Of a stretch of DNA of 64,000 nt, positions 1-64,000 are shown in pieces. Origin of the DNA: Tumebacillus algifaecis. Its GTDB lineage: Bacteria > Bacillota > Bacilli > Tumebacillales > Tumebacillaceae. The stretch spans positions 3,705,501 through 3,769,500 of the forward strand of contig NZ_CP022657.1 in the NCBI RefSeq assembly GCF_002243515.1, written 5' to 3'. The notes below the pieces were generated by a model. The model did no database searches and was not told the DNA's origin. It saw only the letters and a list, made by a program, of their open reading frames with translations. The position numbers were made by a program, and so were the translations under genes. Numbering within the stretch: the first letter of the stretch is position 1; each line of letters opens with the position of its first letter.

Positions 1-99
1 AAAGCTGCCCTCTACCGTCAGAATCTCCTCAAACGTTGCTCCCTTCGCTTCACAATGCGGGCAGGTCACCCGCTCCCCATATCGCTCCTCGAATACCAT
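1..99 (-). CDS. Small CxxC (zinc-ribbon-like) protein, N-terminus only
   Basis: Only the first 33 codons lie in the window; the gene continues past base 1. The start ATG (97-99) follows a GA-rich Shine-Dalgarno stretch about 10 bases upstream. The visible part begins MVFEERYGERVTCPHCEAK, and the CPHC pair is a possible zinc knuckle. It is the first gene behind the ZTP riboswitch at 144-272, so purine/one-carbon stress should control it. Product not recognised; the role is open. Confidence 0.6.
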   Translation of the reverse strand, partial: MVFEERYGERVTCPHCEAKGATFEEILTVEGSF

Positions 100-143
100 C
101 TGACAAACGCCCCCTCTCTCCTCATCCCTACTGTCTCGGCTCA

Positions 144-272
144 GAAAAAAAGATAAAACCGCCCTGAGCCTCTGAAAAAATCCAAAGGTGCCCAGGCGGT
201 CGGCTATGTTTGTTCCTCTCGCACTCCCTCGTGGTGCACTCCACGTTTCCGCCAGTTATGCGAGACGGTTCT
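144..272 (-). promoter_or_regulatory. ZTP (pfl) riboswitch with terminator platform
   Basis: On the minus strand a P1 stem is formed by TCTCGCA and TGCGAGA, enclosing the ACTGGCG element and a CGTGG/CCACG hairpin. This is followed by the diagnostic GCCGACCGCCTGGGCA. These are the hallmarks of the ZTP/ZMP-sensing pfl motif. The conserved ACCGCC (minus strand, at 195-200) can also pair with GGGCGGT further on (158-163), just before a U-rich run at 144-157, giving an intrinsic terminator that ligand binding would prevent. It sits directly upstream of the gene ending at base 1. Known members usually control purine and folate one-carbon genes. Confidence 0.88.
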
Positions 273-337
273 CAGTTGTCAATGTTACTTGCGTTGGTTG
301 TGTTACATGATTGAGTAGCATGTCTCTGCTGTCTCTC

Positions 338-366
338 ATTGTAAACGATCTTCTCTGTCCTGACAA
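338..366 (-). promoter_or_regulatory. Sigma-A promoter for the ZTP riboswitch transcript
   Basis: Minus strand -35 TTGTCA (361-366) and -10 TACAAT (338-343) with a 17-base spacer. Transcription would start near 331 and give a leader of about 230 bases containing the riboswitch. Confidence 0.6.
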
Positions 367-500
367 GCCGCTGCTGCCGAGAGCGAATATCTGCATTACG
401 GCACTTCCCCAAGTGCCGCCCCCCCTAGGCACAAACATTCACTCTCTCGTGGCAGCTTTTCATCGCTGCATCGCTTTTAATAAGTGCATCCCCTACGTAG

Positions 501-529
501 ATTATACGACATAAACTTTTCGATTTCAA
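501..529 (-). promoter_or_regulatory. Second sigma-A promoter, minus strand
   Basis: Minus strand -35 TTGAAA (524-529) and -10 TATAAT (501-506), spacer 17. It lies just past the stop of the 572-952 gene and would also read into the riboswitch. An 8-bp hairpin CGGCACTT/AAGTGCCG (399-418) lies in this leader. The 99-572 interval otherwise holds no gene I can support. Confidence 0.55.
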
Positions 530-571
530 CAAAAATAGACAGAAATTTAATAATTGTCGTACAACGTTTGC

Positions 572-952
572 TTAACGCACGAACATCGTCGATAGGTAGA
601 ACAGCACGCTGTACACAAAAGCGCTGCCTAACCAGATCCCCACCTTGTCTTTCTTCGCGCGCGCATAGGCACGATACGGCAGTAATGCGCCCCACAGACC
701 GCCGACATAAACGCTCAGCACAAACAGGATTTTCGCGCTTTCACCCACCCCGGTTTCTGTCGCCAAGCCATACATGTAAAGGCCAAGATAGGTGGCAAAC
801 AGCCAGGTAACCAGAAAACCGACGATCCAATAAATCAGCATCGCACCGATGCCATCCACAGGCGTTTGGTATTTCGCTTTGCGCTTGATCACATACATTA
901 GCCAGACTACAGCCAACAGTGGCAAGAGCAGAGTGATGATCAATTTTATCAT
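572..952 (-). CDS. Hypothetical membrane protein (126 aa)
   Basis: A small integral membrane protein with about four hydrophobic segments (residues roughly 3-20, 36-60, 74-94, 106-123) and a basic patch RKAKY after the first one. No family recognised. Its start overlaps the stop of the upstream 68-aa gene by 4 bases (ATGA), so the two are translationally coupled, and both follow the tyrosine-catabolism genes on the same strand. The function may be unrelated to that pathway. Confidence 0.7.
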   Translation of the reverse strand: MIKLIITLLLPLLAVVWLMYVIKRKAKYQTPVDGIGAMLIYWIVGFLVTWLFATYLGLYMYGLATETGVGESAKILFVLSVYVGGLWGALLPYRAYARAKKDKVGIWLGSAFVYSVLFYLSTMFVR

Positions 953-1155
953 TTCGAGTTTTCCCCTTCCAACACCACATCGCCTTCAAAGCGTTCGGCG
1001 TATTGCATAAACACGTCCCGCGTTACCGGCCCCAAATTGGCGCGGTACATCCCGAGCGAAATCTCGAAACCGTCACGCTTGTTGATGTCCGCAAAGCGCG
1101 CCACCATCTGTTCGCCTTCATGTAGCGTGTACGTCGCATAGTACAACTCTGACAT
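949..1155 (-). CDS. Hypothetical small soluble protein (68 aa)
   Basis: Acidic 68-residue protein beginning MSELYYATYTLHEGEQM, with no membrane segment or recognised motif. A GGGGAGG Shine-Dalgarno precedes the ATG by about 8 bases. It overlaps the following membrane protein gene by 4 bases and is about 65 bases from the flavin reductase gene, so it may be the tail of the catabolic operon or a separate pair. Function unknown. Confidence 0.65.
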   Translation of the reverse strand: MSELYYATYTLHEGEQMVARFADINKRDGFEISLGMYRANLGPVTRDVFMQYAERFEGDVVLEGENSK

Positions 1156-1220
1156 CTATTGTCTGCCTCCCCTCGCAAAGGACAAGGCAACCTGGCAGGC
1201 AGGTTGCCTTGTTTAGCGTA

Positions 1221-1829
1221 CTATTTTTTTCGCATCATTTCAAACGTATCCGTGCAACGCACGTAATCAGCCCCTGCGAGACGGCCGATCGGCTGAAGCT
1301 TTTTCGTATCGATCTTGCCATCAAAATGCACCTCATCATCGACGTGCACCTGAACAACCTGACCGATGACCAGCGACCCAGCCCCTTTGTCGTCCCCGAT
1401 GTGGACGATCTCTGTCAACTTGCACTCGAAGTTGACAAGCGATTCCTTGACGCGCGGCGCTTTCACCACCGTACTCGCCACAGGCGTCAAACCCGATTCT
1501 TCGAACTCGGAGACATTTTGCGGGAACTCGCCTGCCGTCACGTTCATCTGGTTGGCGAACGATTCGGACACGACGTTGACGACGAACTCTTTCGTCGCTT
1601 CGATGTTCCGCAAGGTGTCTTTTTTCTCACCGTCCGTCCCGCGTCGCATCACCGAAAAACAGATCGTCATCGGATTGGCCGCAACTGCGGTGAAGAAAGA
1701 AAACGGTGCGAGGTTGAGATTGCCCTCCGCATCAACCGTCGAAACAAAGGCGATCGGTCGCGGCAGAATCGCGCCGTTCAGATATTTATAAGCAGCGTCC
1801 CAAGAGAGTGTTGCCGGATCAAGTTGCAT
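1221..1829 (-). CDS. Flavin reductase-like domain protein
   Basis: 202 aa, the usual size for the FMN-binding flavin reductase-like family. Typical family features are the N-terminal PRPIAFVSTVDAEGNLNLAPFSFF, where the flavin binds, and NPMTICFSV. Such proteins bind FMN and either reduce flavin with NAD(P)H or are stand-alone flavoproteins of unknown substrate. The gene lies 18 bases after the homogentisate dioxygenase gene in the same direction, so a role in aromatic catabolism is likely, but which substrate is not visible. Confidence 0.85.
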   Translation of the reverse strand: MQLDPATLSWDAAYKYLNGAILPRPIAFVSTVDAEGNLNLAPFSFFTAVAANPMTICFSVMRRGTDGEKKDTLRNIEATKEFVVNVVSESFANQMNVTAGEFPQNVSEFEESGLTPVASTVVKAPRVKESLVNFECKLTEIVHIGDDKGAGSLVIGQVVQVHVDDEVHFDGKIDTKKLQPIGRLAGADYVRCTDTFEMMRKK

Positions 1830-1847
1830 ATGTTTACCTCTCTTTCT

Positions 1848-3008
1848 TTACGCCTTTGGAGGCAGCCAGGAGTACATGTAGTTGGTGTCTTCCACCCCAT
1901 GCGCCACTTTGGCGATGTGAAGCGGCTTGAACGTATCGACCATGACGGCTAGTTCCTGCGTTTCTTTCGCCCCGATCGACTTTTCGATCGTGCCGGGGTG
2001 TGGCCCGTGCGGGATGCCCATCGGGTGCAAGGTGATCGAGCCTTCTTCGATGCCTTTGCGGCTCATGAAATTGCCATCGACGTAGTACAGCACTTCGTCC
2101 GATTCGATGTTGGAATGGTAGTACGGCGCCGGGATGGACAGCGGATGATAGTCGTACAGGCGCGGTACGAACGAGCAGATGACAAAGCCTGCCGCTTCGA
2201 AAGTTTGATGCACCGGCGGCGGCTGATGCAGACGTCCGGTGATCGGCTCAAAATCGTCGATGTTAAACGCGTACGGGAACAGATACCCATCCCAACCGAC
2301 CACATCGAGCGGATGGAAGTCGAAGATGTACGAGTGCAACATGTTGCGCGATTTGACGCGTACTTCAAACTCACCTTTTTCATCGTGAGTGATCAGTTCG
2401 GACGGCGGACGGATGTCTCGCTCGCAAAACGGCGAGTGCTCTTCCAACTGACCGTGCTCATTGCGGTAGCGACGCGGTGTTTTGATCATCGAAGCCGATT
2501 CGATCACAAAAAAGCGGCTCGGACTGTTCATCACCACGCGATACGTCGTACCGACCGGAATCATGAGGTAGTCGCCTTTGTGATACGGCAGGTTTCCGAA
2601 GATCGTCTCCAGCACCCCTTCCCCTTCGTGAACGAACAGCACTTCATCACAGTCACCATTGCGGTAGTAGTAGTTCATCTCGGTGGTCGGTTTGCTGATC
2701 GCAAGTGACACGTCACTGTTGAACATCAGCACTTGGCGGGAATCGATCGCATCACCCGACAATTCAACGCGGTTTCCAAAGAAGTGACGATGCTTGAGCG
2801 CACCCGAATCTTCTTTTTCAATCACGATGTCGCGGATCTTTTCCACCCGCGTCACTTGCGTCGGCGGGTTGATATGATAGGTCAACGAGTAAATATCAGA
2901 AAAGCCTTTCGTAGACATCAACTGTTCGCGATACAGGGAGCCATCCGCCTGACGGAACTGCGTGTGTCGCTTCGGCGGGATCTCTCCTAATTTATGATAA
3001 AATGGCAC
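1848..3008 (-). CDS. hmgA: Homogentisate 1,2-dioxygenase
   Basis: 386-aa cupin-fold, iron-dependent ring-cleavage enzyme that opens homogentisate to maleylacetoacetate. Family segments are visible: an N-terminal FYHKLGEIPPKRHTQFR, a cupin stretch NGDCDEVLFVHEGEG, and the C-terminal YYHSNIESDEVLYYVDG and HPMGIPHGPHPG, which hold the candidate metal ligands. The start is GTG at 3008 with AAGGAGG about 9 bases upstream, inside the end of the hydrolase gene (17-base overlap). It acts between HPPD and the FAH-family hydrolase, both encoded just upstream. Confidence 0.93.
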   Translation of the reverse strand: MPFYHKLGEIPPKRHTQFRQADGSLYREQLMSTKGFSDIYSLTYHINPPTQVTRVEKIRDIVIEKEDSGALKHRHFFGNRVELSGDAIDSRQVLMFNSDVSLAISKPTTEMNYYYRNGDCDEVLFVHEGEGVLETIFGNLPYHKGDYLMIPVGTTYRVVMNSPSRFFVIESASMIKTPRRYRNEHGQLEEHSPFCERDIRPPSELITHDEKGEFEVRVKSRNMLHSYIFDFHPLDVVGWDGYLFPYAFNIDDFEPITGRLHQPPPVHQTFEAAGFVICSFVPRLYDYHPLSIPAPYYHSNIESDEVLYYVDGNFMSRKGIEEGSITLHPMGIPHGPHPGTIEKSIGAKETQELAVMVDTFKPLHIAKVAHGVEDTNYMYSWLPPKA

Positions 3009-3987
3009 AGCCGCTGCCTCCTTCCTCTTTCACTGTGTTGCGTAACACGCCGAGGCGTTCAATCTCCATTTCGACCAGATCACCAGGTTCCAGCCAACGG
3101 TGCACGTCCGTCCCCAGTTCTAAGATACAGCCAGTGCCAACCGTACCAGAACCGATCACATCGCCTGGGTACAGCGTAACGCCTTCCGATGCGCGGGCGA
3201 TCAGATCGGCGAACGAAAAGTAGATCGTGCGGAAATTGCCGCGGGATAGCTCTTGTCCATTGACTTTGGCCGTCATCTCCAAATTCCAGCGATCCCCGTC
3301 CCGCACGTCCTCCAGTTCATCGAGCGTCAGCAGATACGGGCCCATCGACGTCGCAAAATCTTTGCCTTTTGCCGGGCCCAAGCCCACCTTCACCTCTTCG
3401 CGTTGCACATCGCGGGCCGACCAGTCGTTGAGGATGGCAAATCCAGCGATATGCTGAGCCGCATCGGAAGCTTTGATGTCGCGCCCTGTCTTGCCGATCA
3501 CACAGGCGATCTCCAGTTCAAAGTCGAGCCATTTTGTATAGGCAGGACGCTCCACCAAAGCATCCGTCCCGACAAAGGCATTGTGATTGGAGAAATAGAA
3601 CACCGGGAAATCGTACCACTCCGGCACCATCTCCAAGCCGCGGCGACCCCGTGCTGTTTTGACATGCTCTTCAAAAGCGTAGAAGTCGCGAAACGAACGC
3701 GGGCGCGGCACCGGTGCGAGCAGCTGTGCTCGTTCGAGTGGAAGTGCGAACGGCAAACTGGCAACCTGCGTGTTTGCTGTGTATTCAGCGATGGCACGGG
3801 CTGCTTGCAGCCCTTCCCCTTCCAGCTCTAAGATCCCGGCCATAGTGACAGGAAGAGGACGTTGAGAAAGACAACGTCCTTGTTCCTGTGCATGGCCTTG
3901 GGCGAGCGCGAGGTCGAGCACATGATCGTGCTGCAAGTAACCTGCTCGTTCACCCAGTTCCGGATGCTGATAGGATACGAATTTCAT
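2992..3987 (-). CDS. Fumarylacetoacetate hydrolase family protein
   Basis: 331 aa. The FAH-family core is clear: the metal-binding WLDFELEIACVIGKTGRDI, then AILNDWSARDVQREE and the GDVIGSGTVGTG loop. By context it should cleave fumarylacetoacetate (or maleylacetoacetate directly) to fumarate/maleate and acetoacetate, the last step of tyrosine breakdown. The ATG shares one base with the HPPD stop (TAATG), so translation is coupled. No maleylacetoacetate isomerase is seen in the window. Confidence 0.9.
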   Translation of the reverse strand: MKFVSYQHPELGERAGYLQHDHVLDLALAQGHAQEQGRCLSQRPLPVTMAGILELEGEGLQAARAIAEYTANTQVASLPFALPLERAQLLAPVPRPRSFRDFYAFEEHVKTARGRRGLEMVPEWYDFPVFYFSNHNAFVGTDALVERPAYTKWLDFELEIACVIGKTGRDIKASDAAQHIAGFAILNDWSARDVQREEVKVGLGPAKGKDFATSMGPYLLTLDELEDVRDGDRWNLEMTAKVNGQELSRGNFRTIYFSFADLIARASEGVTLYPGDVIGSGTVGTGCILELGTDVHRWLEPGDLVEMEIERLGVLRNTVKEEGGSGCAILS

Positions 3988-5087
3988 TACAGGGTGCCGC
4001 GCAGTTCCTGCTCGCGTTCGATCGCTTCGAACAGCGCGCGGAAGTTGCCTTTGCCAAAGCTCTTCGCACCTTTGCGCTGGATGATTTCAAAGAAGAAAGT
4101 CGGGCGGTCCATGATCGGCTTGGTGAAGATTTGCAAGAGATAGCCGTCCTCATCGCGATCGACCAGCAGATTGAGCTTCTTGATCTCTTCAATCTCTTCG
4201 TCGATTTCGCCGACGCGGGACTTCAGGTCCTCATAGTAGGTGTCCGGCACGTTCAGGAACTCTACGCCGTTTTCGCGCAGTTTCGCAACCGTCTCGATGA
4301 TGTCATGAGTGAGCAGCGCCATATGTTGTGCGCCCGGGCCATTGTAGAAATCGAGGTACTCTTCGATCTGCGATTTCTTCTTGCCTTGTGCCGGCTCATT
4401 GATCGGGAACTTGATGCGGCCAGTGCCGTTTTGCATAACTTTGGACATCAGCGCAGTGTATTCGGTGGAGATGTCGTTGTCGTCAAAGGAGATCAATTGG
4501 CTGAAGCCGAGCACTCGTGCGTAGAAGTCCATCCATTCGTTCATCTTGCCTTCTTCGACGTTGCCGACGATGTGGTCACAAGCGACAAGCCCTGCGTTGT
4601 TGATCGGCATGTTGCCGTTATAGGCTGTGAAGCCCGGCAGGAAAACTCCTTTGTAGTTGTCGCGCTCGACAAAGGTGTGCAGAGTTTCGCCGTACGTATA
4701 GATCGCCGCCAATTTGACGGTGCCGTGTTCATCGGAAAGTTCAATCGGTTCAAACGCCGATTTTGCACCGCGCTTGATCGCTTCATGATACGAAGAGGTA
4801 GCATCGTCAACTCGCATTGCGATGTCCTTAACACCGTCGCCATGCGTTTTTACATGCTGTGCGATCTCGTTGTCTTCGATCAGCGTGCCGGTCAACACGA
4901 TGTTGATGTCACCCGATTGCATCAAATAAGAAACGCGGTCGCGGGAGCCCGTTTCAAGACCCTTGTACGCCACCGGCTTGAAACCGAAAGCGCCTGCCAG
5001 GTAAAAGGCTGCTTGTTTCGCGTTCCCTACATAAAATTCTACAAAATCGACATGACGAAGCGGTAAAAGGTCCATTTGTTCTGCCAT
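3987..5087 (-). CDS. hppD: 4-Hydroxyphenylpyruvate dioxygenase
   Basis: 366 aa, two-domain VOC-fold Fe(II) enzyme converting 4-hydroxyphenylpyruvate to homogentisate. Metal-site segments are visible: LVACDHIVGNV (His), GAQHMALLTHDI (His), and the C-terminal FFFEIIQRKGA (Glu) followed by the family tail GKGNFRALFEAIE. I chose the ATG at 5087 over an upstream in-frame one because AGGGGG lies about 9 bases before it and homologues begin near this point. First gene of the hppD-fah-hmgA operon. Confidence 0.93.
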   Translation of the reverse strand: MAEQMDLLPLRHVDFVEFYVGNAKQAAFYLAGAFGFKPVAYKGLETGSRDRVSYLMQSGDINIVLTGTLIEDNEIAQHVKTHGDGVKDIAMRVDDATSSYHEAIKRGAKSAFEPIELSDEHGTVKLAAIYTYGETLHTFVERDNYKGVFLPGFTAYNGNMPINNAGLVACDHIVGNVEEGKMNEWMDFYARVLGFSQLISFDDNDISTEYTALMSKVMQNGTGRIKFPINEPAQGKKKSQIEEYLDFYNGPGAQHMALLTHDIIETVAKLRENGVEFLNVPDTYYEDLKSRVGEIDEEIEEIKKLNLLVDRDEDGYLLQIFTKPIMDRPTFFFEIIQRKGAKSFGKGNFRALFEAIEREQELRGTL

Positions 5088-5159
5088 TATCCATTTCCCC
5101 CTACTATTAAAAGGTTTCTCGAAAGTAGACTTCCCTGTTTGACAGGTTCCCATTTATCC

Positions 5160-5173
5160 GGAAACCGTTTTCA
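5160..5173 (-). promoter_or_regulatory. Catabolite-responsive element (cre) upstream of hppD
   Basis: The minus strand reads TGAAAACGGTTTCC, matching the Bacillus cre consensus TGNAARCGNWWWCA at all but the last base. It lies about 75 bases upstream of the hppD start and downstream of a candidate promoter, so CcpA could block elongation there when glucose is present. Inference from sequence only. Confidence 0.5.
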
Positions 5174-5189
5174 AAATCTTCTTATGTTC

Positions 5190-5219
5190 AGATTACCAAT
5201 CTCTGTACTTGTCCTGCAA
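5190..5219 (-). promoter_or_regulatory. Candidate promoter of the tyrosine-catabolism operon
   Basis: Minus strand -35-like TTGCAG (5214-5219) and -10-like TAATCT (5190-5195), spacer 18. Weak but correctly placed relative to hppD and the cre site. Confidence 0.35.
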
Positions 5220-5353
5220 GAGATTGCATCACCGCCCATTCGCTGTTATGCGGTGAAGTGAGAGAGATCAAAACCACCAAATACTGTCACGATTTCTGCC
5301 ACCCCAACAAGCCATACTAAGCCCAGACCCCATTTTGAAAGGAGTGCATGTGG

Positions 5354-5563
5354 ATGCCGGAAGTACGCTGTTCGGTTAGCAACTGTGACTACTGGGCAAC
5401 AGGCGGCGGGTGCAACGCAAATTCCATCTTGGTGGACATTGACGCGCACGCCAATCGTGACTTCAGCTCTGAAATTGGCGAAATCGGGGAAGGTGTACAC
5501 AAAGATATTGCGCATCACAAATCCGCTACCATGTGCCACACTTTCAAACAGAAGAAACAGTAA
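5354..5563 (+). CDS. DUF1540 domain protein (69 aa)
   Basis: Small cysteine-rich protein with the DUF1540 signature: CSVSNCDYWATGGGCNANSI followed by a late ATMCHTF. Cysteines near residues 5, 10, 19 and 60 probably bind a metal. Family members are common in spore-formers, and their function is not established. The ATG at 5354 is preferred to 5348 because GAAAGGAG lies about 9 bases before it but only 3 before the other. A hairpin terminator follows at once. Confidence 0.8.
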   Translation: MPEVRCSVSNCDYWATGGGCNANSILVDIDAHANRDFSSEIGEIGEGVHKDIAHHKSATMCHTFKQKKQ

Positions 5564-5573
5564 CTCTACGAAT

Positions 5574-5609
5574 GCAAAAAGGGCAGCCTTCATCGGCGGC
5601 TCTTTTTGC
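5574..5609 (+). terminator. Intrinsic terminator after DUF1540 gene
   Basis: Imperfect stem AAAAAGGGCAGCC / GGCGGCTCTTTTT with a 6-base loop and a T-run. Confidence 0.7.
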
Positions 5610-5687
5610 GTGTTCGGCTTTGCAAGACGAGTGGACTATGTTACAAAGGGAATACTACACGGAAACGATGATCGGAGGATTTTGGTG

Positions 5688-6617
5688 ATGTCAGAACGGA
5701 AGTGGACGGCGCATACGGTGAGCGCGGCGGAAGCAGGGCGGACGGTAGAGCAAATTTTGACGGGGTCGCTTTCAATTTCGCGGCGGATGATTCAGAAACT
5801 GACGCGCACAAAAGGAATTCAGCTCAACAAAAAGCCGGCCTACCTGGGTCGTGAAGTCAAGGAAGGCGATGTGATTCGCGCCGCACTATCTTTTCAAGAG
5901 GAAGCGGGACTGGCTCCGGTCGAGATGCCGCTTTCCATCTTATTTGAAGATGAGCATCTGATCGTGGTGAATAAGCGTCCGTTTCTCTTGGTGCATCCGA
6001 CCAATCCCACACAGACAGAAACGTTGTCACATGGTCTCACCCACCATTTCATGCAACAAGGTTTACAGACCAAAATGCGCCCCGTGCATCGGATCGACCG
6101 CGATACGTCGGGCGTACTGGTGGTCGCCAAGACAGCGTTTGCCCATCAGCATCTGGATCGTCAACTGCGGGATCGCGAGCTGAAGCGGGAGTATGTAGCG
6201 TTTGTTGACGGTACCATCTCTGAAGAGCGCGGGCAGATTGACGCACCGATCGGAAAACATAAGCAAAATCCCAACCTGCGGGCGGTGCGACCGAATGCGG
6301 GAGAGTTTGCTTTGACACGATATCACGTGCTGGAGCGTTTTGAGACAGCAACGCTGGTGCAATTGGAACTGGAGACGGGTCGCACCCATCAAATTCGGGT
6401 GCATCTGACCCATCTCGGCCATCCGCTGCTCGGTGACCGCCAATATGGGCATGTCGGTTTGAATTTGCTAAAACGCCAGGCTTTGCACGCCTCTAAAGTA
6501 TCTTTTAACCACCCTGCCAGCGGGGAGGTCATTGTCGTCGAGGCGCCTCTCGCCCCCGACTTGGTCGCTTTGCAGGAGAAGTTGCAGAAAGGTGCGACGT
6601 CTGAGGTGCGGGGATGA
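5688..6617 (+). CDS. RluA-family 23S rRNA/tRNA pseudouridine synthase
   Basis: 309 aa. An N-terminal S4-like RNA-binding part (about 15-75) is followed by the RluA catalytic domain. The catalytic Asp is in the motif RPVHRIDRDTSGVLVVAK, and the later GRTHQIRVHLTHLGHPLLGD is typical. It isomerises uridine to pseudouridine in RNA; the exact target (RluD- or YhcT/YjbO-like) cannot be told from sequence alone. The ATG at 5688 has GGAGG at 5674-5678. The upstream in-frame extension lacks such a site. Confidence 0.9.
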   Translation: MSERKWTAHTVSAAEAGRTVEQILTGSLSISRRMIQKLTRTKGIQLNKKPAYLGREVKEGDVIRAALSFQEEAGLAPVEMPLSILFEDEHLIVVNKRPFLLVHPTNPTQTETLSHGLTHHFMQQGLQTKMRPVHRIDRDTSGVLVVAKTAFAHQHLDRQLRDRELKREYVAFVDGTISEERGQIDAPIGKHKQNPNLRAVRPNAGEFALTRYHVLERFETATLVQLELETGRTHQIRVHLTHLGHPLLGDRQYGHVGLNLLKRQALHASKVSFNHPASGEVIVVEAPLAPDLVALQEKLQKGATSEVRG

Positions 6618-6832
6618 AGGCGGAACGGCGGAGAAATGTGAGTCGGCTGCTCACCTTTCTTTCGTTTTTGTTGCTCATCGTGAGCACGACCTTTTTCGTG
6701 CGGATCAAAGCGCAGGGCCATACCGTGCCCCTCTGGTTGATGGGAGTGACTGGCTACGCGTGGATATTTTGCGCCTTCCTGCTGATCAACAACGTGGCAC
6801 GAAAGTTTTCTCGAAGAAAGCCGATTCAATAA
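6614..6832 (+). CDS. Hypothetical two-TM membrane protein (72 aa)
   Basis: Basic N-terminus (MKAERRRNVSR), then two hydrophobic segments near residues 11-29 and 41-60 and a basic tail. It overlaps the pseudouridine synthase stop by 4 bases (ATGA) and is followed at once by a terminator, so it ends the operon. No family recognised. Confidence 0.7.
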   Translation: MKAERRRNVSRLLTFLSFLLLIVSTTFFVRIKAQGHTVPLWLMGVTGYAWIFCAFLLINNVARKFSRRKPIQ

Positions 6833-6835
6833 TGC

Positions 6836-6870
6836 AAAAAGCCGCGGGAGCCTGTGCCCGCGGCCTTTTT
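6836..6870 (+). terminator. Intrinsic terminator
   Basis: GCCGCGGG / CCCGCGGC stem with flanking A5 and T5 runs; it could work for both converging transcripts. Confidence 0.85.
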
Positions 6871-6887
6871 ATGTGCTGCATGGAATG

Positions 6888-7013
6888 TTATTTGTGGGTG
6901 TGCTGTGCATGGTTTCCATGCGTTGAATCAGCATGAGTGGTGTGCTCGCCGCCGCAACCGGTGAATGTGACAGCAACGGTGAGAATGAGTCCGGTAAGTA
7001 CGAGTCGTTTCAT
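6888..7013 (-). CDS. Very small His-rich lipoprotein (41 aa)
   Basis: Starts MKRLVLTGLILTVAVTFTGC: a short basic n-region, a hydrophobic core and a lipobox FTGC at residue 20. The mature part is only about 22 residues and has six His. Start ATG (7011-7013) has GGGAGG about 8 bases before it, while the longer upstream in-frame ORF has no such signal. Perhaps metal-binding at the membrane surface; that is inference from the histidines only. Confidence 0.65.
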   Translation of the reverse strand: MKRLVLTGLILTVAVTFTGCGGEHTTHADSTHGNHAQHTHK

Positions 7014-7195
7014 TGTTACATCGCCTCCCTCACCTTTTATTTTACCACAGATTCGCCCAATTCGTTCGTACGATTCGCTCCACCATGCAGCTCTCGCCTT
7101 TGTGGAGATCGCGCCAAATCTCATAGATGTCCGCCTTGGAACATACGCATTCAAGTTGGGAGCTTCGAACAAGCATTGATTGGGGAAGGTACTGT

Positions 7196-8065
7196 TCATG
7201 CGAGTTGAAGCAGTTTGAGAAAATCCTGCGCAGCCCGTGGCAATTCTTTGTTGCGTGGCGTGATGACGTAGGTGTACGCGGTGGGCAGGCGCAGGTCCGG
7301 GGTGGGCAGTTCGACCAGATCCCCTTTTGCCAAATCTTCCTGTACCGCCGATTTGGGGAGAAAGGAGACGCCAAGACCTTCGATGATCAGTTTGCGGGTG
7401 ACCGCGACCTGTGAAACTGACATCGGGCGAATCGGAGCACGATTTTCATGAAGCTGGAAGAGCAGTTCGTCCCAATATTCAGGGTGATTTTTCGTGAGCA
7501 ATGGGTGGTCGAGCAACAGTTCGCGGTAGTCTACTTTTTGCGGATCGACCGTCCCCGGTGCGATCAGCGTCACCGGGTCTTCGTGCAAAATACGCGTCTC
7601 CGTGTCAGGATGCGAGGAAGCGGACCGCGCCAGCCCGATGTGTGACCGCCCCGCAGCGATTCCAGGCCCAACCGAAGGGGACAAAGTCGTATAGATGCGA
7701 ACTTCTACGTTGGGGTGCATCATCGTATACTTCTTCCAAAGCGGTGGCAACACATGCTCTGCGCAAAGCGGTGCTAACAACAGATCCAATCGGTCATCAT
7801 AACCTGCCTTCCAGCGCGCCAGATCGGAAAGTGCCTCATCGTGCGCTTCGAGGATGCGATCAGCATGCAGTCGGAAGCGCTCCCCGGCTGCAGTCAGCCG
7901 TACTTTGCGACCGGAGCGCTCAAACAACGGATAGCCAACCAGCTCTTCCAGTTGACGGATGTGAACCGAAACGGTCGGTTGCGCCAGATAGAGCCGCTCC
8001 GCCGTGCGGTGAAAATTGAGTTCCTTTGCCATCATGATAAAAGTGCGGAGGAGTTTGAGATCCAT
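7196..8065 (-). CDS. LysR-type regulator, probably of citrate synthase
   Basis: 289 aa. The N-terminal winged helix-turn-helix MDLKLLRTFIMMAKELNFHRTAERLYLAQPTVSVHIRQLE is typical of LysR, followed by an effector-binding domain (about 90-285). It is divergent from the citrate synthase gene, the arrangement seen for citR-citA in Bacillus subtilis, so it most likely controls that gene. The effector cannot be read from sequence. Confidence 0.88.
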   Translation of the reverse strand: MDLKLLRTFIMMAKELNFHRTAERLYLAQPTVSVHIRQLEELVGYPLFERSGRKVRLTAAGERFRLHADRILEAHDEALSDLARWKAGYDDRLDLLLAPLCAEHVLPPLWKKYTMMHPNVEVRIYTTLSPSVGPGIAAGRSHIGLARSASSHPDTETRILHEDPVTLIAPGTVDPQKVDYRELLLDHPLLTKNHPEYWDELLFQLHENRAPIRPMSVSQVAVTRKLIIEGLGVSFLPKSAVQEDLAKGDLVELPTPDLRLPTAYTYVITPRNKELPRAAQDFLKLLQLA

Positions 8066-8083
8066 GTTGTCAATCCTCTAATT

Positions 8084-8100
8084 GATTATATTTTATAATC
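8084..8100. promoter_or_regulatory. Palindromic operator candidate between lysR and citrate synthase
   Basis: Perfect inverted repeat GATTATA-TTT-TATAATC, AT-rich and centred in the divergent intergenic space 19 bases from the LysR start. It fits the T-N11-A / ATAA-N-TTAT style of LysR and CcpC boxes. Confidence 0.5.
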
Positions 8101-8188
8101 GTATACCACAAGTATCTCTATTTCCCCTTCAATAAATGTGTCGATATACTGAAAACAGAAGATAGTATGAGAAAAGGGGTTGGAGAAC

Positions 8189-9286
8189 TTGGAAAACATC
8201 ATCTCGCTCGGACTGGAACATGTCGTCGTTGCACAAACCGACTTGAGCCTCGTCGATGGACAAAACGGACTGCTCGTCTATCGCAACCATTGGGCCCGCG
8301 ATCTGGCCATCAATCATACGTTTGAAGAAGTCGCCCATCTTCTCTGGTACGGCCATCTGCCCAGTGCGGCCGAGTTGAAAGCGCTTCAGGACAAGCTGGT
8401 AGCCCAGCGCGAACTGCCCGCTTTTGTCAAGACAGCACTCGACGCGATTCCAGCCGATACGGACATGATGAGCGCACTGCGGACAGGTGTCTCCCTGCTC
8501 GGTACGGAAGCATTTGCCGCTTGGCCCCCGACATTGGAACAGGTGATTTCGCTGACAGCCAAGGTCCCGACGATCGTCGCTTATCGTTACGCCCGCCTTG
8601 AAGGCCGCGAGCCAGTCAATCCGCGTGCCGATCTCGATCATACGGCAAACTATCTGTACATGCTCAAGGGAGAAGTACCGCAAGCCGCTCACGTGCGTGC
8701 GCTTGACGCCTATCTGATCTTGACGCAAGAGCACGGTTTGAACGCATCGACATTTGCTGGACGTGTGGTCGCCTCCACCCGCTCCGACCTGATCTCCTCG
8801 GTGACCGCAGCAATTGGCGCGTTAAAAGGCCCGTTGCACGGTGGTGCACCGTCCGAGGTGACCGAGATGATCGAAGCGATCGGCAGCAAAGAAAACGCCG
8901 AACCGTGGATGCGTGCCAAGTTGGAAGCGGGCGAGCGTCTGATGGGCTTTGGCCACCGTGTCTATCGAACGTACGACCCGCGCGCCAAAGCACTGTCCAC
9001 GATCTCTTCCGAACTGGCGGGCGATGATCCGTGGTTCGCACTCGCCGTGCACGTCGAAGAAGTCGGCCTGCGCTTGTTAAAGGAGTACAAGCCGAATCGT
9101 CCTTTGAACACCAACGTCGAATTTTACGCAGCGGCGGTGATGCGTGCCATCGGCCTGCCCGACGCACTGTTCACCCCGTCGTTCGCCGTCTCTCGCACAG
9201 TCGGTTGGTGTGCACACATCCTTGAAGCAGCATCCGGTCGGATCATCCGTCCGCAATCGACCTATACCGGTGTGATGCCGGAGTAA
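8189..9286 (+). CDS. Citrate synthase / 2-methylcitrate synthase
   Basis: 365 aa, usual for the short Gram-positive type. Catalytic segments are present: GPLHGGAPSEV (His), GFGHRVYRTYDPRAKAL (His) and NVEFYAAAVM (Asp nearby). It condenses acetyl-CoA (or propionyl-CoA) with oxaloacetate. I prefer the TTG at 8189 because AAGGGG lies 9 bases upstream; the in-frame TTG at 8180 directly abuts that ribosome site. Divergent from the LysR gene and followed by a strong terminator. Confidence 0.92.
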   Translation: MENIISLGLEHVVVAQTDLSLVDGQNGLLVYRNHWARDLAINHTFEEVAHLLWYGHLPSAAELKALQDKLVAQRELPAFVKTALDAIPADTDMMSALRTGVSLLGTEAFAAWPPTLEQVISLTAKVPTIVAYRYARLEGREPVNPRADLDHTANYLYMLKGEVPQAAHVRALDAYLILTQEHGLNASTFAGRVVASTRSDLISSVTAAIGALKGPLHGGAPSEVTEMIEAIGSKENAEPWMRAKLEAGERLMGFGHRVYRTYDPRAKALSTISSELAGDDPWFALAVHVEEVGLRLLKEYKPNRPLNTNVEFYAAAVMRAIGLPDALFTPSFAVSRTVGWCAHILEAASGRIIRPQSTYTGVMPE

Positions 9287-9295
9287 TGTTGCAAG

Positions 9296-9328
9296 AAACC
9301 CGACAGGTCCAGCGCCTGTCGGGTTTTT
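9296..9328 (+). terminator. Intrinsic terminator after citrate synthase
   Basis: AAACCCGACAGG / CCTGTCGGGTTTTT hairpin. Confidence 0.9.
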
Positions 9329-9421
9329 GTGTGTTGTCACCTTTCGTTGTCCAAAGTCTCATTCGCTTCGTTTGAGCTGATTTTCGATCTTTGCTGAGAG
9401 AAATCCGATTTCACATTTGTG

Positions 9422-9450
9422 TAGATTTAGATTCTCCAAATCTATATAAT
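9422..9450 (+). promoter_or_regulatory. Promoter/operator candidate for the coiled-coil gene
   Basis: A -10 TATAAT (9445-9450) overlaps the end of an inverted repeat TAGATTT (9422-9428) / AAATCTA (9438-9444). No good -35 is seen, which suggests an activator or repressor site. Confidence 0.4.
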
Positions 9451-9524
9451 TGATACAAGCAGCTCTTCTCACCAGATACGTGGACCCCACGGGTCCAACT
9501 TTTCAAAAAGGGGAAGAAAGTCCA

Positions 9525-10214
9525 ATGTCCCACAACAAGTTTAATTTCCGCAAAGAGCTGCCCGCCCTTATGATCGTTCATCACGATGTACGACTATTGA
9601 AGGTTGCCGTCAAAGAACTTAACGACGGTCAAAAAGAACTGCGTCATCACATACAAAAAATCGAAAGCAACCTAAACGAGTTAAGAACTGAAATGGTAGG
9701 TTTCAAAACGGAGATTCGTAATGAAATGCAGGATTTCAAGGCGGAGATTCGCGCAGAAATTGCTGAAGTGCGTGAAGAGATGGCTGAAGTCCGCGCAGAA
9801 GTTGCTGAGGTTCGTGAAGAGATTGCCGAAGTTCGCGAGGAAATTGCTGATATCCGCGAAGAGATTGCCGAAGTTCGCGAGGAGATGGCCGAAGTCCGTG
9901 CAGAAATTTCTGAGGTTCGCCAAGAGATCGTTGAAGTTCGAGCAGAAGTTGCTGAAGTCCGCCAAGAGATCGTTGAAGTTCGAGCAGAAGTTGCTGAAGT
10001 CCGCCAAGAGATCGTTGAAGTTCGAGCAGAAGTTGCTGAAGTCCGCCAAGAGATCGTTGAAGTTCGAGCAGAAATCACCGAAGTCCGCCAAGATATTGTC
10101 CAGATTCGCGCGGAGATGTCCGAGTTCCGAACTGAACTAACAGACTTCCGCAACCAGATTACCTCGACCTTATCCGAGGTATTTGAAGCGATTCGCTCAC
10201 TGGATCGCCGATAA
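9525..10214 (+). CDS. Repetitive long coiled-coil protein (229 aa)
   Basis: A head of about 55 residues (MSHNKFNFRKELPALMIVHHD...) is followed by roughly 20 back-to-back heptads of the form EVRxEIx, almost uninterrupted from residue 65 to 210. This should be a single rod some 20 nm long, with hydrophobic V/I/A at a/d positions and E/R elsewhere. At DNA level 9929-10070 holds more than three near-identical 42-bp units, so copy number may vary. Function unknown. A 7-bp perfect hairpin (9481-9497) sits just before the ribosome site. Confidence 0.85.
   Translation: MSHNKFNFRKELPALMIVHHDVRLLKVAVKELNDGQKELRHHIQKIESNLNELRTEMVGFKTEIRNEMQDFKAEIRAEIAEVREEMAEVRAEVAEVREEIAEVREEIADIREEIAEVREEMAEVRAEISEVRQEIVEVRAEVAEVRQEIVEVRAEVAEVRQEIVEVRAEVAEVRQEIVEVRAEITEVRQDIVQIRAEMSEFRTELTDFRNQITSTLSEVFEAIRSLDRR
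9929..10070 (+). repeat. 42-bp tandem repeat inside coiled-coil gene
   Basis: More than three nearly perfect copies of a 42-base unit encoding two heptads (VEVRAEVAEVRQEI). Codon usage is the same in each copy, which points to recent duplication. Confidence 0.8.
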
Positions 10215-10215
10215 G

Positions 10216-10253
10216 AAAAAAGTCAACATCCGCGAAGGATGTTGACTTTTTTT
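10216..10253. terminator. Bidirectional terminator between coiled-coil gene and ispH
   Basis: Stem AAGTCAACATCC / GGATGTTGACTT flanked by A and T runs; it overlaps the ispH stop codon. Confidence 0.9.
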
Positions 10254-11199
10254 ACTTCGTCTTCTCTTTAAAACGCGGCAAGATACGATTCAATGACACT
10301 TTGCGCAGACGTTCCCACGTCGCTTCATTTTGCGAGTCGTACTGCTCAAGGAACTCGATCACTTCTTTGGTGATCTGCGTCGGTGTCGAGGCACCTGACG
10401 TGACGGCCACTCGATTTACACCTTGCAGCCATTCCAGTTGCAACTCCGAAACATCGGCGATGCGGTACGCGGTGGTGCCTGCGATGTCTTCCGAAACTTG
10501 AGCGAGACGGTTGGAATTGTTCGATGCCGGGTCTCCGACGACGATGGTCAGATCGGCCGCACCAGCCTGTTCCGACACCGCTTCTTGTCGAATCTGTGTC
10601 GCCAAGCAGATCTCATTGTGAATCTCCACATGCGGAAACTTTTTCAGCACCACATTCATCAAATGCTTCGTATCCCACTGACTCATCGTTGTCTGGTTGG
10701 TAACCAGAATCTTCTCGCCTTCGAGCTGCAAATTCGCGACATCCGCTTCCTTCTCCACAAGATGCACCGAATTCGGGGCTACCCCCATCGCACCCTCTGG
10801 CTCTGGATGGCCCTTTTTGCCGATGTAGATGATCGCATAACCCTGTGCGGTCTTCTCACGAATCAGTTCATGTGTCTTCGTGACATCCGGGCAGGTAGCA
10901 TCAACTGTGGTCAAGCCTTTCTCTTGCGCTTTTCTCCGTACTTCCGGTGAGACGCCATGCGCTGTAAAGATTACGGTGCCTTTGTCAATCTTATCGAGCA
11001 GTTCCAGGCGGTTGTCGCCATCGACCGTGATGATGCCCTGCTCTGTGAATGCATCGACCACATGCTGATTGTGAACGATCTTGCCGAGTATATAGACCGG
11101 GCGAGGCAAATCAAGGTCCTTGGCCGCCTGCTGAGCCAGCACCATCGCATCGACCACCCCGTAACAATAACCGCGCGGTGAAATTTTGATGACTTCCAT
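10252..11199 (-). CDS. ispH: 4-Hydroxy-3-methylbut-2-enyl diphosphate reductase
   Basis: 315 aa. IspH (LytB) is the 4Fe-4S enzyme of the last MEP-pathway step, giving IPP and DMAPP. The three cluster cysteines are visible in [21 protein letters not shown] and [13 protein letters not shown], as are the AHGVSPEVR and SGASTPT motifs. I chose the ATG at 11199 because AGGAGG lies about 8 bases upstream and the family starts here; the longer frame reading is non-coding leader. Confidence 0.95.
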
Positions 11200-11319
11200 C
11201 TGTGATTCCTCCTGCTTTGTGCAAGGTTGAAAACATTTTAAGTATAGCATATTGACAACGGAGCGTCTTGGCAGGATAATAAGAAAAATTAACTGACAAT
11301 CCGAAAGGGGGCACATGTG

Positions 11320-11382
11320 ATGATCAATCGTCGAGCGTTTGAAGCAACATTATACGCGCCGCAGCATGTGCCACAGGATTGA
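11320..11382 (+). CDS. Putative 20-aa leader peptide upstream of MFS gene
   Basis: ATG with AAAGGGGG 5-7 bases upstream encodes [20 protein letters not shown] and a stop. It is followed 25 bases later by a strong terminator hairpin and then by the MFS transporter. This order (short ORF, terminator, efflux gene) is known from ribosome-mediated attenuation of antibiotic-resistance genes in Firmicutes. The 7-base stretch GCCGCAG within the ORF could pair with CTGCGGT of the terminator's 3' half. Coding status is not proven. Confidence 0.45.
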
Positions 11383-11407
11383 ACGGGACTCGTTTTGCTA
11401 TTTTATG

Positions 11408-11454
11408 AAAAACGACCGCGGGCAACTGTTGCCTGCGGTCGTTTTCTGTCTTTT
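11408..11454 (+). terminator. Leader terminator / attenuator of MFS gene
   Basis: Stem AAAACGACCGC / GCGGTCGTTTT extended by GGCA/TGCC, followed by a T-rich tract. It lies only 20 bases before the MFS start, so the gene is read only when this stop is bypassed. Confidence 0.75.
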
Positions 11455-11473
11455 CGGAAAAGGAGGTGTGCTC

Positions 11474-12745
11474 ATGTCTCGGGATTTCAAGCAGTTTCGG
11501 GAAATACTGGCCAACCGAAATTTTACAACCTATCTTAGCACCTACTACTTAGGTGGATTTTCCAACTTTGTGCAAATGTTTGCAATCTGGTCGCAGGTGT
11601 TACGTCTTTCCGGCCATGACCCTGTGGCGCTTGGGATCGCGACGATGCTCGAGATTTTGCCCGGTATTTTGATCTCACCGTGGGCCGGGCTTCTGGCAGA
11701 TCGCATGTCCAAACGCACGCTGCTCATCATTTGCTACATCCTGCGTGCCGGAACTTTGTTTTTGATGTTTTTATCCACCGAGCTCTGGCATCTTTACCTG
11801 CTCGCTGCCATTCATTCCACGTTTGTCTCCTTTGGTGAGCCACCACATCGCGCATTTTTGCCATTGCTCGTGAAATCCGATCAATACGTGGCGATGAACT
11901 CGCTGCTTGCGACCATGAACAATCTCTGGCAAATCTTTCGCCCTGCGCTCGGCGGATGGGTCGTATTCTCTTTTGGTTCGCAAACCGCTTTTTTGGTCGG
12001 CATGACGCTTTACCTGCTCGCCCCACTGCTGCTTTTGCTGGTCAAAGTCCACGACCGTGCCGCGAACAGGAGCAAAGCTGAACGCTCTAACTCCTCCATG
12101 TGGCAGGAGGTGCGCGAAGGTGTCGCCTACATTCGAACTGAGCCGATATTGATCTATCTGTTCGTGTTCATGATGCTATTTACCTTGTGCATGGGCACGC
12201 AAGGCACGCTGACGATGTTGTTTGTCGGCCAGCACCTCGTGCCGGAAGATCAAGCGAGCGGCGCTGTCGGGCTGTTGTTCTCCGCACTTGGCATCGGCGG
12301 CTTGGTCGGCGCATTTCTGACCACTTTGCTCGTCAAGCGGCTCCCGATGCTGCTGTTGCTCTTCGCATCACTCGCCCTTGATGGAGTCGCAGTCGTGGTG
12401 TTCGCGATGAGTGACACGATGACCGTCGCCATCACCTGTTTCGCCTTCTTTGGCATCATCGGCTCGGTTAACCAGATCGTACAGGACACTCTGATCCAAA
12501 CGATTGTGCCAGAACATATGCGCGGCCGTGTCTACGGAGCATTCGGCCCGATCACCGGCCCCCTTTCCTTGCTATCTGTCGGTGCCGGAACTTCGCTTGC
12601 CGCCGCGATCGGGACGCGTGCAGTCTTCGTAATCTGTGGCGTGATGGAAATTGGTGCAGTCGGCATCTGCCGCCTGTTGCCTTCCTACAAACAGGTACGC
12701 GAATCGCTCGCCGAAAAGATTCCACAATCGACATTTCACACGTAA
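11474..12745 (+). CDS. MFS efflux transporter
   Basis: 423 aa with about 12 hydrophobic segments and a short cytoplasmic loop near the middle (RAANRSKAERSN). The loop-2 motif GLLADRMSKRTLL fits the major facilitator G-x-L-aD-r-x-G-r signature. It resembles the MdtH/NreB/EntS-like macrolide- or siderophore-exporter branch, but the substrate cannot be told. ATG at 11474 has AAAGGAGG 8 bases before it. A terminator (12748-12775) follows. Confidence 0.88.
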   Translation: MSRDFKQFREILANRNFTTYLSTYYLGGFSNFVQMFAIWSQVLRLSGHDPVALGIATMLEILPGILISPWAGLLADRMSKRTLLIICYILRAGTLFLMFLSTELWHLYLLAAIHSTFVSFGEPPHRAFLPLLVKSDQYVAMNSLLATMNNLWQIFRPALGGWVVFSFGSQTAFLVGMTLYLLAPLLLLLVKVHDRAANRSKAERSNSSMWQEVREGVAYIRTEPILIYLFVFMMLFTLCMGTQGTLTMLFVGQHLVPEDQASGAVGLLFSALGIGGLVGAFLTTLLVKRLPMLLLLFASLALDGVAVVVFAMSDTMTVAITCFAFFGIIGSVNQIVQDTLIQTIVPEHMRGRVYGAFGPITGPLSLLSVGAGTSLAAAIGTRAVFVICGVMEIGAVGICRLLPSYKQVRESLAEKIPQSTFHT

Positions 12746-12747
12746 GC

Positions 12748-12775
12748 GCCGGGACTGCAATCCCGGCTTTTTTTT
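12748..12775 (+). terminator. Intrinsic terminator after MFS gene
   Basis: GCCGGGA / TCCCGGC stem followed by T8. The rest of the space up to 13045 holds nothing I can support. Confidence 0.9.
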
Positions 12776-13044
12776 CAAGTTGTTTCGCTGTTCTCCGGTC
12801 GCCTGCAGCATATTTTGAGTAAACGAGAAGTCGCCACCTGCTCCCCGAGCCCACCCTTGACACCGAACTGATGATGGCTCTGCTTTGCTTGAAATAAATA
12901 TAGCAATTTTTCAAATCATTCGTTTTTCTCGTAGATTCGGATCATCCTTCGAAATCGGTCAGCATGTTCTTGATTGCGTTCGATTGTTTTCAAACCTATT
13001 CATTAAGGAATAACGACCTCCTCGCCTGCATTGATCGGCGGGCC

Positions 13045-13078
13045 ATAAAAAAGAGGCGGCCCCTTTCTCGCCGCCTCT
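13045..13078 (-). terminator. Intrinsic terminator after prmA
   Basis: On the minus strand GAGGCGG / CCGCCTC with a long loop, then a T6 run. Confidence 0.75.
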
Positions 13079-13081
13079 CCT

Positions 13082-14011
13082 CTACTTGGACAACTGCTGC
13101 ACGGTAAGCGTCACCCATTCCTCACCTTGCCTGCGCTCTGTAACGCGATAACCTATCTCGGCAAAACAACGTACCACCTGCTCCTCGATCCACTCCACAA
13201 TTCCTGACAGCAACAGCACCCCGTCTGCTTTCACAATTCGTGTCAGCAACGGCGCCAATTCCATCGCTTCTTTCCCGCCGATATTCACCGCCACGAGATC
13301 AAAAAAGTGCTCCACATCGGCAAACTCTGTAAAAACATCGCCGATGCGAATCTCGATCCCTTCAATCCCGTTCAACTCCATATGATACAAGATACTGCTC
13401 TCTGCCGATGGATTGAGATCGACCGCCACCACAGGAGCGGCACCTTTCTGCCGAGCGAACAGGCTCAAGATTCCCGATCCCGCACCGAGATCTGCCACCG
13501 CATCCCCTGCCTGCACCATCATGTCGATCAGCTCCAGACAGTGCCGTGTCGTCGGATGCAACCCAGTGCCAAACGCAGCAGACGGCTCGATGATGATCGT
13601 CGCCTCGCCCACCTCGCGCTCTTCATCCCACGGTGGGCGAATCATCAAACCAGGGCGTACCTCCAACGCGGAAAACGCATACACCGGATCTTCCGTCACC
13701 GCTTGCGGTACGCTCACCTCCACCGAATGGGCCAGCCCGTCCAGCAAAGCTCGCATCCCTTCTTGCCGCTCGTTCAAAAGCTCAACCGTCTGCTCTTGAG
13801 CCACTTCCTCATACGCACGAACGATCGTCCGCTCCGTCTGCACCTCCTGAAAGCCATAGCCGTCCTCGGTTACAAACGTCTCAAACGGCGCATCGATCCA
13901 TACATATTCAATACCGCGCATCTGCAAAATCGCGATGACTTCGTCTGCCCGCTCCGAATCGACAGTCAGCGCGTATTCGACATAGCGTGGTTCTTGTGCC
14001 TCACTCATCAT
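13082..14011 (-). CDS. prmA: Ribosomal protein L11 methyltransferase
   Basis: 309 aa. An N-terminal ferredoxin-like domain (to about 100) is followed by a Rossmann methyltransferase. The PrmA core is seen in PSAAFGTGLHPTTRHCLELI, the SAM motif VADLGAGSGILSLFA and VAVDLNPSA. It trimethylates L11 in the large ribosomal subunit. Either ATG at 14011 or 14008 is served by AAGGAGG. No dnaJ/dnaK genes adjoin it here, unlike its position in many Bacilli. Confidence 0.88.
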   Translation of the reverse strand: MMSEAQEPRYVEYALTVDSERADEVIAILQMRGIEYVWIDAPFETFVTEDGYGFQEVQTERTIVRAYEEVAQEQTVELLNERQEGMRALLDGLAHSVEVSVPQAVTEDPVYAFSALEVRPGLMIRPPWDEEREVGEATIIIEPSAAFGTGLHPTTRHCLELIDMMVQAGDAVADLGAGSGILSLFARQKGAAPVVAVDLNPSAESSILYHMELNGIEGIEIRIGDVFTEFADVEHFFDLVAVNIGGKEAMELAPLLTRIVKADGVLLLSGIVEWIEEQVVRCFAEIGYRVTERRQGEEWVTLTVQQLSK

Positions 14012-14217
14012 GACAGCCTCCTTTTCGTTTCGACTCTTGCTCCCTTTGCTTCGCCTTGATAAAATCGATCCACAACATGCCCGTTCGTCGCCACATCCTT
14101 GAGTATACACGAAAAACTTCTTCCCCAGAAAACGGAACTCTGCTCCGCGATGGAAATCTGGCAGATGCGGCGTAAGGCAATGCTCGACAGATCAATCCCC
14201 CAAGGAGGCGTTTTTAC

Positions 14218-14916
14218 ATGAACAAACAGCATGTCACCCGTAACGAGCTACATACAAAGGTTCTAGAGATCGGCAGTTTTGCTGCGCCAGACGCGATTGA
14301 TCGTCCAAACGAAGAGGTCACGCGACTTGAAGCAGCCATGATGTTGAGCAACATGCTTCCGGCGATGAACTCTGGGATCGCCGGCGCTTTGAAAGCGCCG
14401 TTTCCAGACATCACAACGCTTACTGCCGAGCAGCAGGCGGCTGTTGCTCACATGTACCACCTTGGACTCATGGTCGGTAACGTTGCGGGCAACTTCGAGC
14501 CGCACCTCAAACTGAGGCAAGACGAGGCCGTGCAGATCTTGCACCTCACGCAACAGCGTCTACAGGCCCGCAAGCGCTCGGTCCCCTTTGAAGTGATCCA
14601 CAACGCAGAAGACCTCCCGCAACAGGTAGCAAACAGCGCCGCTGGAGCGATGATCGACCCAGGCTTTCAAGTCGTGCACAGTGAAGCGGCCACCTATGTC
14701 ATCGTCTCCGGCGGCGAACGCCCGACTGGTGGCTACTCGATCGAGCCAACAAGCGTCGTCCAAGCGAACGGCCAAATTGAAATCCAAGTCGAGTTGATCC
14801 GCCCTGATCCTGAGATGATGCACCTTCAGGCGTTCACCTACCCACAACTCATCCTGCGCCTGCCCAAACTCGACCAGCCCATCGTCCTGCTCAATCTGTC
14901 CGACTTAACCGTCTAA
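14218..14916 (+). CDS. SLH-like plus PrcB_C domain protein
   Basis: 232 aa, no signal peptide at the chosen ATG (AAGGAGG 9 bases before). Residues about 30-125 look like S-layer-homology repeats (VTRLEAAMMLSNML, FPDI, LGLMVGN, LRQDEAVQILH). Residues about 145-230 match the PrcB C-terminal fold (YVIVSGGERPTGGYSIEPTSV, then IEIQVEL), a domain of a protease-complex subunit. It may act at the cell wall or spore surface. The lack of a leader peptide makes an intracellular or mother-cell location possible. Confidence 0.75.
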   Translation: MNKQHVTRNELHTKVLEIGSFAAPDAIDRPNEEVTRLEAAMMLSNMLPAMNSGIAGALKAPFPDITTLTAEQQAAVAHMYHLGLMVGNVAGNFEPHLKLRQDEAVQILHLTQQRLQARKRSVPFEVIHNAEDLPQQVANSAAGAMIDPGFQVVHSEAATYVIVSGGERPTGGYSIEPTSVVQANGQIEIQVELIRPDPEMMHLQAFTYPQLILRLPKLDQPIVLLNLSDLTV

Positions 14917-14924
14917 TGCTTTCG

Positions 14925-14954
14925 AAAGCCAGCTTCTTTACGCAGCTGGCTTTT
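14925..14954 (+). terminator. Intrinsic terminator after SLH-PrcB gene
   Basis: AAAGCCAGCT / AGCTGGCTTT hairpin with T4. Confidence 0.8.
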
Positions 14955-14988
14955 CTGCGCATCTAGCCCCGAAAGAACTCCGCTCTCT

Positions 14989-16239
14989 TCAACCACCCAA
15001 GCGGGACAATAACTCATCAAGGCTCAACAACTCTTGAGCGCCTGTCTCAAGCTCTTTCACCATCAGCTTTCCAGCCACCAACTCCGCTTCACCCGCAATC
15101 ACTGCCACTTTCGCCTTGATCCGATCCGCCCTTTTCAGCGCAGCCTTCAGCCCTTTCCCGCTAAAATCCCGCTCCACCGAAAGTCCAGCGCGCCGCAGTG
15201 CGTCCAAGACGGGCAGCACGGCAATCTCCGCCGTCTCGCCAAGCGGTATCAGGTACACATCCACCCCGTACTCGTCCTCCGCCAACGAAATGCCCTGCTC
15301 CTCCAGCAGCAGAAGCGCCCGCTCCAAACCGGCTCCAAACCCAACGGCTGCCAACTCCAACCCGCCAAGTTCGGCATACAGCCCGTTATAGCGCCCTCCA
15401 GCCGATACGGTCGCGCCAGTTGCTGTCATCACCTCGAACACCGTCCGTGTATAATAATCCAACCCGCGCACCAGCTTCGCGTCCACTCGATACGGCAGTC
15501 CCAGTGCTTCCAGCCCCTGGACCACCTTGCCAAAATGCGACTGACACCCCTCACACAAACACTCCTGAATCGACGGCGCCCCCAACAATCCAGCCTGACA
15601 ACACGATTCCTTGCAATCCAAAATCCGCAGTGGATTCTTCCCCGCTCTGCGTTGACAATCCTCACACATCGCTTCCAACCGCAGTTCCAGATACTCTAAC
15701 AGTTCCTGCCGATACTGTGGTCGGCACTCCGCACAGCCCACACTGTTCAATACAAGCGTCAACTCGCTTGCCCCCAACTCCTCATAAAAACGCATCGCTA
15801 GAGCCATCACTTCCACATCGGCGGAAGCACTTTCAGTTCCCACCAGCTCAATTCCAAACTGGTGATGTTGCCGCAGCCGTCCCGTTCCTGGCCGTTCATA
15901 GCGAAACATGGGTGCCAAATAATACAACTTCAATGGCAAGCTCTCCACATAGAGCTTATTTTCCAACACCGCCCGCGCCACAGCAGACGTTCCTTCCGGA
16001 CGTAGCGTCAAACTCCGCCCGCCCTTGTCAAGAAACGTGTACATCTCCTTTTCCACAATATCAGTGCCATCGCCAACCCCACGAATAAACAATTCGGTGT
16101 GCTCAAACAAAGGAGTCCTGATTTCGCGAACATGGAAATGACGGCACACCTCCCTCGCGATTTCCTCAAGCTGTTGCCATTTCGTAGTCTGCCGCGGCAA
16201 AAGATCGGCAGTGCCACGCGGACGATTGATTCGTTCCAT
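14989..16239 (-). CDS. hisS: Histidyl-tRNA synthetase
   Basis: 416 aa class II synthetase. Motif 1-like start MERINRPRGTADLLP, motif 2 TLRPEGTSAVARAV and FRYERPGTGRLRQHHQFG, the histidine loop LVRGLDYYTRTVFEV, motif 3 GFGAGLERALLLL, and a C-terminal anticodon domain. A Cys-rich insert (CAECRPQ, CEDCQR, CKESCCQ, CLCEGC, about 180-240) is zinc-finger-like. ATG at 16239 has GGAGGAGG about 10 bases before it. Expression is governed by the T-box upstream. Confidence 0.94.
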   Translation of the reverse strand: MERINRPRGTADLLPRQTTKWQQLEEIAREVCRHFHVREIRTPLFEHTELFIRGVGDGTDIVEKEMYTFLDKGGRSLTLRPEGTSAVARAVLENKLYVESLPLKLYYLAPMFRYERPGTGRLRQHHQFGIELVGTESASADVEVMALAMRFYEELGASELTLVLNSVGCAECRPQYRQELLEYLELRLEAMCEDCQRRAGKNPLRILDCKESCCQAGLLGAPSIQECLCEGCQSHFGKVVQGLEALGLPYRVDAKLVRGLDYYTRTVFEVMTATGATVSAGGRYNGLYAELGGLELAAVGFGAGLERALLLLEEQGISLAEDEYGVDVYLIPLGETAEIAVLPVLDALRRAGLSVERDFSGKGLKAALKRADRIKAKVAVIAGEAELVAGKLMVKELETGAQELLSLDELLSRLGG

Positions 16240-16273
16240 CTTCCAAAACCCTCCTCCATTGATTTGAGCAAAT

Positions 16274-16575
16274 AAAAAAACCCTCATCCCATAACGGGAC
16301 GAGAGCTCGCTCGCGGTACCACCCATCTTGCCATGCACCACCCAGTTCATCAGAACCCAGGCCGCACATGACCACTCATCAGGAGTCAAAACAACTAACC
16401 CCCCTTCCGCTGATAACGGTGGAAGTCTCCGGTGACGTCTACTCAGCTGCCATCTGACAGCCGTTCGGGCCACAGCTCAAAGGTGTGTTTCCAGCATCCC
16501 TGGCGACCGATTCGCACCACCCATCGGCTCTCTGCACGACCACAAGACCTGTACTTTCCTTCTCATCGCAAGTAT
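16274..16575 (-). promoter_or_regulatory. T-box leader (His) of hisS
   Basis: The minus strand shows a GATGAGAAGGAAAGTACAGG start of stem I, the AGAGAG/GGTGCGAA apical elements, then AAACACACC with a CAC (His) specifier near 16485-16487. The T-box core GGGTGGTACCGCG lies near 16311-16323, and a terminator hairpin GAGCTCGTCCC / GGGATGAGGG with T7 (16274-16306) ends the leader. Uncharged tRNA-His should favour the antiterminator and hisS transcription. The specifier agrees with the gene. Confidence 0.9.
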
Positions 16576-16597
16576 CGCAAGATGGAATTTGTATTTT

Positions 16598-16626
16598 ATT
16601 GTATGCACCCTGTCTATCTTTGTCAA
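16598..16626 (-). promoter_or_regulatory. hisS promoter
   Basis: Minus strand consensus -35 TTGACA (16621-16626) and -10 TACAAT (16598-16603), spacer 17, just before the T-box leader. Confidence 0.85.
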
Positions 16627-16698
16627 TACACTTTGCCTACCCTTGGATGCCTGATACAATAGAGTCAGAAAACGTCCTGACAAACGGAGGAGCAAAAC

Positions 16699-17376
16699 AT
16701 GAACAAACGAATTTTGCTGACCACGCTGCTCAGCACCGCTCTGATCTCAACGCTATTATCGGGCTGTGGCACCGACGAAGCCAAAGAGCCGGTCAAACAA
16801 TCCAACCAAAACAATAACCCCCAAGGCTCCACACCTGCCAAACAGAAACAGTATGCCAACAAGCCGGAAATGAAGATCGACATAGCAAAAGAATACACCG
16901 CTACCATCCAAACAAACAAAGGTGACATCAAGATCAAACTGTTAGATGACGCAGCTCCCGTCACCGTCAATAACTTCATCTTTCTGGCAAAAGATCACTA
17001 TTACGACGGTGTCACCTTCCATCGTGTGATCAAAGACTTCATGATCCAATCGGGCGACCCGACCGGCACCGGCGCGGGCGGCCCCGGCTATAAATTTGAA
17101 GACGAACTCCCGCCATCCAAGCCCTATGCAAAAGGCATTCTCGCCATGGCCAACGCAGGCCCCAACACGAACGGCAGTCAGTTCTTCATCGGCAGCGGCC
17201 CACAAGCCGAGGGACTGAACAATATTCCCAACTACACCGTGTTCGGAGAAGTGATCGAAGGCATTGAGGTCGTGGACAAGATCGCTGCCGTTCCCGTCGG
17301 AATGAGTCCGAGCGGTGAAAACAGCAAGCCCCAAGAAGACGTGCACATCAAAACGGTTACCATCGAAGAAAAATAA
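16699..17376 (+). CDS. Lipoprotein peptidyl-prolyl isomerase (cyclophilin)
   Basis: 225 aa. A signal peptide MNKRILLTTLLSTALISTLLSGC ends in the lipobox LSGC, followed by a charged linker and a cyclophilin domain (about 75-222). Typical cyclophilin residues are seen in FHRVIKDFMIQSGDPTGTGAGG, ANAGPNTNGSQFFI and TVFGEVIEG. It folds exported proteins at the outer face of the membrane. AACGGAGGA gives the ribosome site. A terminator follows at 17389. Confidence 0.92.
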   Translation: MNKRILLTTLLSTALISTLLSGCGTDEAKEPVKQSNQNNNPQGSTPAKQKQYANKPEMKIDIAKEYTATIQTNKGDIKIKLLDDAAPVTVNNFIFLAKDHYYDGVTFHRVIKDFMIQSGDPTGTGAGGPGYKFEDELPPSKPYAKGILAMANAGPNTNGSQFFIGSGPQAEGLNNIPNYTVFGEVIEGIEVVDKIAAVPVGMSPSGENSKPQEDVHIKTVTIEEK

Positions 17377-17388
17377 GAACAATTTACC

Positions 17389-17420
17389 ACGGCCCTCCAC
17401 AAATCAGGAGGGCCGTTTCA
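17389..17420 (+). terminator. Intrinsic terminator after cyclophilin gene
   Basis: ACGGCCCTCC / GGAGGGCCGT hairpin with a T-rich tail. Confidence 0.8.
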
Positions 17421-17500
17421 CTTTCGACAGAAGTTCTGTTTCCCGTCGATTTCCCGGGAAATTGTCGAACAAAATCGCCTTTACCTGCACAATTTAGCAC

Positions 17501-17527
17501 ACCTTTGGCTAGCAATTCCATATGCTG
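17501..17527 (+). promoter_or_regulatory. SigK-like promoter candidate
   Basis: AC (17501-17502), then CATATGCTG (17519-17527), spacer 16. It resembles the mother-cell sigma-K pattern AC-N16-CATAnnnTA and lies 29 bases upstream of the 17556 gene. Confidence 0.35.
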
Positions 17528-17555
17528 AAGGATCAATCAGCAGGAGGGTCTGTCG

Positions 17556-17990
17556 ATGGCTAGAAAATACCTTGGACGTAAACGCCGCCGCGAAGAGCGT
17601 CGCCTCTTACCACATGTTCCGTCCGACTTTATCGTACCGCCCCGCAATCCGCCCGGATTTGGTATCGTTCGAAAGGAACACTTTGAAGAGACTCCGTTGA
17701 TCACAGGGCAAATCTACTTCGATGACCCTTTTTACAACGTGATCTCACCGCCTCCTTTCGGCCCCGCTGACCCCGCCTATCCCCAATGGTTGAATGTCAT
17801 GCAGAAGGCGAAAGAACGCGACGAAAAGTGTCCGATCAGAGGCGAGACTCCACCCTGCCAAGCGGCTCGCGAGGCCTATCTTGAAGCAGCCCGCCAGTAT
17901 GCCTATGTCCTCGATCGCGTATACGGACTCAATCGCGTCCAGCCCGACCAAACTGGGCAACCTGCAAATAAGCGAAGAGATCGTACCTGA
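17556..17990 (+). CDS. Hypothetical protein beside gerP genes (144 aa)
   Basis: Basic N-terminus (MARKYLGRKRRREERR), a proline-rich middle (PPRNPPGFG, ISPPPFGPADPAYPQW) and a helical C-terminus. No family recognised. The start has AGGAGG about 9 bases upstream. Position next to spore germination genes and a SigK-like promoter suggests a spore coat role (inference). Its last seven residues NKRRDRT are encoded by one arm of a 25-bp palindrome and are identical to the last seven of the convergent gerPB-like gene. Confidence 0.7.
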   Translation: MARKYLGRKRRREERRLLPHVPSDFIVPPRNPPGFGIVRKEHFEETPLITGQIYFDDPFYNVISPPPFGPADPAYPQWLNVMQKAKERDEKCPIRGETPPCQAAREAYLEAARQYAYVLDRVYGLNRVQPDQTGQPANKRRDRT

Positions 17991-18020
17991 GCTGATCAGG
18001 TACGATCTCTTCGCTTATTT
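17966..18020. terminator. 25-bp perfect palindrome, shared terminator and C-termini
   Basis: Arms 17966-17990 and 17996-18020 are perfectly complementary with a 5-base loop and end in T3/A3. The stop codons of both convergent genes (17988-17990 plus strand, 17996-17998 minus strand) lie inside the arms. Each gene therefore ends with the same NKRRDRT-stop. It probably acts as a bidirectional terminator. Confidence 0.8.
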
Positions 18021-18262
18021 TGTCCGTTCCCTGACGTCCCGTTCTCTGTTGCCACCGGCAACCCCTCTTGTTTCAAGATCGGTTCGAGTTCCTGATGAAT
18101 TTTATTCTCAAGTATTTCGTGAGCTTGTTGCTCCGTCACCTGTTCTGTAATGACCTCCGCACGGGCCTTGATGGCGCCGCTGGAACCAATTTGCAGGATC
18201 GAAGAGCTCGTCATTGTATTGACAGTAATCGAGCCAATACGAATGGTTTGGTTGACGCGCAT
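17996..18262 (-). CDS. Spore germination protein GerPB-like
   Basis: 88 aa. The beginning MRVNQTIRIGSITVNTMTSS with SILQIGSSGAIKA closely follows the GerPB pattern (YINQTI...SSILQIGSAGSI). GerP proteins help germinants pass the spore coat. It lies 14 bases after the GerPA/F-like gene in the same direction. The C-terminal NKRRDRT comes from the palindromic terminator and is probably not conserved. Confidence 0.8.
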   Translation of the reverse strand: MRVNQTIRIGSITVNTMTSSSILQIGSSGAIKARAEVITEQVTEQQAHEILENKIHQELEPILKQEGLPVATENGTSGNGQNKRRDRT

Positions 18263-18276
18263 CGTTTCACCTCCCG

Positions 18277-18498
18277 TTAGATAGCAGCGATTATATTTTC
18301 GTCTAGCACATCGTTATCGTTCGTATTTGTCGATGAGATCACATTATACGTTTGCGGGAAATCACCCGTATTAAACGATCCGGAACCGGCATACGTTTTG
18401 GCCGTCGTTTTTGGTGAAATGAGACCTACATCCCCGATGCTCAAGACTCCCCCCGAAGAGATGTTGATCACTTTTAGACTGCCGAGAATTGCAGGCAC
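18277..18498 (-). CDS. Spore germination protein GerPA/GerPF family
   Basis: 73 aa. The family signature is clear: PAILGSLKVINISSGGVLSIGD, then SPKTTAKTYAGSGSFNTGDFP and ending with NDNDVLDEN. I chose GTG at 18498 (GAGGTGG 5-6 bases before it) because the protein then begins VPAIL like the family's usual MPAIV and has the family length. The longer ATG-initiated frame adds 32 unrelated residues. It is divergent from a second GerPA/F gene at 18639. Confidence 0.85.
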   Translation of the reverse strand: MPAILGSLKVINISSGGVLSIGDVGLISPKTTAKTYAGSGSFNTGDFPQTYNVISSTNTNDNDVLDENIIAAI

Positions 18499-18572
18499 GA
18501 CGCCACCACCTCTGCCTAGATTCATTTCTATGGGCAGTCTATGCGTGGCAAATGACATGGGTGAGTGCCTGC

Positions 18573-18600
18573 ACAATTTCCACATGAACTGCATATCTTA
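18573..18600 (+). promoter_or_regulatory. SigK-type promoter of the plus-strand gerP genes
   Basis: AC at 18573-18574 and CATATCTTA at 18592-18600, spacer 17. The -10 matches the sigma-K CATAnnnTA form exactly, and gerP genes are known to be mother-cell (SigK) genes. Confidence 0.55.
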
Positions 18601-18638
18601 CTACCAGTGAAATTGTCAACGTAAAAGGAGCGAGTGCC

Positions 18639-18860
18639 ATGCCATCCGTGGTCGGTGGTCCGATCAAAATCATCAGCGTATCAGGCGGCACCCTCATCTT
18701 TGGCGACTCCGGGTTTATTGCGCCTAAAAGCGCCTCTAAATCTTACAGCGGCTCTGGCGGCGGCTTGACCGGCGATTTCCCGGTGACGATCAACGGAATC
18801 AACAACACCTCAACGGTTGATCCAGATGTCGTCGATAGTAGCAACGCAACAGGAGTGTAA
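18639..18860 (+). CDS. Spore germination protein GerPA/GerPF family
   Basis: 73 aa: MPSVVGGPIKIISVSGGTLIFGDSGFIAPKSASKS..., then GSGGGLTGDFPVTING and DPDVVDSS, matching GerPF/GerPA along the full length. ATG preceded by AAAGGAG. First gene of a three-gene plus-strand gerP group (18639, 18865, 19164). Confidence 0.88.
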   Translation: MPSVVGGPIKIISVSGGTLIFGDSGFIAPKSASKSYSGSGGGLTGDFPVTINGINNTSTVDPDVVDSSNATGV

Positions 18861-18864
18861 CCCG

Positions 18865-19167
18865 ATGTTTCAACGCTCTCGCCCCAAACAAACGATCGTT
18901 CATGAGATGTTTGTGCTTGCTGTCGGCTTCTCAGGCGTTGTGCACATTGGCGACGTCTGGCAAGGCGTAAGTCCGTTCGACTACAGTGAAGCCTATGCCG
19001 GGTACCGCGGAGCTGCTAGTTACGCCACCGAAGGTACGTTCAAAGAGATAGTCAACAATCGTCTACATTATGCAGACCAGATTGACGAAGATGTCCGTGA
19101 TGACAACATTCTGGGAGAGAAATTGGAAGTCTTCCTCCCCAACACAAGAGGTGTAAGTTCCCGATGA
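18865..19167 (+). CDS. GerPE-like spore germination protein
   Basis: 100 aa beginning MFQRSRPKQTIVHEMF. The segment FVLAVGFSGVVHIGDVWQGVSPFDYSEAYAG fits the GerPE pattern of a short strand ending in xxIGDS followed by polar sequence. ATG has AGGAG about 8 bases upstream; it begins just after the previous stop and overlaps the next gene's ATG by 4 bases. Assignment to GerPE rather than another GerP member is moderate. Confidence 0.65.
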   Translation: MFQRSRPKQTIVHEMFVLAVGFSGVVHIGDVWQGVSPFDYSEAYAGYRGAASYATEGTFKEIVNNRLHYADQIDEDVRDDNILGEKLEVFLPNTRGVSSR

Positions 19168-19364
19168 AAAAAGTCAAACTCAATGTGGTCAACAACGGCG
19201 ACCTGCAAGTGGGGAAGTTCAAAATCAATACGGTGACCGCCTCCGCTGTCGTATTACTTGGCGATGCTGAAATCATCACTCCGCGTACCGCGTCGGTTAC
19301 TCGTGGTGTTCGACCTATTGGCGCTATCGTTCCCGCAGTTTCAGGTCCAGTCGGCAGAAGCTAA
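19164..19364 (+). CDS. GerPD-like spore germination protein
   Basis: 66 aa: KLNVVNNGDLQVGKFKINTVTASAVVLLGDAEIITP matches the GerPD pattern (VVNRxLxVGxIxINxxSSSSVxLIGD). ATG overlaps the upstream stop (ATGA). Ends in a bidirectional terminator. No GerPC (about 200 aa) is found anywhere in the cluster. Confidence 0.8.
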   Translation: MKKVKLNVVNNGDLQVGKFKINTVTASAVVLLGDAEIITPRTASVTRGVRPIGAIVPAVSGPVGRS

Positions 19365-19407
19365 AAACACCCTCTTGACAGTCACGACTGCCAAGAGGGT
19401 GTTTTTA
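19363..19407. terminator. Bidirectional terminator between gerPD-like gene and etfA
   Basis: Long stem AAAAACACCCTCTTG / CAAGAGGGTGTTTTT with an inner CAGT/ACTG extension. Confidence 0.9.
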
Positions 19408-19436
19408 TGGAAAACCAAGTTCTTTGGAAAAGCCGA

Positions 19437-20423
19437 TTACTCAGCCAACACTTTTTTCAATTCTTCGGTCAGAATCGGCACGATGTCAAAGAGGTCGCCG
19501 ACGATGCCGTAGTCTGCCACTTTGAAGATCGGAGCTTCCGGGTCTTTATTAATCGCTACGATCACTTTCGAGTTCGACATACCTGCCAAGTGCTGAATCG
19601 CACCCGAGATGCCGACTGCAAAATACAGGTCTGGAGTTACTACCTTACCGGTTTGACCGATCTGCAACGCGTAGTCGCAGTAGTCCGCATCGCAAGCACC
19701 GCGCGAAGCACCGACAGCCGCACCGAGCACTTCTGCCAGGTCATACAACGGCTTGAAGCCTTCTTGCGATTTGACGCCACGACCACCGGAAACAATGATT
19801 TTCGCCTCCGACAGGTCAACGCCACCGGTCGATTTTTTCACCACTTCTTTGATGAAGGTGCGCAGGGAATCGGCCGAGAGCTCCGCCCACACTTTCACTT
19901 CTTTATCGGCCGAACGAGAAACGTCAGGCTCGCCTGCAGTCAGGTTGTTCGGGCGAACGGTTGCAAATACGATTTCGCCAGCCACTGTGTTTTTAGTAAA
20001 CGCCTTACCTGCATAGATCGGACGGGTGAACACCAAGTTGCCACCGTCTTCGGTCACGTCGATGATGTCAGAAACTTGACCTGCCGCGAAACGTGCAGCT
20101 ACTTTCGGTGCCAAGTCGCGACCGATCGCGGAATGGGACATCAACACGAGATTCGGGTTGACCTCTTTGATCATCGCGTCGAGTACCGCTGCATATGCAT
20201 CCGGCACGTAGTTTTCAAACTGCGCGTCATCTGCCACCAGCACTTTATCGGCGCCGTAGTGAGCCAGTGCTGCCGTATCGATGGTACTGCCGTTGTTGCT
20301 GATGATGGAAGCGATCACCGTGCCGCCGTTCGCCAGTCGCTTTGCAGCCGACAGCATTTCAAAAGTCACGTTGCGGACTGCGCCGTTGCGCAGGTCTGCC
20401 AATACGAGAATCGTTCTGCTCAT
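19437..20423 (-). CDS. etfA: Electron transfer flavoprotein alpha subunit
   Basis: 328 aa. The C-terminal FAD-binding domain is typical: SGGRGVKSQEGF, GAAVGASRGACDADYC, IGQTGKVVTPDLY, GISGAIQHLAGMSNSKVIVAINKDPEAPIF. With EtfB it carries electrons from acyl-CoA dehydrogenases. It follows etfB by 40 bases, and fadR is next upstream, giving the fatty-acid-oxidation order fadR-etfB-etfA. Confidence 0.95.
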   Translation of the reverse strand: MSRTILVLADLRNGAVRNVTFEMLSAAKRLANGGTVIASIISNNGSTIDTAALAHYGADKVLVADDAQFENYVPDAYAAVLDAMIKEVNPNLVLMSHSAIGRDLAPKVAARFAAGQVSDIIDVTEDGGNLVFTRPIYAGKAFTKNTVAGEIVFATVRPNNLTAGEPDVSRSADKEVKVWAELSADSLRTFIKEVVKKSTGGVDLSEAKIIVSGGRGVKSQEGFKPLYDLAEVLGAAVGASRGACDADYCDYALQIGQTGKVVTPDLYFAVGISGAIQHLAGMSNSKVIVAINKDPEAPIFKVADYGIVGDLFDIVPILTEELKKVLAE

Positions 20424-20463
20424 GTTTAGTGCTCCTCTCTGTCTTTCAAGTTACAATCCCAAG

Positions 20464-21228
20464 TTACAGGACTTTCGCTTCAGTGCGCAGCAAGCCGACC
20501 AGTTCTTTGACGCGCGATTCGTTGTCGCCTTCCAAAATACGACCGCCCGTTTTGGCAGCAGGCAGGAACGTTTCCAAAACGACAGACTTCTTCGCGATAT
20601 CGCCAGCCACGTTCAGGTCGCCTGCGCCCGGGTTCGCCAGCGGCTTCTTGTTCGCTTTGCGAATGCCGATCAGAGACGGGTAGCGCGGGTCGTTCAGACC
20701 TTGCTGAGCGGTGACGAGGATCGGCAGTTTGCCGCCGACGACCTCAAGGTCGCCTTCCGCATCACGGTGCGCGACAACGTCAGTACCGTTCACTTCCAGT
20801 TTGGTGATCGTGCCGATGTGCGGGATGTTCAACAGCTCTGCCACACGGATCGCCACTTGGCCAGAACCGTCGTCAACCGCTTGGTTGCCGCAGAGGATGA
20901 TGTCGTACGCTTGATCTTTCAGGTAGGCCGCCAACACGTTGGATGCGGTGTATTCGTCGCCAAAAAGGGATTCGTCGGTGATGTGTACCGCTTCATCAGC
21001 ACCCATCGCCAAAGCGGTGCGCAGCGCTTCTTGTGCACGCTCCGGACCGATGGTGATGACAGTCACCGAACCGCCATTTGCGTCGCGCAGTTTGATTGCT
21101 TCTTCAACCGCATATTCATCATACGGGTTCATGACAAAACGAACGCCGTCTTCTTTAACTTGGCCGTTCTCGACAACGATCTTTTCCTCAGTATCAAACG
21201 TTTGTTTGAGGCACACGAAAATATTCAT
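20464..21228 (-). CDS. etfB: Electron transfer flavoprotein beta subunit
   Basis: 254 aa: MNIFVCLKQTFDTEEKIVVE start, MNPYDEYAVEEAIKL, the AMP-binding region ILCGNQAVDDGSGQVAIRVAELL and GLNDPRYPSLIGIRKANKKP. Forms the ETF heterodimer with EtfA. ATG has AAAGGAG about 8 bases before. Lies 45 bases downstream of the fadR gene. Confidence 0.95.
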   Translation of the reverse strand: MNIFVCLKQTFDTEEKIVVENGQVKEDGVRFVMNPYDEYAVEEAIKLRDANGGSVTVITIGPERAQEALRTALAMGADEAVHITDESLFGDEYTASNVLAAYLKDQAYDIILCGNQAVDDGSGQVAIRVAELLNIPHIGTITKLEVNGTDVVAHRDAEGDLEVVGGKLPILVTAQQGLNDPRYPSLIGIRKANKKPLANPGAGDLNVAGDIAKKSVVLETFLPAAKTGGRILEGDNESRVKELVGLLRTEAKVL

Positions 21229-21273
21229 CGGTGTGAACTCCTTTCAGACTTGAAATCCAAGTGTTATGCATTG

Positions 21274-21873
21274 CTAGGTGCGAAGTCCGCCGACCATCAC
21301 ATCGTAGACCGGATCGATCAATGACTCCAGGTCATACTTTGCCCCAGTGAGAATCCAGGCGGTCACAGTCTCGTCCATCGTGCCGAAAATCATACGACGG
21401 GCAATTCTCTTATCCATACTTTCTCGAAAAACGCCAGATTCAATGCCCATCAGAATGATCTTGTCGATGATGTGGTAGTACGGACGGATGATGTCACCGA
21501 TCTGCTTACGCATCTCCGCGTTCGACTGGCGCAGATGAACTTGTGTAAACATCGCCAAATCTGGATTGCTGCCGAGGGTTCCAAAATAGATGGAGATCAA
21601 TCCTCTTAATGATTCGGCCGCATCTCCGCCCCCGAGATTCAATTCGTCGTGAATTCGATCAACAATCGTGCCGATCGTCTCGCGAAGGATCGAGATGAGA
21701 ATGTCTTCTTTGTTCTTAAAATACAGATATACGGTGCCATCTGCGACCCCCGCTTCCCGCGCAATCTTAGAGATTGGTGCGTTGTGATAGCCTGCTTGGC
21801 CGATCACTTTGACAGCGGCGCCAAGGATCGCCTCGTACTTTTCATTGTTCTTCTTTTGTGCGATCGTCCTCAC
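21274..21873 (-). CDS. fadR: TetR-family regulator of fatty acid oxidation (FadR-like)
   Basis: About 199 aa. The TetR helix-turn-helix ISKIAREAGVADGTVYLYFKNKEDIL and the C-terminal ARRMIFGTMDETVTAWI closely follow Bacillus FadR, a long-chain acyl-CoA-responsive repressor of beta-oxidation genes. An in-frame ATG at 21897 lies only about 5 bases after the predicted transcription start and inside the operator, so I prefer GTG 21873; it lacks a good ribosome site, so the true start is uncertain. Downstream are etfB and etfA. No acyl-CoA ligase or FadB is in the window. Confidence 0.85.
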   Translation of the reverse strand: MRTIAQKKNNEKYEAILGAAVKVIGQAGYHNAPISKIAREAGVADGTVYLYFKNKEDILISILRETIGTIVDRIHDELNLGGGDAAESLRGLISIYFGTLGSNPDLAMFTQVHLRQSNAEMRKQIGDIIRPYYHIIDKIILMGIESGVFRESMDKRIARRMIFGTMDETVTAWILTGAKYDLESLIDPVYDVMVGGLRT

Positions 21874-21877
21874 CTCA

Positions 21878-21897
21878 ATGAATGAGTGTCCATTCAT
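21878..21897. promoter_or_regulatory. FadR operator
   Basis: Palindrome ATGAATG-AGTGTC-CATTCAT. The core TGAATGAGTGTCCATTCA differs from the Bacillus FadR box TGAATGAnTAnTCATTCA at only two positions. It lies immediately downstream of the promoter start point, so FadR should repress its own fadR-etfBA operon. Confidence 0.75.
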
Positions 21898-21908
21898 TTC
21901 ATACTATT

Positions 21909-21937
21909 ATTTTAGAATAGGCAGTCAAATCCGTCAA
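21909..21937 (-). promoter_or_regulatory. Promoter of fadR-etfBA
   Basis: Minus strand -35 TTGACG (21932-21937), -10 TAAAAT (21909-21914), spacer 17. Start point is predicted near 21902, next to the FadR box. Confidence 0.7.
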
Positions 21938-21954
21938 CTGCTGTTACGAAAACG

Positions 21955-22225
21955 ACAAAAAAGCGACCTGCCGCTCTGGGAGGTCGCTTTTGCTTGTGGG
22001 CGTTAACCTATGTAGGTACCCCGCAGATGCCGTCGAGCCCCATGTTTCAGAACCTGCTCTCGCAGGTGGGTGACCCGTCATCAGTTTTTGACTTCCCAAT
22101 CGTCTTTTACAAGAGGTGGGCCTGTCATACGCCAACAAGTTCTGTCTCCCAAGAAACACTCAAGGTTCAAAACAGTTGGACCCTAACGTACACCGCAGGA
22201 ATCTCTTGATTGTGTCAAGTGTTCG
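21955..22225 (-). ncRNA. ssrS: Structured small RNA, probably 6S RNA
   Basis: No ORF fits this interval. On the minus strand the 5' part TTCCTGCGGTGTACGTTAGG can close with 3' TAACGCCCACAAGC (CGTTA/TAACG, GTG/CAC). The 3' half contains GGCTCGACGGCATCTGCGG, similar to 6S RNA 3' sequences I recall. The RNA ends in a strong terminator (21957-21991, AAAGCGACCT/AGGTCGCTTT). Length about 200-270 fits 6S. The family call is from memory of consensus, so moderate. A promoter-like TTGTGA-N17-TAGGAT further upstream (about 22269-22297) would start a longer form. Confidence 0.55.
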
Positions 22226-22416
22226 AGTTTACGTCTTCGTTCTAGTGTTGCCCCGAAGCGATGTCTTTATCCTACAGCATGCGGCCACACTTCACAACAT
22301 CAGACTTCAAACAAACGACTTCAAAAGAACGAGCAACTCCAAAAGAAATCGAACTGAGACTGTGAGAGATCATCTTCCTAGCGTGCACCCATCTTGATAA
22401 ATTTCTGCCAGATGAC

Positions 22417-23148
22417 TTACAGAGACTCCGGCTCTGGTCGTAGCGGCAACAACGGCATCAGGTTAGGCGCAATGATTTCGATCGAGTTCAGGTAACTGCT
22501 CAAGTAAAGGAACAAAAAAGCCAGCGTGTCCGCTCCGGCCGCCACCGGGCCAAGCGTGCTTTCTTCTGACGGAAAGTAGCGCACCTCACCTGTTGCTGAC
22601 GTTTGATACACCACCAGCCCCACGTCTAGCACAAACACCCCGCTGATCCGTTCTGCAAGCGGCCAAGTTGACTGTTCATCAGCCAGAACGCTTGCGATCT
22701 CATCCAGAGTCAATTCGCTGGTTCGAGCCACGATCAGACCGAGCGTATACGGATGCTCGTTCATCAACTCCAAACCGCCAGTGTACCCTTTTTTCGTCAT
22801 CTTCCGCAGTTGCCGCACAGAACGTATCTGGTGTGCTTCTTCCACCAACAACCCCGCTGTCAACACCTCCAGCGTCTGTACGACCGCCCCTGTCGTCTCC
22901 GCGGGGATGATCTCTTGCTTCCCAGCACGTAACTGTGGCGTCTTCAAGCGGTCATATATCACCAAGTCACACATTTCCGAAACGGTGCCATCAAGCGAAA
23001 AGACCTGCCCTCTGCACCCGGCGAACGCCGCAGGCATTTTCACAAGCAAAAAATTGGCCAACTGTTCCCGAAATGGTGCAAGTTCGACAAAATTCACATT
23101 TTGTTCACTTTTTATCCCTTCATAAAATAAGGCCCACAGATCTTCCAT
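22417..23148 (-). CDS. DUF6602-like protein, degenerate nuclease fold
   Basis: 243 aa. The middle resembles DUF6602 (PD-(D/E)XK-like) proteins: an REQLANFLLVKMPAAF helix, SEMCDLVIYDRLKTPQL (metal-binding Asp) and EIIPAETTGAVVQTLEVLT. The usual Glu-Val-Lys of the motif is Glu-Val-Leu-Thr here, so the catalytic Lys is missing and nuclease activity is doubtful. No methylase or restriction partner adjoins it. AAGGGTGG lies upstream of the ATG. Confidence 0.55.
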   Translation of the reverse strand: MEDLWALFYEGIKSEQNVNFVELAPFREQLANFLLVKMPAAFAGCRGQVFSLDGTVSEMCDLVIYDRLKTPQLRAGKQEIIPAETTGAVVQTLEVLTAGLLVEEAHQIRSVRQLRKMTKKGYTGGLELMNEHPYTLGLIVARTSELTLDEIASVLADEQSTWPLAERISGVFVLDVGLVVYQTSATGEVRYFPSEESTLGPVAAGADTLAFLFLYLSSYLNSIEIIAPNLMPLLPLRPEPESL

Positions 23149-23262
23149 CCACCTACGCCACCCTTATCATAAAGTCTTTTCCCCAGTATCGCAGACATGA
23201 TATTCTTTTGCCAAATTCGCACACTCTATTGTTAGCGCTTGGAACAGAAAGGAGCCGATCGC

Positions 23263-24405
23263 ATGCTGATTTTCGAACTCGCCATCATCTTGGTTGCAAC
23301 AAAACTGGCTGGCGACCTGGCCGTACGGCTCGGCCAACCTTCCGTCTTAGGTAAACTGCTGATCGGTCTGCTCCTCGGTCCTTCCCTGCTCGGACTGATT
23401 GAAAACACCGAGGTGTTACATGAGCTCTCACAAATCGGTGTCATCCTGCTGATGTTCATCGCCGGCTTGGAGACCGATGTCCAAGAATTCAAACGATCAG
23501 GCAAAGCAGGCTCTCTGGTTGGATTCGGTGGGATCATCGCACCGCTTGGCATCGGGTACCTGTGTGGCTACCTCCTCGGCTTGGACACACTGCCCTCCAT
23601 TTTTCTCGGACTGCTCCTGTCCGCGACGAGCGTATCGATCACCGTGCAGTCCCTACGTGAGATGGGCCGTCTCAATTCCCGTGAAGGCACGACTCTGATG
23701 AGCGCTGCCGTCATTGATGACGTGGTGGTGGTCATCCTGCTCGCCTTCTTGCTCAGCTTTGCTGGCGGCGATGTCAACCTACCGCTATTGCTCGGCAAAA
23801 AAGCTGCGTTCTTCCTGATCTCCATCCTCGTCGGCTGGAAAGTGGTGCCGTGGCTGTTGCAAAAAATAACATCATTGCGCGTCACCGAGCCTGTGGTCAC
23901 GATCGGAATTTCACTTTGCTTCCTCTTTGCTTGGTTTGCAGAAACCACCGGAGTGGCGGCGATCATCGGCGCCTACATCGCGGGCGTTTCCATCGGGCAA
24001 TCCAAGCAAAAGCAAGAAGTGATGCACAAAACGGAAACGATCGCCTACGCGTTCTTCGTCCCGGTCTTCTTCACTTCGATTGGCGTGATGACCGACGTGC
24101 AAGGCATCGGTAACAACTGGTGGCTTGCCGTAGTGCTCAGTATCGTCGCTGTGCTGACCAAATGGGTCGGCTCTGGCTTAGGTGCGAAGCTGGCCGGTTT
24201 CTCCACCCGCAGTTCGCTCGCCGTCGGGGCCGGTATGGTCTCGCGGGGCGAAGTAGCACTGATCATCGCAGCCATCGGGTTGGAAGCGAACCTGCTCGAC
24301 AAATCGCTGTTTGCGGTACTCGTGGTCGTCGTGCTGGTTACGACCGTCGTGACCCCGCCTTTGTTGAAACTAACCTTTCCCAAACATGAGAAAAAGGCCC
24401 CCTGA
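23263..24405 (+). CDS. Kef-type cation/proton antiporter (CPA2)
   Basis: 380 aa, about 12-13 hydrophobic segments. CPA2 family marks: AGLETDVQEFKRSGKAGSLVG, AVIDDVVVVILLAF with the paired acidic residue, and GMVSRGEVALIIA. It exchanges Na+ or K+ for H+ and has no C-terminal TrkA domain. ATG at 23263 has AAAGGAG 10 bases upstream. Its TGA (24403-24405) lies in what was the loop of its terminator, which is now split by the mobile block starting at 24410. Confidence 0.9.
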   Translation: MLIFELAIILVATKLAGDLAVRLGQPSVLGKLLIGLLLGPSLLGLIENTEVLHELSQIGVILLMFIAGLETDVQEFKRSGKAGSLVGFGGIIAPLGIGYLCGYLLGLDTLPSIFLGLLLSATSVSITVQSLREMGRLNSREGTTLMSAAVIDDVVVVILLAFLLSFAGGDVNLPLLLGKKAAFFLISILVGWKVVPWLLQKITSLRVTEPVVTIGISLCFLFAWFAETTGVAAIIGAYIAGVSIGQSKQKQEVMHKTETIAYAFFVPVFFTSIGVMTDVQGIGNNWWLAVVLSIVAVLTKWVGSGLGAKLAGFSTRSSLAVGAGMVSRGEVALIIAAIGLEANLLDKSLFAVLVVVVLVTTVVTPPLLKLTFPKHEKKAP

Positions 24406-24409
24406 GCAG
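24402..24409 (+). repeat. 8-bp target duplication, left copy
   Basis: CTGAGCAG, repeated exactly at 27859-27866. The element's outer inverted repeats AGAGCACTG (24410-24418) and CAGTGCTCT (27850-27858) abut the two copies. Confidence 0.85.
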
Positions 24410-26005
24410 AGAGCACTGTAAAAAGGCTCATAAAAAATGGAAACAGCACCCACACGGGTGCTGTTTGCTTTATAATGGAACTATTCTAATCTACTGAGGT
24501 TGAGTTTCTATATTACATTCCAGTAAACAAACGAAAGCTTCGTTTCACGCAGAACTTTATCATTTGATCCCATCAGATCATTTATTACGTAAGATTAACG
24601 ATGTTGTTGATTTTGACTTTATTCATTCACTCGTCGAAGACTCCTACTGTTTGTACTACGGCCGTCCGGCGAATGAACCGGAACTGCTGTTTCGATTGCT
24701 TTTCCTTCAGTTCCTTTATAATCTTTCGGACGAACGCGTCATCCAAGAGGCTCAGGTCAACTTGGCATATAAATGGTTCATCGGCCTCAATCCGGAAGAT
24801 CAACTTTCTCGTTTTCGAAATCACCGCTTAGGAGCTAACCGCGTTGAGCGAGTTCTCTTTGAGTTGGTTCGCCAATGCGTCGACCAAAAGTTGATTCAAT
24901 CAAAAGTCTTATTGATCGGTTCAACTCATACATTTGCCAACACACAAAAACAAGACGCACTCAATGTACTAAAAGACGCGGCGAAACGTCTTCACCGTTC
25001 TGTGACCAAAAAACATCCTAAGCTAGACAAAAGGCTTCCCAAACTCCCAAAACCTTCTGGTGAAAGTCGTAGAAGAATTGCTGCCTGACGCAGAGGGAGC
25101 CATCCGAGAAAAGTTGGACTTTGCAAAACGTATCGTCGCAGACGAAAGGTTGCTTGCAAGAAAGGGAATCATGTCTGCCATAGATCCCGATGCAAGATTC
25201 GTTGGAAATCCAGCACCAAGTCGTTTTTCGGATACAAAGAACACATCGCCATGACTGAGGAAGAGATTATTACAGCTATTGAAGTAACGGGTGGTTCGTC
25301 TGACGACGGCAAACTTTTACCGAACTTGCTCGAGAGCACACAAACAACAGGAATACAAGTTGAAGAGGTTTTAGCGGATACTGCCTACTCCGGCAGCACG
25401 AATCTCAAACTGTTGCAAGAGCAGAACATCACAGCTACAATCCCACTTAATCCGTCGGTCTACTCATCTCGCAGCCAAGGCGATGGTTTTCTCTATGTCA
25501 AAGACGCAGACGCTGTTCAATGTCCAGCCGGACATTTGAGTGTTCGCAAATCCCGACAGGGCAAGAAGAATGTCGGTACAAATCAGGTAATGGTTTATTA
25601 CTTTGATGTAGAGAAGTGCAAAACTTGTCCTTTGCGGGATGGTTGCTACAATCCGGGAGCTAGGACAAAGACTTATTCCATTCGTCTGATCTCTAAGCAT
25701 CATGAACAGCAGATGAAATATGAGCAAACTTCTCTGTTTCAAATGCGAAAGCGGCGCCGCTCGAATATTGAGCACAAAAATGCCGAACTGAAAATTTATC
25801 ATGGGATGACCAGGGCCAGATACCGAGGTCTCTTCGGCATGAAGATTCAAGCTTACCTTACGGCTTTCGCCGTGAATGCGAAAAGGATGACGCGGCTTCA
25901 AGACCAGAAAAAGGCGAGCCTCCTAAGTGGAAGCTCGCCTTTTTCTGGTCAAAATTCATCCTCGCCCTAGTTGAGCTCTCCACAAAGTCACTTTTGCAGT
26001 GCTCT
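24410..26005 (+). mobile_element. IS1182-family insertion sequence, full length (1596 bp)
   Basis: Ends AGAGCACTG and CAGTGCTCT. A hairpin AAACAGCACCC / GGGTGCTGTTT (24441-24466) near the left end blocks incoming transcription, and a terminator (about 25912-25947, GGCGAGC / GCTCGCC) follows the transposase. Its own right flank (CCTGAGGG) does not match its left flank, so this copy alone has no target duplication. Confidence 0.8.
24534..25970 (+). pseudogene. IS1182-family transposase, inactivated
   Basis: Three lesions are visible. The first DDE Asp is Gly (LLIGSTHTFAN instead of xxIDSTH). A short in-frame deletion removes the segment between PEDQL and SRFRNHRLG. Two frameshifts occur, near 25070 and 25200, before the C-terminal part restarts in frame (MTEEEIITAIEVTGGSSDDGK...). 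Intact family landmarks remain: GRPANEPELLFRLL, QLPxx..FRNHRLG, CKTCPLRDGCY, RRSNIEHKNAELK. The element cannot move without a helper. Confidence 0.85.
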
Positions 26006-26027
26006 CCTGAGGGAGTCGCTTTTTTTC

Positions 26028-26126
26028 TTAGTAGCAGACAAATGCGCAAGAATCTTGCGTAACGCCCGGTCGCAGTTGCGGGGTGTTGAATTGCACAACT
26101 TGAACATCCAGATCAAAATTTTCCAT
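26028..26126 (-). CDS. FDLD-leader Cys peptide 9 (32 aa)
   Basis: Begins MENFDLDVQVVQFNTPQ and ends TQDSCAFVCY. Last and shortest gene of the second sub-operon. GAAAGGAG precedes the ATG by about 9 bases. Shares the leader FDLDVQ and core SCxxxC with its eight neighbours. Probably a ribosomal-peptide precursor whose Thr/Ser and two Cys could form thioether rings; no maturation enzyme is nearby. Confidence 0.75.
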   Translation of the reverse strand: MENFDLDVQVVQFNTPQLRPGVTQDSCAFVCY

Positions 26127-26176
26127 GGGTACGATCTCCTTTCCAGATTCGAATTTTCTAAATTTACAAGCTGTTC

Positions 26177-26299
26177 TTACGCCAGGGTCAGATCTTCCGG
26201 GTAGCAGACGAATGCGCAAGAAGTTTGCGTGATGCCCGGCATTACCTTGGTGGTGGTGATTTGCTCGATTTGAACATCCAGATCGAAGAAGTTTTCCAT
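26177..26299 (-). CDS. FDLD-leader Cys peptide 8 (40 aa)
   Basis: MENFFDLDVQIEQITTTK, then TQTSCAFVCY and a short tail PEDLTLA. AAAGGAG ribosome site about 9 bases before the ATG. The tail is very like that of peptide 4 (YPDLILA), so the two share a recent ancestor although they lie in different sub-operons. Confidence 0.75.
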   Translation of the reverse strand: MENFFDLDVQIEQITTTKVMPGITQTSCAFVCYPEDLTLA

Positions 26300-26335
26300 C
26301 AGAATCGCTCCTTTCTTTTATTTAAACTCGTGAAC

Positions 26336-26446
26336 TTACTCGCAAACGAATGCGCAGGAACCTTCCGCAGTTTCGATCGTGTTCATGACGACATCAGCGG
26401 TGTTCAACTGCGTGATTTGCACATCCAGATCAAAGAAGTTTTCCAT
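26336..26446 (-). CDS. FDLD-leader Cys peptide 7 (36 aa)
   Basis: MENFFDLDVQITQLNTAD ... ETAEGSCAFVCE. AGAGGAG ribosome site. Core SCAFVC is identical to peptides 5, 6, 8 and 9, while the stretch between leader and core differs, as expected for diversifying precursor families. Confidence 0.75.
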   Translation of the reverse strand: MENFFDLDVQITQLNTADVVMNTIETAEGSCAFVCE

Positions 26447-26473
26447 TAGAAAATCTCCTCTCTTGCGTGAGAT

Positions 26474-26581
26474 TTAGACAGCATCGCAAACAAATGCGCA
26501 AGACGTGTTATCACCAGTCGGTCTGTAGTCGACCACTTGGGTCACGTTCGAGACTTGTACATCGAGATCGAACATTTCCAT
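26474..26581 (-). CDS. FDLD-leader Cys peptide 6 (35 aa)
   Basis: MEMFDLDVQVSNVTQVVDY, then DNTSCAFVCDAV. AAAGGAGG about 8 bases upstream of the ATG. Leader MEMFDLDVQV is shared exactly with peptide 5. Confidence 0.75.
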   Translation of the reverse strand: MEMFDLDVQVSNVTQVVDYRPTGDNTSCAFVCDAV

Positions 26582-26620
26582 CACGATCGCCTCCTTTCTA
26601 TCGGAACAGATTCGAATCTA

Positions 26621-26728
26621 TTAGTACGGTTCGCAAACAAATGCGCAAGAACCAACGGCGGTCCGCACAGCTGCTACTTCTGCGATCGCTTCTTGCTCAA
26701 CTTGCACGTCCAGATCGAACATTTCCAT
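26621..26728 (-). CDS. FDLD-leader Cys peptide 5 (35 aa)
   Basis: MEMFDLDVQVEQEAIAEVAA, then TAVGSCAFVCEPY. AAAGGAGG ribosome site. First gene after the internal promoter at 26769-26796, so it leads the second sub-operon (peptides 5 to 9). Confidence 0.75.
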   Translation of the reverse strand: MEMFDLDVQVEQEAIAEVAAVRTAVGSCAFVCEPY

Positions 26729-26768
26729 TATGATAACCTCCTTTCCTCTTAACTGATTTTCTAATTAA

Positions 26769-26796
26769 AATATAATTCAAAATATTTATTTGTCAA
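26769..26796 (-). promoter_or_regulatory. Internal promoter P2 of the peptide array
   Basis: Minus strand -35 TTGACA (26791-26796), -10 TATATT (26769-26774), spacer 16. The sequence around the -10 (GAATTATATTTT) is the same as in P1, so both are probably controlled alike. Confidence 0.75.
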
Positions 26797-26918
26797 CATT
26801 TGAACTTTACTCACAACGAAAGAACAATACCCCAAACGAAAATACGACAAAAAGCGTGCAAACATCGTACCGCTCAGTACTTTGTCTACACGCTGTTCGC
26901 ATGCAGGAGTTGTCTTTC

Positions 26919-27038
26919 TTACGCCAGGATGAGATCCGGATAGCAGACGTATGCGCAAGTATCTTGCGTTTCGCCCGGCATGATCGCATCGTTGATGACT
27001 TGCTCGATTTGAACATCGAGATCAAAGAACTTTTCCAA
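26919..27038 (-). CDS. FDLD-leader Cys peptide 4 (39 aa, TTG start)
   Basis: Starts at TTG 27038 with AAAGGGG about 8 bases upstream: MEKFFDLDVQIEQVINDA, then TQDTCAYVCYPDLILA. Too short and with a non-ATG start, so easily missed. Thr replaces the Ser before the first Cys, a change that suits dehydration chemistry. Last gene before the 190-bp gap that holds P2. Confidence 0.72.
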   Translation of the reverse strand: MEKFFDLDVQIEQVINDAIMPGETQDTCAYVCYPDLILA

Positions 27039-27052
27039 CACGCGACCCCTTT

Positions 27053-27166
27053 TTAGTACGAATCATCGTTGCAGACTTCCCCGCAAGAATCTGTCGTTTC
27101 GGCGGGCATGATCAATTGGGTATTGATTTGTTCGATCGTCAAATCAAGGTCAAAGAGCTTTTCCAT
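27053..27166 (-). CDS. FDLD-leader Cys peptide 3 (37 aa)
   Basis: MEKLFDLDLTIEQINTQL, then TTDSCGEVCNDDSY. AAAAGGGG ribosome site. The DSCGEVC core recalls the DGCGxTC core of actinobacterial FxLD-family lanthipeptide precursors. Confidence 0.72.
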   Translation of the reverse strand: MEKLFDLDLTIEQINTQLIMPAETTDSCGEVCNDDSY

Positions 27167-27181
27167 CAGCAGACACCCCTT

Positions 27182-27298
27182 TTACAAAGTACCCGTTGGG
27201 TCGCAATGATCGGCACAAGAATCTTGCGTGTCGGTCCTAATAACATCGTTGTTGCTGACGTGCTGGATTTGCAAATCAAGATCAAAAAGCTTTTCCAT
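27182..27298 (-). CDS. FDLD-leader Cys peptide 2 (38 aa)
   Basis: MEKLFDLDLQIQHVSNND, then TQDSCADHCDPTGTL. AAGGGGGG ribosome site. Same CxxxC spacing, with different residues inside the ring-sized gap. Confidence 0.72.
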   Translation of the reverse strand: MEKLFDLDLQIQHVSNNDVIRTDTQDSCADHCDPTGTL

Positions 27299-27318
27299 CA
27301 GGTATTCCCCCCTTCTTA

Positions 27319-27423
27319 CTAAAAGATGTTGCACAAGTAATCGCAACTAATGTAAGAAGTAATGTGTCCCTGTTCCGGGGTTACTTCGATAACTTGAATG
27401 TCAAGATCAAACAGTGTTTCCAT
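27319..27423 (-). CDS. FDLD-leader Cys peptide 1 (34 aa)
   Basis: METLFDLDIQVIEVTPEQG, then ITSYISCDYLCNIF. AAAGGAGGTGA lies before the ATG and is the best ribosome site of the array. The most divergent member, directly after promoter P1. Confidence 0.72.
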   Translation of the reverse strand: METLFDLDIQVIEVTPEQGHITSYISCDYLCNIF

Positions 27424-27470
27424 CGTCGTGTCACCTCCTTTCTAATTTCACATGTTATATTTTAATAAAA

Positions 27471-27499
27471 AATATAATTCATAATAATTGTTGTGTCAA
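27471..27499 (-). promoter_or_regulatory. Promoter P1 of the peptide array
   Basis: Minus strand -35 TTGACA (27494-27499), -10 TATATT (27471-27476), spacer 17, about 50 bases before peptide 1. Confidence 0.75.
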
Positions 27500-27527
27500 G
27501 TTTTACTTTTAGTTAGAAAAATGCGCC

Positions 27528-27858
27528 TATTCCATTCGTCTGATCTCTAAGCATCATGAACAGCAGATGAAATATGAGCAAACTTCTCTGTTTCAAATGC
27601 GAAAGCGGCGCCGCTCGAATATTGAGCACAAAAATGCCGAACTGAAAATTTATCATGGGATGACCAGGGCCAGATACCGTGGTCTCTTCGGCATGAAGAT
27701 TCAAGCTTACCTTACGGCTTTCGCCGTGAATGCGAAAAGGATGACGCGGCTTCAAGACCAGCAAAGGCGAGCCTCCTAAGTGGAAGCTCGCCTTTTTCTG
27801 GTCAAAATTTATCCTCGCCCTAGTTGAGCTCTCCACAAAGTCACTTTTGCAGTGCTCT
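27528..27858 (+). mobile_element. IS1182-type right-end fragment (331 bp)
   Basis: Almost identical to 25674-26005, with one base less in an A-run region and a few substitutions (for example taccgt for taccga). It carries the last part of the transposase frame, the terminator and the right inverted repeat, but no left end. Confidence 0.88.
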
Positions 27859-27866
27859 CTGAGCAG
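27859..27866 (+). repeat. 8-bp target duplication, right copy
   Basis: CTGAGCAG, followed by GGAGCCTTTTT, the 3' half of the interrupted antiporter terminator. Confidence 0.85.
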
Positions 27867-27901
27867 GGAGCCTTTTTCGTTCTTTCGATCTGTTTCTCCG
27901 A

Positions 27902-29602
27902 CTACAATTTAAACGCACTGACCGAATCTTGCAGTTCGTTTGCCATTTTAGCCAGCATATTCGAAGCGGAAGTGATCTCTTCCATAGAAGCTGTCTGCTC
28001 TTGCACAGTCGCAGCCACCTGTTGCGTGTTGCCAGCCGCTTGATCGGAGAACGATGCGATCGTATCGATCGCCAAGACCAGTTCCTGTGTCCCCGCATTG
28101 ACTTGCTCCACCGCTTCGACGGTGTCTTGCGCCTGTTTCGCCAGCGAGTTGACCGCCGCATGAATGCCACGGAAGGAGTCTCCGGTCAGGTGGATCATCC
28201 GGATGCCTTCATCGAACGATTTAGTCCCTTCATTCATCGAGACGATCGCCACACCAGCATCCGTTTGTACTTCACCGATCAGCGCACGAATATGATCGGC
28301 TGCCGAAGCGGACTGCTCGGCCAGTTTGCGCACTTCGTCTGCAACCACGGCAAAGCCTTTGCCCTGCTCACCTGCGCGCGATGCTTCGATCGCTGCGTTG
28401 AGCGCCAACAGGTTGGTTTGGCCCGCAATGCTTGTGATCAGCGCAACGATTTGTCCGATCTCGTCCGTCTTCTGTCCAAGCTTGTTCAATACTTGCGCGG
28501 TGCTGTGAATCTTCTCCGTGCTCGTTTCCATCTGCTTGATCGTCTTGTCCACCACATCATGCCCGTCTTTCGCGCGCTCCGTCGCCGTGCGCGTCGAATC
28601 GGTCACTGTGGTGATGCCAGATACGATCTGATCGATGTTGACCTTCATCGCGGACACGATCTTCGTCGTGTCGGTCACGCCTTGCAATTGCTTGTCCGCA
28701 CCGCTCGATACTTCCTGTACGGAAGCTGCGATCTGCTCCGCTGCACGGCACGTATGATCTGCTCCAGCCATCAATTGCTCCGAGGTCGAAGCTACCTGTG
28801 CGGAGTTCAAGGATACTTGATGCAGGATTCCGCGCAAGTTGTCCACCATCTTATCAAAGTCTCGGCCGAGGTCACCGATCTCATCGCGGGACTTCATGTT
28901 CAGAGCATCCAGCGTCAAATCACCATCTGCTACTTTCTTCACCTGCGCCGCCAGACGATACACCGGCGCGGTCAACATTCTAGAGATCACGATCACGATC
29001 AGAATGCTCAACACAATCGCTGCGCCCGATAGAATTAACACAAAATTTTTGCCATCATGGTTGATCTCGACCGATCTTTTGGTCGCTGCTGAGCCAGAAT
29101 CTTGATTGATCTGCTTCAGTTTGATCAAATCGGCTGTCGCTTTGTCAAACTCGATCAAGGCTGCAGTATCCGCATTGTTGAATCCTAAGCTATCACGTTC
29201 TTCTGCCGCTTTCAACAGGAGTGGAATTTGCTTTTCAAACGCCGCATAAGAGCTGGCAAACGAATTAAAAAGCGCTACCTCTTCTTCACCTTGGGAGAGT
29301 TCCTTAAACAGAACCATCTTGCTAGTAACTTCTGCTTGGCTGGCCTTGATGGCCTTGATGACCGCTTCGGTCGCTTCGGGCGTCTGCGCCAAGCGCATCC
29401 GCGTCATCAACCGTTGCATGTTGGTGACATTCGCATTAATGTCGCCAGCAATCGCAACACTTGGCAATACATGAGCGTCAATCTCGTTCGCTTGCTTTTC
29501 CATGTTGTCCATTCGCTCGACCGCCACTGCTCCAATTGCGATCAGCAACAATAGGACGAGGAAAAAGCTTACGAATAATTTCATACGTACTGAAAATTTC
29601 AT
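27902..29602 (-). CDS. Methyl-accepting chemotaxis protein
   Basis: 566 aa. TM1 at residues about 8-29, a 160-aa four-helix-bundle extracellular sensor (4HB_MCP type), TM2 about 188-210, then HAMP and a long cytoplasmic signalling domain. The hairpin tip is the highly conserved [46 protein letters not shown]. It passes ligand signals to CheA/CheW. GGGGGAA lies before the ATG. The neighbouring MCP (29793) is a paralogue in the same direction. Confidence 0.93.
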
Positions 29603-29753
29603 GTCATTAGTTCCCCCTCATAGCAATAAGTACACCTATTAGTCAATAATCGACATGGTTTCGACATCCACAAACCTTATAATAAATGAATATGCGACAT
29701 TTTGAAAGAGATTTTTTATAACTTTTAGGAATGCATAAATAAATATCGCATGA

Positions 29754-29790
29754 AAAAAGGGCTCTCTAACTTTGATGAGCCCCATTTTCC
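29754..29790 (-). terminator. Intrinsic terminator after second chemoreceptor gene
   Basis: Minus strand GGGCTC / GAGCCC with a T6 run. Confidence 0.75.
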
Positions 29791-29792
29791 CT

Positions 29793-31490
29793 CTATAATT
29801 TGAACGAGCTCAGCGATTCCTGCAACTCTCCCGCCATCTTCGAAAGTTGGTGTGAAGCGCTCGAAATTTCCTCCATCGAAGCGTTTTGCTCTTCGACCGC
29901 TGAGGCCACCTGTTGCGTGTTGGCCGCCGCCTGTTCCGAAACGGCCGCGATGCCTTCCATCGTGCCTACCATCGTCTGCGCGCCTGCGTTGACCTGCTGT
30001 ACAGCTGCCGACACTTCTTGTGCCTGCTCGGACAGCGTGGTAACAGACGAGAGGATCTGCTCAAATGCCGTCCCGGTCAGCGCGATCATCCGAAAACCTT
30101 CTTCCACAGCCACTGTGCCTTCCCCCATCACGGAGATCGCACGGCTCGTGTCTTCTTGCACCTCCTTGATCAGGCGGGAGATGTGATCGGCCGCGTCGCC
30201 CGACTGCTCAGCCAACTTGCGCACTTCGTCAGCGACAACCGCAAAGCCTTTGCCATGCTCGCCAGCACGCGCCGCTTCGATCGCGGCATTTAAGGCGAGC
30301 AGGTTGGTCTGTCCGGCAATCGATGTGATCAAGGAGACGATTTGTTCAATCTCCTCCGATTTCTGGCCGAGCAGGTCGATCACATCAGCTGTTGAGCTCG
30401 CCTTGTTGCCAATCAATTGCATCTGCGCCACCGTGCGCTCAACCACCTCTTGTCCATCTGCCGCCTTGCTTGTCGCCTGAAACGTAGCATCGGTCACCGC
30501 TTGGATCGAGGACGCAATCTGTGTGACGCTTTGCGAAATGTCGGCGACCACCTGCGTCGAGTCGTGGATGCCACGCAATTGTTTCTCCGCTCCCAGCGAC
30601 ACATCTTGAACAGACTCGGCGATCTGCCCCGCCACTTGACCCGTCTGTTCGGCGCTCGCCGTCAGCTGCTCCGACGTCGCCGCCACTTGATGGGAGTTGA
30701 GTGAGACCTGCTGCAAGATCGTGCGGAGGTTCTCTGTCATCAGATTCACATCATCCGCAAGATCGGCAACCTCATCTTTCGTGGACACCTGTAACGGCTG
30801 TACCGTCAAGTCGCCAGTTGCTACCCGCTTGACCTGTTCGGCAAGACGAAGCACCGGGGAGGAGATTCTGTACGAAACAACAAGTCCGATGGCGATCCCG
30901 ATCAAAATGGCCGCAACCGACAAGATGATCGTGTACCAGCGAGACGATTCATTGATTGCCACCGCTTCGGAGGTAGTCGTTCGCGCATACGCCACATTCA
31001 ATTCGACAAGTTCAGAGACCAACTGGCTCGATTGCACGAAGTCCTGATGGGCAATCGCATTGGTCGCATCCCATGCTTCATTGCTGATCGACGGGTCGAT
31101 CAGCTTGGGAATCTGCTGCTCATACTTCTGCCACTTTTCAGCAAACGCCTGAAATTTGCTGTTCTCCTCGTCCGTTGCAGGTAGCTTTTCATACGAAATG
31201 CGATGTTCATTTATCGCGCTGACCACCTTCGTGAGGTCCTTGCGCAAGCGATCCTGTTCAGATGGATTCGACTCTAATCGAACGCGCAATACCAAGCGGT
31301 TGGCCTCGCGCACTTCGGCACGCAGTTCTGACAACACGATCACACCTGGCATAAGATCGCGGTCAATATGTGCCACCCGCGTCCCAATCTCATTCATCTG
31401 CAGCATTGAAGTCAGGCCCATCGCAACTAAAAGCAATAGAACTACTGAAAAACTTACTAATAATTTCATGCGAATCTTCATTCTCATCAT
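29793..31490 (-). CDS. Methyl-accepting chemotaxis protein (paralogue)
   Basis: 565 aa with the same layout as the preceding receptor: TM1, a sensor of about 160 residues, TM2 near 190-210, HAMP and a signalling domain with [47 protein letters not shown]. Start at ATG 31490, which has AGGAGGAG about 7 bases upstream; an upstream in-frame extension has no ribosome site. It ends in the same FKL tripeptide as its paralogue, so the pair arose by duplication. Confidence 0.93.
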
Positions 31491-31750
31491 TCTGGCTCCT
31501 CCTGATCTACAGACACTGTTACAATTCAATTGTATCATAATATTAATTCGATTTTCTAAAAATATCCTCCTGCATTATAAAAGGGAAACCCAACAACTTT
31601 TTTGGGGTACCGATCCACCTCTTTGCTCCCTCCGCTCTGCGCGTGATTCATCGTGCAACGCAACCGTTTTCTGCAGGCGCGATCAACTGGGCGAGATACG
31701 GGCGCACCAACTTATATACCGCACCAGAAGGTGCTACCGCCCTGCAACAG

Positions 31751-31781
31751 AAAAAACCTGGCGCGCCGCACGCCAGGTTTG
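31751..31781 (-). terminator. Intrinsic terminator after 62-aa exported protein gene
   Basis: AACCTGGCG / CGCCAGGTT hairpin with T6 on the minus strand. The interval 31491-31750 holds nothing else I can support. Confidence 0.85.
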
Positions 31782-31800
31782 ATCCGCTTCCACTCCCTGA

Positions 31801-31989
31801 TTACTTCTCCATTGCTCCGTGCCACTCCAGCACGTTCTGCGCCAGTGCTCGCTCCTCCTGCACTGCCTGCACCGCCAGAGTCGCATCATCGGTCTGCTTG
31901 GGTACCGCTTCCTCAGCCACGACGAAATCCCCTGTGGTCAGCCCAAGCAAAATGGCAATGAGGAACACTGACACTCCTGGCCCTCTCAT
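31801..31989 (-). CDS. Small exported protein (62 aa)
   Basis: A signal peptide MRGPGVSVFLIAILLGLTTGDFVVA with likely cleavage after VVA or AEE, then a mature helix of about 37 residues, polar and alanine-rich. AGAGGTG lies about 9 bases before the ATG. Followed by a clear terminator, which supports expression. Function unknown. Confidence 0.65.
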   Translation of the reverse strand: MRGPGVSVFLIAILLGLTTGDFVVAEEAVPKQTDDATLAVQAVQEERALAQNVLEWHGAMEK

Positions 31990-32079
31990 CTTCGCGACAC
32001 CTCTGTTTTATCCGTTTCTCGAAAAAGTGTATTCATGTAGCAAGACGTATAGAAGGCAGATCAGGTTTCTCTCTGCACC

Positions 32080-32109
32080 AAAAAAGGACATGCCTGGCAT
32101 GCCCTTTTC
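32080..32109 (-). terminator. Intrinsic terminator after alarmone synthetase gene
   Basis: Minus strand AAAAGGGCATGCC / GGCATGTCCTTTTTT. Confidence 0.8.
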
Positions 32110-32112
32110 CGC

Positions 32113-32910
32113 TTAGACGCTCGGTCCGTCTTGCAATTGTTGCAGTTTCTCTTTGATCTCTTCTGCCAATTCGACCAACTTCTCAATGTCTTCGAACTGC
32201 AGATCGTGAAAGCGCTGATGAAATTCGGCCGCTAGTTCGACATGACCGGAGAGGATCAACTTCTCCATATCGCGGAGAATGTCTTCTACGGTGTTCGATT
32301 TGGTCTCAAATAAAATCTGCGCTTCCAAAATCTCCTCGCGAATCACCGACATCTCGTTGTCGAGTTGAAACGACGCTTCCGCCGCTGATACGAGGCGCTT
32401 GCGAACATTGGTCGGGATGTTGCCGCGATATTTGTAATTCAGCGAGTGCTCGATCGTCGCCCAAAAGTTCATCGCGAGCGTCCGAATCTGAATTTCCGCG
32501 AGCAGTTCCAATTCCCCGTCGGCCGTCTGAATCGGGTATTTGACGATAAAATGGTAGGAACGATACCCGCTCGGCTTGCGGTTGGTCACATAGTCGCGCT
32601 CTTCGACAACCACCATGTCTTTGCGGTTGCGAATGTGCTCCGCCACGCGGTGCATATCCTCCACAAACTGGCACATGATGCGCAGGCCCGCAATGTCTGG
32701 AACCTTTTCCACCTCTTCCAGTGAGATGTTCAAGATCTTGGCTTTCTCGATGACGCTCGAAACCTTTTTCACTCGCCCGGTCACAAATTCGATCGGTGTA
32801 TACTCTTCTCTGCGCTTCAGTTCTGAGCGCAAGGAGCGCAGTTTGACTTTAAGTTCTTCTACCGCTTGTTCATACGGAATCAAGAACGTCTCCCAATCAC
32901 GTCCGTACAC
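32113..32910 (-). CDS. Small alarmone synthetase (RelQ/YjbM type)
   Basis: 265 aa. A single RelA/SpoT synthetase domain without hydrolase, TGS or ACT domains: DWETFLIPYEQAVEELKVKL, YTPIEFVTGRVKKVSSVIEKA, DIAGLRIMCQFVED, KPSGYRSYHFIVKYPI, LAEIQIRTLAMNFWATIEHSLNYKY. It makes (p)ppGpp. I set the start at GTG 32910 because AAGGGGG is 8 bases upstream and the length before DWETFL then matches YjbM. The C-terminal helix of about 55 residues is longer than in Bacillus subtilis. Confidence 0.9.
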   Translation of the reverse strand: MYGRDWETFLIPYEQAVEELKVKLRSLRSELKRREEYTPIEFVTGRVKKVSSVIEKAKILNISLEEVEKVPDIAGLRIMCQFVEDMHRVAEHIRNRKDMVVVEERDYVTNRKPSGYRSYHFIVKYPIQTADGELELLAEIQIRTLAMNFWATIEHSLNYKYRGNIPTNVRKRLVSAAEASFQLDNEMSVIREEILEAQILFETKSNTVEDILRDMEKLILSGHVELAAEFHQRFHDLQFEDIEKLVELAEEIKEKLQQLQDGPSV

Positions 32911-33057
32911 ACGGGACGCCCCCTTCACTTGCGACATGCAATCGATCAGGTACCTAACGCATCGATCATAGCAAATTTGACTCCAAACATCCATTCACAC
33001 TGCTAAGATATTCAGAACCAGCCTCGTTTCATGCGCCGCACGATCGATCATTTCTAA

Positions 33058-33354
33058 CTAGAAGCGCTCCTTGCCGTACTCTTTGATAAACGATGGCGTA
33101 TGTACGCGAACATACAAAATCCGGCCCTCTTCCTCCGTCTGCCAATGCAGCGTGACCGGAGTCCAGACACCGCGGTCTTTAAACACCGCGACCGTTTGGT
33201 GGTAGCCTTTTTTCGATAGGTTCGGATTGATGATGTCGCTTGCCAGCAGGCGCGCGCCCATCTCATCCGCGTTCTCTTTGGTGAGCACCGTTTCGTTTGG
33301 CATGTATTCGATCAAAATCGACTGGATCGCAGACAAATATTCAGGGTAAATCAT
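33058..33354 (-). CDS. Hypothetical protein (98 aa)
   Basis: Begins MIYPEYLSAIQSILIEYMP with AAGGAGG 9 bases before the ATG. A compact alpha/beta protein (GYHQTVAVFKDRGVWTPVTLHWQTEEEGRILYVRVHTPSF) without membrane segments or a family I recognise. Divergent from the aminopeptidase gene. Confidence 0.7.
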   Translation of the reverse strand: MIYPEYLSAIQSILIEYMPNETVLTKENADEMGARLLASDIINPNLSKKGYHQTVAVFKDRGVWTPVTLHWQTEEEGRILYVRVHTPSFIKEYGKERF

Positions 33355-33489
33355 CTCAGGGTACCTCCTTGGGTACAAACATTTGCTACAAGAGATAATA
33401 GCATATTTGGAAGTGATTTTCGATGCAGGATTTCCCCCTTTCAGCTTGAAGTGATACCTATAACCAAACAAAAGAAAGAAGGCGTATCG

Positions 33490-34599
33490 ATGCTCGACCC
33501 AAGAATGACCAAACTGGCTGAGACGCTGGTCAATTTTTCCACCAACGTCCAACCTGGTGAAAATGTGCATATCGACGTGACTGAGATCGACATGGCATTG
33601 GTAAAAGAAGTGATCAAAGCTGTGCATAAAGCGGGCGGAAACCCGTATGTCACGATCCGCCACAACGAAGTCCAACGCCAACTACTGAGGAACGCCACCG
33701 AAGAGCAACTGCGCGTCTGGGGGGAAAGCGAAGCGGCGCATCTGGCGAAAATGGACTGCTGGATCGGCATTCGCGGCGGCAACAACATCTCTCAACTGTC
33801 CGACGTGCCAGGTGAAAAGATGGAGATGTACAACAAAGTGTACCGCAGTCAAACTGGCAAAGGGATCATGGCAACCCGCTGGGTGACCTTGCGCTACCCG
33901 ACCGATGCGTTCGCCCAATCGGCCAACATGAGCACCGAAGCGTTCGAAGAGTTCTTTTTCAACGTCTGCACGATGGACTATGCCAAAATGTCCAACGCGA
34001 TGAATGCGCTAAAAGAGCTGATGGATCGCACCGACAAAGTCCGCCTCGTCGGACCTGGTACCGACCTGTCCTTCTCGATGCAGGGCATTCCGTCTGTCAA
34101 ATGTGACGGCCGCGTCAACATCCCGGACGGCGAAGTGTACTCCGCACCGGTGCGCGATTCGGTCAACGGCGTCATCTCCTTTAACGCGGCGACCAACTAC
34201 CAAGGATTCACGTTTGAAAACGTGCGCTTCGTCTTCGAAAACGGCAAAATCGTGGAAGCGACGTCCAATGACAACGAGCGCATCAACCGCATTCTCGACA
34301 CCGACGAAGGCGCGCGCTACATCGGTGAATTTTCGATCGCCTTCAACCCATACATTAAATATCCGATGCTGGACACGCTGTTCGATGAAAAAATCGACGG
34401 CTCCTTCCACTTCACCCCAGGCCAATGCTATGATAACGCCTACAATGGCAATCATTCGGCGATCCACTGGGACATCGTCAACATTCAACGCCCGGATTTT
34501 GGCGGCGGCGAAATCTGGTTTGACGATGTGCTGATTCGCAAAGACGGTCGTTTTGTGATTCCAGAATTGGAAGCGTTGAACCCGGAGAATCTGCTGTAA
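33490..34599 (+). CDS. M29-family aminopeptidase (AmpS/aminopeptidase T type)
   Basis: 369 aa, typical of the family. Metal-binding residues fall in the C-terminal half: EVYSAPVRDSVNGVI, IGEFSIAFNP, GSFHFTPGQCYDNAYNGNHSAIHWDIV. It releases N-terminal residues in the cytoplasm using Co/Zn. ATG at 33490 has AAGAAGG about 8 bases upstream. Followed by a bidirectional terminator shared with addA. Confidence 0.92.
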   Translation: MLDPRMTKLAETLVNFSTNVQPGENVHIDVTEIDMALVKEVIKAVHKAGGNPYVTIRHNEVQRQLLRNATEEQLRVWGESEAAHLAKMDCWIGIRGGNNISQLSDVPGEKMEMYNKVYRSQTGKGIMATRWVTLRYPTDAFAQSANMSTEAFEEFFFNVCTMDYAKMSNAMNALKELMDRTDKVRLVGPGTDLSFSMQGIPSVKCDGRVNIPDGEVYSAPVRDSVNGVISFNAATNYQGFTFENVRFVFENGKIVEATSNDNERINRILDTDEGARYIGEFSIAFNPYIKYPMLDTLFDEKIDGSFHFTPGQCYDNAYNGNHSAIHWDIVNIQRPDFGGGEIWFDDVLIRKDGRFVIPELEALNPENLL

Positions 34600-34601
34600 T
34601 C

Positions 34602-34632
34602 AAAAAAAGCCCCTCATGCAGGGGCTTTTTTG
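34602..34632. terminator. Bidirectional terminator between aminopeptidase gene and addA
   Basis: AAAGCCCCT / AGGGGCTTT stem flanked by A7 and T6. Confidence 0.9.
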
Positions 34633-34637
34633 CTGCT

Positions 34638-37600
34638 CTAAAACAAACTCAGTTGCTCACCGTTCTGTTGCGGTTCCTCTTCATCCAGCGATTCCTCGCC
34701 TTTGCACAACAACCGATAGCCGCAGTGCTGGCAGGGACGCTCATCTGGCGCCACCGCATACGCTTCCTCTTGATCGTGGGTCGCAATGTGATCCAAAGCG
34801 GTGCGAACCGTCCGTTCCATCTTTTCCAAATCGGCATCGCGAACTGAGACCTGCGCCTCCTTGCCAAGCGCTGTGAAATAGAGGACCGACCGCTCCACCT
34901 CCCATTTCAGCAGTCGCTTCACCACCAGCGTGTACAGCTGCAACTGCGGTGTGTAATGCTGAGCCGTACCGAGCAGTGAGCCCTCTGTGATGCGATTGGT
35001 TTTAAAGTCGATCACCACCGCAGCTCCGTCCGCACGGCGAACCACCTTGTCCATCACGCCAGTCACTTCATGCGGACCAAGCATCAGGCGGAACATCCAT
35101 TCACTGTGGCGCGTGGTAGCAGTCTGAACTTCTTGGAACAGCGGGCTTTGCAAATAAGCATCGACATCCCGTTGCAGCTCAGGTAGCACCGCTTCCGCAT
35201 CAGACTCACCGATGCCCCTCTCCGCCAACGCGCGCTTGAGCAACGTCTTTGCCTGATCGGGCTCATCCAGTAATTCCAGCACGCGGTGCACAAGCGACCC
35301 GCGCTCCGTAGCGCTCAGCGACCGCACGCCCGCTACCGTCACCACTTCCCGTTCCTGCGTGTCCGACCTGACGTCCTTCGCCCCCGCCACTTCCGGCAGG
35401 CGCAACACAGCTTGATAAAAATACTGTCTCGGACAAGCCAAGTAGGTCAACAGAGCAGACACCGACAACAAAATCCCTTGCGAACGGTCGGTCTGCACAT
35501 GCTGGGTCAGCGGAAATAAATGGTGCAGTCGCTCCACCGTCTGTGCAGGAGCAAACGCTCCTGCACTTGCACCTGCCGCTGCGACCTCTTCCCACGCTGC
35601 CAATACTGGGAAAACGGCAGGCGCACCGCCCGACAGCATCGATCGCCTCGGCACCACTTTGTCGCTTGCACGCAAAGGCGATTGGCTCCGCTCTGCTTCT
35701 GGCTCCGCTTGCACGAGGATCTGAGGCATGTCTGCCGCGCGCACAGTCGCAGCCTCCAACTCCGACGTCCACTTCACCTCTGGCCATTCCGCTTGGATCG
35801 AGCTTGCCATCTGCGTAAGCTCTCCGTCTGCCATCGCCGCCACCAACCAGTCGAACCACCTGCTGTTCTCAAGTGTCATCCGCTTTTTCGGCACTTCGCG
35901 ACTGCCGACGAGCAACAGGTAATCTCTGGCCCGCGTCATCGCTACATATAGCTTGCGGCGCTCCTCTTCCAACGCCTTGCTGCGGTCAAGTTCGCGCAGT
36001 TGCGGCACATAGCCCATCTCATTCCACGCCTCATGCTCCGTGAAGGTCGGCACCAATCCGAAGGCCGGATCGTAGTGAAACTTCCCCTCGCTACGCAGAT
36101 GAAACTCGCGGGCCAGATCGGGCAATATCACGATCGGAAACTCCAAGCCCTTCGACTTGTGCACCGTCATGATCTTCACCACATCGCTCTGCTCCGATTC
36201 GACCTGCGCGTCCGCCTCGTCCACACCCGCTTCGACCCGCACCTTCACATCCTGCAAAAATGGCAGAACCCCTGCCCGTTCCGGAGACTGGTCGTAGGCG
36301 AGATCGAGCAGTTTGCGCACGTTCCCGACCTTCTGACTCCCGCCAAACGTCAGCAATAGCGCCTGCTCGTACCCGGTCACTTCCAAGATGCGCGCCACCA
36401 GTTCCCCAGCGGACAAAAATCCCTGTTCCTCCCGCCAACTGTTCAAACAGCGCGCGGCAAACTGCAACTTCTCCTGATCATCTGGCGCAACCGAACTCCA
36501 CGTTTCCAATTCCTCAAACACTTCGCTCAGCAAGCCCTGCTTCCCCAGCCAGTACAGCGCATCGTCCGACACGCCAAACAGCGGCGACCGCAGCGCCCCG
36601 ATCTTGGCCACCACGTCGCGCTCATCGACCACAGCCTGCAACAAGAGCATGAGATCCCAGACTTCCTGGCGTCGGAAAAAGTGCCGCGACCCGATGATGT
36701 AATAGGGAATCCCCTGTTCCTGCAACGCGTGTTCATAGTAAGTCAGATGGGTCATCGCCGAAAACAGCAACGTCACATCGCGATACTGCACCGGACGCAA
36801 ACCGTCCTCCGCAGGCACTAGCAACTCTTGCCCGACCATTTCCTTGATGCGCTTTGCGATCGCCTGCGCTTCCTTGAGTTTGCTGGTCGCCGCATCATCC
36901 GCCCCGCTCAGATGCAGGATTTCCACCATCGCACCGCCGTGGGAAGACTCGCGCGTCGCCACCATCGCTTCATACTGCGCGGCAAACTGCGGGCCGTCCT
37001 GTAGCTCAGGCATCACTCGTTCAAACAAGCGGTTCACAAAGGAAATGACCGGAGCCTGCGTCCGAAAATTATGCGCCAGCGCCACATGCTCCCCGCCGCG
37101 ATCCTGAATCGCCCGTTGTGTTTCGACAAAAACCTCCAAATCGGCGCCTCGAAACCGATAGATCGACTGCTTCGCATCCCCGACCACAAACAGCTTCAAC
37201 TCCGGATTCTGTGTACGTAACGCATCCAAAAGCCCTTTTTGCACCGGATTGGTATCTTGAAATTCATCGACCATCAGATAGCGCAGTTGCTGTGCCAACG
37301 CCAGACCTGCCTGCGGATGATGCAACAAGCGCACAGCCCGATTTTGCAAATCGGTAAAGTCCAGTCCACGCTCCTTGCGCTTGTGCTCCACAAACGCCGT
37401 ATGCACCCGTTCCAACACGTCACAGACGTCGCGCACGGCGAGGCGCATCTCGTCAGGTACCAACTTGCCGATCACGCGCATGGCGATCGCCTTCAGTTCA
37501 TTTACATCTGCCTTCAACTCTTTGATCAAGACACCCCAACCGCTCGTCAAATCGATCAAACGCTCCGCAACATCTGCCCGGTACGGCAAGTTGTCAGCCC

Positions 37601-38420
37601 GCCAAGCATGCAGTTGCAGCGAGAGGTCCGGCCAGGCGGCCTGCACGTCCGCTCCGCGTTTCGCCGATCCTTTCGACGTGTCCTTCTGGGAGAGGTCCAC
37701 CTGAGCAATCCGCTCCATACAGCCGATCAGCCGCTCCACATCCGCTTCCAGTCCATCCGCAAGTTCGTCCAACTTGGCAAGCGATTGTTCCGCCATGCCT
37801 GCAAAGTCCTCCGTATGCTCCCGAACGCCCTGATAAAACCGTGCCAGATGATCGACCAGCGCTTCATACCCGTACTCGGTGACCAGTCGGATCACAGCCT
37901 CAGAACCAGCGGTCAACCCCTCATCCAGCACCGCTCGCAACGCCTCTTCCAGCGCCACGCGAGCTTCACTCTCCTCGAGTACCCGAAACTGCGGATCGAC
38001 TCCCGCCTCCAGCGGATATTGACGCAGCAGATCGGAACAGAATCCGTGAATCGTGGTGATCGCAGCTCGCTCCACCTCTTCTTTCAACTGCCCGATCAGA
38101 CGTTGTTCAACAGGAGCCGCCGTGCGCTTCCACAGGTTCAACCGCTCTCGAATCCGCGCCTTCATCTCGGCAGCCGCTTCCTTGGTAAACGTGATCGCCA
38201 CGATCTGCCCTGGGCGTGCCGGCCAGCTTTGCGCCAGATTTCGTTCGGTCGCTTCCAGCTCCAGCGGCGGCAACACCAAGGGCCGCCCAGCGAGCATCGC
38301 CGTATACCGCTCCGTCAGCACCCACGTCTTCCCCGCCCCAGCACCTGCCGAGACTGACAAATCTGTGTCCAGCTCCTTGATCGCCGTCCATTGCGCTTTC
38401 GTCGGACGCGGATCACTCAT
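34638..38420 (-). CDS. addA: ATP-dependent helicase/nuclease subunit A
   Basis: 1260 aa UvrD-like helicase with a C-terminal RecB-type nuclease. Walker A is SAGAGAGKTWVLTERY, with TFTKEAAAEMKARI, MVDEFQDTNPVQ and VHKSKGLEFPIVILPDL following. Nuclease residues are in VIDFKTNRI near residue 1160. With AddB it resects double-strand breaks up to Chi. The ATG at 38420 overlaps the addB stop by 8 bases, so the subunits are translationally coupled. Confidence 0.94.
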   Translation of the reverse strand: MSDPRPTKAQWTAIKELDTDLSVSAGAGAGKTWVLTERYTAMLAGRPLVLPPLELEATERNLAQSWPARPGQIVAITFTKEAAAEMKARIRERLNLWKRTAAPVEQRLIGQLKEEVERAAITTIHGFCSDLLRQYPLEAGVDPQFRVLEESEARVALEEALRAVLDEGLTAGSEAVIRLVTEYGYEALVDHLARFYQGVREHTEDFAGMAEQSLAKLDELADGLEADVERLIGCMERIAQVDLSQKDTSKGSAKRGADVQAAWPDLSLQLHAWRADNLPYRADVAERLIDLTSGWGVLIKELKADVNELKAIAMRVIGKLVPDEMRLAVRDVCDVLERVHTAFVEHKRKERGLDFTDLQNRAVRLLHHPQAGLALAQQLRYLMVDEFQDTNPVQKGLLDALRTQNPELKLFVVGDAKQSIYRFRGADLEVFVETQRAIQDRGGEHVALAHNFRTQAPVISFVNRLFERVMPELQDGPQFAAQYEAMVATRESSHGGAMVEILHLSGADDAATSKLKEAQAIAKRIKEMVGQELLVPAEDGLRPVQYRDVTLLFSAMTHLTYYEHALQEQGIPYYIIGSRHFFRRQEVWDLMLLLQAVVDERDVVAKIGALRSPLFGVSDDALYWLGKQGLLSEVFEELETWSSVAPDDQEKLQFAARCLNSWREEQGFLSAGELVARILEVTGYEQALLLTFGGSQKVGNVRKLLDLAYDQSPERAGVLPFLQDVKVRVEAGVDEADAQVESEQSDVVKIMTVHKSKGLEFPIVILPDLAREFHLRSEGKFHYDPAFGLVPTFTEHEAWNEMGYVPQLRELDRSKALEEERRKLYVAMTRARDYLLLVGSREVPKKRMTLENSRWFDWLVAAMADGELTQMASSIQAEWPEVKWTSELEAATVRAADMPQILVQAEPEAERSQSPLRASDKVVPRRSMLSGGAPAVFPVLAAWEEVAAAGASAGAFAPAQTVERLHHLFPLTQHVQTDRSQGILLSVSALLTYLACPRQYFYQAVLRLPEVAGAKDVRSDTQEREVVTVAGVRSLSATERGSLVHRVLELLDEPDQAKTLLKRALAERGIGESDAEAVLPELQRDVDAYLQSPLFQEVQTATTRHSEWMFRLMLGPHEVTGVMDKVVRRADGAAVVIDFKTNRITEGSLLGTAQHYTPQLQLYTLVVKRLLKWEVERSVLYFTALGKEAQVSVRDADLEKMERTVRTALDHIATHDQEEAYAVAPDERPCQHCGYRLLCKGEESLDEEEPQQNGEQLSLF

Positions 38421-41400
38421 CGAACTCCACCCCTTCCCTTGCCGCGCCTGCCGCATGGCTCAAAGCCCGCAAGCGGTCATATCGACACACCCGCCGATAT
38501 TCACAATAGGAACAAACCACTTCGTCGCCTGGCAGAACTGCAAACGCTCCGTCGGCCATCTGCTCCCGATACTCTTCCATCGTGCGCTCAGCATGTGCAA
38601 ACAGCTCCGACCAGCTCTCTTCATCCAGTTTCGTTCGCTTTTTGCCCATCCCAAGCCCGTCCAGATAGTCTGCCTTGACCAGCGCACTCGATGTCCGGTC
38701 GCCCTTTTCAATCGAAAAATAGGCCGCCCCAGCCGCCGACCCTTCTGCAAACAGCGCCTGTTCCACCGCCTTCACATAGACGGGCAGTTGAAAATCCAAC
38801 CCTTGCTCCACCGCCTTGGGCATCGCTTTGGTGTTCTTCGTCTTGTAATCGACTACCACAAACGTCCCCTCACGCGTCGCGTCAACACGGTCTACCTGCC
38901 CGCGAAACTTGAGCTTCCCGACCGTCACGGGCAACGCCTGCGACTTCGGATCGGCCCCTTGGGCCGCTGGCATCCCGAACACCCACTCCAAATAGCGCGG
39001 CACCAGCGGCAAGTCCATCCCTTCCCAAGCGGCGGCCTCCACTTCAAACCACTCGGTCAGTCTGCGCAACAATCGATCTTTTTCCAACAATTGCCGCACT
39101 CCGACCTCTGTCGATCGCTCCTGTTGCGCCTTGATCCATTCCTGTTCAAAAACGGAAGCCAACTGCCCGCGCAGCCGTTCCACCCAGTCTGGTGTCATCC
39201 GTTCGGCCGCCGTCACTTGGCTGTACAACCGATACAACACCCGATGATACAAATTCCCCTTGGCAAGCGGCGACAGTTCCTCCGCTTCCTCCTGCTCTCG
39301 CTCAAGCATCAACACGCGGGACAAATAGAACTTATACCCGCACTCCCCAAACCGATTAAACTGCGACACGCTGTACACCGTTTCCTCCGAAAAGCGCTGA
39401 CCGAGCTCCTCCCGAATCTTGGGATCTGCTAGGACACCGTCATACCGGCTCACAGCCACGCCCGCGGCGCGCTCCCGTTCACTCATCGCCTGCCCCACTA
39501 CGCGGAACCAAAACTCCGGCTCCACCAACTCGATCGCTTGCGCAGCCAACAGTTGTGCCGCCGTCCAATCTCTCGCCTCTTGCGGATTGGAAACGTGCGC
39601 CCCGTCCTCAGGGAACAAGGCCGATCCGCCCAAATAAGCGTCCGACTCCAAGCGCTCTTTCAAATCTGGGCACAATTCAAACAACTCATCCAAGAACCGC
39701 GAGGCCAACTCCTGCTTCGACCCACCGACGTACGAAAGCCATACGCCCTCACGCGCAGTATGCAAACCCAGCAGGAAAAACAGCTTCTGCTGATCGACCT
39801 GCACCTGCGGCGAAAACAGCGGGATCTGTTCGGCCAGTTTTTCCCGCAGACCCGCTCGAAGCAACCACGGCGCAGCGGCAGGCGTCGGCCACACCCCTTC
39901 ATTCAGGCCCACAAAAAACACGTGCGCGAACGACATGCCGCGTGCCGCCGATGGACTCAGAACCTGCAAGCCACCGCGCGTCCCTCGCTCCACCACGATC
40001 TCTTCCCGTTGCAAGTGGTTACGCACCACCTGCGCAAACTCCGCTCGTGAATAGAGCGCCCGATCTCCCAGCACGGAATCGAGCTGTTCCAGCGCTCCCA
40101 GCACGTTCTCCAGCGTCTCCCGCGCCTGTAATTCCCGCTGCAACTGCTCCATTCCATATCCTTTTCGCTCGCGATACTGCAACACCAAGCGCCGCTCCAA
40201 CTCCACCCCCGGCATCAGATCGCGCAACGCCTGGGCGTGCGTGCCGCCTTCCGCACTGGCCGGAATGACAGCTACCAGAGCGGCCAGCCGTTCGATCCAC
40301 GCCAAGACGGCCTGCAGGTCTTCCACTTCCTGCAAGCCCTTGCACGCCACATCCGTTTGCCCGCGACGCACGCGCGCCTGTTGCCCTGCGATCTCCGCCG
40401 TCAGCCGTCCGGCCCAATTTTCATACCCGTGCGCTACACCGAGCTTCCGCACAACCTGATGCAAGACGGCAGCCGACGGTCCCTGTTCCCCGCGCAGCCA
40501 GTCGGCAGCGGCCAATTGTAGCAGTAGATCGCGATTCCACGCTCCGTCCTCCAGTGCATACAGCGTGAGCAATTCCCGCATCCACGGTACCTGTTCCCCC
40601 GACAGCGACACCTGTTGTCGCAACGGAATCCCTTCTCGCTTCAACACTCGATGCCCCACGCTGCCATACCGAATCTCCCGGTTGCACAGCACCGCCAGTT
40701 CACCGAGCGGCACGCCTGCGCGGTGCAGTTCTTTCACCCGTTTCGCCACCCATAACCATTCCTTCTCCTCGGTGCGCGCACAAAACGCATGCACATGTGG
40801 AGCGGATGTCACGGGCTGGGCGTGCGGGGCAAACAGACGCTCCTGCACAGCCAACAGGTCCGCTTGCACATCCGCACCGCCTTCCTGCTCCTCTGCGAAC
40901 GACAACTGCAGCCCGAGTTCGGACAATTGCTCCAACGTCCGCTCGAGCAGATCGTGCAGGCTTTCCATCCAAGCCCAGCGCTCACTCTGAAACGGCACAA
41001 ACATCTTCACCTCAGCAATGCCAAGCAGAGGCTGTAACACCTTGAGCTGATGTGAGAAAAAGTCGGTAAAGGAATCGACAAACAGCATCTCGACGCCCGG
41101 AAAAACAGCAGCTACTCCATTTCCCTCCAGAATCCGTGCCGCTTCCAAATAAGCTTCTTCCGTATCTAACAACAGCGACTCGCCGCCAGACAGTTCGCGC
41201 TCATAGGCTGTGAACACTGCGGCTAAAACGGCCAGATTCTCCTCCTGTCCGCTGTCCTGCCCCCATTTCAGCAAGGTCTCTGGCCGTACCCCCGCGCGCC
41301 GCAACTCGGCAATCTGCTCACGAAATGCAGCCACCACGCTTGGCGAGTGGGCCCATTGCGCCAGCGGCACGGAGTTCCACTCCATTTCCAGTCCACGCAA

Positions 41401-41721
41401 CACCTTGGCGATCAATCGCTCCGCCCCCAGCGAATCCAAACGCACATATGACTTACCACCGTGCCGCAACACCCGCTCAACCACTTCAAAAATGGTCAGC
41501 ACCTGTTCGCCCACCATGCCGCCGAGCCCCTCAAGGGATTGTGAGCGAACCACGCTCCCTAATCCTCGCGTCGGCACGACATACAACCAAGACATGCCTC
41601 GTCCCGCCACAATCTCCTGGCGAACGCGCTCCGTCCAGATTTTCCGATGCCCGTGATGAAACGCCCCAGCCACAACTTCCCGTCCCACAGCCCGTCCCTC
41701 CTCTGCCTCATTCCTACCCAT
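38413..41721 (-). CDS. addB: ATP-dependent helicase/nuclease subunit B
   Basis: 1102 aa. Helicase-like N-part, then the C-terminal nuclease with VVDYKTKNTKA. The 4Fe-4S cysteines are seen in FGECGYKFYLSRV and CSYCEYRRVCRYD. ATG at 41721 has GGGAGGGGG about 8 bases upstream. Where AddB usually has a Walker A (GRSGSGKT), this protein reads VVAGAFHHGHRKIW near residue 15, so ATP binding at that site is probably lost. It is otherwise an ordinary partner of AddA. Confidence 0.92.
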   Translation of the reverse strand: MGRNEAEEGRAVGREVVAGAFHHGHRKIWTERVRQEIVAGRGMSWLYVVPTRGLGSVVRSQSLEGLGGMVGEQVLTIFEVVERVLRHGGKSYVRLDSLGAERLIAKVLRGLEMEWNSVPLAQWAHSPSVVAAFREQIAELRRAGVRPETLLKWGQDSGQEENLAVLAAVFTAYERELSGGESLLLDTEEAYLEAARILEGNGVAAVFPGVEMLFVDSFTDFFSHQLKVLQPLLGIAEVKMFVPFQSERWAWMESLHDLLERTLEQLSELGLQLSFAEEQEGGADVQADLLAVQERLFAPHAQPVTSAPHVHAFCARTEEKEWLWVAKRVKELHRAGVPLGELAVLCNREIRYGSVGHRVLKREGIPLRQQVSLSGEQVPWMRELLTLYALEDGAWNRDLLLQLAAADWLRGEQGPSAAVLHQVVRKLGVAHGYENWAGRLTAEIAGQQARVRRGQTDVACKGLQEVEDLQAVLAWIERLAALVAVIPASAEGGTHAQALRDLMPGVELERRLVLQYRERKGYGMEQLQRELQARETLENVLGALEQLDSVLGDRALYSRAEFAQVVRNHLQREEIVVERGTRGGLQVLSPSAARGMSFAHVFFVGLNEGVWPTPAAAPWLLRAGLREKLAEQIPLFSPQVQVDQQKLFFLLGLHTAREGVWLSYVGGSKQELASRFLDELFELCPDLKERLESDAYLGGSALFPEDGAHVSNPQEARDWTAAQLLAAQAIELVEPEFWFRVVGQAMSERERAAGVAVSRYDGVLADPKIREELGQRFSEETVYSVSQFNRFGECGYKFYLSRVLMLEREQEEAEELSPLAKGNLYHRVLYRLYSQVTAAERMTPDWVERLRGQLASVFEQEWIKAQQERSTEVGVRQLLEKDRLLRRLTEWFEVEAAAWEGMDLPLVPRYLEWVFGMPAAQGADPKSQALPVTVGKLKFRGQVDRVDATREGTFVVVDYKTKNTKAMPKAVEQGLDFQLPVYVKAVEQALFAEGSAAGAAYFSIEKGDRTSSALVKADYLDGLGMGKKRTKLDEESWSELFAHAERTMEEYREQMADGAFAVLPGDEVVCSYCEYRRVCRYDRLRALSHAAGAAREGVEFDE

Positions 41722-41810
41722 CTTCGCTCCCCCTCCCGCAAATCCTCCCTCACCAGCCCAGTCTGCACAGGCAGCCCTGCTTCCAGTTTTTCCAAGCCAT
41801 TGGCACCAAC

Positions 41811-41842
41811 AAAAAAGGACAGGCTGCTCGAGCCTATCCCTC
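41811..41842 (-). terminator. Intrinsic terminator after cupredoxin-like gene
   Basis: Minus strand GGATAGGCT / AGCCTGTCC with T6. Confidence 0.7.
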
Positions 41843-41846
41843 AAGA

Positions 41847-42296
41847 CTATTCCACGCGCAAATACCCCACCATCGGCCCTTCATGCTCCACCGTCGGATG
41901 AGTCAGGCAGACGATCCGATACGTCCCCACCTGCTTCGGTGTGAACGAAACGCTGGTCACCTTTCCCTTCTCGACATTCCCCTTCACACCTAATCCTTCA
42001 ATCTCAAACGGATGAGCTTTCCCTTTCAGCCCATAAAAATGCAACGTCACCTGCTTCCCTTTATCCACCGTCAAAAATCCGGGGTCCCAGCGATAAGCTT
42101 CAATTTCTTTCCCATCTGCCAACTTTGTTTTGATCTCATTGGTCACAATCCAAAACTCCTGCTGCTTCATCCCTTGCTGAGCAACATGAACCGTTTCGGA
42201 TTGCGACTGAGTTTCGGCAACACCGACGCTGACCTGTCCGACCAACACGGCCACCGTGACCGTACCGACCAACAGAGATTTCACGAACCAACTCAT
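41847..42296 (-). CDS. Exported cupredoxin-domain protein
   Basis: 149 aa. Signal peptide MSWFVKSLLVGTVTVAVLVGQVSVGVA. The mature part is a cupredoxin fold like EfeO/nitrosocyanin-type domains: FLTVDKGKQVTLHFYGLKGKAHPFEI (His ligand), GTYRIVCLTHPTVEHEGPMVGYLRV (Cys, His and Met in the usual order). It should bind copper outside the membrane. Stands alone between addB and a putative anti-sigma gene. Confidence 0.78.
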   Translation of the reverse strand: MSWFVKSLLVGTVTVAVLVGQVSVGVAETQSQSETVHVAQQGMKQQEFWIVTNEIKTKLADGKEIEAYRWDPGFLTVDKGKQVTLHFYGLKGKAHPFEIEGLGVKGNVEKGKVTSVSFTPKQVGTYRIVCLTHPTVEHEGPMVGYLRVE

Positions 42297-42373
42297 CCTC
42301 TAAAACCCCCCTCGCATCATGTACTCCTACTATCCCACCAGCGTCCGCCAACCATTCCCATCCTTCCCGCACA

Positions 42374-42398
42374 TAAAAAACAGCCCAACCGGGCTGCC
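42374..42398 (-). terminator. Intrinsic terminator after sigma/anti-sigma operon
   Basis: CAGCCC / GGGCTG hairpin with T6 on the minus strand. Confidence 0.8.
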
Positions 42399-42443
42399 TT
42401 TCTCGTTCGAATCGCACAGCGTGTCAGCAGATGCGATCAATCC

Positions 42444-43907
42444 CTACTTTGGAACCTCAACCTCATAAGGATCTGCCAACAACTTCCCACCCTCATCAAA
42501 CACCTTGACCACAAACTGCTGGCCCGCAAACTGCTTCAACATCCCATACGGTACGGTGACCACCTGAACTCGGCCCTTTTCACGCTTCAAGTGCACTTGC
42601 AGTTCAGAACCCTTTAATGAATAATCGGAAAAGATCCCGTTAAACACATAGAAACCGGTTTCCTTGCGCAGATCCACCTTTTGATCGCTCGAGATCACAT
42701 CGACCGTATCCAAAAATTCGGGCGTCCGATCTGGATAGGAGAACACCAATCCCTCCACAGGCAGTTCCACATTCTGCACATCAAACTTCACCTTGGCAAC
42801 CTGTCCCAGACTATGATCGGGTGACAACATGCGATTCTTCAAATCCAGCAGATAGCGCCCTTCACCAGCCGCGACCCGAATCCGCTCATTCGGCAGGGCA
42901 TGCAACGCTTCATATTCGTCTGCGCCAAGCATCCGTAACATTCCGCCCAACCAGCCCGAATCGCGCATCTTCCCATCGATCGCATCATAGAACAAAACCT
43001 CTGACTTCTTTGACTCAGCCGCGGTAAAATTCACAGCCAGCAGATTCGTGTCGGTCCAAAATACCGCTTTGGCCTCCCCCTTTGGCAATTCCACCAACTG
43101 TTGCGGCTTCATGCCGACAGCAGCCTTATAGATCACAGGGGCCTCCTCCGGGTCTACAAACACCAACTGTGAGGAAAACGACGGATCGGCGGCAAACAAC
43201 GTCCACCGCCCCGCCTCCGACCAATCCGATTTCCGCAAAAACGTCTCGGTTTTGCCGCGCTGTGTGCGCGAAATCTCCAAACCGTCCGATCCGTCAAACA
43301 CCACCTCACCTGAGCGCTTAATCTCCGCGATCAGCCAACGCCCGACGCTATCGGTCACCGTCACCTCATACGCTTCACTCGAAGCTTTCTCTGTCTTCGA
43401 GCCCCACGACACGCGCACGCTGTACTGAATCTTCCCGCTTCCCTTCGACGCATTGTAGATCGTAAACCCCGTCATATGCGGATCGGACAAGTTTTGAGTC
43501 ACCACAGATTCCTGCTCGCGCATGTCGTCAACCAATAGTGCATTCGCATCTTCGGTGCGCCGTTGCAGCAAAAAATCAAAATACGAACTGACCACATCGT
43601 AAGGAGCTAGCCCTTGCACGCCCTGATTCGACTTGGGTTGGGATAGTGTCTTCCATTCCGGCACAGCGACCAGCCCCTCTTCGCTGAACGGGGAGGTGAT
43701 CAACAGACCGCACCACACCGCCACAGCGATCGTCAGTGCGGTAGTCACGCGACGGAACCAACGCGAACGCTGCTGCACACGGGTTCGACGATCATATTCC
43801 TGCAACACCTTGTTCTTAAACTGCATCGCATCGGCCGGTTGGTCTTGTTCATCTGGCTTTAACTGCTTCAGATCGTTCTTCAGATGTTTCCACTGCTGTT
43901 CCGTCAT
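42444..43907 (-). CDS. Putative membrane anti-sigma partner with large extracellular domain
   Basis: 487 aa. A cytoplasmic N-part of about 50 residues (MTEQQWKHLKNDLKQL), one membrane helix near 55-72 (VTTALTIAVAVWCGLLITS), then about 410 residues outside the cell, beta-rich and propeller-like in places (WTLFAADPSFSSQLVFVDPEEAP). It overlaps the ECF sigma factor gene by ATGA. No zinc-binding HxxxCxxC anti-sigma motif is visible, so the regulatory role is inferred from context and topology. Confidence 0.65.
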   Translation of the reverse strand: MTEQQWKHLKNDLKQLKPDEQDQPADAMQFKNKVLQEYDRRTRVQQRSRWFRRVTTALTIAVAVWCGLLITSPFSEEGLVAVPEWKTLSQPKSNQGVQGLAPYDVVSSYFDFLLQRRTEDANALLVDDMREQESVVTQNLSDPHMTGFTIYNASKGSGKIQYSVRVSWGSKTEKASSEAYEVTVTDSVGRWLIAEIKRSGEVVFDGSDGLEISRTQRGKTETFLRKSDWSEAGRWTLFAADPSFSSQLVFVDPEEAPVIYKAAVGMKPQQLVELPKGEAKAVFWTDTNLLAVNFTAAESKKSEVLFYDAIDGKMRDSGWLGGMLRMLGADEYEALHALPNERIRVAAGEGRYLLDLKNRMLSPDHSLGQVAKVKFDVQNVELPVEGLVFSYPDRTPEFLDTVDVISSDQKVDLRKETGFYVFNGIFSDYSLKGSELQVHLKREKGRVQVVTVPYGMLKQFAGQQFVVKVFDEGGKLLADPYEVEVPK

Positions 43908-44455
43908 CGTAAACTCACCCCTTCCTCTGCCGCTTTACGTGCCATCTGATCAAACAGCGGATCATCGCCAAGCATTTCCTGCAGTTTCTTGAGTGCCCGA
44001 TGCAGCTTGGTCCGTGTCTTCGCCGATGTCCAGCCAAAGATCGAGGCCGTCTCCTCCGTCGAAAACTCATGGATCATCCGCAGCACCACCACGTCGCGAT
44101 CATCCTTTTTCAGCTTTAGCAAAGCTTCGCGCAACGCCTCTTCCTTGGCACTTATCTCCGCCCGCTCATATAATGAAAGCTCATCGCTGGCCACATCTTG
44201 CACCTCGTTGAGCGAAAATAAATTCTTAAACCGCTTCTTTCGATACCAATCGGCGACAGCACGGCGCGCGATCGCCAAAATCCAGGTTTTCGGAGCAGCT
44301 AACCCTTGGAAGCGGTCAGCTCCGACGAGAACGCGGACAAATACTTCCTGTGCGATGTCCTCCACATCCTGTCGAGACCGCACCTGATAGCCGACAAAAG
44401 CAAAAACGTCCCGGTGGTAGAGACGGTACCATTCATCAAAATCGTGTTCCACCAT
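43904..44455 (-). CDS. ECF-type RNA polymerase sigma factor
   Basis: 183 aa. Sigma region 2 (FDEWYRLYHRDVFAFVGYQVRSRQDVEDIAQEVFVRV), then region 4 (DVVVLRMIHEFSTEETASIFGWTSAKTRTKLHRALKKLQ) with no region 3, as in SigW/SigX-like ECF factors. ATG at 44455 has GAAGG close before it; an in-frame ATG at 44479 is less well served. Co-transcribed with its membrane partner gene. Confidence 0.9.
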   Translation of the reverse strand: MVEHDFDEWYRLYHRDVFAFVGYQVRSRQDVEDIAQEVFVRVLVGADRFQGLAAPKTWILAIARRAVADWYRKKRFKNLFSLNEVQDVASDELSLYERAEISAKEEALREALLKLKKDDRDVVVLRMIHEFSTEETASIFGWTSAKTRTKLHRALKKLQEMLGDDPLFDQMARKAAEEGVSLR

Positions 44456-44586
44456 CGAGCCTTCCCCTCTTCCCCGCATTGAATTTCATTCTCATCTATA
44501 AATATAGTCGGGGACGCTACGAATTCTGTTACACATTCCGGCAAATAAGTAATCACACACCGAAGCGTTTCACCATTCAGATACAG

Positions 44587-44615
44587 AAAAAGACTGCCTG
44601 ACGAACAGGCAGTCT
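44587..44615 (-). terminator. Intrinsic terminator after ytqB
   Basis: AGACTGCCTG / CAGGCAGTCT hairpin with T5 on the minus strand, just past the stop. Confidence 0.88.
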
Positions 44616-45192
44616 ACTGAGCGCGCTTTTCCAGCGCGAGCAAAATCGGCGGGTCGTTTTGTTGATTCAAAAAACGGTACTGCAACACATGCGCCTGCGA
44701 CACATCCACGGCCTGGGCCCAAGCCAAAACCGCTTGTGTTTCGGCCTTGCCCGCATCATGCCCCGAATACAGCATCACCGTCATCACACCGCCGACTGAG
44801 AGGATGTTAAGCCCGGCTTGCAAGGCGGTGAGCGTCGATTCTGTTGTCGTTACGACGGCTGGATCACCGCCCGGCAGGTATCCCAAATTGAAGGTGATCG
44901 CCTGCACCCGACCATGCCACGCGCTCGGCACCACGTCCTGCATCTGGGCATGGCTTACCAAGTGCAGCTCGACCCGCTCACAGACACCCGCGTCGGTCAA
45001 GCGATCCCAAGCCCGACGCAACGCGGCTTCCTGCACATCAAAGCCGATCACCCGTCCCGTCGCCCCGACAGTTTCCGCCAAAAAAAGCGTATCTGAGCCC
45101 TTGCCAACCGTGGCATCGATCGCCACATCGCCCGGCTTCAGCACGTCGGTGAGCAGTTCTTTCACAAACCGCAACATCGGCCTGATCACCAT
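44614..45192 (-). CDS. SAM-dependent methyltransferase, YtqB/MnmM type
   Basis: 192 aa. SAM motif DVAIDATVGKGSDTLFLAE, then VIGFDVQEAAL, and the active-site NLGYLPGGDPAVVTT, the signature of the YtqB family formerly annotated as rRNA methylase. Bacillus subtilis YtqB (MnmM) methylates nm5s2U in tRNA wobble position 34. It lies next to a YtqA-like radical SAM gene, as in Bacillus, which supports the assignment. Confidence 0.82.
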   Translation of the reverse strand: MVIRPMLRFVKELLTDVLKPGDVAIDATVGKGSDTLFLAETVGATGRVIGFDVQEAALRRAWDRLTDAGVCERVELHLVSHAQMQDVVPSAWHGRVQAITFNLGYLPGGDPAVVTTTESTLTALQAGLNILSVGGVMTVMLYSGHDAGKAETQAVLAWAQAVDVSQAHVLQYRFLNQQNDPPILLALEKRAQ

Positions 45193-45264
45193 GTTCCAAC
45201 CTCCGCGCCAAGACCAGCGTTCGAGGATGGTTTCACTGCAACGGCAGCTACTGCTTGGGCAGAC

Positions 45265-46221
45265 TTACCCTTGCGGCACATAATACTTCCCTTGCCACGA
45301 ATCCCTTCTCTTCAACTCCGCATCGATCCCATTGAGCACCGACCACTTATCGAGCGACCACAAGGGACCGATCAGCGTATCGGGCGGTCCGTCCCCGGTC
45401 AGGCGATGAACGACCATTTCCGGTGGCAAAATCTCCAGCATATCGCAGACCAGATTGATATAGCGGTCCGGGTCTAAAAATTCCACCAGACCCTCCTCAT
45501 ACTGCTTCACCATCGGGGTGTACTTCAGCAGGTGCAACAAATGGATCTTGATCCCTTGCACCCCCATCTGCGCTACTGCCCGCGCCGTCTCCATCATCAT
45601 TTCATCGGTCTCGCCGGGCAGACCTAAGATAATGTGTGAGCACACTTTGATCTCCTTGGCTCGCAAACGCTCGACCGCATCCAAATACACTTGGTAATCG
45701 TGCGCCCGATTGATCAAATCGGCCGTCTGCTCATGAATCGTCTGCAGACCTAATTCCAACCACAAAAACGTCCGTTCATTCAACTCACCCAGATACTCGA
45801 CCACATCATCGGGCAGGCAGTCTGGCCGCGTGGCCACCGACAGCCCGACCACATCGTCTTGTTGCAGGATCGTCTCATAATAGTCCCGCAAGGTCTCAAC
45901 AGGAGCATACGTGTTCGTATAGGCCTGAAAATACCCGAGGTACTTCGCTTTCGGCCACTTCCGATGCATCTTCTCCTTCACATCGTGAAACTGCGTCACC
46001 AGATCATCCTTGCGATTGCCCGCAAAATCACCAGAGCCGCGCGCCGAGCAGAACGTACAACCGCCTGTCGTCACCACACCGTCCCGATTCGGACAGGAAA
46101 ATCCGGCATCGAGCGGCACCTTGAAGATCTTTTCCCCGAAGACGGAGCGCAGATGAAAATTCCACGTATGATATCGCTTATCGCCCCAAAGGAGCGGTTC
46201 TTGCTTCGTCAGTTGAGTCAT
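45265..46221 (-). CDS. TIGR01212-type radical SAM protein (YtqA)
   Basis: 318 aa. The unusual radical-SAM cysteine motif CPNRDGVVTTGGCTFC binds the 4Fe-4S cluster, and SVATRPDCLPDDVVEYL and LELGLQTIHEQTADLINRAH are family motifs. ATG at 46221 has AAAGGAG about 8 bases upstream. Gene order YtqA-YtqB is conserved in Bacilli and points to tRNA wobble-uridine modification; the exact reaction of YtqA is not shown by sequence. Confidence 0.88.
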   Translation of the reverse strand: MTQLTKQEPLLWGDKRYHTWNFHLRSVFGEKIFKVPLDAGFSCPNRDGVVTTGGCTFCSARGSGDFAGNRKDDLVTQFHDVKEKMHRKWPKAKYLGYFQAYTNTYAPVETLRDYYETILQQDDVVGLSVATRPDCLPDDVVEYLGELNERTFLWLELGLQTIHEQTADLINRAHDYQVYLDAVERLRAKEIKVCSHIILGLPGETDEMMMETARAVAQMGVQGIKIHLLHLLKYTPMVKQYEEGLVEFLDPDRYINLVCDMLEILPPEMVVHRLTGDGPPDTLIGPLWSLDKWSVLNGIDAELKRRDSWQGKYYVPQG

Positions 46222-46424
46222 GTCAAGACTCCTTTCTGCATAAATCCCCAACGTTCAAACTCCATTGTAACATGCTACAGCCTCGCAGAAAAATCCGCGA
46301 CCTCATCCCCAATTTCTCGGTACGATACCGCCCGTTAGGACATATGATACAACAGATTAGCGGGTCATAATGCAAGTCGGGGAAAAACGAACCAAAAAAA
46401 GCACCAAGCTACCTGTTGGCGAGC

Positions 46425-46465
46425 AAAAACGCCCCTCACCGCATCGACGGTGAAGGGCGTTTTTC
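46425..46465. terminator. Intrinsic terminator after the flavoenzyme gene
   Basis: AAAAACGCCC-TCACCG / CGGTGA-GGGCGTTTTT stem. Confidence 0.88.
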
Positions 46466-46485
46466 ATCTGCTTCCTACCTTGTCA

Positions 46486-47808
46486 TTAGACGGCCCGGCT
46501 CAGCAATACGATTCCACTATTGCCTTTGCGCAAAATGCGCTCCCCTACCTCATAGCCCGAGGAGAACGACAACTCCGACAGTTGGCCGACACCTTGCACC
46601 CAATCTCCGGCAAAATAAGCGTTCGCACATGCGTGGAACTGCACAGGCATCAACTGCTGGTCATCCTCCACCTTGATCTCCTGCGCCGCGGCGCGCTCCG
46701 TATAACGCTTGGCTGCCAACTGCTCGCGCCACCCTGCCAGATGCTTGTCAAACAAGCGCTCGATCGCCTCTTTGCGAATCGCCGCGTGCTCGCGGTCACC
46801 GACCTCTTCACTCTTCAGATAGGCAACCGCCTGAATCAGTTGGCCACCCTCCGGCGTGCACGGCGTATACGCAGAGATGTCGGTCATAAACACCCGCGCC
46901 TGCTTGTCATAAATATACGTGTACGGCGTCTCAATCCGCTTGGACAAACCGATGTCATACACCAACACATTGTTCGGCTTGTGCAACAGATATGGCGAGA
47001 TCGACGCTGCCAACGTCGTACCTTCAAAGATCTTCGCCAGCTCCTTCGGCGGCACCGCGAACACAAATTCATCGCCTGTGAACAGCCCCTCAGAAGTCTC
47101 CACACCGACCACGCGCCCTTGCTCGAACAGCACGCGCTCGATCTTCGCCTTCGTCACCACCTTGGAGCCATTTTCTACGATCACGCGCTCCAATTCGGAC
47201 ACAAGCGACCCCCAGCCACCCGCAATGTACGAGACGGCCTTCGAGGTGCGGAACAGGCGCTGGTAGTATTTAAAGAACACGGTCGAGGGAATGCGCTCCG
47301 GCTCTTGCGTAAAGAAGTTGCTCGATGCCAAGGTCAGCATCAGATCCTGCACCTGCTGATGCTTGCCCGAGCGCCGCAGCCACTCACCGATCGACACGCC
47401 TTCCTCTCCGCGTTCGAGCAGGCAGACGGTCTTGACGATCTCGATGGCAAACCGCGCCTTCACAGCCCCTTTGGGCAGCACTTTCGTCTTGAACAAGCCC
47501 TCCAAAGTCGCCGGCATCTCCGTCATCTCATGACCCAGGTCATAGCGCGCCTTCTTCGGATCGAAATCCACCCAGCCGATGTTCAACTGCAGTTCCTTCT
47601 CCAATTTCCGAATATACGACGAATCCCGGCTGTAGATCGCATGCGCACCAAAGTTAAAATCAAAGCCTTTAAGCGGAATCGTCACCGCACGTCCGCCCAA
47701 TTTTGGCGCTTTTTCCAACAACGTCACATCATGACCCGCCTTCGCCAACCGTGCCGCCACACTCAACCCTGCCAAACCGCCACCGACTACAACCGTCCGC
47801 TTGTTCAT
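46486..47808 (-). CDS. Phytoene-desaturase-like FAD oxidoreductase
   Basis: 440 aa. N-terminal FAD-binding VVVGGGLAGLSVAARLAKAGHDVTLLEKAPKLGGRA and C-terminal YFAGDWVQGVGQLSELSFSSGYEVGERI match the CrtI/amine-oxidase/protoporphyrinogen-oxidase superfamily. Substrate unknown; no phytoene or squalene synthase is nearby. GGAGGAAA lies before the ATG. Divergent from a TetR regulator, with a palindrome between them. Confidence 0.85.
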   Translation of the reverse strand: MNKRTVVVGGGLAGLSVAARLAKAGHDVTLLEKAPKLGGRAVTIPLKGFDFNFGAHAIYSRDSSYIRKLEKELQLNIGWVDFDPKKARYDLGHEMTEMPATLEGLFKTKVLPKGAVKARFAIEIVKTVCLLERGEEGVSIGEWLRRSGKHQQVQDLMLTLASSNFFTQEPERIPSTVFFKYYQRLFRTSKAVSYIAGGWGSLVSELERVIVENGSKVVTKAKIERVLFEQGRVVGVETSEGLFTGDEFVFAVPPKELAKIFEGTTLAASISPYLLHKPNNVLVYDIGLSKRIETPYTYIYDKQARVFMTDISAYTPCTPEGGQLIQAVAYLKSEEVGDREHAAIRKEAIERLFDKHLAGWREQLAAKRYTERAAAQEIKVEDDQQLMPVQFHACANAYFAGDWVQGVGQLSELSFSSGYEVGERILRKGNSGIVLLSRAV

Positions 47809-47878
47809 CGTAATTTCCTCCTCAAATCAGGACTTGAAACATTTATATATCCACACTCTTAATGTACTGAGTCTAAAA

Positions 47879-47891
47879 TGTACCTAGTACA
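47879..47891. promoter_or_regulatory. TetR operator candidate
   Basis: Palindrome TGTACCTAGTACA in the divergent interval, with a second half-site TGTACTGAG about 16 bases to the left. Probably bound by the TetR protein encoded at 47980. Confidence 0.45.
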
Positions 47892-47979
47892 ATTATATTA
47901 CAGGTCTACGAAATATGTGTCCACCCCCAAAATGGTGTAAAATAGAACTGACCAACACCTGAAAAGAGAGGGAAACACG

Positions 47980-48573
47980 ATGTCCAGTCGCAGAGAGCGC
48001 AAAAAACAAGAGACGCGCACCAAAATTTTCACCAGCGCGATGAAATTATTTCAAGCAGGCGGCTATGATGCCACGACGATCGACATGATCGCTGAGCACG
48101 CCGATGTGGCACGTGGCACCGTCTTTTTACATTTTCCATCAAAAGAAGCGATCCTCGCCCATTGGGGACAGGACCGCTTTGAAGAGATGATGGAGCGAAG
48201 CGTGGAGTGGGATCAACCCGATCTGTCTGTAGAAGAAAAGGTGATGCGCCTGTTCAAAATCGCGCTCACTGCCAACCAAGAGAGCTTCGATCTCGTGAAA
48301 ATCTGGGTCAAATCGACGCTCGCCACGCCGACTGCGATGATCCACGAGCGCCAAAGCCCCGTTTCCCTGCGCAACCTGATGGCCGACATCCTCGAGTCCG
48401 CACAGGAAGAAGGACACCTCAAACAGACGATCGATCCGATCATTGCAGGCGACATGCTGGAAAATATCTACCTGCACGCCATGCAAGACTGGGTGTTGTC
48501 AGAAGGCAACTGGCCGGTCGAAGAGATCTTGACGACCAAGATCCACTATCTGTTCAACGGGCTCAACCAATAA
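47980..48573 (+). CDS. TetR-family transcriptional regulator
   Basis: 197 aa. HTH: TIDMIAEHADVARGTVFLHFPSKEAIL. The ligand domain has no recognised specificity. AAGAGAGGG lies before the ATG. Divergent from the flavoenzyme gene at 46486, which it most likely represses. Confidence 0.88.
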   Translation: MSSRRERKKQETRTKIFTSAMKLFQAGGYDATTIDMIAEHADVARGTVFLHFPSKEAILAHWGQDRFEEMMERSVEWDQPDLSVEEKVMRLFKIALTANQESFDLVKIWVKSTLATPTAMIHERQSPVSLRNLMADILESAQEEGHLKQTIDPIIAGDMLENIYLHAMQDWVLSEGNWPVEEILTTKIHYLFNGLNQ

Positions 48574-48652
48574 TCGCACGTTTCATGTATGAACCGTGTC
48601 GATTGCGAGTATTCTAGTCTGGGGAACGTAAGACACATCACCAAATTTTGTC

Positions 48653-48681
48653 TTGGCTTTCCAACCTAATTAAGATAAGAT
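48653..48681 (+). promoter_or_regulatory. sodA promoter candidate
   Basis: -35 TTGGCT (48653-48658), -10 TAAGAT (48676-48681), spacer 17; about 45 bases before the start codon. Confidence 0.5.
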
Positions 48682-48726
48682 ATATGTATGTATAAAAACT
48701 ACTTTCTACATAGGAGGTAATACCCA

Positions 48727-49335
48727 ATGGCATACCAACTGCCGGCACTTCCGTACGCAAATGACGCACTCGAACCGCATTTCGACGCACTGACCATGGA
48801 AATTCACCATGACCGTCACCATGCGACCTACGTAAACAATGTAAACGCAGCACTCGAAGGACATGACGATCTGGCTTCCAAGTCGATCGAAGAGCTGATC
48901 GCGAACCTGGATGCAGTTCCGGAAAACATTCGCACCGCAGTTCGCAACAACGGCGGCGGCCATGCGAACCACTCCCTGTTCTGGGAAATCCTTTCCCCGA
49001 ACGGCGGCGGCGCTCCGACTGGCGCAGTAGCAGATGCGATCACCGCTGCATTTGGCTCCTACGACAACTTCAAAGCTGAGTTCACCAAAGCAGCTACCAC
49101 CCGTTTCGGCTCCGGCTGGGCATGGCTGATCGCTGACGGCGACAAAGTGGCGATCACCACCACCGAGTACCAAGACAGCCCGATCATGCAAGGCAAAACC
49201 CCGATCCTCGGCCTCGACGTTTGGGAACATGCTTACTACCTGAAGTTCCAAAACAAACGCCCGGACTACATCGCTGCTTTCTTCAACCTGATCAACTGGG
49301 ATGAAGTCAACAAGCGTCTCGCTGCTGCGAAGTAA
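48727..49335 (+). CDS. sodA: Superoxide dismutase (Mn/Fe)
   Basis: 202 aa. Metal ligands: His in [13 protein letters not shown], His in [14 protein letters not shown], and Asp/His in [21 protein letters not shown]. The residues favour Mn. Converts superoxide to peroxide and oxygen in the cytoplasm. AGGAGG lies 8 bases before the ATG. Strong codon bias and a terminator at once after the stop suggest high, monocistronic expression. Confidence 0.96.
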
Positions 49336-49343
49336 TTCGGATA

Positions 49344-49381
49344 GAAAAAGCCTCTCCACCACTTGGAGAGGCTTTTTTTTA
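49344..49381. terminator. Terminator between sodA and convergent phosphatase gene
   Basis: AAAAAGCCTCTCC / GGAGAGGCTTTTT stem. Confidence 0.9.
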
Positions 49382-50182
49382 CGTATGAAGCAGACCTTCC
49401 TGCACCACCGCCAGCAGTTCATTCCGCTTGTCAGGATGGCATCCGACCAAATACGGCTCTGCATGCATCCCTGCAAACGGCTCCCCGTCGAAGTCGATCA
49501 CCAATCCGCCCGCTTCCTGCAAGAGCAAAAGTCCAGCATATAGATCATCGCCTTCTGAGTTGTACAGCACGACGCCGTCCAAATCCCCGCGGGCCATCAT
49601 GCACCACACCAGCGTCGGTGCCCAGACCCGAAGCACCCGCTTCGCTGTGAGATCCAGATGGTGCTTCAGCCTCATCGCCCGCTCTTCCTTTTGCACGATA
49701 TGGCCTTGTATCCAACCCAGCGTCAATTTTCTGCCCGCCTTGGGCGCTTTGATCCGCAACGGCTGCCCGTTGCACGTCGCCCCTTTGCCGCGCTCGGCCA
49801 GATACAGCTTGTCCTGCACCGAGTCATAGATTACCCCAACCATCGCTTCTCGCTGCACAAAGAACGTGATCGCGACCGCATACAAGGGCAAGCCGATCGC
49901 ATAGTTATTCGTGCCGTCCAACGGATCGACCAGCCACAGATAGTCGCCTTCCACGCCCGACCAGCCCGTCTCCTCGCTGCGAATGCCGTGCTCTGGAAAC
50001 TCAGCTCGAATCTTTTCCAAGATGATCGCTTCTGCCAAGCGGTCCACCTCGGTGACCAGATCGCCGTGCTCATCTTTCTCCTCCACCGCAAATGCTCCGT
50101 CAAAACGCGACTTGGCCAGTTTCCCAGCCGCAGTCGCCGCTTCCATCGCCACTCGTTTTACTTGCTCGATCATTGCTTGCAT
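49379..50182 (-). CDS. Inositol monophosphatase family protein
   Basis: 267 aa. Metal-binding motifs: GDLVTEVDRLAE, a Glu in RSEETGWSG, and DPLDGTNNYAIGLPLYAVAI; the later Asp motif is changed (WCMMARGDLDGVV). Hydrolyses inositol-1-phosphate or similar (PAP, NADP) phosphates. ATG at 50182 has GAGGGGGG about 8 bases upstream; the longer frame has no signal. Confidence 0.88.
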   Translation of the reverse strand: MQAMIEQVKRVAMEAATAAGKLAKSRFDGAFAVEEKDEHGDLVTEVDRLAEAIILEKIRAEFPEHGIRSEETGWSGVEGDYLWLVDPLDGTNNYAIGLPLYAVAITFFVQREAMVGVIYDSVQDKLYLAERGKGATCNGQPLRIKAPKAGRKLTLGWIQGHIVQKEERAMRLKHHLDLTAKRVLRVWAPTLVWCMMARGDLDGVVLYNSEGDDLYAGLLLLQEAGGLVIDFDGEPFAGMHAEPYLVGCHPDKRNELLAVVQEGLLHT

Positions 50183-50409
50183 AGCTTCGCCCCCCTCTTC
50201 GTTTCCATAGTTTACCCGATTCAACGCCAGATCGTCTAACCGGTCGCACGCGAACCCAATGTTTAGTGCGATAATTAATTGATCCATCTAAAATTTTTAC
50301 AATTCAAAAAAGGTTTCCTGTAGTAATCTGTCGAAAATTGACGACAAGCCTATCGCACAACAAACTACCTATTTCTGACGATATCGTACTGTCCTCGAGG
50401 TGAGTCGTT

Positions 50410-51693
50410 TTGAACGAAGTAAAAGATCTCATGCTCAATATGCTCATCATCATCCTGCCCATCTTTATCTATCAGACGATTTGGATCGATAAAATAAGCA
50501 GTCCGATGGTCACTGCCCGCGACCGAACTGCCATCAGCATCGTGGCGACCGTTGCGGCTCTTTGCTGTATGACCCTGCCGGTCACTCCGCTGCCCGGCTT
50601 TGTCTTTGACCTGCGTCTTGTGCCACTTTTGATCGGGATTCTTTATGGCGGATTTCGCTCCAGCCTGTTCCTCATCGCCGCCGTGTATCTATACAGCTGG
50701 TACTTGGGCGGCCCTGGCTTTCCCATCATGGCGCTGACCTATCCATTCGTCATCCTGGCCGCCTATCTGATCTCATCTCGTTTTAAGCGATGGGGCCGCC
50801 GCCAGAAGCTGCTCTCTGCCTCGTTGCTCACGTTTTTCGCTTCCTTGCTGGTCAAAACTGCTGTCGTTGTGACCGCCTATCTCCCACAGCCGGACACGCC
50901 ACAGCTTCCAATCATCGCCGCCTTCGTGATCCTGCACGTCCTCTCGATCTGCATCTCGATCTTCCTGATCGAAAACATGCGGGAAAAAGCGGCCTTACGC
51001 TTCGAGATTCAACAGGCTGAAAAGCTGCGCATCATGGGCCAGCTCGCCGCCTCCATCGCGCATGAAGTCCGCAATCCACTGACCGTCGTGCGCGGGTTCC
51101 TGCAATTGTTGCAATCGGACCAGATTCCTGCTGAGAAACGTCACATGTTTCTCAAGCTCGGCATCGACGAACTCGACCGCTCCGAGACGATCATCTCCAA
51201 CTATCTTGCGTTTGCAAAGCCGCAGTCCTCGCGTCTTGAAACGATCGATGTCGCCGAGCGGGTCGAGCATGCCGCAGCTATTATCTCTTCCTATGCGACG
51301 TTGCAAAACGTCGAGATCAAGCACCAGATCGCCCAAGGCTTGTACATTGCAGGCGACCCTGAGCAGCTCTCCCAAGTGCTGATGAACCTGGTCAAAAACG
51401 GCATCGAGGCGATGCCAAACGGTGGCACCCTGCACATGAACGCCTACAAGCGCGGACAGAACGTCAAGATCGACATCATCGACAACGGCGTTGGTATGAG
51501 CGAAGCGGAACTGGAACGAGTTGGCACCCCCTATTTCTCAACCAAGCAGAACGGAACGGGGCTCGGCCTGATGGTCACCTACCAGATCATCCACTCGATG
51601 CAGGGCACTGTGCAAGTCAAAAGTGTCCCCGGCAAAGGCACCCAATTTATGCTGACTTTTCCTCAGAATGAAAAAAACGCTCTTCCCGATTGA
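50410..51693 (+). CDS. Membrane sensor histidine kinase, sporulation-kinase-like
   Basis: 427 aa. Six or so hydrophobic segments to residue 195 form a 5TMR-LYT-like sensor (RLVPLLIGILYGG). The HisKA region follows with SIAHEVRNPLTVVRGFLQLL (phospho-His), then the HATPase motifs LVKNGIEAMPNGG, IDNGVGMS and GTGLGLMVTYQII. This layout is seen in KinB-like kinases feeding Spo0A. TTG start with GAGGTGA 6 bases before it. No response regulator is adjacent, which suits a phosphorelay kinase. Confidence 0.88.
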   Translation: MNEVKDLMLNMLIIILPIFIYQTIWIDKISSPMVTARDRTAISIVATVAALCCMTLPVTPLPGFVFDLRLVPLLIGILYGGFRSSLFLIAAVYLYSWYLGGPGFPIMALTYPFVILAAYLISSRFKRWGRRQKLLSASLLTFFASLLVKTAVVVTAYLPQPDTPQLPIIAAFVILHVLSICISIFLIENMREKAALRFEIQQAEKLRIMGQLAASIAHEVRNPLTVVRGFLQLLQSDQIPAEKRHMFLKLGIDELDRSETIISNYLAFAKPQSSRLETIDVAERVEHAAAIISSYATLQNVEIKHQIAQGLYIAGDPEQLSQVLMNLVKNGIEAMPNGGTLHMNAYKRGQNVKIDIIDNGVGMSEAELERVGTPYFSTKQNGTGLGLMVTYQIIHSMQGTVQVKSVPGKGTQFMLTFPQNEKNALPD

Positions 51694-51710
51694 GGAAAAG
51701 CGTTTTTTTT
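51671..51710. terminator. Terminator between kinase and ecfT-like gene
   Basis: AACGCT-TTCC / GGAA-AGCGTT stem with A and T runs. Confidence 0.85.
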
Positions 51711-51717
51711 GTTGTGC

Positions 51718-52464
51718 TTACAGCAAGAACAAAACAGCCACATTTGTCAGCAACAGCAGGGCGACATAGAACACATCTTGACGCCCTACCGTCATCTGAT
51801 GATAGAACGTGCGATTGAGTGTACCGTCAAAGCCGCGCGCTTCCAAAGCGACCGCCACGCGCTCCGCTTTGCGAATGCCTTGTGCGAGCAGTGGAATCGT
51901 ATCGCGCACGATCCCCTGCACCTTCCCACGCAGTCCCGGCAGGCGAGAGACGCCACGCACGCGATGCGCCGCTTTGATCAGCGCATACTCCTCTTTGAAC
52001 AGCGGCAAGAAGCGAAACCCAGCCAACAGCGCATAGGCGATCTTCGGCGACAGTTTACACTGCTGCATCAAGCTCATCACGAGCTTGGTCAAATCGGTAG
52101 TCGCCGTGAACAAAAAGCCATAGCAGACGAACGCCATCATCCGGAGCCCGATGTTCAAGCCGTTGATCACCCCTTCTTCGGTGATCCGAATCCAGGCCCA
52201 TTCCCACCATACCGTCTCGCCTTTGCCATAAGCGGCGAGCACCCAGGTGGTCGAAAGGAAAATGATCAAAAACGGCGACACGCGCCGCACAAATGTACGC
52301 AGTGGAATCTTTGCCAAAGTCAGTGTCAAAATCACCGGAATCAGCAACAGATACAGCGTGGTCAACGGTTCGCTGGCCAAGACGATCAAGATCATGCAGA
52401 GGAGGTGCAGGATCAGTTTGACTGACGGATTGACCTGTCCGACAAAACTGTTCGTCTCATACAT
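51718..52464 (-). CDS. ECF transporter membrane (T) component
   Basis: 248 aa, about five to six hydrophobic segments. The EcfT coupling motif ALEARGFDG and the earlier AAHRVRGVSRLPG (two A-R-G helices that dock to the ATPases) are present. Start at ATG 52464 overlaps the ATPase stop by 8 bases. Equivalent to YkoC in a YkoEDC system. Confidence 0.85.
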   Translation of the reverse strand: MYETNSFVGQVNPSVKLILHLLCMILIVLASEPLTTLYLLLIPVILTLTLAKIPLRTFVRRVSPFLIIFLSTTWVLAAYGKGETVWWEWAWIRITEEGVINGLNIGLRMMAFVCYGFLFTATTDLTKLVMSLMQQCKLSPKIAYALLAGFRFLPLFKEEYALIKAAHRVRGVSRLPGLRGKVQGIVRDTIPLLAQGIRKAERVAVALEARGFDGTLNRTFYHQMTVGRQDVFYVALLLLTNVAVLFLL

Positions 52465-54124
52465 AGACACTCCCCTCCTCCCGTACAGCTTTCCGACGCT
52501 GATACTCATAGGACAGTGGCTCGACGAGCGCGGCGCGGGCCAACAGGTCTGGTTGCGTAAACAGTTGCTTGGGCGTCCCGTCAAACAGCAGCCCGCCTTC
52601 TGCAAATACCAACACGCGCGTCGCGGTCTCCGCCACCAACTCCACATCATGCGTCGCCATCATCACTGTCGTACCGCTCGCGTTGCGCTCTTGGATGCGC
52701 TCGATCAACTCCCGCGTCGTCGCGGCATCCTGCCCGAAAGTCGGCTCATCGAGCAACAACAGCTCCTGATTTTTCAACAACATCCCAGCGACGCTCAAGC
52801 GGCGTTTCTGGCCTTGCGACAAGGTAAATGGGTTTTTCGACGCTAACGCCTCGAGGTGAAAATCCTCCAAAAGCTGCTTGGTTTCCCGGTCCACCTTCTC
52901 TTGTGGCCATTTCGCCAAGCGCCCGCCAAAGGCGACTTCCTCAAACACCGTATCGGCGATAAACTGATGCTCCGGATTCTGGAACACAATCCCCATCAGG
53001 TCATACAACGCTTCCGGCTTGTACGTTCCAAGCTCCTTCCCTTTTACCAGCACCTGACCGCCACTCACAGGAAGCAGTCCACCGACCGCCTTCAAAAACG
53101 TGCTCTTTCCTGCTCCGTTCGGTCCCATGATCGCAACCCACTCTCCTGGCTGCACGCGCACATCGACACCGGACCAAACGTTCCGGCCACCTCGATAGCT
53201 CATCTGCAAGCCTTTAACATCCAAGAGCGGCTCACGTTCATCGGTCGGTGCGATGGCACTGGATCGGGCCGCAGTTGGCACGCCACTCATGCGCTCATCC
53301 TGCGCGGCAGACTTCCGGTTGCCCCCCTCCCCTTGCCGTTCCAAGCGCTGTGCAAGAGGAGCCTGCGGGTCGCTCAGCAGTTGCTCCCACGTCACCGGCC
53401 ACATGCGCGGTGTCCAGATTCCATACTCGCGGATGGCATCCTCATTTTGGCGCAGAACGTCTTCCGGCTTGCCTTCGCCTTGCAAAGAACCGTCTGGCGC
53501 AAACAGCAAGACGCGATCAATCCACTCCATCACGCTCTCCAACTTATGCTCGATCAGCACGATCGTCTTCTCATGGCGCAGTCGAGCGATGTCTTGCAGG
53601 ACCTGTCTGGTGTTCTCCGGATCGAGCTGCGCCGTCGGTTCATCAAAGAAGAGCACGTCCGGCTCCAGCGCCAGCAAGCAGGCCAGCGCCAACCGCTGCT
53701 TCAAGCCGCCGGACAGCTCGGAGATCGGTTTGTGAAGCGGGAGATCAAGCCGGACTTCCCGCATCAACCGCTCGATCTGTCCGCGCATCTCGGCAGGTGG
53801 AACTCGGCGGTTCTCTAGCGAGAACGCGATCTCATCTTCCACCGTCAACATGCAAAACTGCGCGTCCGGGTCTTGAAACATCACGCCGACGCGATCAGGA
53901 CGGTACACCGTCCCTTTCATCCACGCTTCGATTGAGCGGGGGATGATGCCAGACAACACTTGTGCCAGCGTGCTTTTCCCACAGCCGCTAGGGCCGAGCA
54001 ACAGCACCGCTTCTTTTTCTGCAATCTCTACACTCATCTCTTGCAACACGGGGGTCTCGCGGTCAAAAAATTGCACAGACACCCCTTCACAGCCGAGAAA
54101 GGGTGTCTTTTTTTCGTGATTCAT
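52457..54124 (-). CDS. ECF transporter fused double ATPase (YkoD-like)
   Basis: 555 aa with two ABC domains: the first with LLLGPSGCGKSTLAQVLSG, SELSGGLKQRLALACLLALEPDVLFFDEPTAQLD; the second with AIMGPNGAGKSTFLKAV, LSQGQKRRLSVAGMLL, LLLLDEPTFGQDA. Both Walker and signature motifs are intact. The linker (about 235-305) is charged. It energises the S/T components. Follows the S-component gene by a single base gap. Confidence 0.9.
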   Translation of the reverse strand: MNHEKKTPFLGCEGVSVQFFDRETPVLQEMSVEIAEKEAVLLLGPSGCGKSTLAQVLSGIIPRSIEAWMKGTVYRPDRVGVMFQDPDAQFCMLTVEDEIAFSLENRRVPPAEMRGQIERLMREVRLDLPLHKPISELSGGLKQRLALACLLALEPDVLFFDEPTAQLDPENTRQVLQDIARLRHEKTIVLIEHKLESVMEWIDRVLLFAPDGSLQGEGKPEDVLRQNEDAIREYGIWTPRMWPVTWEQLLSDPQAPLAQRLERQGEGGNRKSAAQDERMSGVPTAARSSAIAPTDEREPLLDVKGLQMSYRGGRNVWSGVDVRVQPGEWVAIMGPNGAGKSTFLKAVGGLLPVSGGQVLVKGKELGTYKPEALYDLMGIVFQNPEHQFIADTVFEEVAFGGRLAKWPQEKVDRETKQLLEDFHLEALASKNPFTLSQGQKRRLSVAGMLLKNQELLLLDEPTFGQDAATTRELIERIQERNASGTTVMMATHDVELVAETATRVLVFAEGGLLFDGTPKQLFTQPDLLARAALVEPLSYEYQRRKAVREEGSVYV

Positions 54125-54125
54125 A

Positions 54126-54707
54126 TTAGAACGGTTTCTCCATCCGCTTGCGGATGATTGCGTAGTTGTTTAAAGCCCCCGTTTTGGCCAATGCATCCAC
54201 GATCAGCTTCGCCAGCAGACCGCCAAGAACTGCGCCAGATACCGTGCGGATCACAATTTTCGCCAGCATCGGTCCGGTCGAAAGCTCAGCCAAGCCCCCG
54301 GTCAGCGCCTCATAACCCAAGCTGGCCAGCGCAGCAGCGGCACCGCCCAGCATCAGCGTGCCCATGTTGAACTTCTTATAACGGAAAAGTGCAAATACCA
54401 ACTCGGTCGCAGCGCCCTGCGCCATCCCGTAGAGCAGCGTAGACAGGCCGTACGGGCCACCCATGATAAATTCGCCCGACGCAGCAGCCATCTCTGCGAT
54501 CAGCGCCACACCTGGCTTTTGCACGATGTAGGCGGCAAGCACGCCCGCGATGAACCAGGTGCCATAGACGATCTCACCGAGGCCCGGGTAGATTCCGTCT
54601 GCCACGCCATACAGCGGCGCCCATGCGATGTACAGGAACCCGCACAGCACGGACAAGATCACCGTGATCATGATTTCTCTGAAATTGACGACATAACTAT
54701 TCTTCAT
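54126..54707 (-). CDS. YkoE-like ECF substrate-binding component (thiamine precursor)
   Basis: 193 aa, six hydrophobic segments. Resembles YkoE: REIMITVILSVLCGFLYIAWAPLYG, GLGEIVYGTWFIAGVLAAYI, and MAAASGEFIMGGPYGLSTLLYGMAQG. YkoE takes up hydroxymethylpyrimidine/thiamine. A TPP riboswitch directly upstream supports the substrate. GAGGAAAA lies before the ATG. Confidence 0.88.
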   Translation of the reverse strand: MKNSYVVNFREIMITVILSVLCGFLYIAWAPLYGVADGIYPGLGEIVYGTWFIAGVLAAYIVQKPGVALIAEMAAASGEFIMGGPYGLSTLLYGMAQGAATELVFALFRYKKFNMGTLMLGGAAAALASLGYEALTGGLAELSTGPMLAKIVIRTVSGAVLGGLLAKLIVDALAKTGALNNYAIIRKRMEKPF

Positions 54708-54742
54708 GTCCCATTTTCCTCCTCGAAAAAAGCTTCAATCGC

Positions 54743-54898
54743 ATAAAAAAATCTCCTCCCGGAATCCGGCAGAAGATGAATACACAAGACAAATATCGTC
54801 CAATGCCGTCACTTCCTCACGCCGGTATTACCCAGGATCGAGTGAAAGGGTTAGCACTGATCGTGCTTCTCAGCCAAAGTAGGCACCCCTAGCAACTG
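54743..54898 (-). promoter_or_regulatory. TPP riboswitch with terminator
   Basis: The minus strand aptamer (about 54808-54898) has GGGGTGCC, GGCTGAGA, AACCCTTT, GATCCTGGGTAATACCGGCG and the closing GAGGAA. Downstream (54743-54777) a hairpin ATCTTCTGCCGGA / CCGGGAGGAGAT with T7 is the terminator. Thiamine pyrophosphate should switch off the transporter operon. The interval 54900-55136 holds nothing I can support. Confidence 0.93.
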
Positions 54899-55136
54899 CG
54901 CTTTTTTCAATTTTTCGTTCTCACCCATTGTAGTAGAAGGACAAACCGTTTGTAAAGGACATTCTCCGCGCCCAAGTTCACATCGTCACGACCGCTCCCG
55001 TCCATCCTCCGAATGCCGCGCACCTGCGCCAGTTTTTCCGCCGCTTACAAACAGGCAAGATCCTTCTACTTCGCCTCGATCCGCACCTCGACCCTCTCAA
55101 GCTCCAACGCCTTGTGCATCGAACCCAGCGCCCAGA

Positions 55137-55400
55137 CTAGTCTGCGCGAGTTTGCTTTTTTTCTTCCAAATAACGCCGCAGCCAGTGCTCCGCAATCTTC
55201 GAGACGAACGCCTCTTCCCCATCGATCGCCAACACCGGAATCTTGTCCCAATATTTCGCATACACCGCTTGATCGGTCGTGATATCAAACTCCTCCACTT
55301 GAAGTGGATAGGTCTGCCCCACCCGCGCCAAGATCGGTTTGACTTTCTCACACAACGTACATCCGTCTTTCGTATACAACGTTATTTGAAACGGCTTCAT
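55137..55400 (-). CDS. Glutaredoxin-like (DUF836) protein
   Basis: 87 aa. N-terminal redox motif LYTKDGCTLCEKVKPIL (CxxC), then cis-Pro KIPVLAIDGEEAF: the thioredoxin-fold glutaredoxin-like family. Reduces or sorts disulphides in the cytoplasm; partner unknown. Stands alone. Confidence 0.88.
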   Translation of the reverse strand: MKPFQITLYTKDGCTLCEKVKPILARVGQTYPLQVEEFDITTDQAVYAKYWDKIPVLAIDGEEAFVSKIAEHWLRRYLEEKKQTRAD

Positions 55401-55505
55401 CGTTCCATCCGACCCCTTCGATTACATTCTCAGGAATACTTTACCACAGCAAAGAACACGCTACCAACTAAGAATGGGGCTGTCTAATAAGAAAGGAGCT
55501 GTCTG

Positions 55506-55805
55506 ATGAACGTACTGCTGATCGTAAGTATCGTCGCACTCCCACTCTTCCTCTTCTTCCTTCGCAAGCATCGCTTGGCGTGGCTCTTCGACCTGCTCAG
55601 CGTCATCGCCACGTGGCTGTTCCTGATCACCACCGGGCTCAGCATCCTGGAGATCAAGCGGATGGGCGTCGAGTTCACCACACACATCCATGAGATTTTT
55701 AACAACTGGCTCTTTCTCAGCACCTCGGGCTACCTCGGGGTGTACAGCGTATACCGCCTGCTGATCACCACCGTACGGGCACGAAAAAACAGGCCCTCCC
55801 CTTGA
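55506..55805 (+). CDS. Hypothetical membrane protein (99 aa)
   Basis: Hydrophobic segments at about 3-20, 27-48 and 68-88; an Arg/Lys tail. AAAGGAG lies 8 bases before the ATG. Ends within the terminator shared with the MFS gene. No family recognised. Confidence 0.65.
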   Translation: MNVLLIVSIVALPLFLFFLRKHRLAWLFDLLSVIATWLFLITTGLSILEIKRMGVEFTTHIHEIFNNWLFLSTSGYLGVYSVYRLLITTVRARKNRPSP

Positions 55806-55823
55806 GCGTGGGAAGGGCCTGTG
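55784..55823. terminator. Bidirectional terminator before MFS gene
   Basis: ACAGGCCCT-CCC / GGG-AGGGCCTGT stem with A6. Confidence 0.82.
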
Positions 55824-57032
55824 CTATGCTTGCGCCTGCTTGGGCGGCGCTTCTTGTTTGGGCAGTCGGCGCAGTGAGAGCAAGAGCGTCGCTCCAGCCG
55901 TCGCCAAACCGCCGTAGAGGAAGATCTCCCGCACCGAAAACCAAGTCTCCACCACGCCAGCCAGTGCCATCGATCCGACCGTGCCCGCCATGAAGACCGT
56001 GTTGTAAAATCCGAGCACGCGCCCGATATAAGCCTGCTCCGCTTCGATCTGGATGAGCGTCGCGGCGGCGATCATCGCCATCACCGAGAACATCCCGATC
56101 CCGACCAGCGCCAGCCACTCCGTCCAAAACGACTCGGTCGTGCTCAGCACGGCGATCATCAAGGCATCGACCAGAATCCCGATGCGCACGATCAGCAGCA
56201 AATCGACTCTTTTCAAAAAAGCGAGCGTTGCTGCCCCCGCCGCCAAGCCGAGTCCGATGCCCGCCTCCAGCCAACCGAACTCTGTATCGGTCACCTTGAT
56301 GATATTTTTCGAGAAGACGACGAGCAATACATTAAACATCCCGCTCACAATCATCGCCGTAAACATGATCGCCGTCGCGTTCATCACGCGCGGCAGCTGT
56401 ACCATATAGCGCGCCCCTTCACGAAGCTCCACCCAGAATTTCTTTTCCTGATTCGCCCCCTTCTGCTTGGCGGCAGCTTTGGCCGACACAGACAAGAGCG
56501 ACAAACTCATCGCCGAATACAGAAACGTCGCCGAATCCACAACAAACGCAGCCGTATACGACCAAAAGCCGATCACTGCCCCGGCCGCGATCGGTCCGGC
56601 GATGGCCATCACTTGCATGGAGGTTTGAATCCTGGCGTTGTACCCGAGCAGATCGCCTTTCGGAAAAAGCTGCGGAATCAGCCCCTGTTGCGACGTTGAG
56701 GAGACAAAGCCAATGATCGCGATGACAAATGTGAACGAATAGATCCAATAGACATGCGGCAAAAACGGGATCGACAAAACGAGCCCTGCCCGTATCAATT
56801 CGCAGGCGATCGCCAACTTGCGCTTGTTTAAGCGGTCGATCCATACGCCGAGAAACGGCCCGAGTATAAGCATAGGTAGATAGGAAGCGACCATCACCTG
56901 ACCGACGCTGAGCGCCGATTCTGTTTTGGCATAGATCATCAATGACAGCGCCAAGAAGTGAAAAGTATCTCCTAGCTTCGACACAGAGCGGCCTGTCAAC
57001 ATCAGCCAAAAGTTGCGTTGCAGTTCTGTCAT
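55824..57032 (-). CDS. MFS transporter
   Basis: 402 aa, 12 hydrophobic segments. GVWIDRLNKRKLAIACELIRAGLVL is the MFS loop 2-3 motif, and the fold is of the MFS_3/enterobactin-exporter branch (SVSKLGDTFHFLALSLMIYAKT start). Substrate unknown. The upstream interval to 57130 contains no other gene. Confidence 0.87.
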   Translation of the reverse strand: MTELQRNFWLMLTGRSVSKLGDTFHFLALSLMIYAKTESALSVGQVMVASYLPMLILGPFLGVWIDRLNKRKLAIACELIRAGLVLSIPFLPHVYWIYSFTFVIAIIGFVSSTSQQGLIPQLFPKGDLLGYNARIQTSMQVMAIAGPIAAGAVIGFWSYTAAFVVDSATFLYSAMSLSLLSVSAKAAAKQKGANQEKKFWVELREGARYMVQLPRVMNATAIMFTAMIVSGMFNVLLVVFSKNIIKVTDTEFGWLEAGIGLGLAAGAATLAFLKRVDLLLIVRIGILVDALMIAVLSTTESFWTEWLALVGIGMFSVMAMIAAATLIQIEAEQAYIGRVLGFYNTVFMAGTVGSMALAGVVETWFSVREIFLYGGLATAGATLLLSLRRLPKQEAPPKQAQA

Positions 57033-57131
57033 CTCTAGTTGCCCCTATTGCTAAAATTTTCGAATGATTACAATAGTATGGATAAGTATAATCCAGTTGT
57101 CAATCTCTCAAAAAAAATTGTCACCAAAATG

Positions 57132-57161
57132 TTGCACAATGCACAGTTTTCGTAATATGAT
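57132..57161 (+). promoter_or_regulatory. feo operon promoter candidate
   Basis: -35 TTGCAC (57132-57137), -10 TATGAT (57156-57161), spacer 18. It predicts a leader of nearly 200 bases before feoA. Confidence 0.5.
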
Positions 57162-57167
57162 TTAGCA

Positions 57168-57352
57168 TAGAGAAAAAACTTTTCACGCGGCTAACTTTTT
57201 TGAGTCCATCTAACTATAGCGGAGTCACCAAATGCAACCCCTGGCAATAGTATGTGAGTGCCACTTTTTTTAGGCTCAAAAGTTTCCCTTGTGCAAAAGA
57301 GTTAGCTTCAGGTAAACCAGTAGGCATTTTCAATACGATCTAACTGTTGATA
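57168..57352 (+). promoter_or_regulatory. Possible structured 5' leader of feoA
   Basis: GCTAACT (57190-57196) is complementary to AGTTAGC (57300-57306), and the overlapping AACTTTTTTGAG (57193-57204) to CTCAAAAGTT (57275-57284), so the two pairings exclude each other. Between them TGGCA / TGCCA with T7 (57242-57271) looks like a weak terminator. No known riboswitch class recognised. Confidence 0.35.
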
Positions 57353-57365
57353 GGAGGTTTTGTTC

Positions 57366-57599
57366 ATGGAGATCATTCCACTGCCTGATCTTTTGATCGG
57401 CGAACGGGCGCGAGTGGTATCTTTGAACGCGACTGGCGCACAGAGGCGCCGAATGCTTGACCTCGGTCTTGTCCCGCAGGCGGTGATCGAAGCGCTGCGC
57501 AAAAGCCCGGCTGGCGACCCGGTCGCCTATCGCATCCGCGGTGCGGTGATCGCGTTGCGCCGCGAAGAGGCATCCCTTGTGATGGTCACGCGCATTTAA
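57366..57599 (+). CDS. feoA: Ferrous iron transport protein A
   Basis: 77 aa SH3-like FeoA: SLNATGAQRRRMLDLGLVPQAVIEAL, then GDPVAYRIRGAVIALRREEASLVMV. ATG at 57366 has AGGAGG 7 bases upstream (an in-frame TTG two codons earlier does not). It assists FeoB in Fe(II) uptake. 29 bases ahead of the FeoB GTPase gene. Confidence 0.92.
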   Translation: MEIIPLPDLLIGERARVVSLNATGAQRRRMLDLGLVPQAVIEALRKSPAGDPVAYRIRGAVIALRREEASLVMVTRI

Positions 57600-57628
57600 T
57601 TTGATAGTTGCGGAGGAGGATAGAAATC

Positions 57629-58417
57629 ATGTCACAACATAGTTTTCGAGACACGCATGCAGTCTGCACAGAACGGTTTGCGATCGAATTGCCAAGCCCC
57701 GATGAACTGGTCATTGCGCTGGCTGGCAACCCGAACACAGGCAAAAGCACCGTCTTCAACGCTCTGACCGGGATGAACCAACACACGGGCAACTGGGCAG
57801 GTAAGACGGTCGGTAGCGCGATCGGGCGCTTCCGTCATCAGGAACATAGCTTCACCTTGGTCGATCTGCCAGGCACCTATTCCCTGCTGTCCCAATCGGC
57901 AGACGAACAGGTCGCCCGCGACTTCATCTGCTTTGCCAACCCGCACGCAACGCTCGTCGTCACCGACGCGACCAATCTGGAGCGCAACTTAAATCTCGCG
58001 CTGCAAGTAATGGAGGTGACCGACCGTGTGGTGGTCGCAGTCAATCTGATGGACGAAGCGAAGCGCAAAGGCATCACGATCGATTTCGTGAAACTCCAAG
58101 CGGAGCTCGGGGTGCCTGTCATCCCGATGACGGCGCGAAGCGGCGAAGGACTGAACGAACTCAAGGAGATGCTGTGGAAAGTTGCACTCGGTCATGTGAC
58201 CCCGACACCGAAGCTCACCACCTACTCGGAACAGGTTGAACGGGCGGTGACCGCGTTGCTCCCGCAGGTCGAACCGCTCGTCTCCGGCGTGCTTCGCTCG
58301 CGTTGGGTCGCGCTGCGCCTGCTCGATGGCGATGAATCGGTGCTACAAGCTCTTGAACAGTACACCTTGGAGCATCCGCGCCTCTTCAGCACAGGTGATG
58401 TGGTGATTCCCTCATGA
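57629..58417 (+). CDS. FeoB GTPase domain protein (split FeoB, N part)
   Basis: 262 aa. G motifs complete: GNPNTGKSTVFNALTG (G1), Thr in GNWAGKTVG (G2), VDLPGTYSL (G3), NLMDEA (G4), TARSGEGL (G5), then the GDI-like helical part. It stops before the membrane part. GGAGGAGG lies before the ATG. Stop overlaps the next ATG (ATGA), so the two halves are made together. This is a clean split between domains, not a frameshift. Confidence 0.88.
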   Translation: MSQHSFRDTHAVCTERFAIELPSPDELVIALAGNPNTGKSTVFNALTGMNQHTGNWAGKTVGSAIGRFRHQEHSFTLVDLPGTYSLLSQSADEQVARDFICFANPHATLVVTDATNLERNLNLALQVMEVTDRVVVAVNLMDEAKRKGITIDFVKLQAELGVPVIPMTARSGEGLNELKEMLWKVALGHVTPTPKLTTYSEQVERAVTALLPQVEPLVSGVLRSRWVALRLLDGDESVLQALEQYTLEHPRLFSTGDVVIPS

Positions 58418-59808
58418 AGCAAGGGCAGATCCAACAATTAAAAAATTTGATGCAAAATCTCCAGCAACAAGACACGACCGACCTGCGCGACCAGATCGTC
58501 AGCGACATCTATGCCCGGACGGAGGAGATCGTCACACAGACGGTGATGCTGCCCGAAAACAAAGCGCAGCATGAATTTGACCGCAGGCTCGACAATGTGC
58601 TGACCTCGCGCTGGCTCGGCTACCCGATCATGATGCTGATGCTTGGCACCGTCTTTTATCTGACGATCGCCGGAGCCAACCTGCCATCGAGTATGCTCGC
58701 CGATTTCTTCTTCTGGATCGAAGGGTATCTGACCACCTTTTTCCTCTGGCTAGGCACTCCCGCTTGGGTGCATGGTGTGTTGGTCGAAGGGCTCTACCGC
58801 GGAACGGCGTGGGTGGTGTCGGTCATGCTACCACCGATGGCGATCTTCTTCCCAGCGTTTGCGATCTTAGAAGATTTTGGGTATCTGCCCAGGGTGGCCT
58901 TTAACCTCGACCGCTTTTTCAAAAAAGCGGGGGCGCACGGCAAGCAAGCGCTGACGATGAGCATGGGCTTTGGCTGCAATGCAGCTGGTGTGATAGCCTG
59001 CCGGATCATCGAGTCGCCACGCGAGCGGACCATCGCGATTATCACGAACAACTTCGTTCCTTGTAACGGACGTTTTCCGACGCTGATCACGCTGGCCACG
59101 CTGTTTATGGGCGGCGCGATCGGGCTGGCCTATGGCTCACTGGTGGCGACGGCGGTGGTCGTCGGGTTGGTGCTGGTCGGCATTTCTGTGACCTTGTCCG
59201 TATCGTGGCTACTCTCGAAGACGATGCTGCGCGGTATTCCGTCCAACTTCACCTTGGAGTTGCCACCGTACCGCAAACCGCAGTTTGGTCGACTGCTGAT
59301 CCGCTCGGTGTATGACCGCACCGTGTTCGTGTTGAAGCGCGCCGTGATCGTTGCTGCTCCGGCCGGTATCGCGACGTGGATTCTCGCCAACATCCAAGTT
59401 GGCGATGCGAGCATTTTGCAACATACTGCTCTGTTCCTCGATCCGTTCGCGCAGGCGATCGGGCTGGACGGCTATATTTTGATGGCCTTCATCCTTGGGC
59501 TTCCGGCCAATGAGATCGTTCTGCCGATCTTGATCATGAGCTACCTCTCAACTGGAGCGATGACGGAGATGTCTTCGCTTGTGGAGTTGAAAAATCTGTT
59601 TCTCTCCAACGGCTGGACGTGGCTGACCGCGCTGTGCATGATGCTGTTCTCCCTGTTGCACTACCCGTGCGGCACGACGATGTGGACGATCGCCAAAGAG
59701 ACCAAGAGCACCAAATGGACGCTGGTCGCTATCTTACTGCCGACCTCGATCGCGCTTAGCGTATGTTTCCTCGTAGCGCAAACCGTTCGCTTTTTCGGCT
59801 TGGTGTAA
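58414..59808 (+). CDS. FeoB membrane permease part (split FeoB, C part)
   Basis: 464 aa. A short cytoplasmic lead-in (QDTTDLRDQIVSDIYARTEEI) then two Gate motifs (nucleoside-recognition domain) with about eight TM segments. The conserved cysteines are seen in MGFGCNAAGVIACRIIESPRERTIAI and NNFVPCNGRFPTLITL, and LFSLLHYPCGTTMWTI. It forms the Fe(II) pore with the GTPase encoded upstream. Confidence 0.9.
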   Translation: MKQGQIQQLKNLMQNLQQQDTTDLRDQIVSDIYARTEEIVTQTVMLPENKAQHEFDRRLDNVLTSRWLGYPIMMLMLGTVFYLTIAGANLPSSMLADFFFWIEGYLTTFFLWLGTPAWVHGVLVEGLYRGTAWVVSVMLPPMAIFFPAFAILEDFGYLPRVAFNLDRFFKKAGAHGKQALTMSMGFGCNAAGVIACRIIESPRERTIAIITNNFVPCNGRFPTLITLATLFMGGAIGLAYGSLVATAVVVGLVLVGISVTLSVSWLLSKTMLRGIPSNFTLELPPYRKPQFGRLLIRSVYDRTVFVLKRAVIVAAPAGIATWILANIQVGDASILQHTALFLDPFAQAIGLDGYILMAFILGLPANEIVLPILIMSYLSTGAMTEMSSLVELKNLFLSNGWTWLTALCMMLFSLLHYPCGTTMWTIAKETKSTKWTLVAILLPTSIALSVCFLVAQTVRFFGLV

Positions 59809-59810
59809 CG

Positions 59811-59846
59811 AACAAAGACCCTTTCCAACTGGAAAGGGTCTTTGTT
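59811..59846. terminator. Bidirectional terminator after feo operon
   Basis: Perfect 16-bp stem AACAAAGACCCTTTCC / GGAAAGGGTCTTTGTT with loop AACT. Confidence 0.92.
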
Positions 59847-60096
59847 AGATGCGGTCGAGCTTGTTGAGCAGTTTGTTGATGCGTTTGAGCTTGATCAGTT
59901 CGCTGACTTGTGACTTGATCACCTTTAGAATCGTCTCATCACTCATCTGGGCGACCGTCTGCTGGCCGTGATGACGGATGGTGGCGTCCATGAGGTTGCG
60001 AAGAAAATCGTAATAGTCCTGTGCTTGATAGGGGCCAGACAGATGTGCGGACAGTTCGTCGGCGTACTGCTGGAGTTCAACTTGTAATCGTTCCAA
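59845..60096 (-). CDS. Hypothetical helical protein (83 aa)
   Basis: Mostly helical and charged (LERLQVELQQYADELSAHL, ISQVSELIKLKRINKLLNKLDRI-like tail). The TTG at 60096 is preferred because AGGCAGGG lies 7 bases before it; an ATG at 60129 lacks a ribosome site. Divergent from the YlbF-family gene. No family recognised. Confidence 0.5.
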   Translation of the reverse strand: MERLQVELQQYADELSAHLSGPYQAQDYYDFLRNLMDATIRHHGQQTVAQMSDETILKVIKSQVSELIKLKRINKLLNKLDRI

Positions 60097-60185
60097 AATT
60101 TTTCCCTGCCTTTTTTTGCATATTTCCATGTAGAAGCAGCTGTTTTGGAGTACAATGAAACGAGAGCAAAGGAGGTTTTGTTCCA

Positions 60186-60635
60186 GTGAATACTGTTCAA
60201 CATACATCGCTTTCGGACGTTTTGATGAAGACAGAGGAAATTGTCAGCATGCTCAAATCCTCGGAGGAAATGAAACGCTACCGCCAAGCGGAAGATAAAA
60301 TCAATCGCCACGGTGACGCACAAGCGCTTTTGTTTGTGGTCAAAGCCAAGCGCAACCAATATTCGCAGCTCTCCTTGCGCCACGGGTTCGATCATCCCGC
60401 GGTGATCAAAGTCAAGCAAGAGTATGATGACGTGCTCGAACACATCGCCCAAATCCCACTGATCGACGAACTGCAAACGGCGCAGGAGGACTTGAACGAT
60501 GTGATCCAAGGCATTCTACACACGCTCGTCTCTTCGGTCAACAACATGCTTCCCGTTGAAAAGGGAGATGAGCCAGGCGATGGTGCGAGCGGAGGCTGTG
60601 GCAGTTGCTCATCCGGTGGCTGTGGACGCCATTGA
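60186..60635 (+). CDS. YlbF-family protein with Cys-rich tail
   Basis: 149 aa. YlbF/YmcA-like helical domain (LMKTEEIVSMLKSSEEMKRYRQAEDKI, HPAVIKVKQEYDDVLEHIAQIPLIDELQTAQEDLNDVI) and a C-terminal GGCGSCSSGGCGRH that could ligate a 4Fe-4S cluster, as in the Y-complex of Bacillus that modulates RNase Y and sporulation. GTG start with AAAGGAGG 9 bases upstream. A terminator follows (60645-60677). Confidence 0.82.
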   Translation: MNTVQHTSLSDVLMKTEEIVSMLKSSEEMKRYRQAEDKINRHGDAQALLFVVKAKRNQYSQLSLRHGFDHPAVIKVKQEYDDVLEHIAQIPLIDELQTAQEDLNDVIQGILHTLVSSVNNMLPVEKGDEPGDGASGGCGSCSSGGCGRH

Positions 60636-60644
60636 CAAACAGGG

Positions 60645-60677
60645 GAAAGCCAGCAGATGACTGCTGGCTTTTTTTGA
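60645..60677. terminator. Terminator after ylbF-family gene
   Basis: AAAGCCAGCAG / CTGCTGGCTTT stem, loop ATGA, T7. Confidence 0.9.
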
Positions 60678-60680
60678 TGA

Positions 60681-61544
60681 CTATAGGGCCCGCTGATACC
60701 ACGAATCGCCGCCCCACGAAGCAGCCTTCCACGGCAAAGTCTGCGGCGTGGCCAGATGCATGATCTCCTTCCAGAACTCCAAAAGTTCCTGCTCGGTCAT
60801 CGGTTTGAAGTTCTCCGCGATGGCGAGGTTTTTCTCCAACTGCTCCATCGACTCCATACCGACGATCGACGTCGAGATCGGAAGTGACAACGTATAGCGG
60901 AGCGCCTGCTCATACCAGTTGCCCAATTTGCCTAGCGCCATCACCTTCATGCCGATGATGCCCATGCCTTTTTCCCGTGCCAACGGCACAAACTCATGAG
61001 CAAAGGAATAGATATGATGATCGAGCGCTGACAGGGCGATCAAGGCACTGTCAAAATCGAAGCGGCGGATCGCTTCGACCAACACCTGCGGATTGGTGTG
61101 GCCGGAGATGGAGAGCTTTTTGACCAGACCCTGCTCCTGCGCTTCCAGCAGGGCTTTGACGGCACCGTCTTCAGCAAAACAGCGATCGAGTTCTTCAAAA
61201 GTGACCATGTTGTGCAGCCGCCATTCATCGACATAATCGGTCTGCAGGCGCTGTAAGCTCGCTTCGAGCAGTCGCCATGAGCCATCGCGGGTGCGGTCGT
61301 GCGTCTTGGTCGCGATCTTCACTTGCTGGCGTCTGTCTTGCAAGGCCAAACCAAGTCGGTATTCCGATTGCCCATCGGAGTAACTCGGCGCGGTATCAAA
61401 ATATGTAATGCCACGATCGATGGCGGTGTTGACAATATCGATCGCCGCCTCTTCCGTGCAGTGGTGTTCATCGACGATACGCTGTGCGCCAAAGCTGAGC
61501 AGTGGCACCTGCCAGCCTGTGCGGCCAAATGGTTGTTGGATCAT
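60681..61544 (-). CDS. Aldo/keto reductase
   Basis: 287 aa. Catalytic tetrad: Asp and Tyr in FDTAPSYSDGQSE, Lys in VKIATKTHDR, His in EWRLHNM. NADPH-dependent TIM-barrel reductase of unknown substrate. The related 4Fe-4S tail (CxxCxxC) is absent. ATG at 61544 has GAAAGGAAG 8 bases upstream. Confidence 0.88.
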   Translation of the reverse strand: MIQQPFGRTGWQVPLLSFGAQRIVDEHHCTEEAAIDIVNTAIDRGITYFDTAPSYSDGQSEYRLGLALQDRRQQVKIATKTHDRTRDGSWRLLEASLQRLQTDYVDEWRLHNMVTFEELDRCFAEDGAVKALLEAQEQGLVKKLSISGHTNPQVLVEAIRRFDFDSALIALSALDHHIYSFAHEFVPLAREKGMGIIGMKVMALGKLGNWYEQALRYTLSLPISTSIVGMESMEQLEKNLAIAENFKPMTEQELLEFWKEIMHLATPQTLPWKAASWGGDSWYQRAL

Positions 61545-61626
61545 CGTAGTCTCTTCCTTTCTTGTCCGACAGTGATCTGCATCCATGCATTTTCTCTACC
61601 TTATGCAGGATTCCCTTTTTCTCGAT

Positions 61627-61668
61627 AAAAAAGAAGCCCTTTCGCTCGAAAAAGAAAGGACTTCTCTG
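61627..61668 (-). terminator. Terminator after DUF4397 gene
   Basis: AGAAGTCCTTTC / GAAAGGGCTTCT on the minus strand with T6. Confidence 0.75.
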
Positions 61669-61686
61669 ACATATTGGGCGGACAAG

Positions 61687-63132
61687 TCATGCTTCCGGAA
61701 TCATTTCGATGGCAAGCGGCGGTTGGCCACCGCGCAGGCCGACGATGTAGATCGTGTAGGTGATATTCGGGTCGAAACGCATTTTTGGCAGGCGCAGGAC
61801 CACATCCTTCTTGCCTGCCAGACGCAGCTCGAGATCGCGGCGGCCAGGGGCGACTTGGAGATACGGCGATTTTTCTTTGTAGGTCAAATGCCCGATCAAC
61901 ACTTTTCCGGAGACCAGCCCGACATCGACCGCCGGAGTGTTCGGAGAGAGGTGGACAAATTTGACTCGGGCAAAACCCGGTTTGGTTTTCTTCGGCTCAT
62001 CCTCAATGATAATCGGGCGGACATTTTTAAAATAGTCGGCGATCACGATCGAATAGGATTGATTCGGTTTGGCATTGAAGGTGGTATCGATCAGGGCCCC
62101 CACCTGTTTGCCATAGGGAAAAACCTGCACGCGGTGCCGTCCCGGTGTCAGGGGAAAATAGTTGCTGATTCCTTCAAAATCGACGTCTTCCGCCACCTTT
62201 TTGCCATCGACGACAATATCGACGCCAGGGGTATCGGGTGAGGCGTGGAAAAAGCGGACGCGGGCCTTGGCGACCGGAGGGGTGGCCGGTTTGACGACGG
62301 GGACCGCCTCGATATCCACCAGTTCCGCGACCGGGATTCCTTGTTCCACGAGCGGAATCGGAATCACATCACCATCCCCGGTCATCATCGGCACAGCCTC
62401 CGTGATGACCCCGCTTTGCGGGAGCGAGCTGCTCGGCTGGTACACGCCTCCTAGTGGCATCGTTCCGCTCGGCTGGTACACTCCTCCTTGCGGGATCGTT
62501 CCACTCGGCTGATATAGCACCCCACCTTGTGGGATCGTTCCACTCGGCTGGTATAGCACTCCTCCTTGTGGCAACGTTCCGCTCGGCTGATACACTCCTC
62601 CTTGTGGCAACGTTCCACTCGGCTGGTATACCCCTCCTTGTGGCAACGTTCCGCTTGGCTGATACACTCCTCCTTGTGGCAACGTTCCACTCGGCTGGTA
62701 TCCCCCTCCTTGTGGCAACGTTCCGCTCGGCTGATACACTCCTCCTTGCGGCATCGTTCCACTCGGCTGGTATACCCCTCCTTGCGGCATCGTTCCACTC
62801 GGCTGGTATACCCCTCCTTGCGGGATCATTCCGCTCGGCTTTTGACTCTTATTTGCATCACCAGCGCCGAGATGGCCTGGCGTCATCATCTGTCCTTGAA
62901 ACTGGGTGTTCAACTGCTTCAGCACTTCATCAAGCATCCCTTGCAACTGATCTTGCGTACCGGCACGCGTGATCAAGGAGCTTACATCCTCATGCTGCTC
63001 TTGTAGCAAGCGGCACGCTTCCTGCATAAAGTCATACTGGTTTTGCTGGCTCTCCTGCACCAAATGAACCAACTTTTCAACCTCACGAGCCAATTGCTCA
63101 TACGCAACAAGCTGTTGTTCCTCTCTGTTCAA
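61687..63132 (-). CDS. Repeat-rich DUF4397 protein (481 aa)
   Basis: Helical head (1-80), then about 12 copies of a 12-residue unit PSGTxPQGGVYQ (about 98-245), a Val-rich linker, and two DUF4397 modules (ARVRFFHASPDTPGVDIVVDGKKV and FARVKFVHLSPNTPAVDVGL, about 285-475). No signal peptide. TTG start with GAGGAGG 8 bases before it. DUF4397 occurs in spore- and surface-associated proteins; actual role unknown. The Pro/Gly/Gln repeats should be unfolded and may be a flexible spacer. Confidence 0.8.
   Translation of the reverse strand: MNREEQQLVAYEQLAREVEKLVHLVQESQQNQYDFMQEACRLLQEQHEDVSSLITRAGTQDQLQGMLDEVLKQLNTQFQGQMMTPGHLGAGDANKSQKPSGMIPQGGVYQPSGTMPQGGVYQPSGTMPQGGVYQPSGTLPQGGGYQPSGTLPQGGVYQPSGTLPQGGVYQPSGTLPQGGVYQPSGTLPQGGVLYQPSGTIPQGGVLYQPSGTIPQGGVYQPSGTMPLGGVYQPSSSLPQSGVITEAVPMMTGDGDVIPIPLVEQGIPVAELVDIEAVPVVKPATPPVAKARVRFFHASPDTPGVDIVVDGKKVAEDVDFEGISNYFPLTPGRHRVQVFPYGKQVGALIDTTFNAKPNQSYSIVIADYFKNVRPIIIEDEPKKTKPGFARVKFVHLSPNTPAVDVGLVSGKVLIGHLTYKEKSPYLQVAPGRRDLELRLAGKKDVVLRLPKMRFDPNITYTIYIVGLRGGQPPLAIEMIPEA
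62418..62840 (-). repeat. 36-bp tandem repeats inside DUF4397 gene
   Basis: About 12 units coding PSGTxPQGGVYQ with synonymous and a few replacement changes; two copies have an extra Leu codon (GGVLYQ). Confidence 0.85.
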
Positions 63133-63234
63133 ACCCTAGACCTCCTCGGAAGGTTGTTGTCAATTCTCCGCCACTCCCATTCCAAAGTATTACAGCGTCT
63201 AGGCAAAGGTTCATCAACTATGCAATTTGGGCTT

Positions 63235-64000
63235 TTACAAAATCGGCGACAGCAACCGCGCGCCCGACTCGCGCAACCGATCCTTCAACGGTCGGTTGAA
63301 GTATACTTCCTGCTCCACCTGTACACTATCTTGCAAGTCCTGCACAAAGTCTTTCGTCAACCGCTCCACAAACTCGTGATTGTACAAAAAGGCCCCGATC
63401 TCAAAATTCAACAAAAAGCTTCGTATATCAAAATTGGCCGACCCCAAACAGCCAACCTCATCATCGACCAATAACACTTTCGTATGCAAGATTCCTTTTT
63501 GGTACAGATACAATTTGACCCCGGCACTGAGCAGCTCGGTAAAATAAGACCGCGATGCCCAATAGGTCAGGCGATACTCTGGCACGCCCTGCACGATCAG
63601 TTTGACATCCACTCCGCTCAGCGCCGCCATCTTCAGCGCCATGATGATGCTGTCATCGGGAATAAAATAGGCCGTCTGCAAATAAATCCGCTTTTCTGCC
63701 GTCGCGCACGCCGTAAAAAACATCTGCCGAATCGAATCAAACTCCGCATCCGGGCCGCTTGGCACGATCTGCACCAGCATCGTTCCAGCCTGCTCTGGCT
63801 TTGGGTAATACTTTGGAGCGTTGATTGGCTTTCTCGTCACAAAAAACCAGTCATTTAAAAACGCCCGCTGTAACATCTGCACACTGTCCCCGTGCACTGC
63901 AAGATGCGTATCCCGCCAGAATCCAAGTTTCTGGTCCCGCGACAGGTACTCATCCCCGATGTTCATCCCGCCAAGAAATCCAACCTTCCCATCGATGACC
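63235..64000 (-). CDS. cls: Cardiolipin synthase, C-terminal part
   Basis: The gene runs past base 64000; its N-terminus is outside. Visible: the end of the first phospholipase-D half (FLGGMNIGDEYLSRD) and the second HKD motif HTKVLLVDDEVGCLGSANFD, plus RSFLLNFEIGAFLYN. Joins two phosphatidylglycerol molecules into cardiolipin at the membrane. Ends FNRPLKDRLRESGARLLSPIL as in bacterial Cls. Confidence 0.92.
   Translation of the reverse strand, partial: VIDGKVGFLGGMNIGDEYLSRDQKLGFWRDTHLAVHGDSVQMLQRAFLNDWFFVTRKPINAPKYYPKPEQAGTMLVQIVPSGPDAEFDSIRQMFFTACATAEKRIYLQTAYFIPDDSIIMALKMAALSGVDVKLIVQGVPEYRLTYWASRSYFTELLSAGVKLYLYQKGILHTKVLLVDDEVGCLGSANFDIRSFLLNFEIGAFLYNHEFVERLTKDFVQDLQDSVQVEQEVYFNRPLKDRLRESGARLLSPIL

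Follow-up and report, generated by a model that had tools for sequence, protein, structure and literature searches.

The window, that is, the whole stretch of 64,000 nucleotides of Tumebacillus algifaecis DNA that was analysed, contains nine open reading frames of 32-40 aa, all on the minus strand, at positions 26028-27423 (Table 1). When the nine peptides are aligned, F-D-L-D and C-x3-C are the invariant columns (9/9), and a Ser or Thr residue always precedes the first Cys. Each start follows a purine-rich ribosome site of the AGGAG/GGGG type, and the start codon is ATG in eight genes and GTG in the remaining one (26919-27041). These observations bear out the preliminary description, which had reported nine same-strand genes of 32-40 codons, each with its ribosome site, and an invariant (S/T)CxxxC motif. 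The leader it proposed, ME-x-(F)FDLD(V/L/I)Q, is valid for the FDLD in all nine peptides but not in its strict form, because one peptide has FDLDLT and another begins with a GTG-coded M-LEK. Two promoter-like sites, each with 11/12 consensus matches, suggest that peptides 1-4 and 5-9 form two operons; five such sites were found versus 3.0 expected from shuffles, and a sequence similar to the first site also lies upstream of the array in the congener G006. Elsewhere in the window, two proteins unrelated to the array are repetitive: one (9450-10214) has many near-identical EVREEIAEVRAE-like coiled-coil repeats, and the other (61687-63132) carries the motif YQPSGTxPQGGV about ten times within the N-terminal half.

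Table 1. Coordinates of the array, its signals and the insert that carries it (window positions)
Feature	Position	Strand	Remark
8-bp repeat CTGAGCAG, left target duplication	24402..24409		loop of terminator hairpin
Insertion sequence, longer copy	24410..26005	+	inverted ends AGAGCACTGtAAAA / AGAGCACTGcAAAA
Transposase N-terminal part, DUF772	24564..25088	+	
Transposase C-terminal part, DDE_Tnp_1_6	25251..25970	+	
Cargo homologous to the G006 array locus	26004..27528		starts within the terminator of that locus, CTGAGGGAGTCGCTTTTTTT
Precursor peptide 9, MENFDLDVQVVQFNTPQLRPGVTQDSCAFVCY	26028..26126	-	counterparts in G006 and G005
Precursor peptide 8, FDLDVQ...GITQTSCAFVC	26177..26299	-	NF038155, 23.9 bits (cut-off 20)
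Precursor peptide 7	26336..26446	-	
Precursor peptide 6	26474..26581	-	ATG at 26581, GTG one codon upstream; without G006 counterpart
Precursor peptide 5	26621..26728	-	NF038155, 25.3 bits (cut-off 20)
Promoter-like TTGACA-16-TATATT, upstream of peptides 5-9	26769..26796	-	consensus match only
Precursor peptide 4	26919..27041	-	GTG start
Precursor peptide 3	27053..27166	-	identical protein in G006
Precursor peptide 2	27182..27298	-	
Precursor peptide 1, first array gene	27319..27423	-	
Promoter-like TTGACA-17-TATATT, upstream of peptides 1-4	27471..27499	-	consensus match only
Truncated IS copy, 3' end	27528..27858	+	supplies the right inverted end
8-bp repeat CTGAGCAG, right copy	27859..27866		

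The array is enclosed in an insert made up of an IS, the array and an IS 3' end, 3457 bp long when one target copy is counted. The bounds 26028-27423 given earlier are correct for the genes, but the flanking IS copies had been missed, and with them the location of the array inside a transposon-like insert. A 333-bp IS 3' end is present at 25674-26006 and again at 27528-27859 with 99% identity; no other full-length match to it was found in the genome, where two 48-49-bp inverted matches lie inside the same copies. The stretch homologous to G006 (26004-27528) fills exactly the gap between the two IS copies. The antiporter (23239-24405) and chemoreceptor (27902-29602) genes that flank the insert are neighbours in both congeners, G006 and G005, and the site is empty in 2/2 of them: in each, the alignment breaks off and continues 27 bases further on, across the terminator hairpin. 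Hence, some features of a composite transposon are present (inverted outer ends, a duplicated target and, in relatives, an empty site), whereas others are absent, namely a second complete IS, the right copy being a 0.33-kb 3' end, and an intact transposase, whose reading frame is interrupted between the DUF772 and DDE_Tnp_1_6 parts. On its inner side, the longer IS copy borders directly on the second half of a terminator. In G006 this terminator separates the permease gene of the hem locus from the array, so that the insertion in the donor probably used the same kind of target, a terminator. A search of 60 other genomes, with five candidates scored per genome, gave no high-identity copy of the IS; G005 and the same-class genome G034 have pieces of it at 65-74% identity, and G004 has a 40-base stretch. 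The array sequence had no match among 72,556 plasmid records.

A profile built from the nine peptides and searched against their own 4.5-Mb genome hit 24 places at E < 0.01, all in FDLD frames. The array members had E-values of at most 2.5e-15, which follows in part from their use in the profile. A second array, which is outside the training set of the profile, gave values down to 5.9e-16; on these sequence comparisons, the array is not a product of chance. The preliminary description had advised a run against RiPP precursor models, along with genome searches for lanB/lanC, YcaO and radical SAM genes and for further ME-x-FDLD genes. Of the nine peptides, two exceed the 20-bit cut-off of the NCBIfam model NF038155, "FDLD family class I lanthipeptide" (25.3 and 23.9 bits), five score 15.8-18.7 bits and two are unreported. 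None of them reaches a Pfam cut-off, and three have weak PKHD_C matches below it.

The search for further precursors was productive, as the genome encodes 14 more intact FDLD peptides with Cys. Eight belong to the second array, situated at the hem locus (L026, 8966-10986), which includes a ninth copy with an internal stop; two, divergently transcribed, stand beside lanB (L024), with an FDLDVQ/FDLDVQM leader and SCxxxC (one reads MENMFDLDVQ...NTSCINGC and the other ends in ...SPSCGRTC); and L027 and L029 contribute two each. One further match, in L028, is without Cys. The total is therefore 9 + 8 + 2 + 2 + 2 = 23 intact FDLD/Cys peptides at five loci, and (S/T)CxxxC is present in 19/23. The pair in L027 (8957-9866) has the core W-S/T-x-x-C-F-R-S and that in L029 (9365-10244) a C-x2-C core; both are orphans, distant from the only LanC of the genome. 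The hem-locus array seems to grow and decay through tandem duplication; the copy with the internal stop is at L026 9229-9327, and L026 9333-9584 is a second stretch that matches the terminal part of the permease gene region and is 86.5% identical to G006. A protein of 141-143 aa adjoins the hem-locus array in three species (L066 10294-10725, L067 8817-9248 and L026 11128-11553); the L066 protein, the one copy scanned, gave no Pfam match.

The enzymes lie far from the array; for class I lanthipeptide precursors of the FDLD kind, having them next door is the usual arrangement but not a defining trait. The host genome is one 4.52-Mb contig, with the array at 3.73 Mb and a single complete lanB-lanT-lanC set at 1.49 Mb, about 2.2 Mb away, which agrees with the earlier expectation that lanB and lanC would be found elsewhere and act in trans. 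LanB is 1064 aa long and matches PF04738 (~660 bits) and PF14028 over their length; after it come a 624-aa ABC transporter and then a 452-aa LanC that keeps the motifs GLSHG, WCYG and CHG, listed as LanC motifs in PMC3337247. The NCBIfam matches shown for the transporter, of which MsbA is the best, all fall below the cut-offs of their models; because of its position beside lanB, the transporter is a candidate exporter. LANC_like (PF05147) occurs at one place in the genome, the stand-alone LanC beside lanB. PF04738 proteins are two, the weaker one being part of a YcaO/ThiF-type cluster that has no LanC. In the 20 kb around lanB, neither a leader protease nor an immunity gene was recognised. The YcaO search returned two genes, one in the cluster at 2.64-2.65 Mb and another at 3.90 Mb, while that for a radical SAM maturase gave no SPASM protein in the genome, the same search being positive in 8/14 control genomes. 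The cluster (L025, 1220-11540) combines a split lantibiotic dehydratase with YcaO and ThiF-like proteins and is of thiopeptide or thiazole type; NRPS-like genes are nearby, as judged by eye.

Further information on the partnership between these peptides and LanB comes from the relatives. The congeners G005 and G006 also possess such arrays, which largely agree with the window array in their members and in gene order. FDLD/FELD peptides adjoin LanB of this type in 5/5 relatives having it: arrays directly flank lanB in G001, G002 and G004, and one peptide is near lanB in G005 and six in G006. FDLD peptides and LANC_like occur in the same 6/14 genomes of the order, the other eight having neither, and in the family LanB is found in the same 6/7 genomes as the peptides, G003 lacking both. 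By simple counting, the 6-of-14 match corresponds to 1 in 3003 assignments, with independence limited, as all six genomes belong to one family. Scanning the named genomes with a single LanB sequence gave no matches; the relatives were found with the LanB alignment A2. Among the best 80 of 562 LanB relatives, a short F-x-LD ORF with Cys is present at 58 loci and absent at 22, with a crude filter that also admits chance ORFs, and FDLD precursors occur just upstream of lanB in several Paenibacillus, Brevibacillus, Geobacillus and others. In the host, about 23 substrates probably share one LanBTC set, and 21 of them are encoded away from it. Next to the FDLD peptides on the lanB side, G006 and G005 encode small proteins (L071 13420-13845, L071 15958-16377 and L072 8206-8628); the two that were scanned, L071 13420-13845 and L072 8206-8628, match DUF4362, and these proteins might have an immunity or accessory role.

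The spacing of Ser and Thr residues around the Cys pair was analysed on an alignment of 30 related peptides (A3), in which paralogues and orthologues are mixed, so that the shuffles do not amount to a significance test. Ser/Thr occupies position -1 of the first Cys in 30/30 peptides (shuffle mean 6.6; 0/2000 shuffles reach 30) and position -4 or -5 in 29/30 (shuffle mean 9.8; 0/2000 reach 29), unlike positions -2, -3, -6, -7 and -8, which have no Ser/Thr excess. The spacing itself is specific. In the window, position -1 is Ser/Thr in 9/9 peptides and -4/-5 in 8/9, the remaining one having it at -6 (and -2). The second lanB-side precursor, outside the A3 count, has Ser at -1 and -3 and none at -4/-5. 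Because Ser at -1 is poorly placed to form a ring with the first Cys, it would pair with the second one (i to i+5), and we infer two overlapping thioether rings, joining the first Cys to the residue at -4/-5 and the second Cys to that at -1. The ring pattern suggested earlier (Ser to the second Cys, an upstream Thr/Ser to the first) thus fits the spacing in the 30 peptides. The idea of hypervariable, diversifying cores was discarded, as the counterpart cores are mostly conserved across three species.

Divergence data bear on the origin of the array. Eight of its nine genes have a G006 counterpart, and these pairs (291 codons) differ by 8.8 synonymous and 32.2 nonsynonymous changes, with a dS of 0.050; this number of changes is too small for a claim of positive selection on the array. 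For the five genes common to all three species, dS between the window and G006 is 0.063 (bootstrap 0.025-0.116), versus 0.200 for the window and G005 and 0.189 for G006 and G005. Between the host and G006, dS is 0.70-1.32 for 11 hem-locus genes and 1.17, 1.05 and 1.34 for lanB, lanT and lanC, respectively. The intergenic DNA of the array is identical to that of G006 at 146/154 and 76/84 positions (26004-26600 and 26880-27320). This dS pattern points to a donor that was a close relative of G006, after the split from G005, and to a resident LanBTC set; relocation of a resident array within the genome is ruled out by dS. By sequence comparison, the array is a recent acquisition that came without enzymes, as IS-flanked cargo, from a donor near the congener with the hem-locus array. 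Concerning selection, dN/dS of the four three-way orthologues other than peptide 1 is ~0.25 (G006) and ~0.43 (G005); with peptide 1, which may be paired with a non-orthologous gene, it is 0.89 and 0.66 for five genes, and 0.97 over the eight G006 pairs, values that do not clearly indicate purifying selection, and dN drops from 0.056 to 0.014 once peptide 1 is removed. Such values are compatible with selection on the peptides, of which they give a faint hint.

The nine genes very probably encode raw material for lanthipeptides, and their assignment to class I precursors with enzymes acting in trans is well supported. To the whole explanation, namely class I precursors matured by the distant LanBTC set and recently acquired, enzyme-less, on an IS element, we assign a probability of about 0.82. 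Worded as a mechanism, the FDLD leader would bind to the LanB of the host, encoded about 2.2 Mb from the array, and this enzyme would dehydrate the Ser/Thr residues at -1 and -4/-5 of the first Cys; LanC would join the first Cys to -4/-5 and the second Cys to -1, so that two (methyl)lanthionine rings overlap. Export would fall to the ABC transporter encoded next to lanB, and a housekeeping protease would cut off the leader. Sequence comparison shows that the IS-flanked element inserted into the terminator hairpin, bringing the array from a donor close to the congener, and that the nine arrivals were added to the 14 other intact FDLD/Cys precursors.

The peptides could instead be genuine precursors by descent that are silent or decaying IS cargo, unused in this host. 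The recent date of the insert and the interrupted transposase frame are in line with this possibility, and members of such arrays can decay, as the hem-locus copy with an internal stop illustrates; however, none of the nine frames or ribosome sites is damaged, promoter-like TTGACA/TATATT sites stand upstream at two places, and the dN/dS of ~0.25-0.43 for four orthologues, part of which may be older than the transfer, also speaks against disuse, so that we hold silence to be unlikely. That the enzymes in question are rather the YcaO/split-LanB cluster at 2.64-2.65 Mb, or the product of the YcaO gene at 3.90 Mb, is a far less probable option: the 20 kb around the cluster are without any FDLD/FELD leader-like peptide and contain two chance-looking F-x-LD ORFs only, the identical leader type and SCxxxC are found beside LanBTC, and the genome has no SPASM protein, against which can be set the two YcaO genes, the second PF04738 protein and one cluster protein that matches the ocin_ThiF-like model below its curated cut-off.

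The failure of all nine peptides to reach a Pfam cut-off would also suit small structural or regulatory peptides that stay unmodified and have no more than a likeness to lanthipeptide leaders, yet their co-occurrence with LanC in 6/6 genomes and the spacing of the ring partners leave this proposal hardly credible. Lastly, without any horizontal transfer, the array could be an old copy that has gained synonymous changes at an unusually low rate. Its dS between G006 and G005 (0.19) is indeed lower than that of five flanking genes (0.34-0.62), indicating some constraint or exchange, but a two- to threefold slowing cannot bring ~1.0 down to 0.06; in addition, the resident hem-locus array of the host is clearly different, the sites are empty in the congeners and bordered by target repeats in the host, and the intergenic DNA is 90-95% identical to that of G006 in the two stretches compared, all of which makes an origin without transfer very improbable.

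If the array is a recently acquired set of class I precursors, it may exemplify a prochlorosin-like strategy among the Bacillota, in which IS-borne, enzyme-less arrays cross species and the compatible LanBTC set of the recipient matures them; we see about an even chance that this generalisation holds. Were it true, the substrate repertoire and the enzymes would evolve as separate units. This genome gained substrates alone, nine of them, by transfer. It thereby allows a test of whether the leader by itself is enough for class I enzymes to take on cores that are new to them, and the array set offers a natural library of presumed two-ring scaffolds. Moreover, RiPP surveys look near the enzymes and miss arrays of this kind: that of Walker et al. 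(2020, PMC7268733) searched only within seven genes on either side of lanC, which puts enzyme-less arrays beyond its reach.

Class I lanthipeptides with FDLD leaders are already known (NF038155), and the array, which the preliminary description had put forward as a candidate new RiPP precursor array, is not a new RiPP class. A class I cluster with 10 distinct precursors was described in Tumebacillus flagellatus as a notable exception (Walker et al. 2020, PMC7268733). This bacterium resembles the host in family, in class I and in the many precursors per LanBC, and its FDLD peptide array is upstream of lanB (L070 and L081). The two systems differ in that the T. flagellatus array adjoins lanB and many of its cores are CxC, whereas the present one is enzyme-less, 2.2 Mb off, SCxxxC-bearing and IS-flanked. 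The elgicins of Paenibacillus elgii B69 also have an FDLD leader, and the cluster as given in PMC3337247 consists of lanB, lanC and transporter genes without lanP; the LanB of P. elgii NBRC 100335, among the best 80 of 562 relatives, is 46% identical over the best segment. Elgicins come from a 64-aa, many-Cys precursor beside lanB and have demonstrated antibacterial activity (PMC3337247), whereas the array is known from its sequence. The leader type is shared as well by maddinglicin. The structure of its class I dehydratase, MadB, was determined together with the leader, part of which is reported to be crucial for binding, and the FDLD motif contacts MadB arginines; the system comes from Clostridium and has one precursor in that work (PMC12241602).

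Enzyme-less or transposon-borne class I precursor arrays were not found described in a literature search that had subscription journals mostly outside its range; what is new here is the enzyme-less, mobile array, the kind itself being known. Prochlorosins, the class II products of LanM in cyanobacteria, are made from precursors with Nif11 leaders, many of which are encoded far from the enzyme. The array is like them in that one enzyme faces many precursors, many of them distant, and it differs in relying on class I LanB/LanC and FDLD leaders, the only LANC_like protein of the genome being the stand-alone LanC. The dispersed precursors and single enzyme of the prochlorosins were pointed out by Walker et al. 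(PMC7268733), and the LanBTC set of this genome may work in the same way without being a prochlorosin system.
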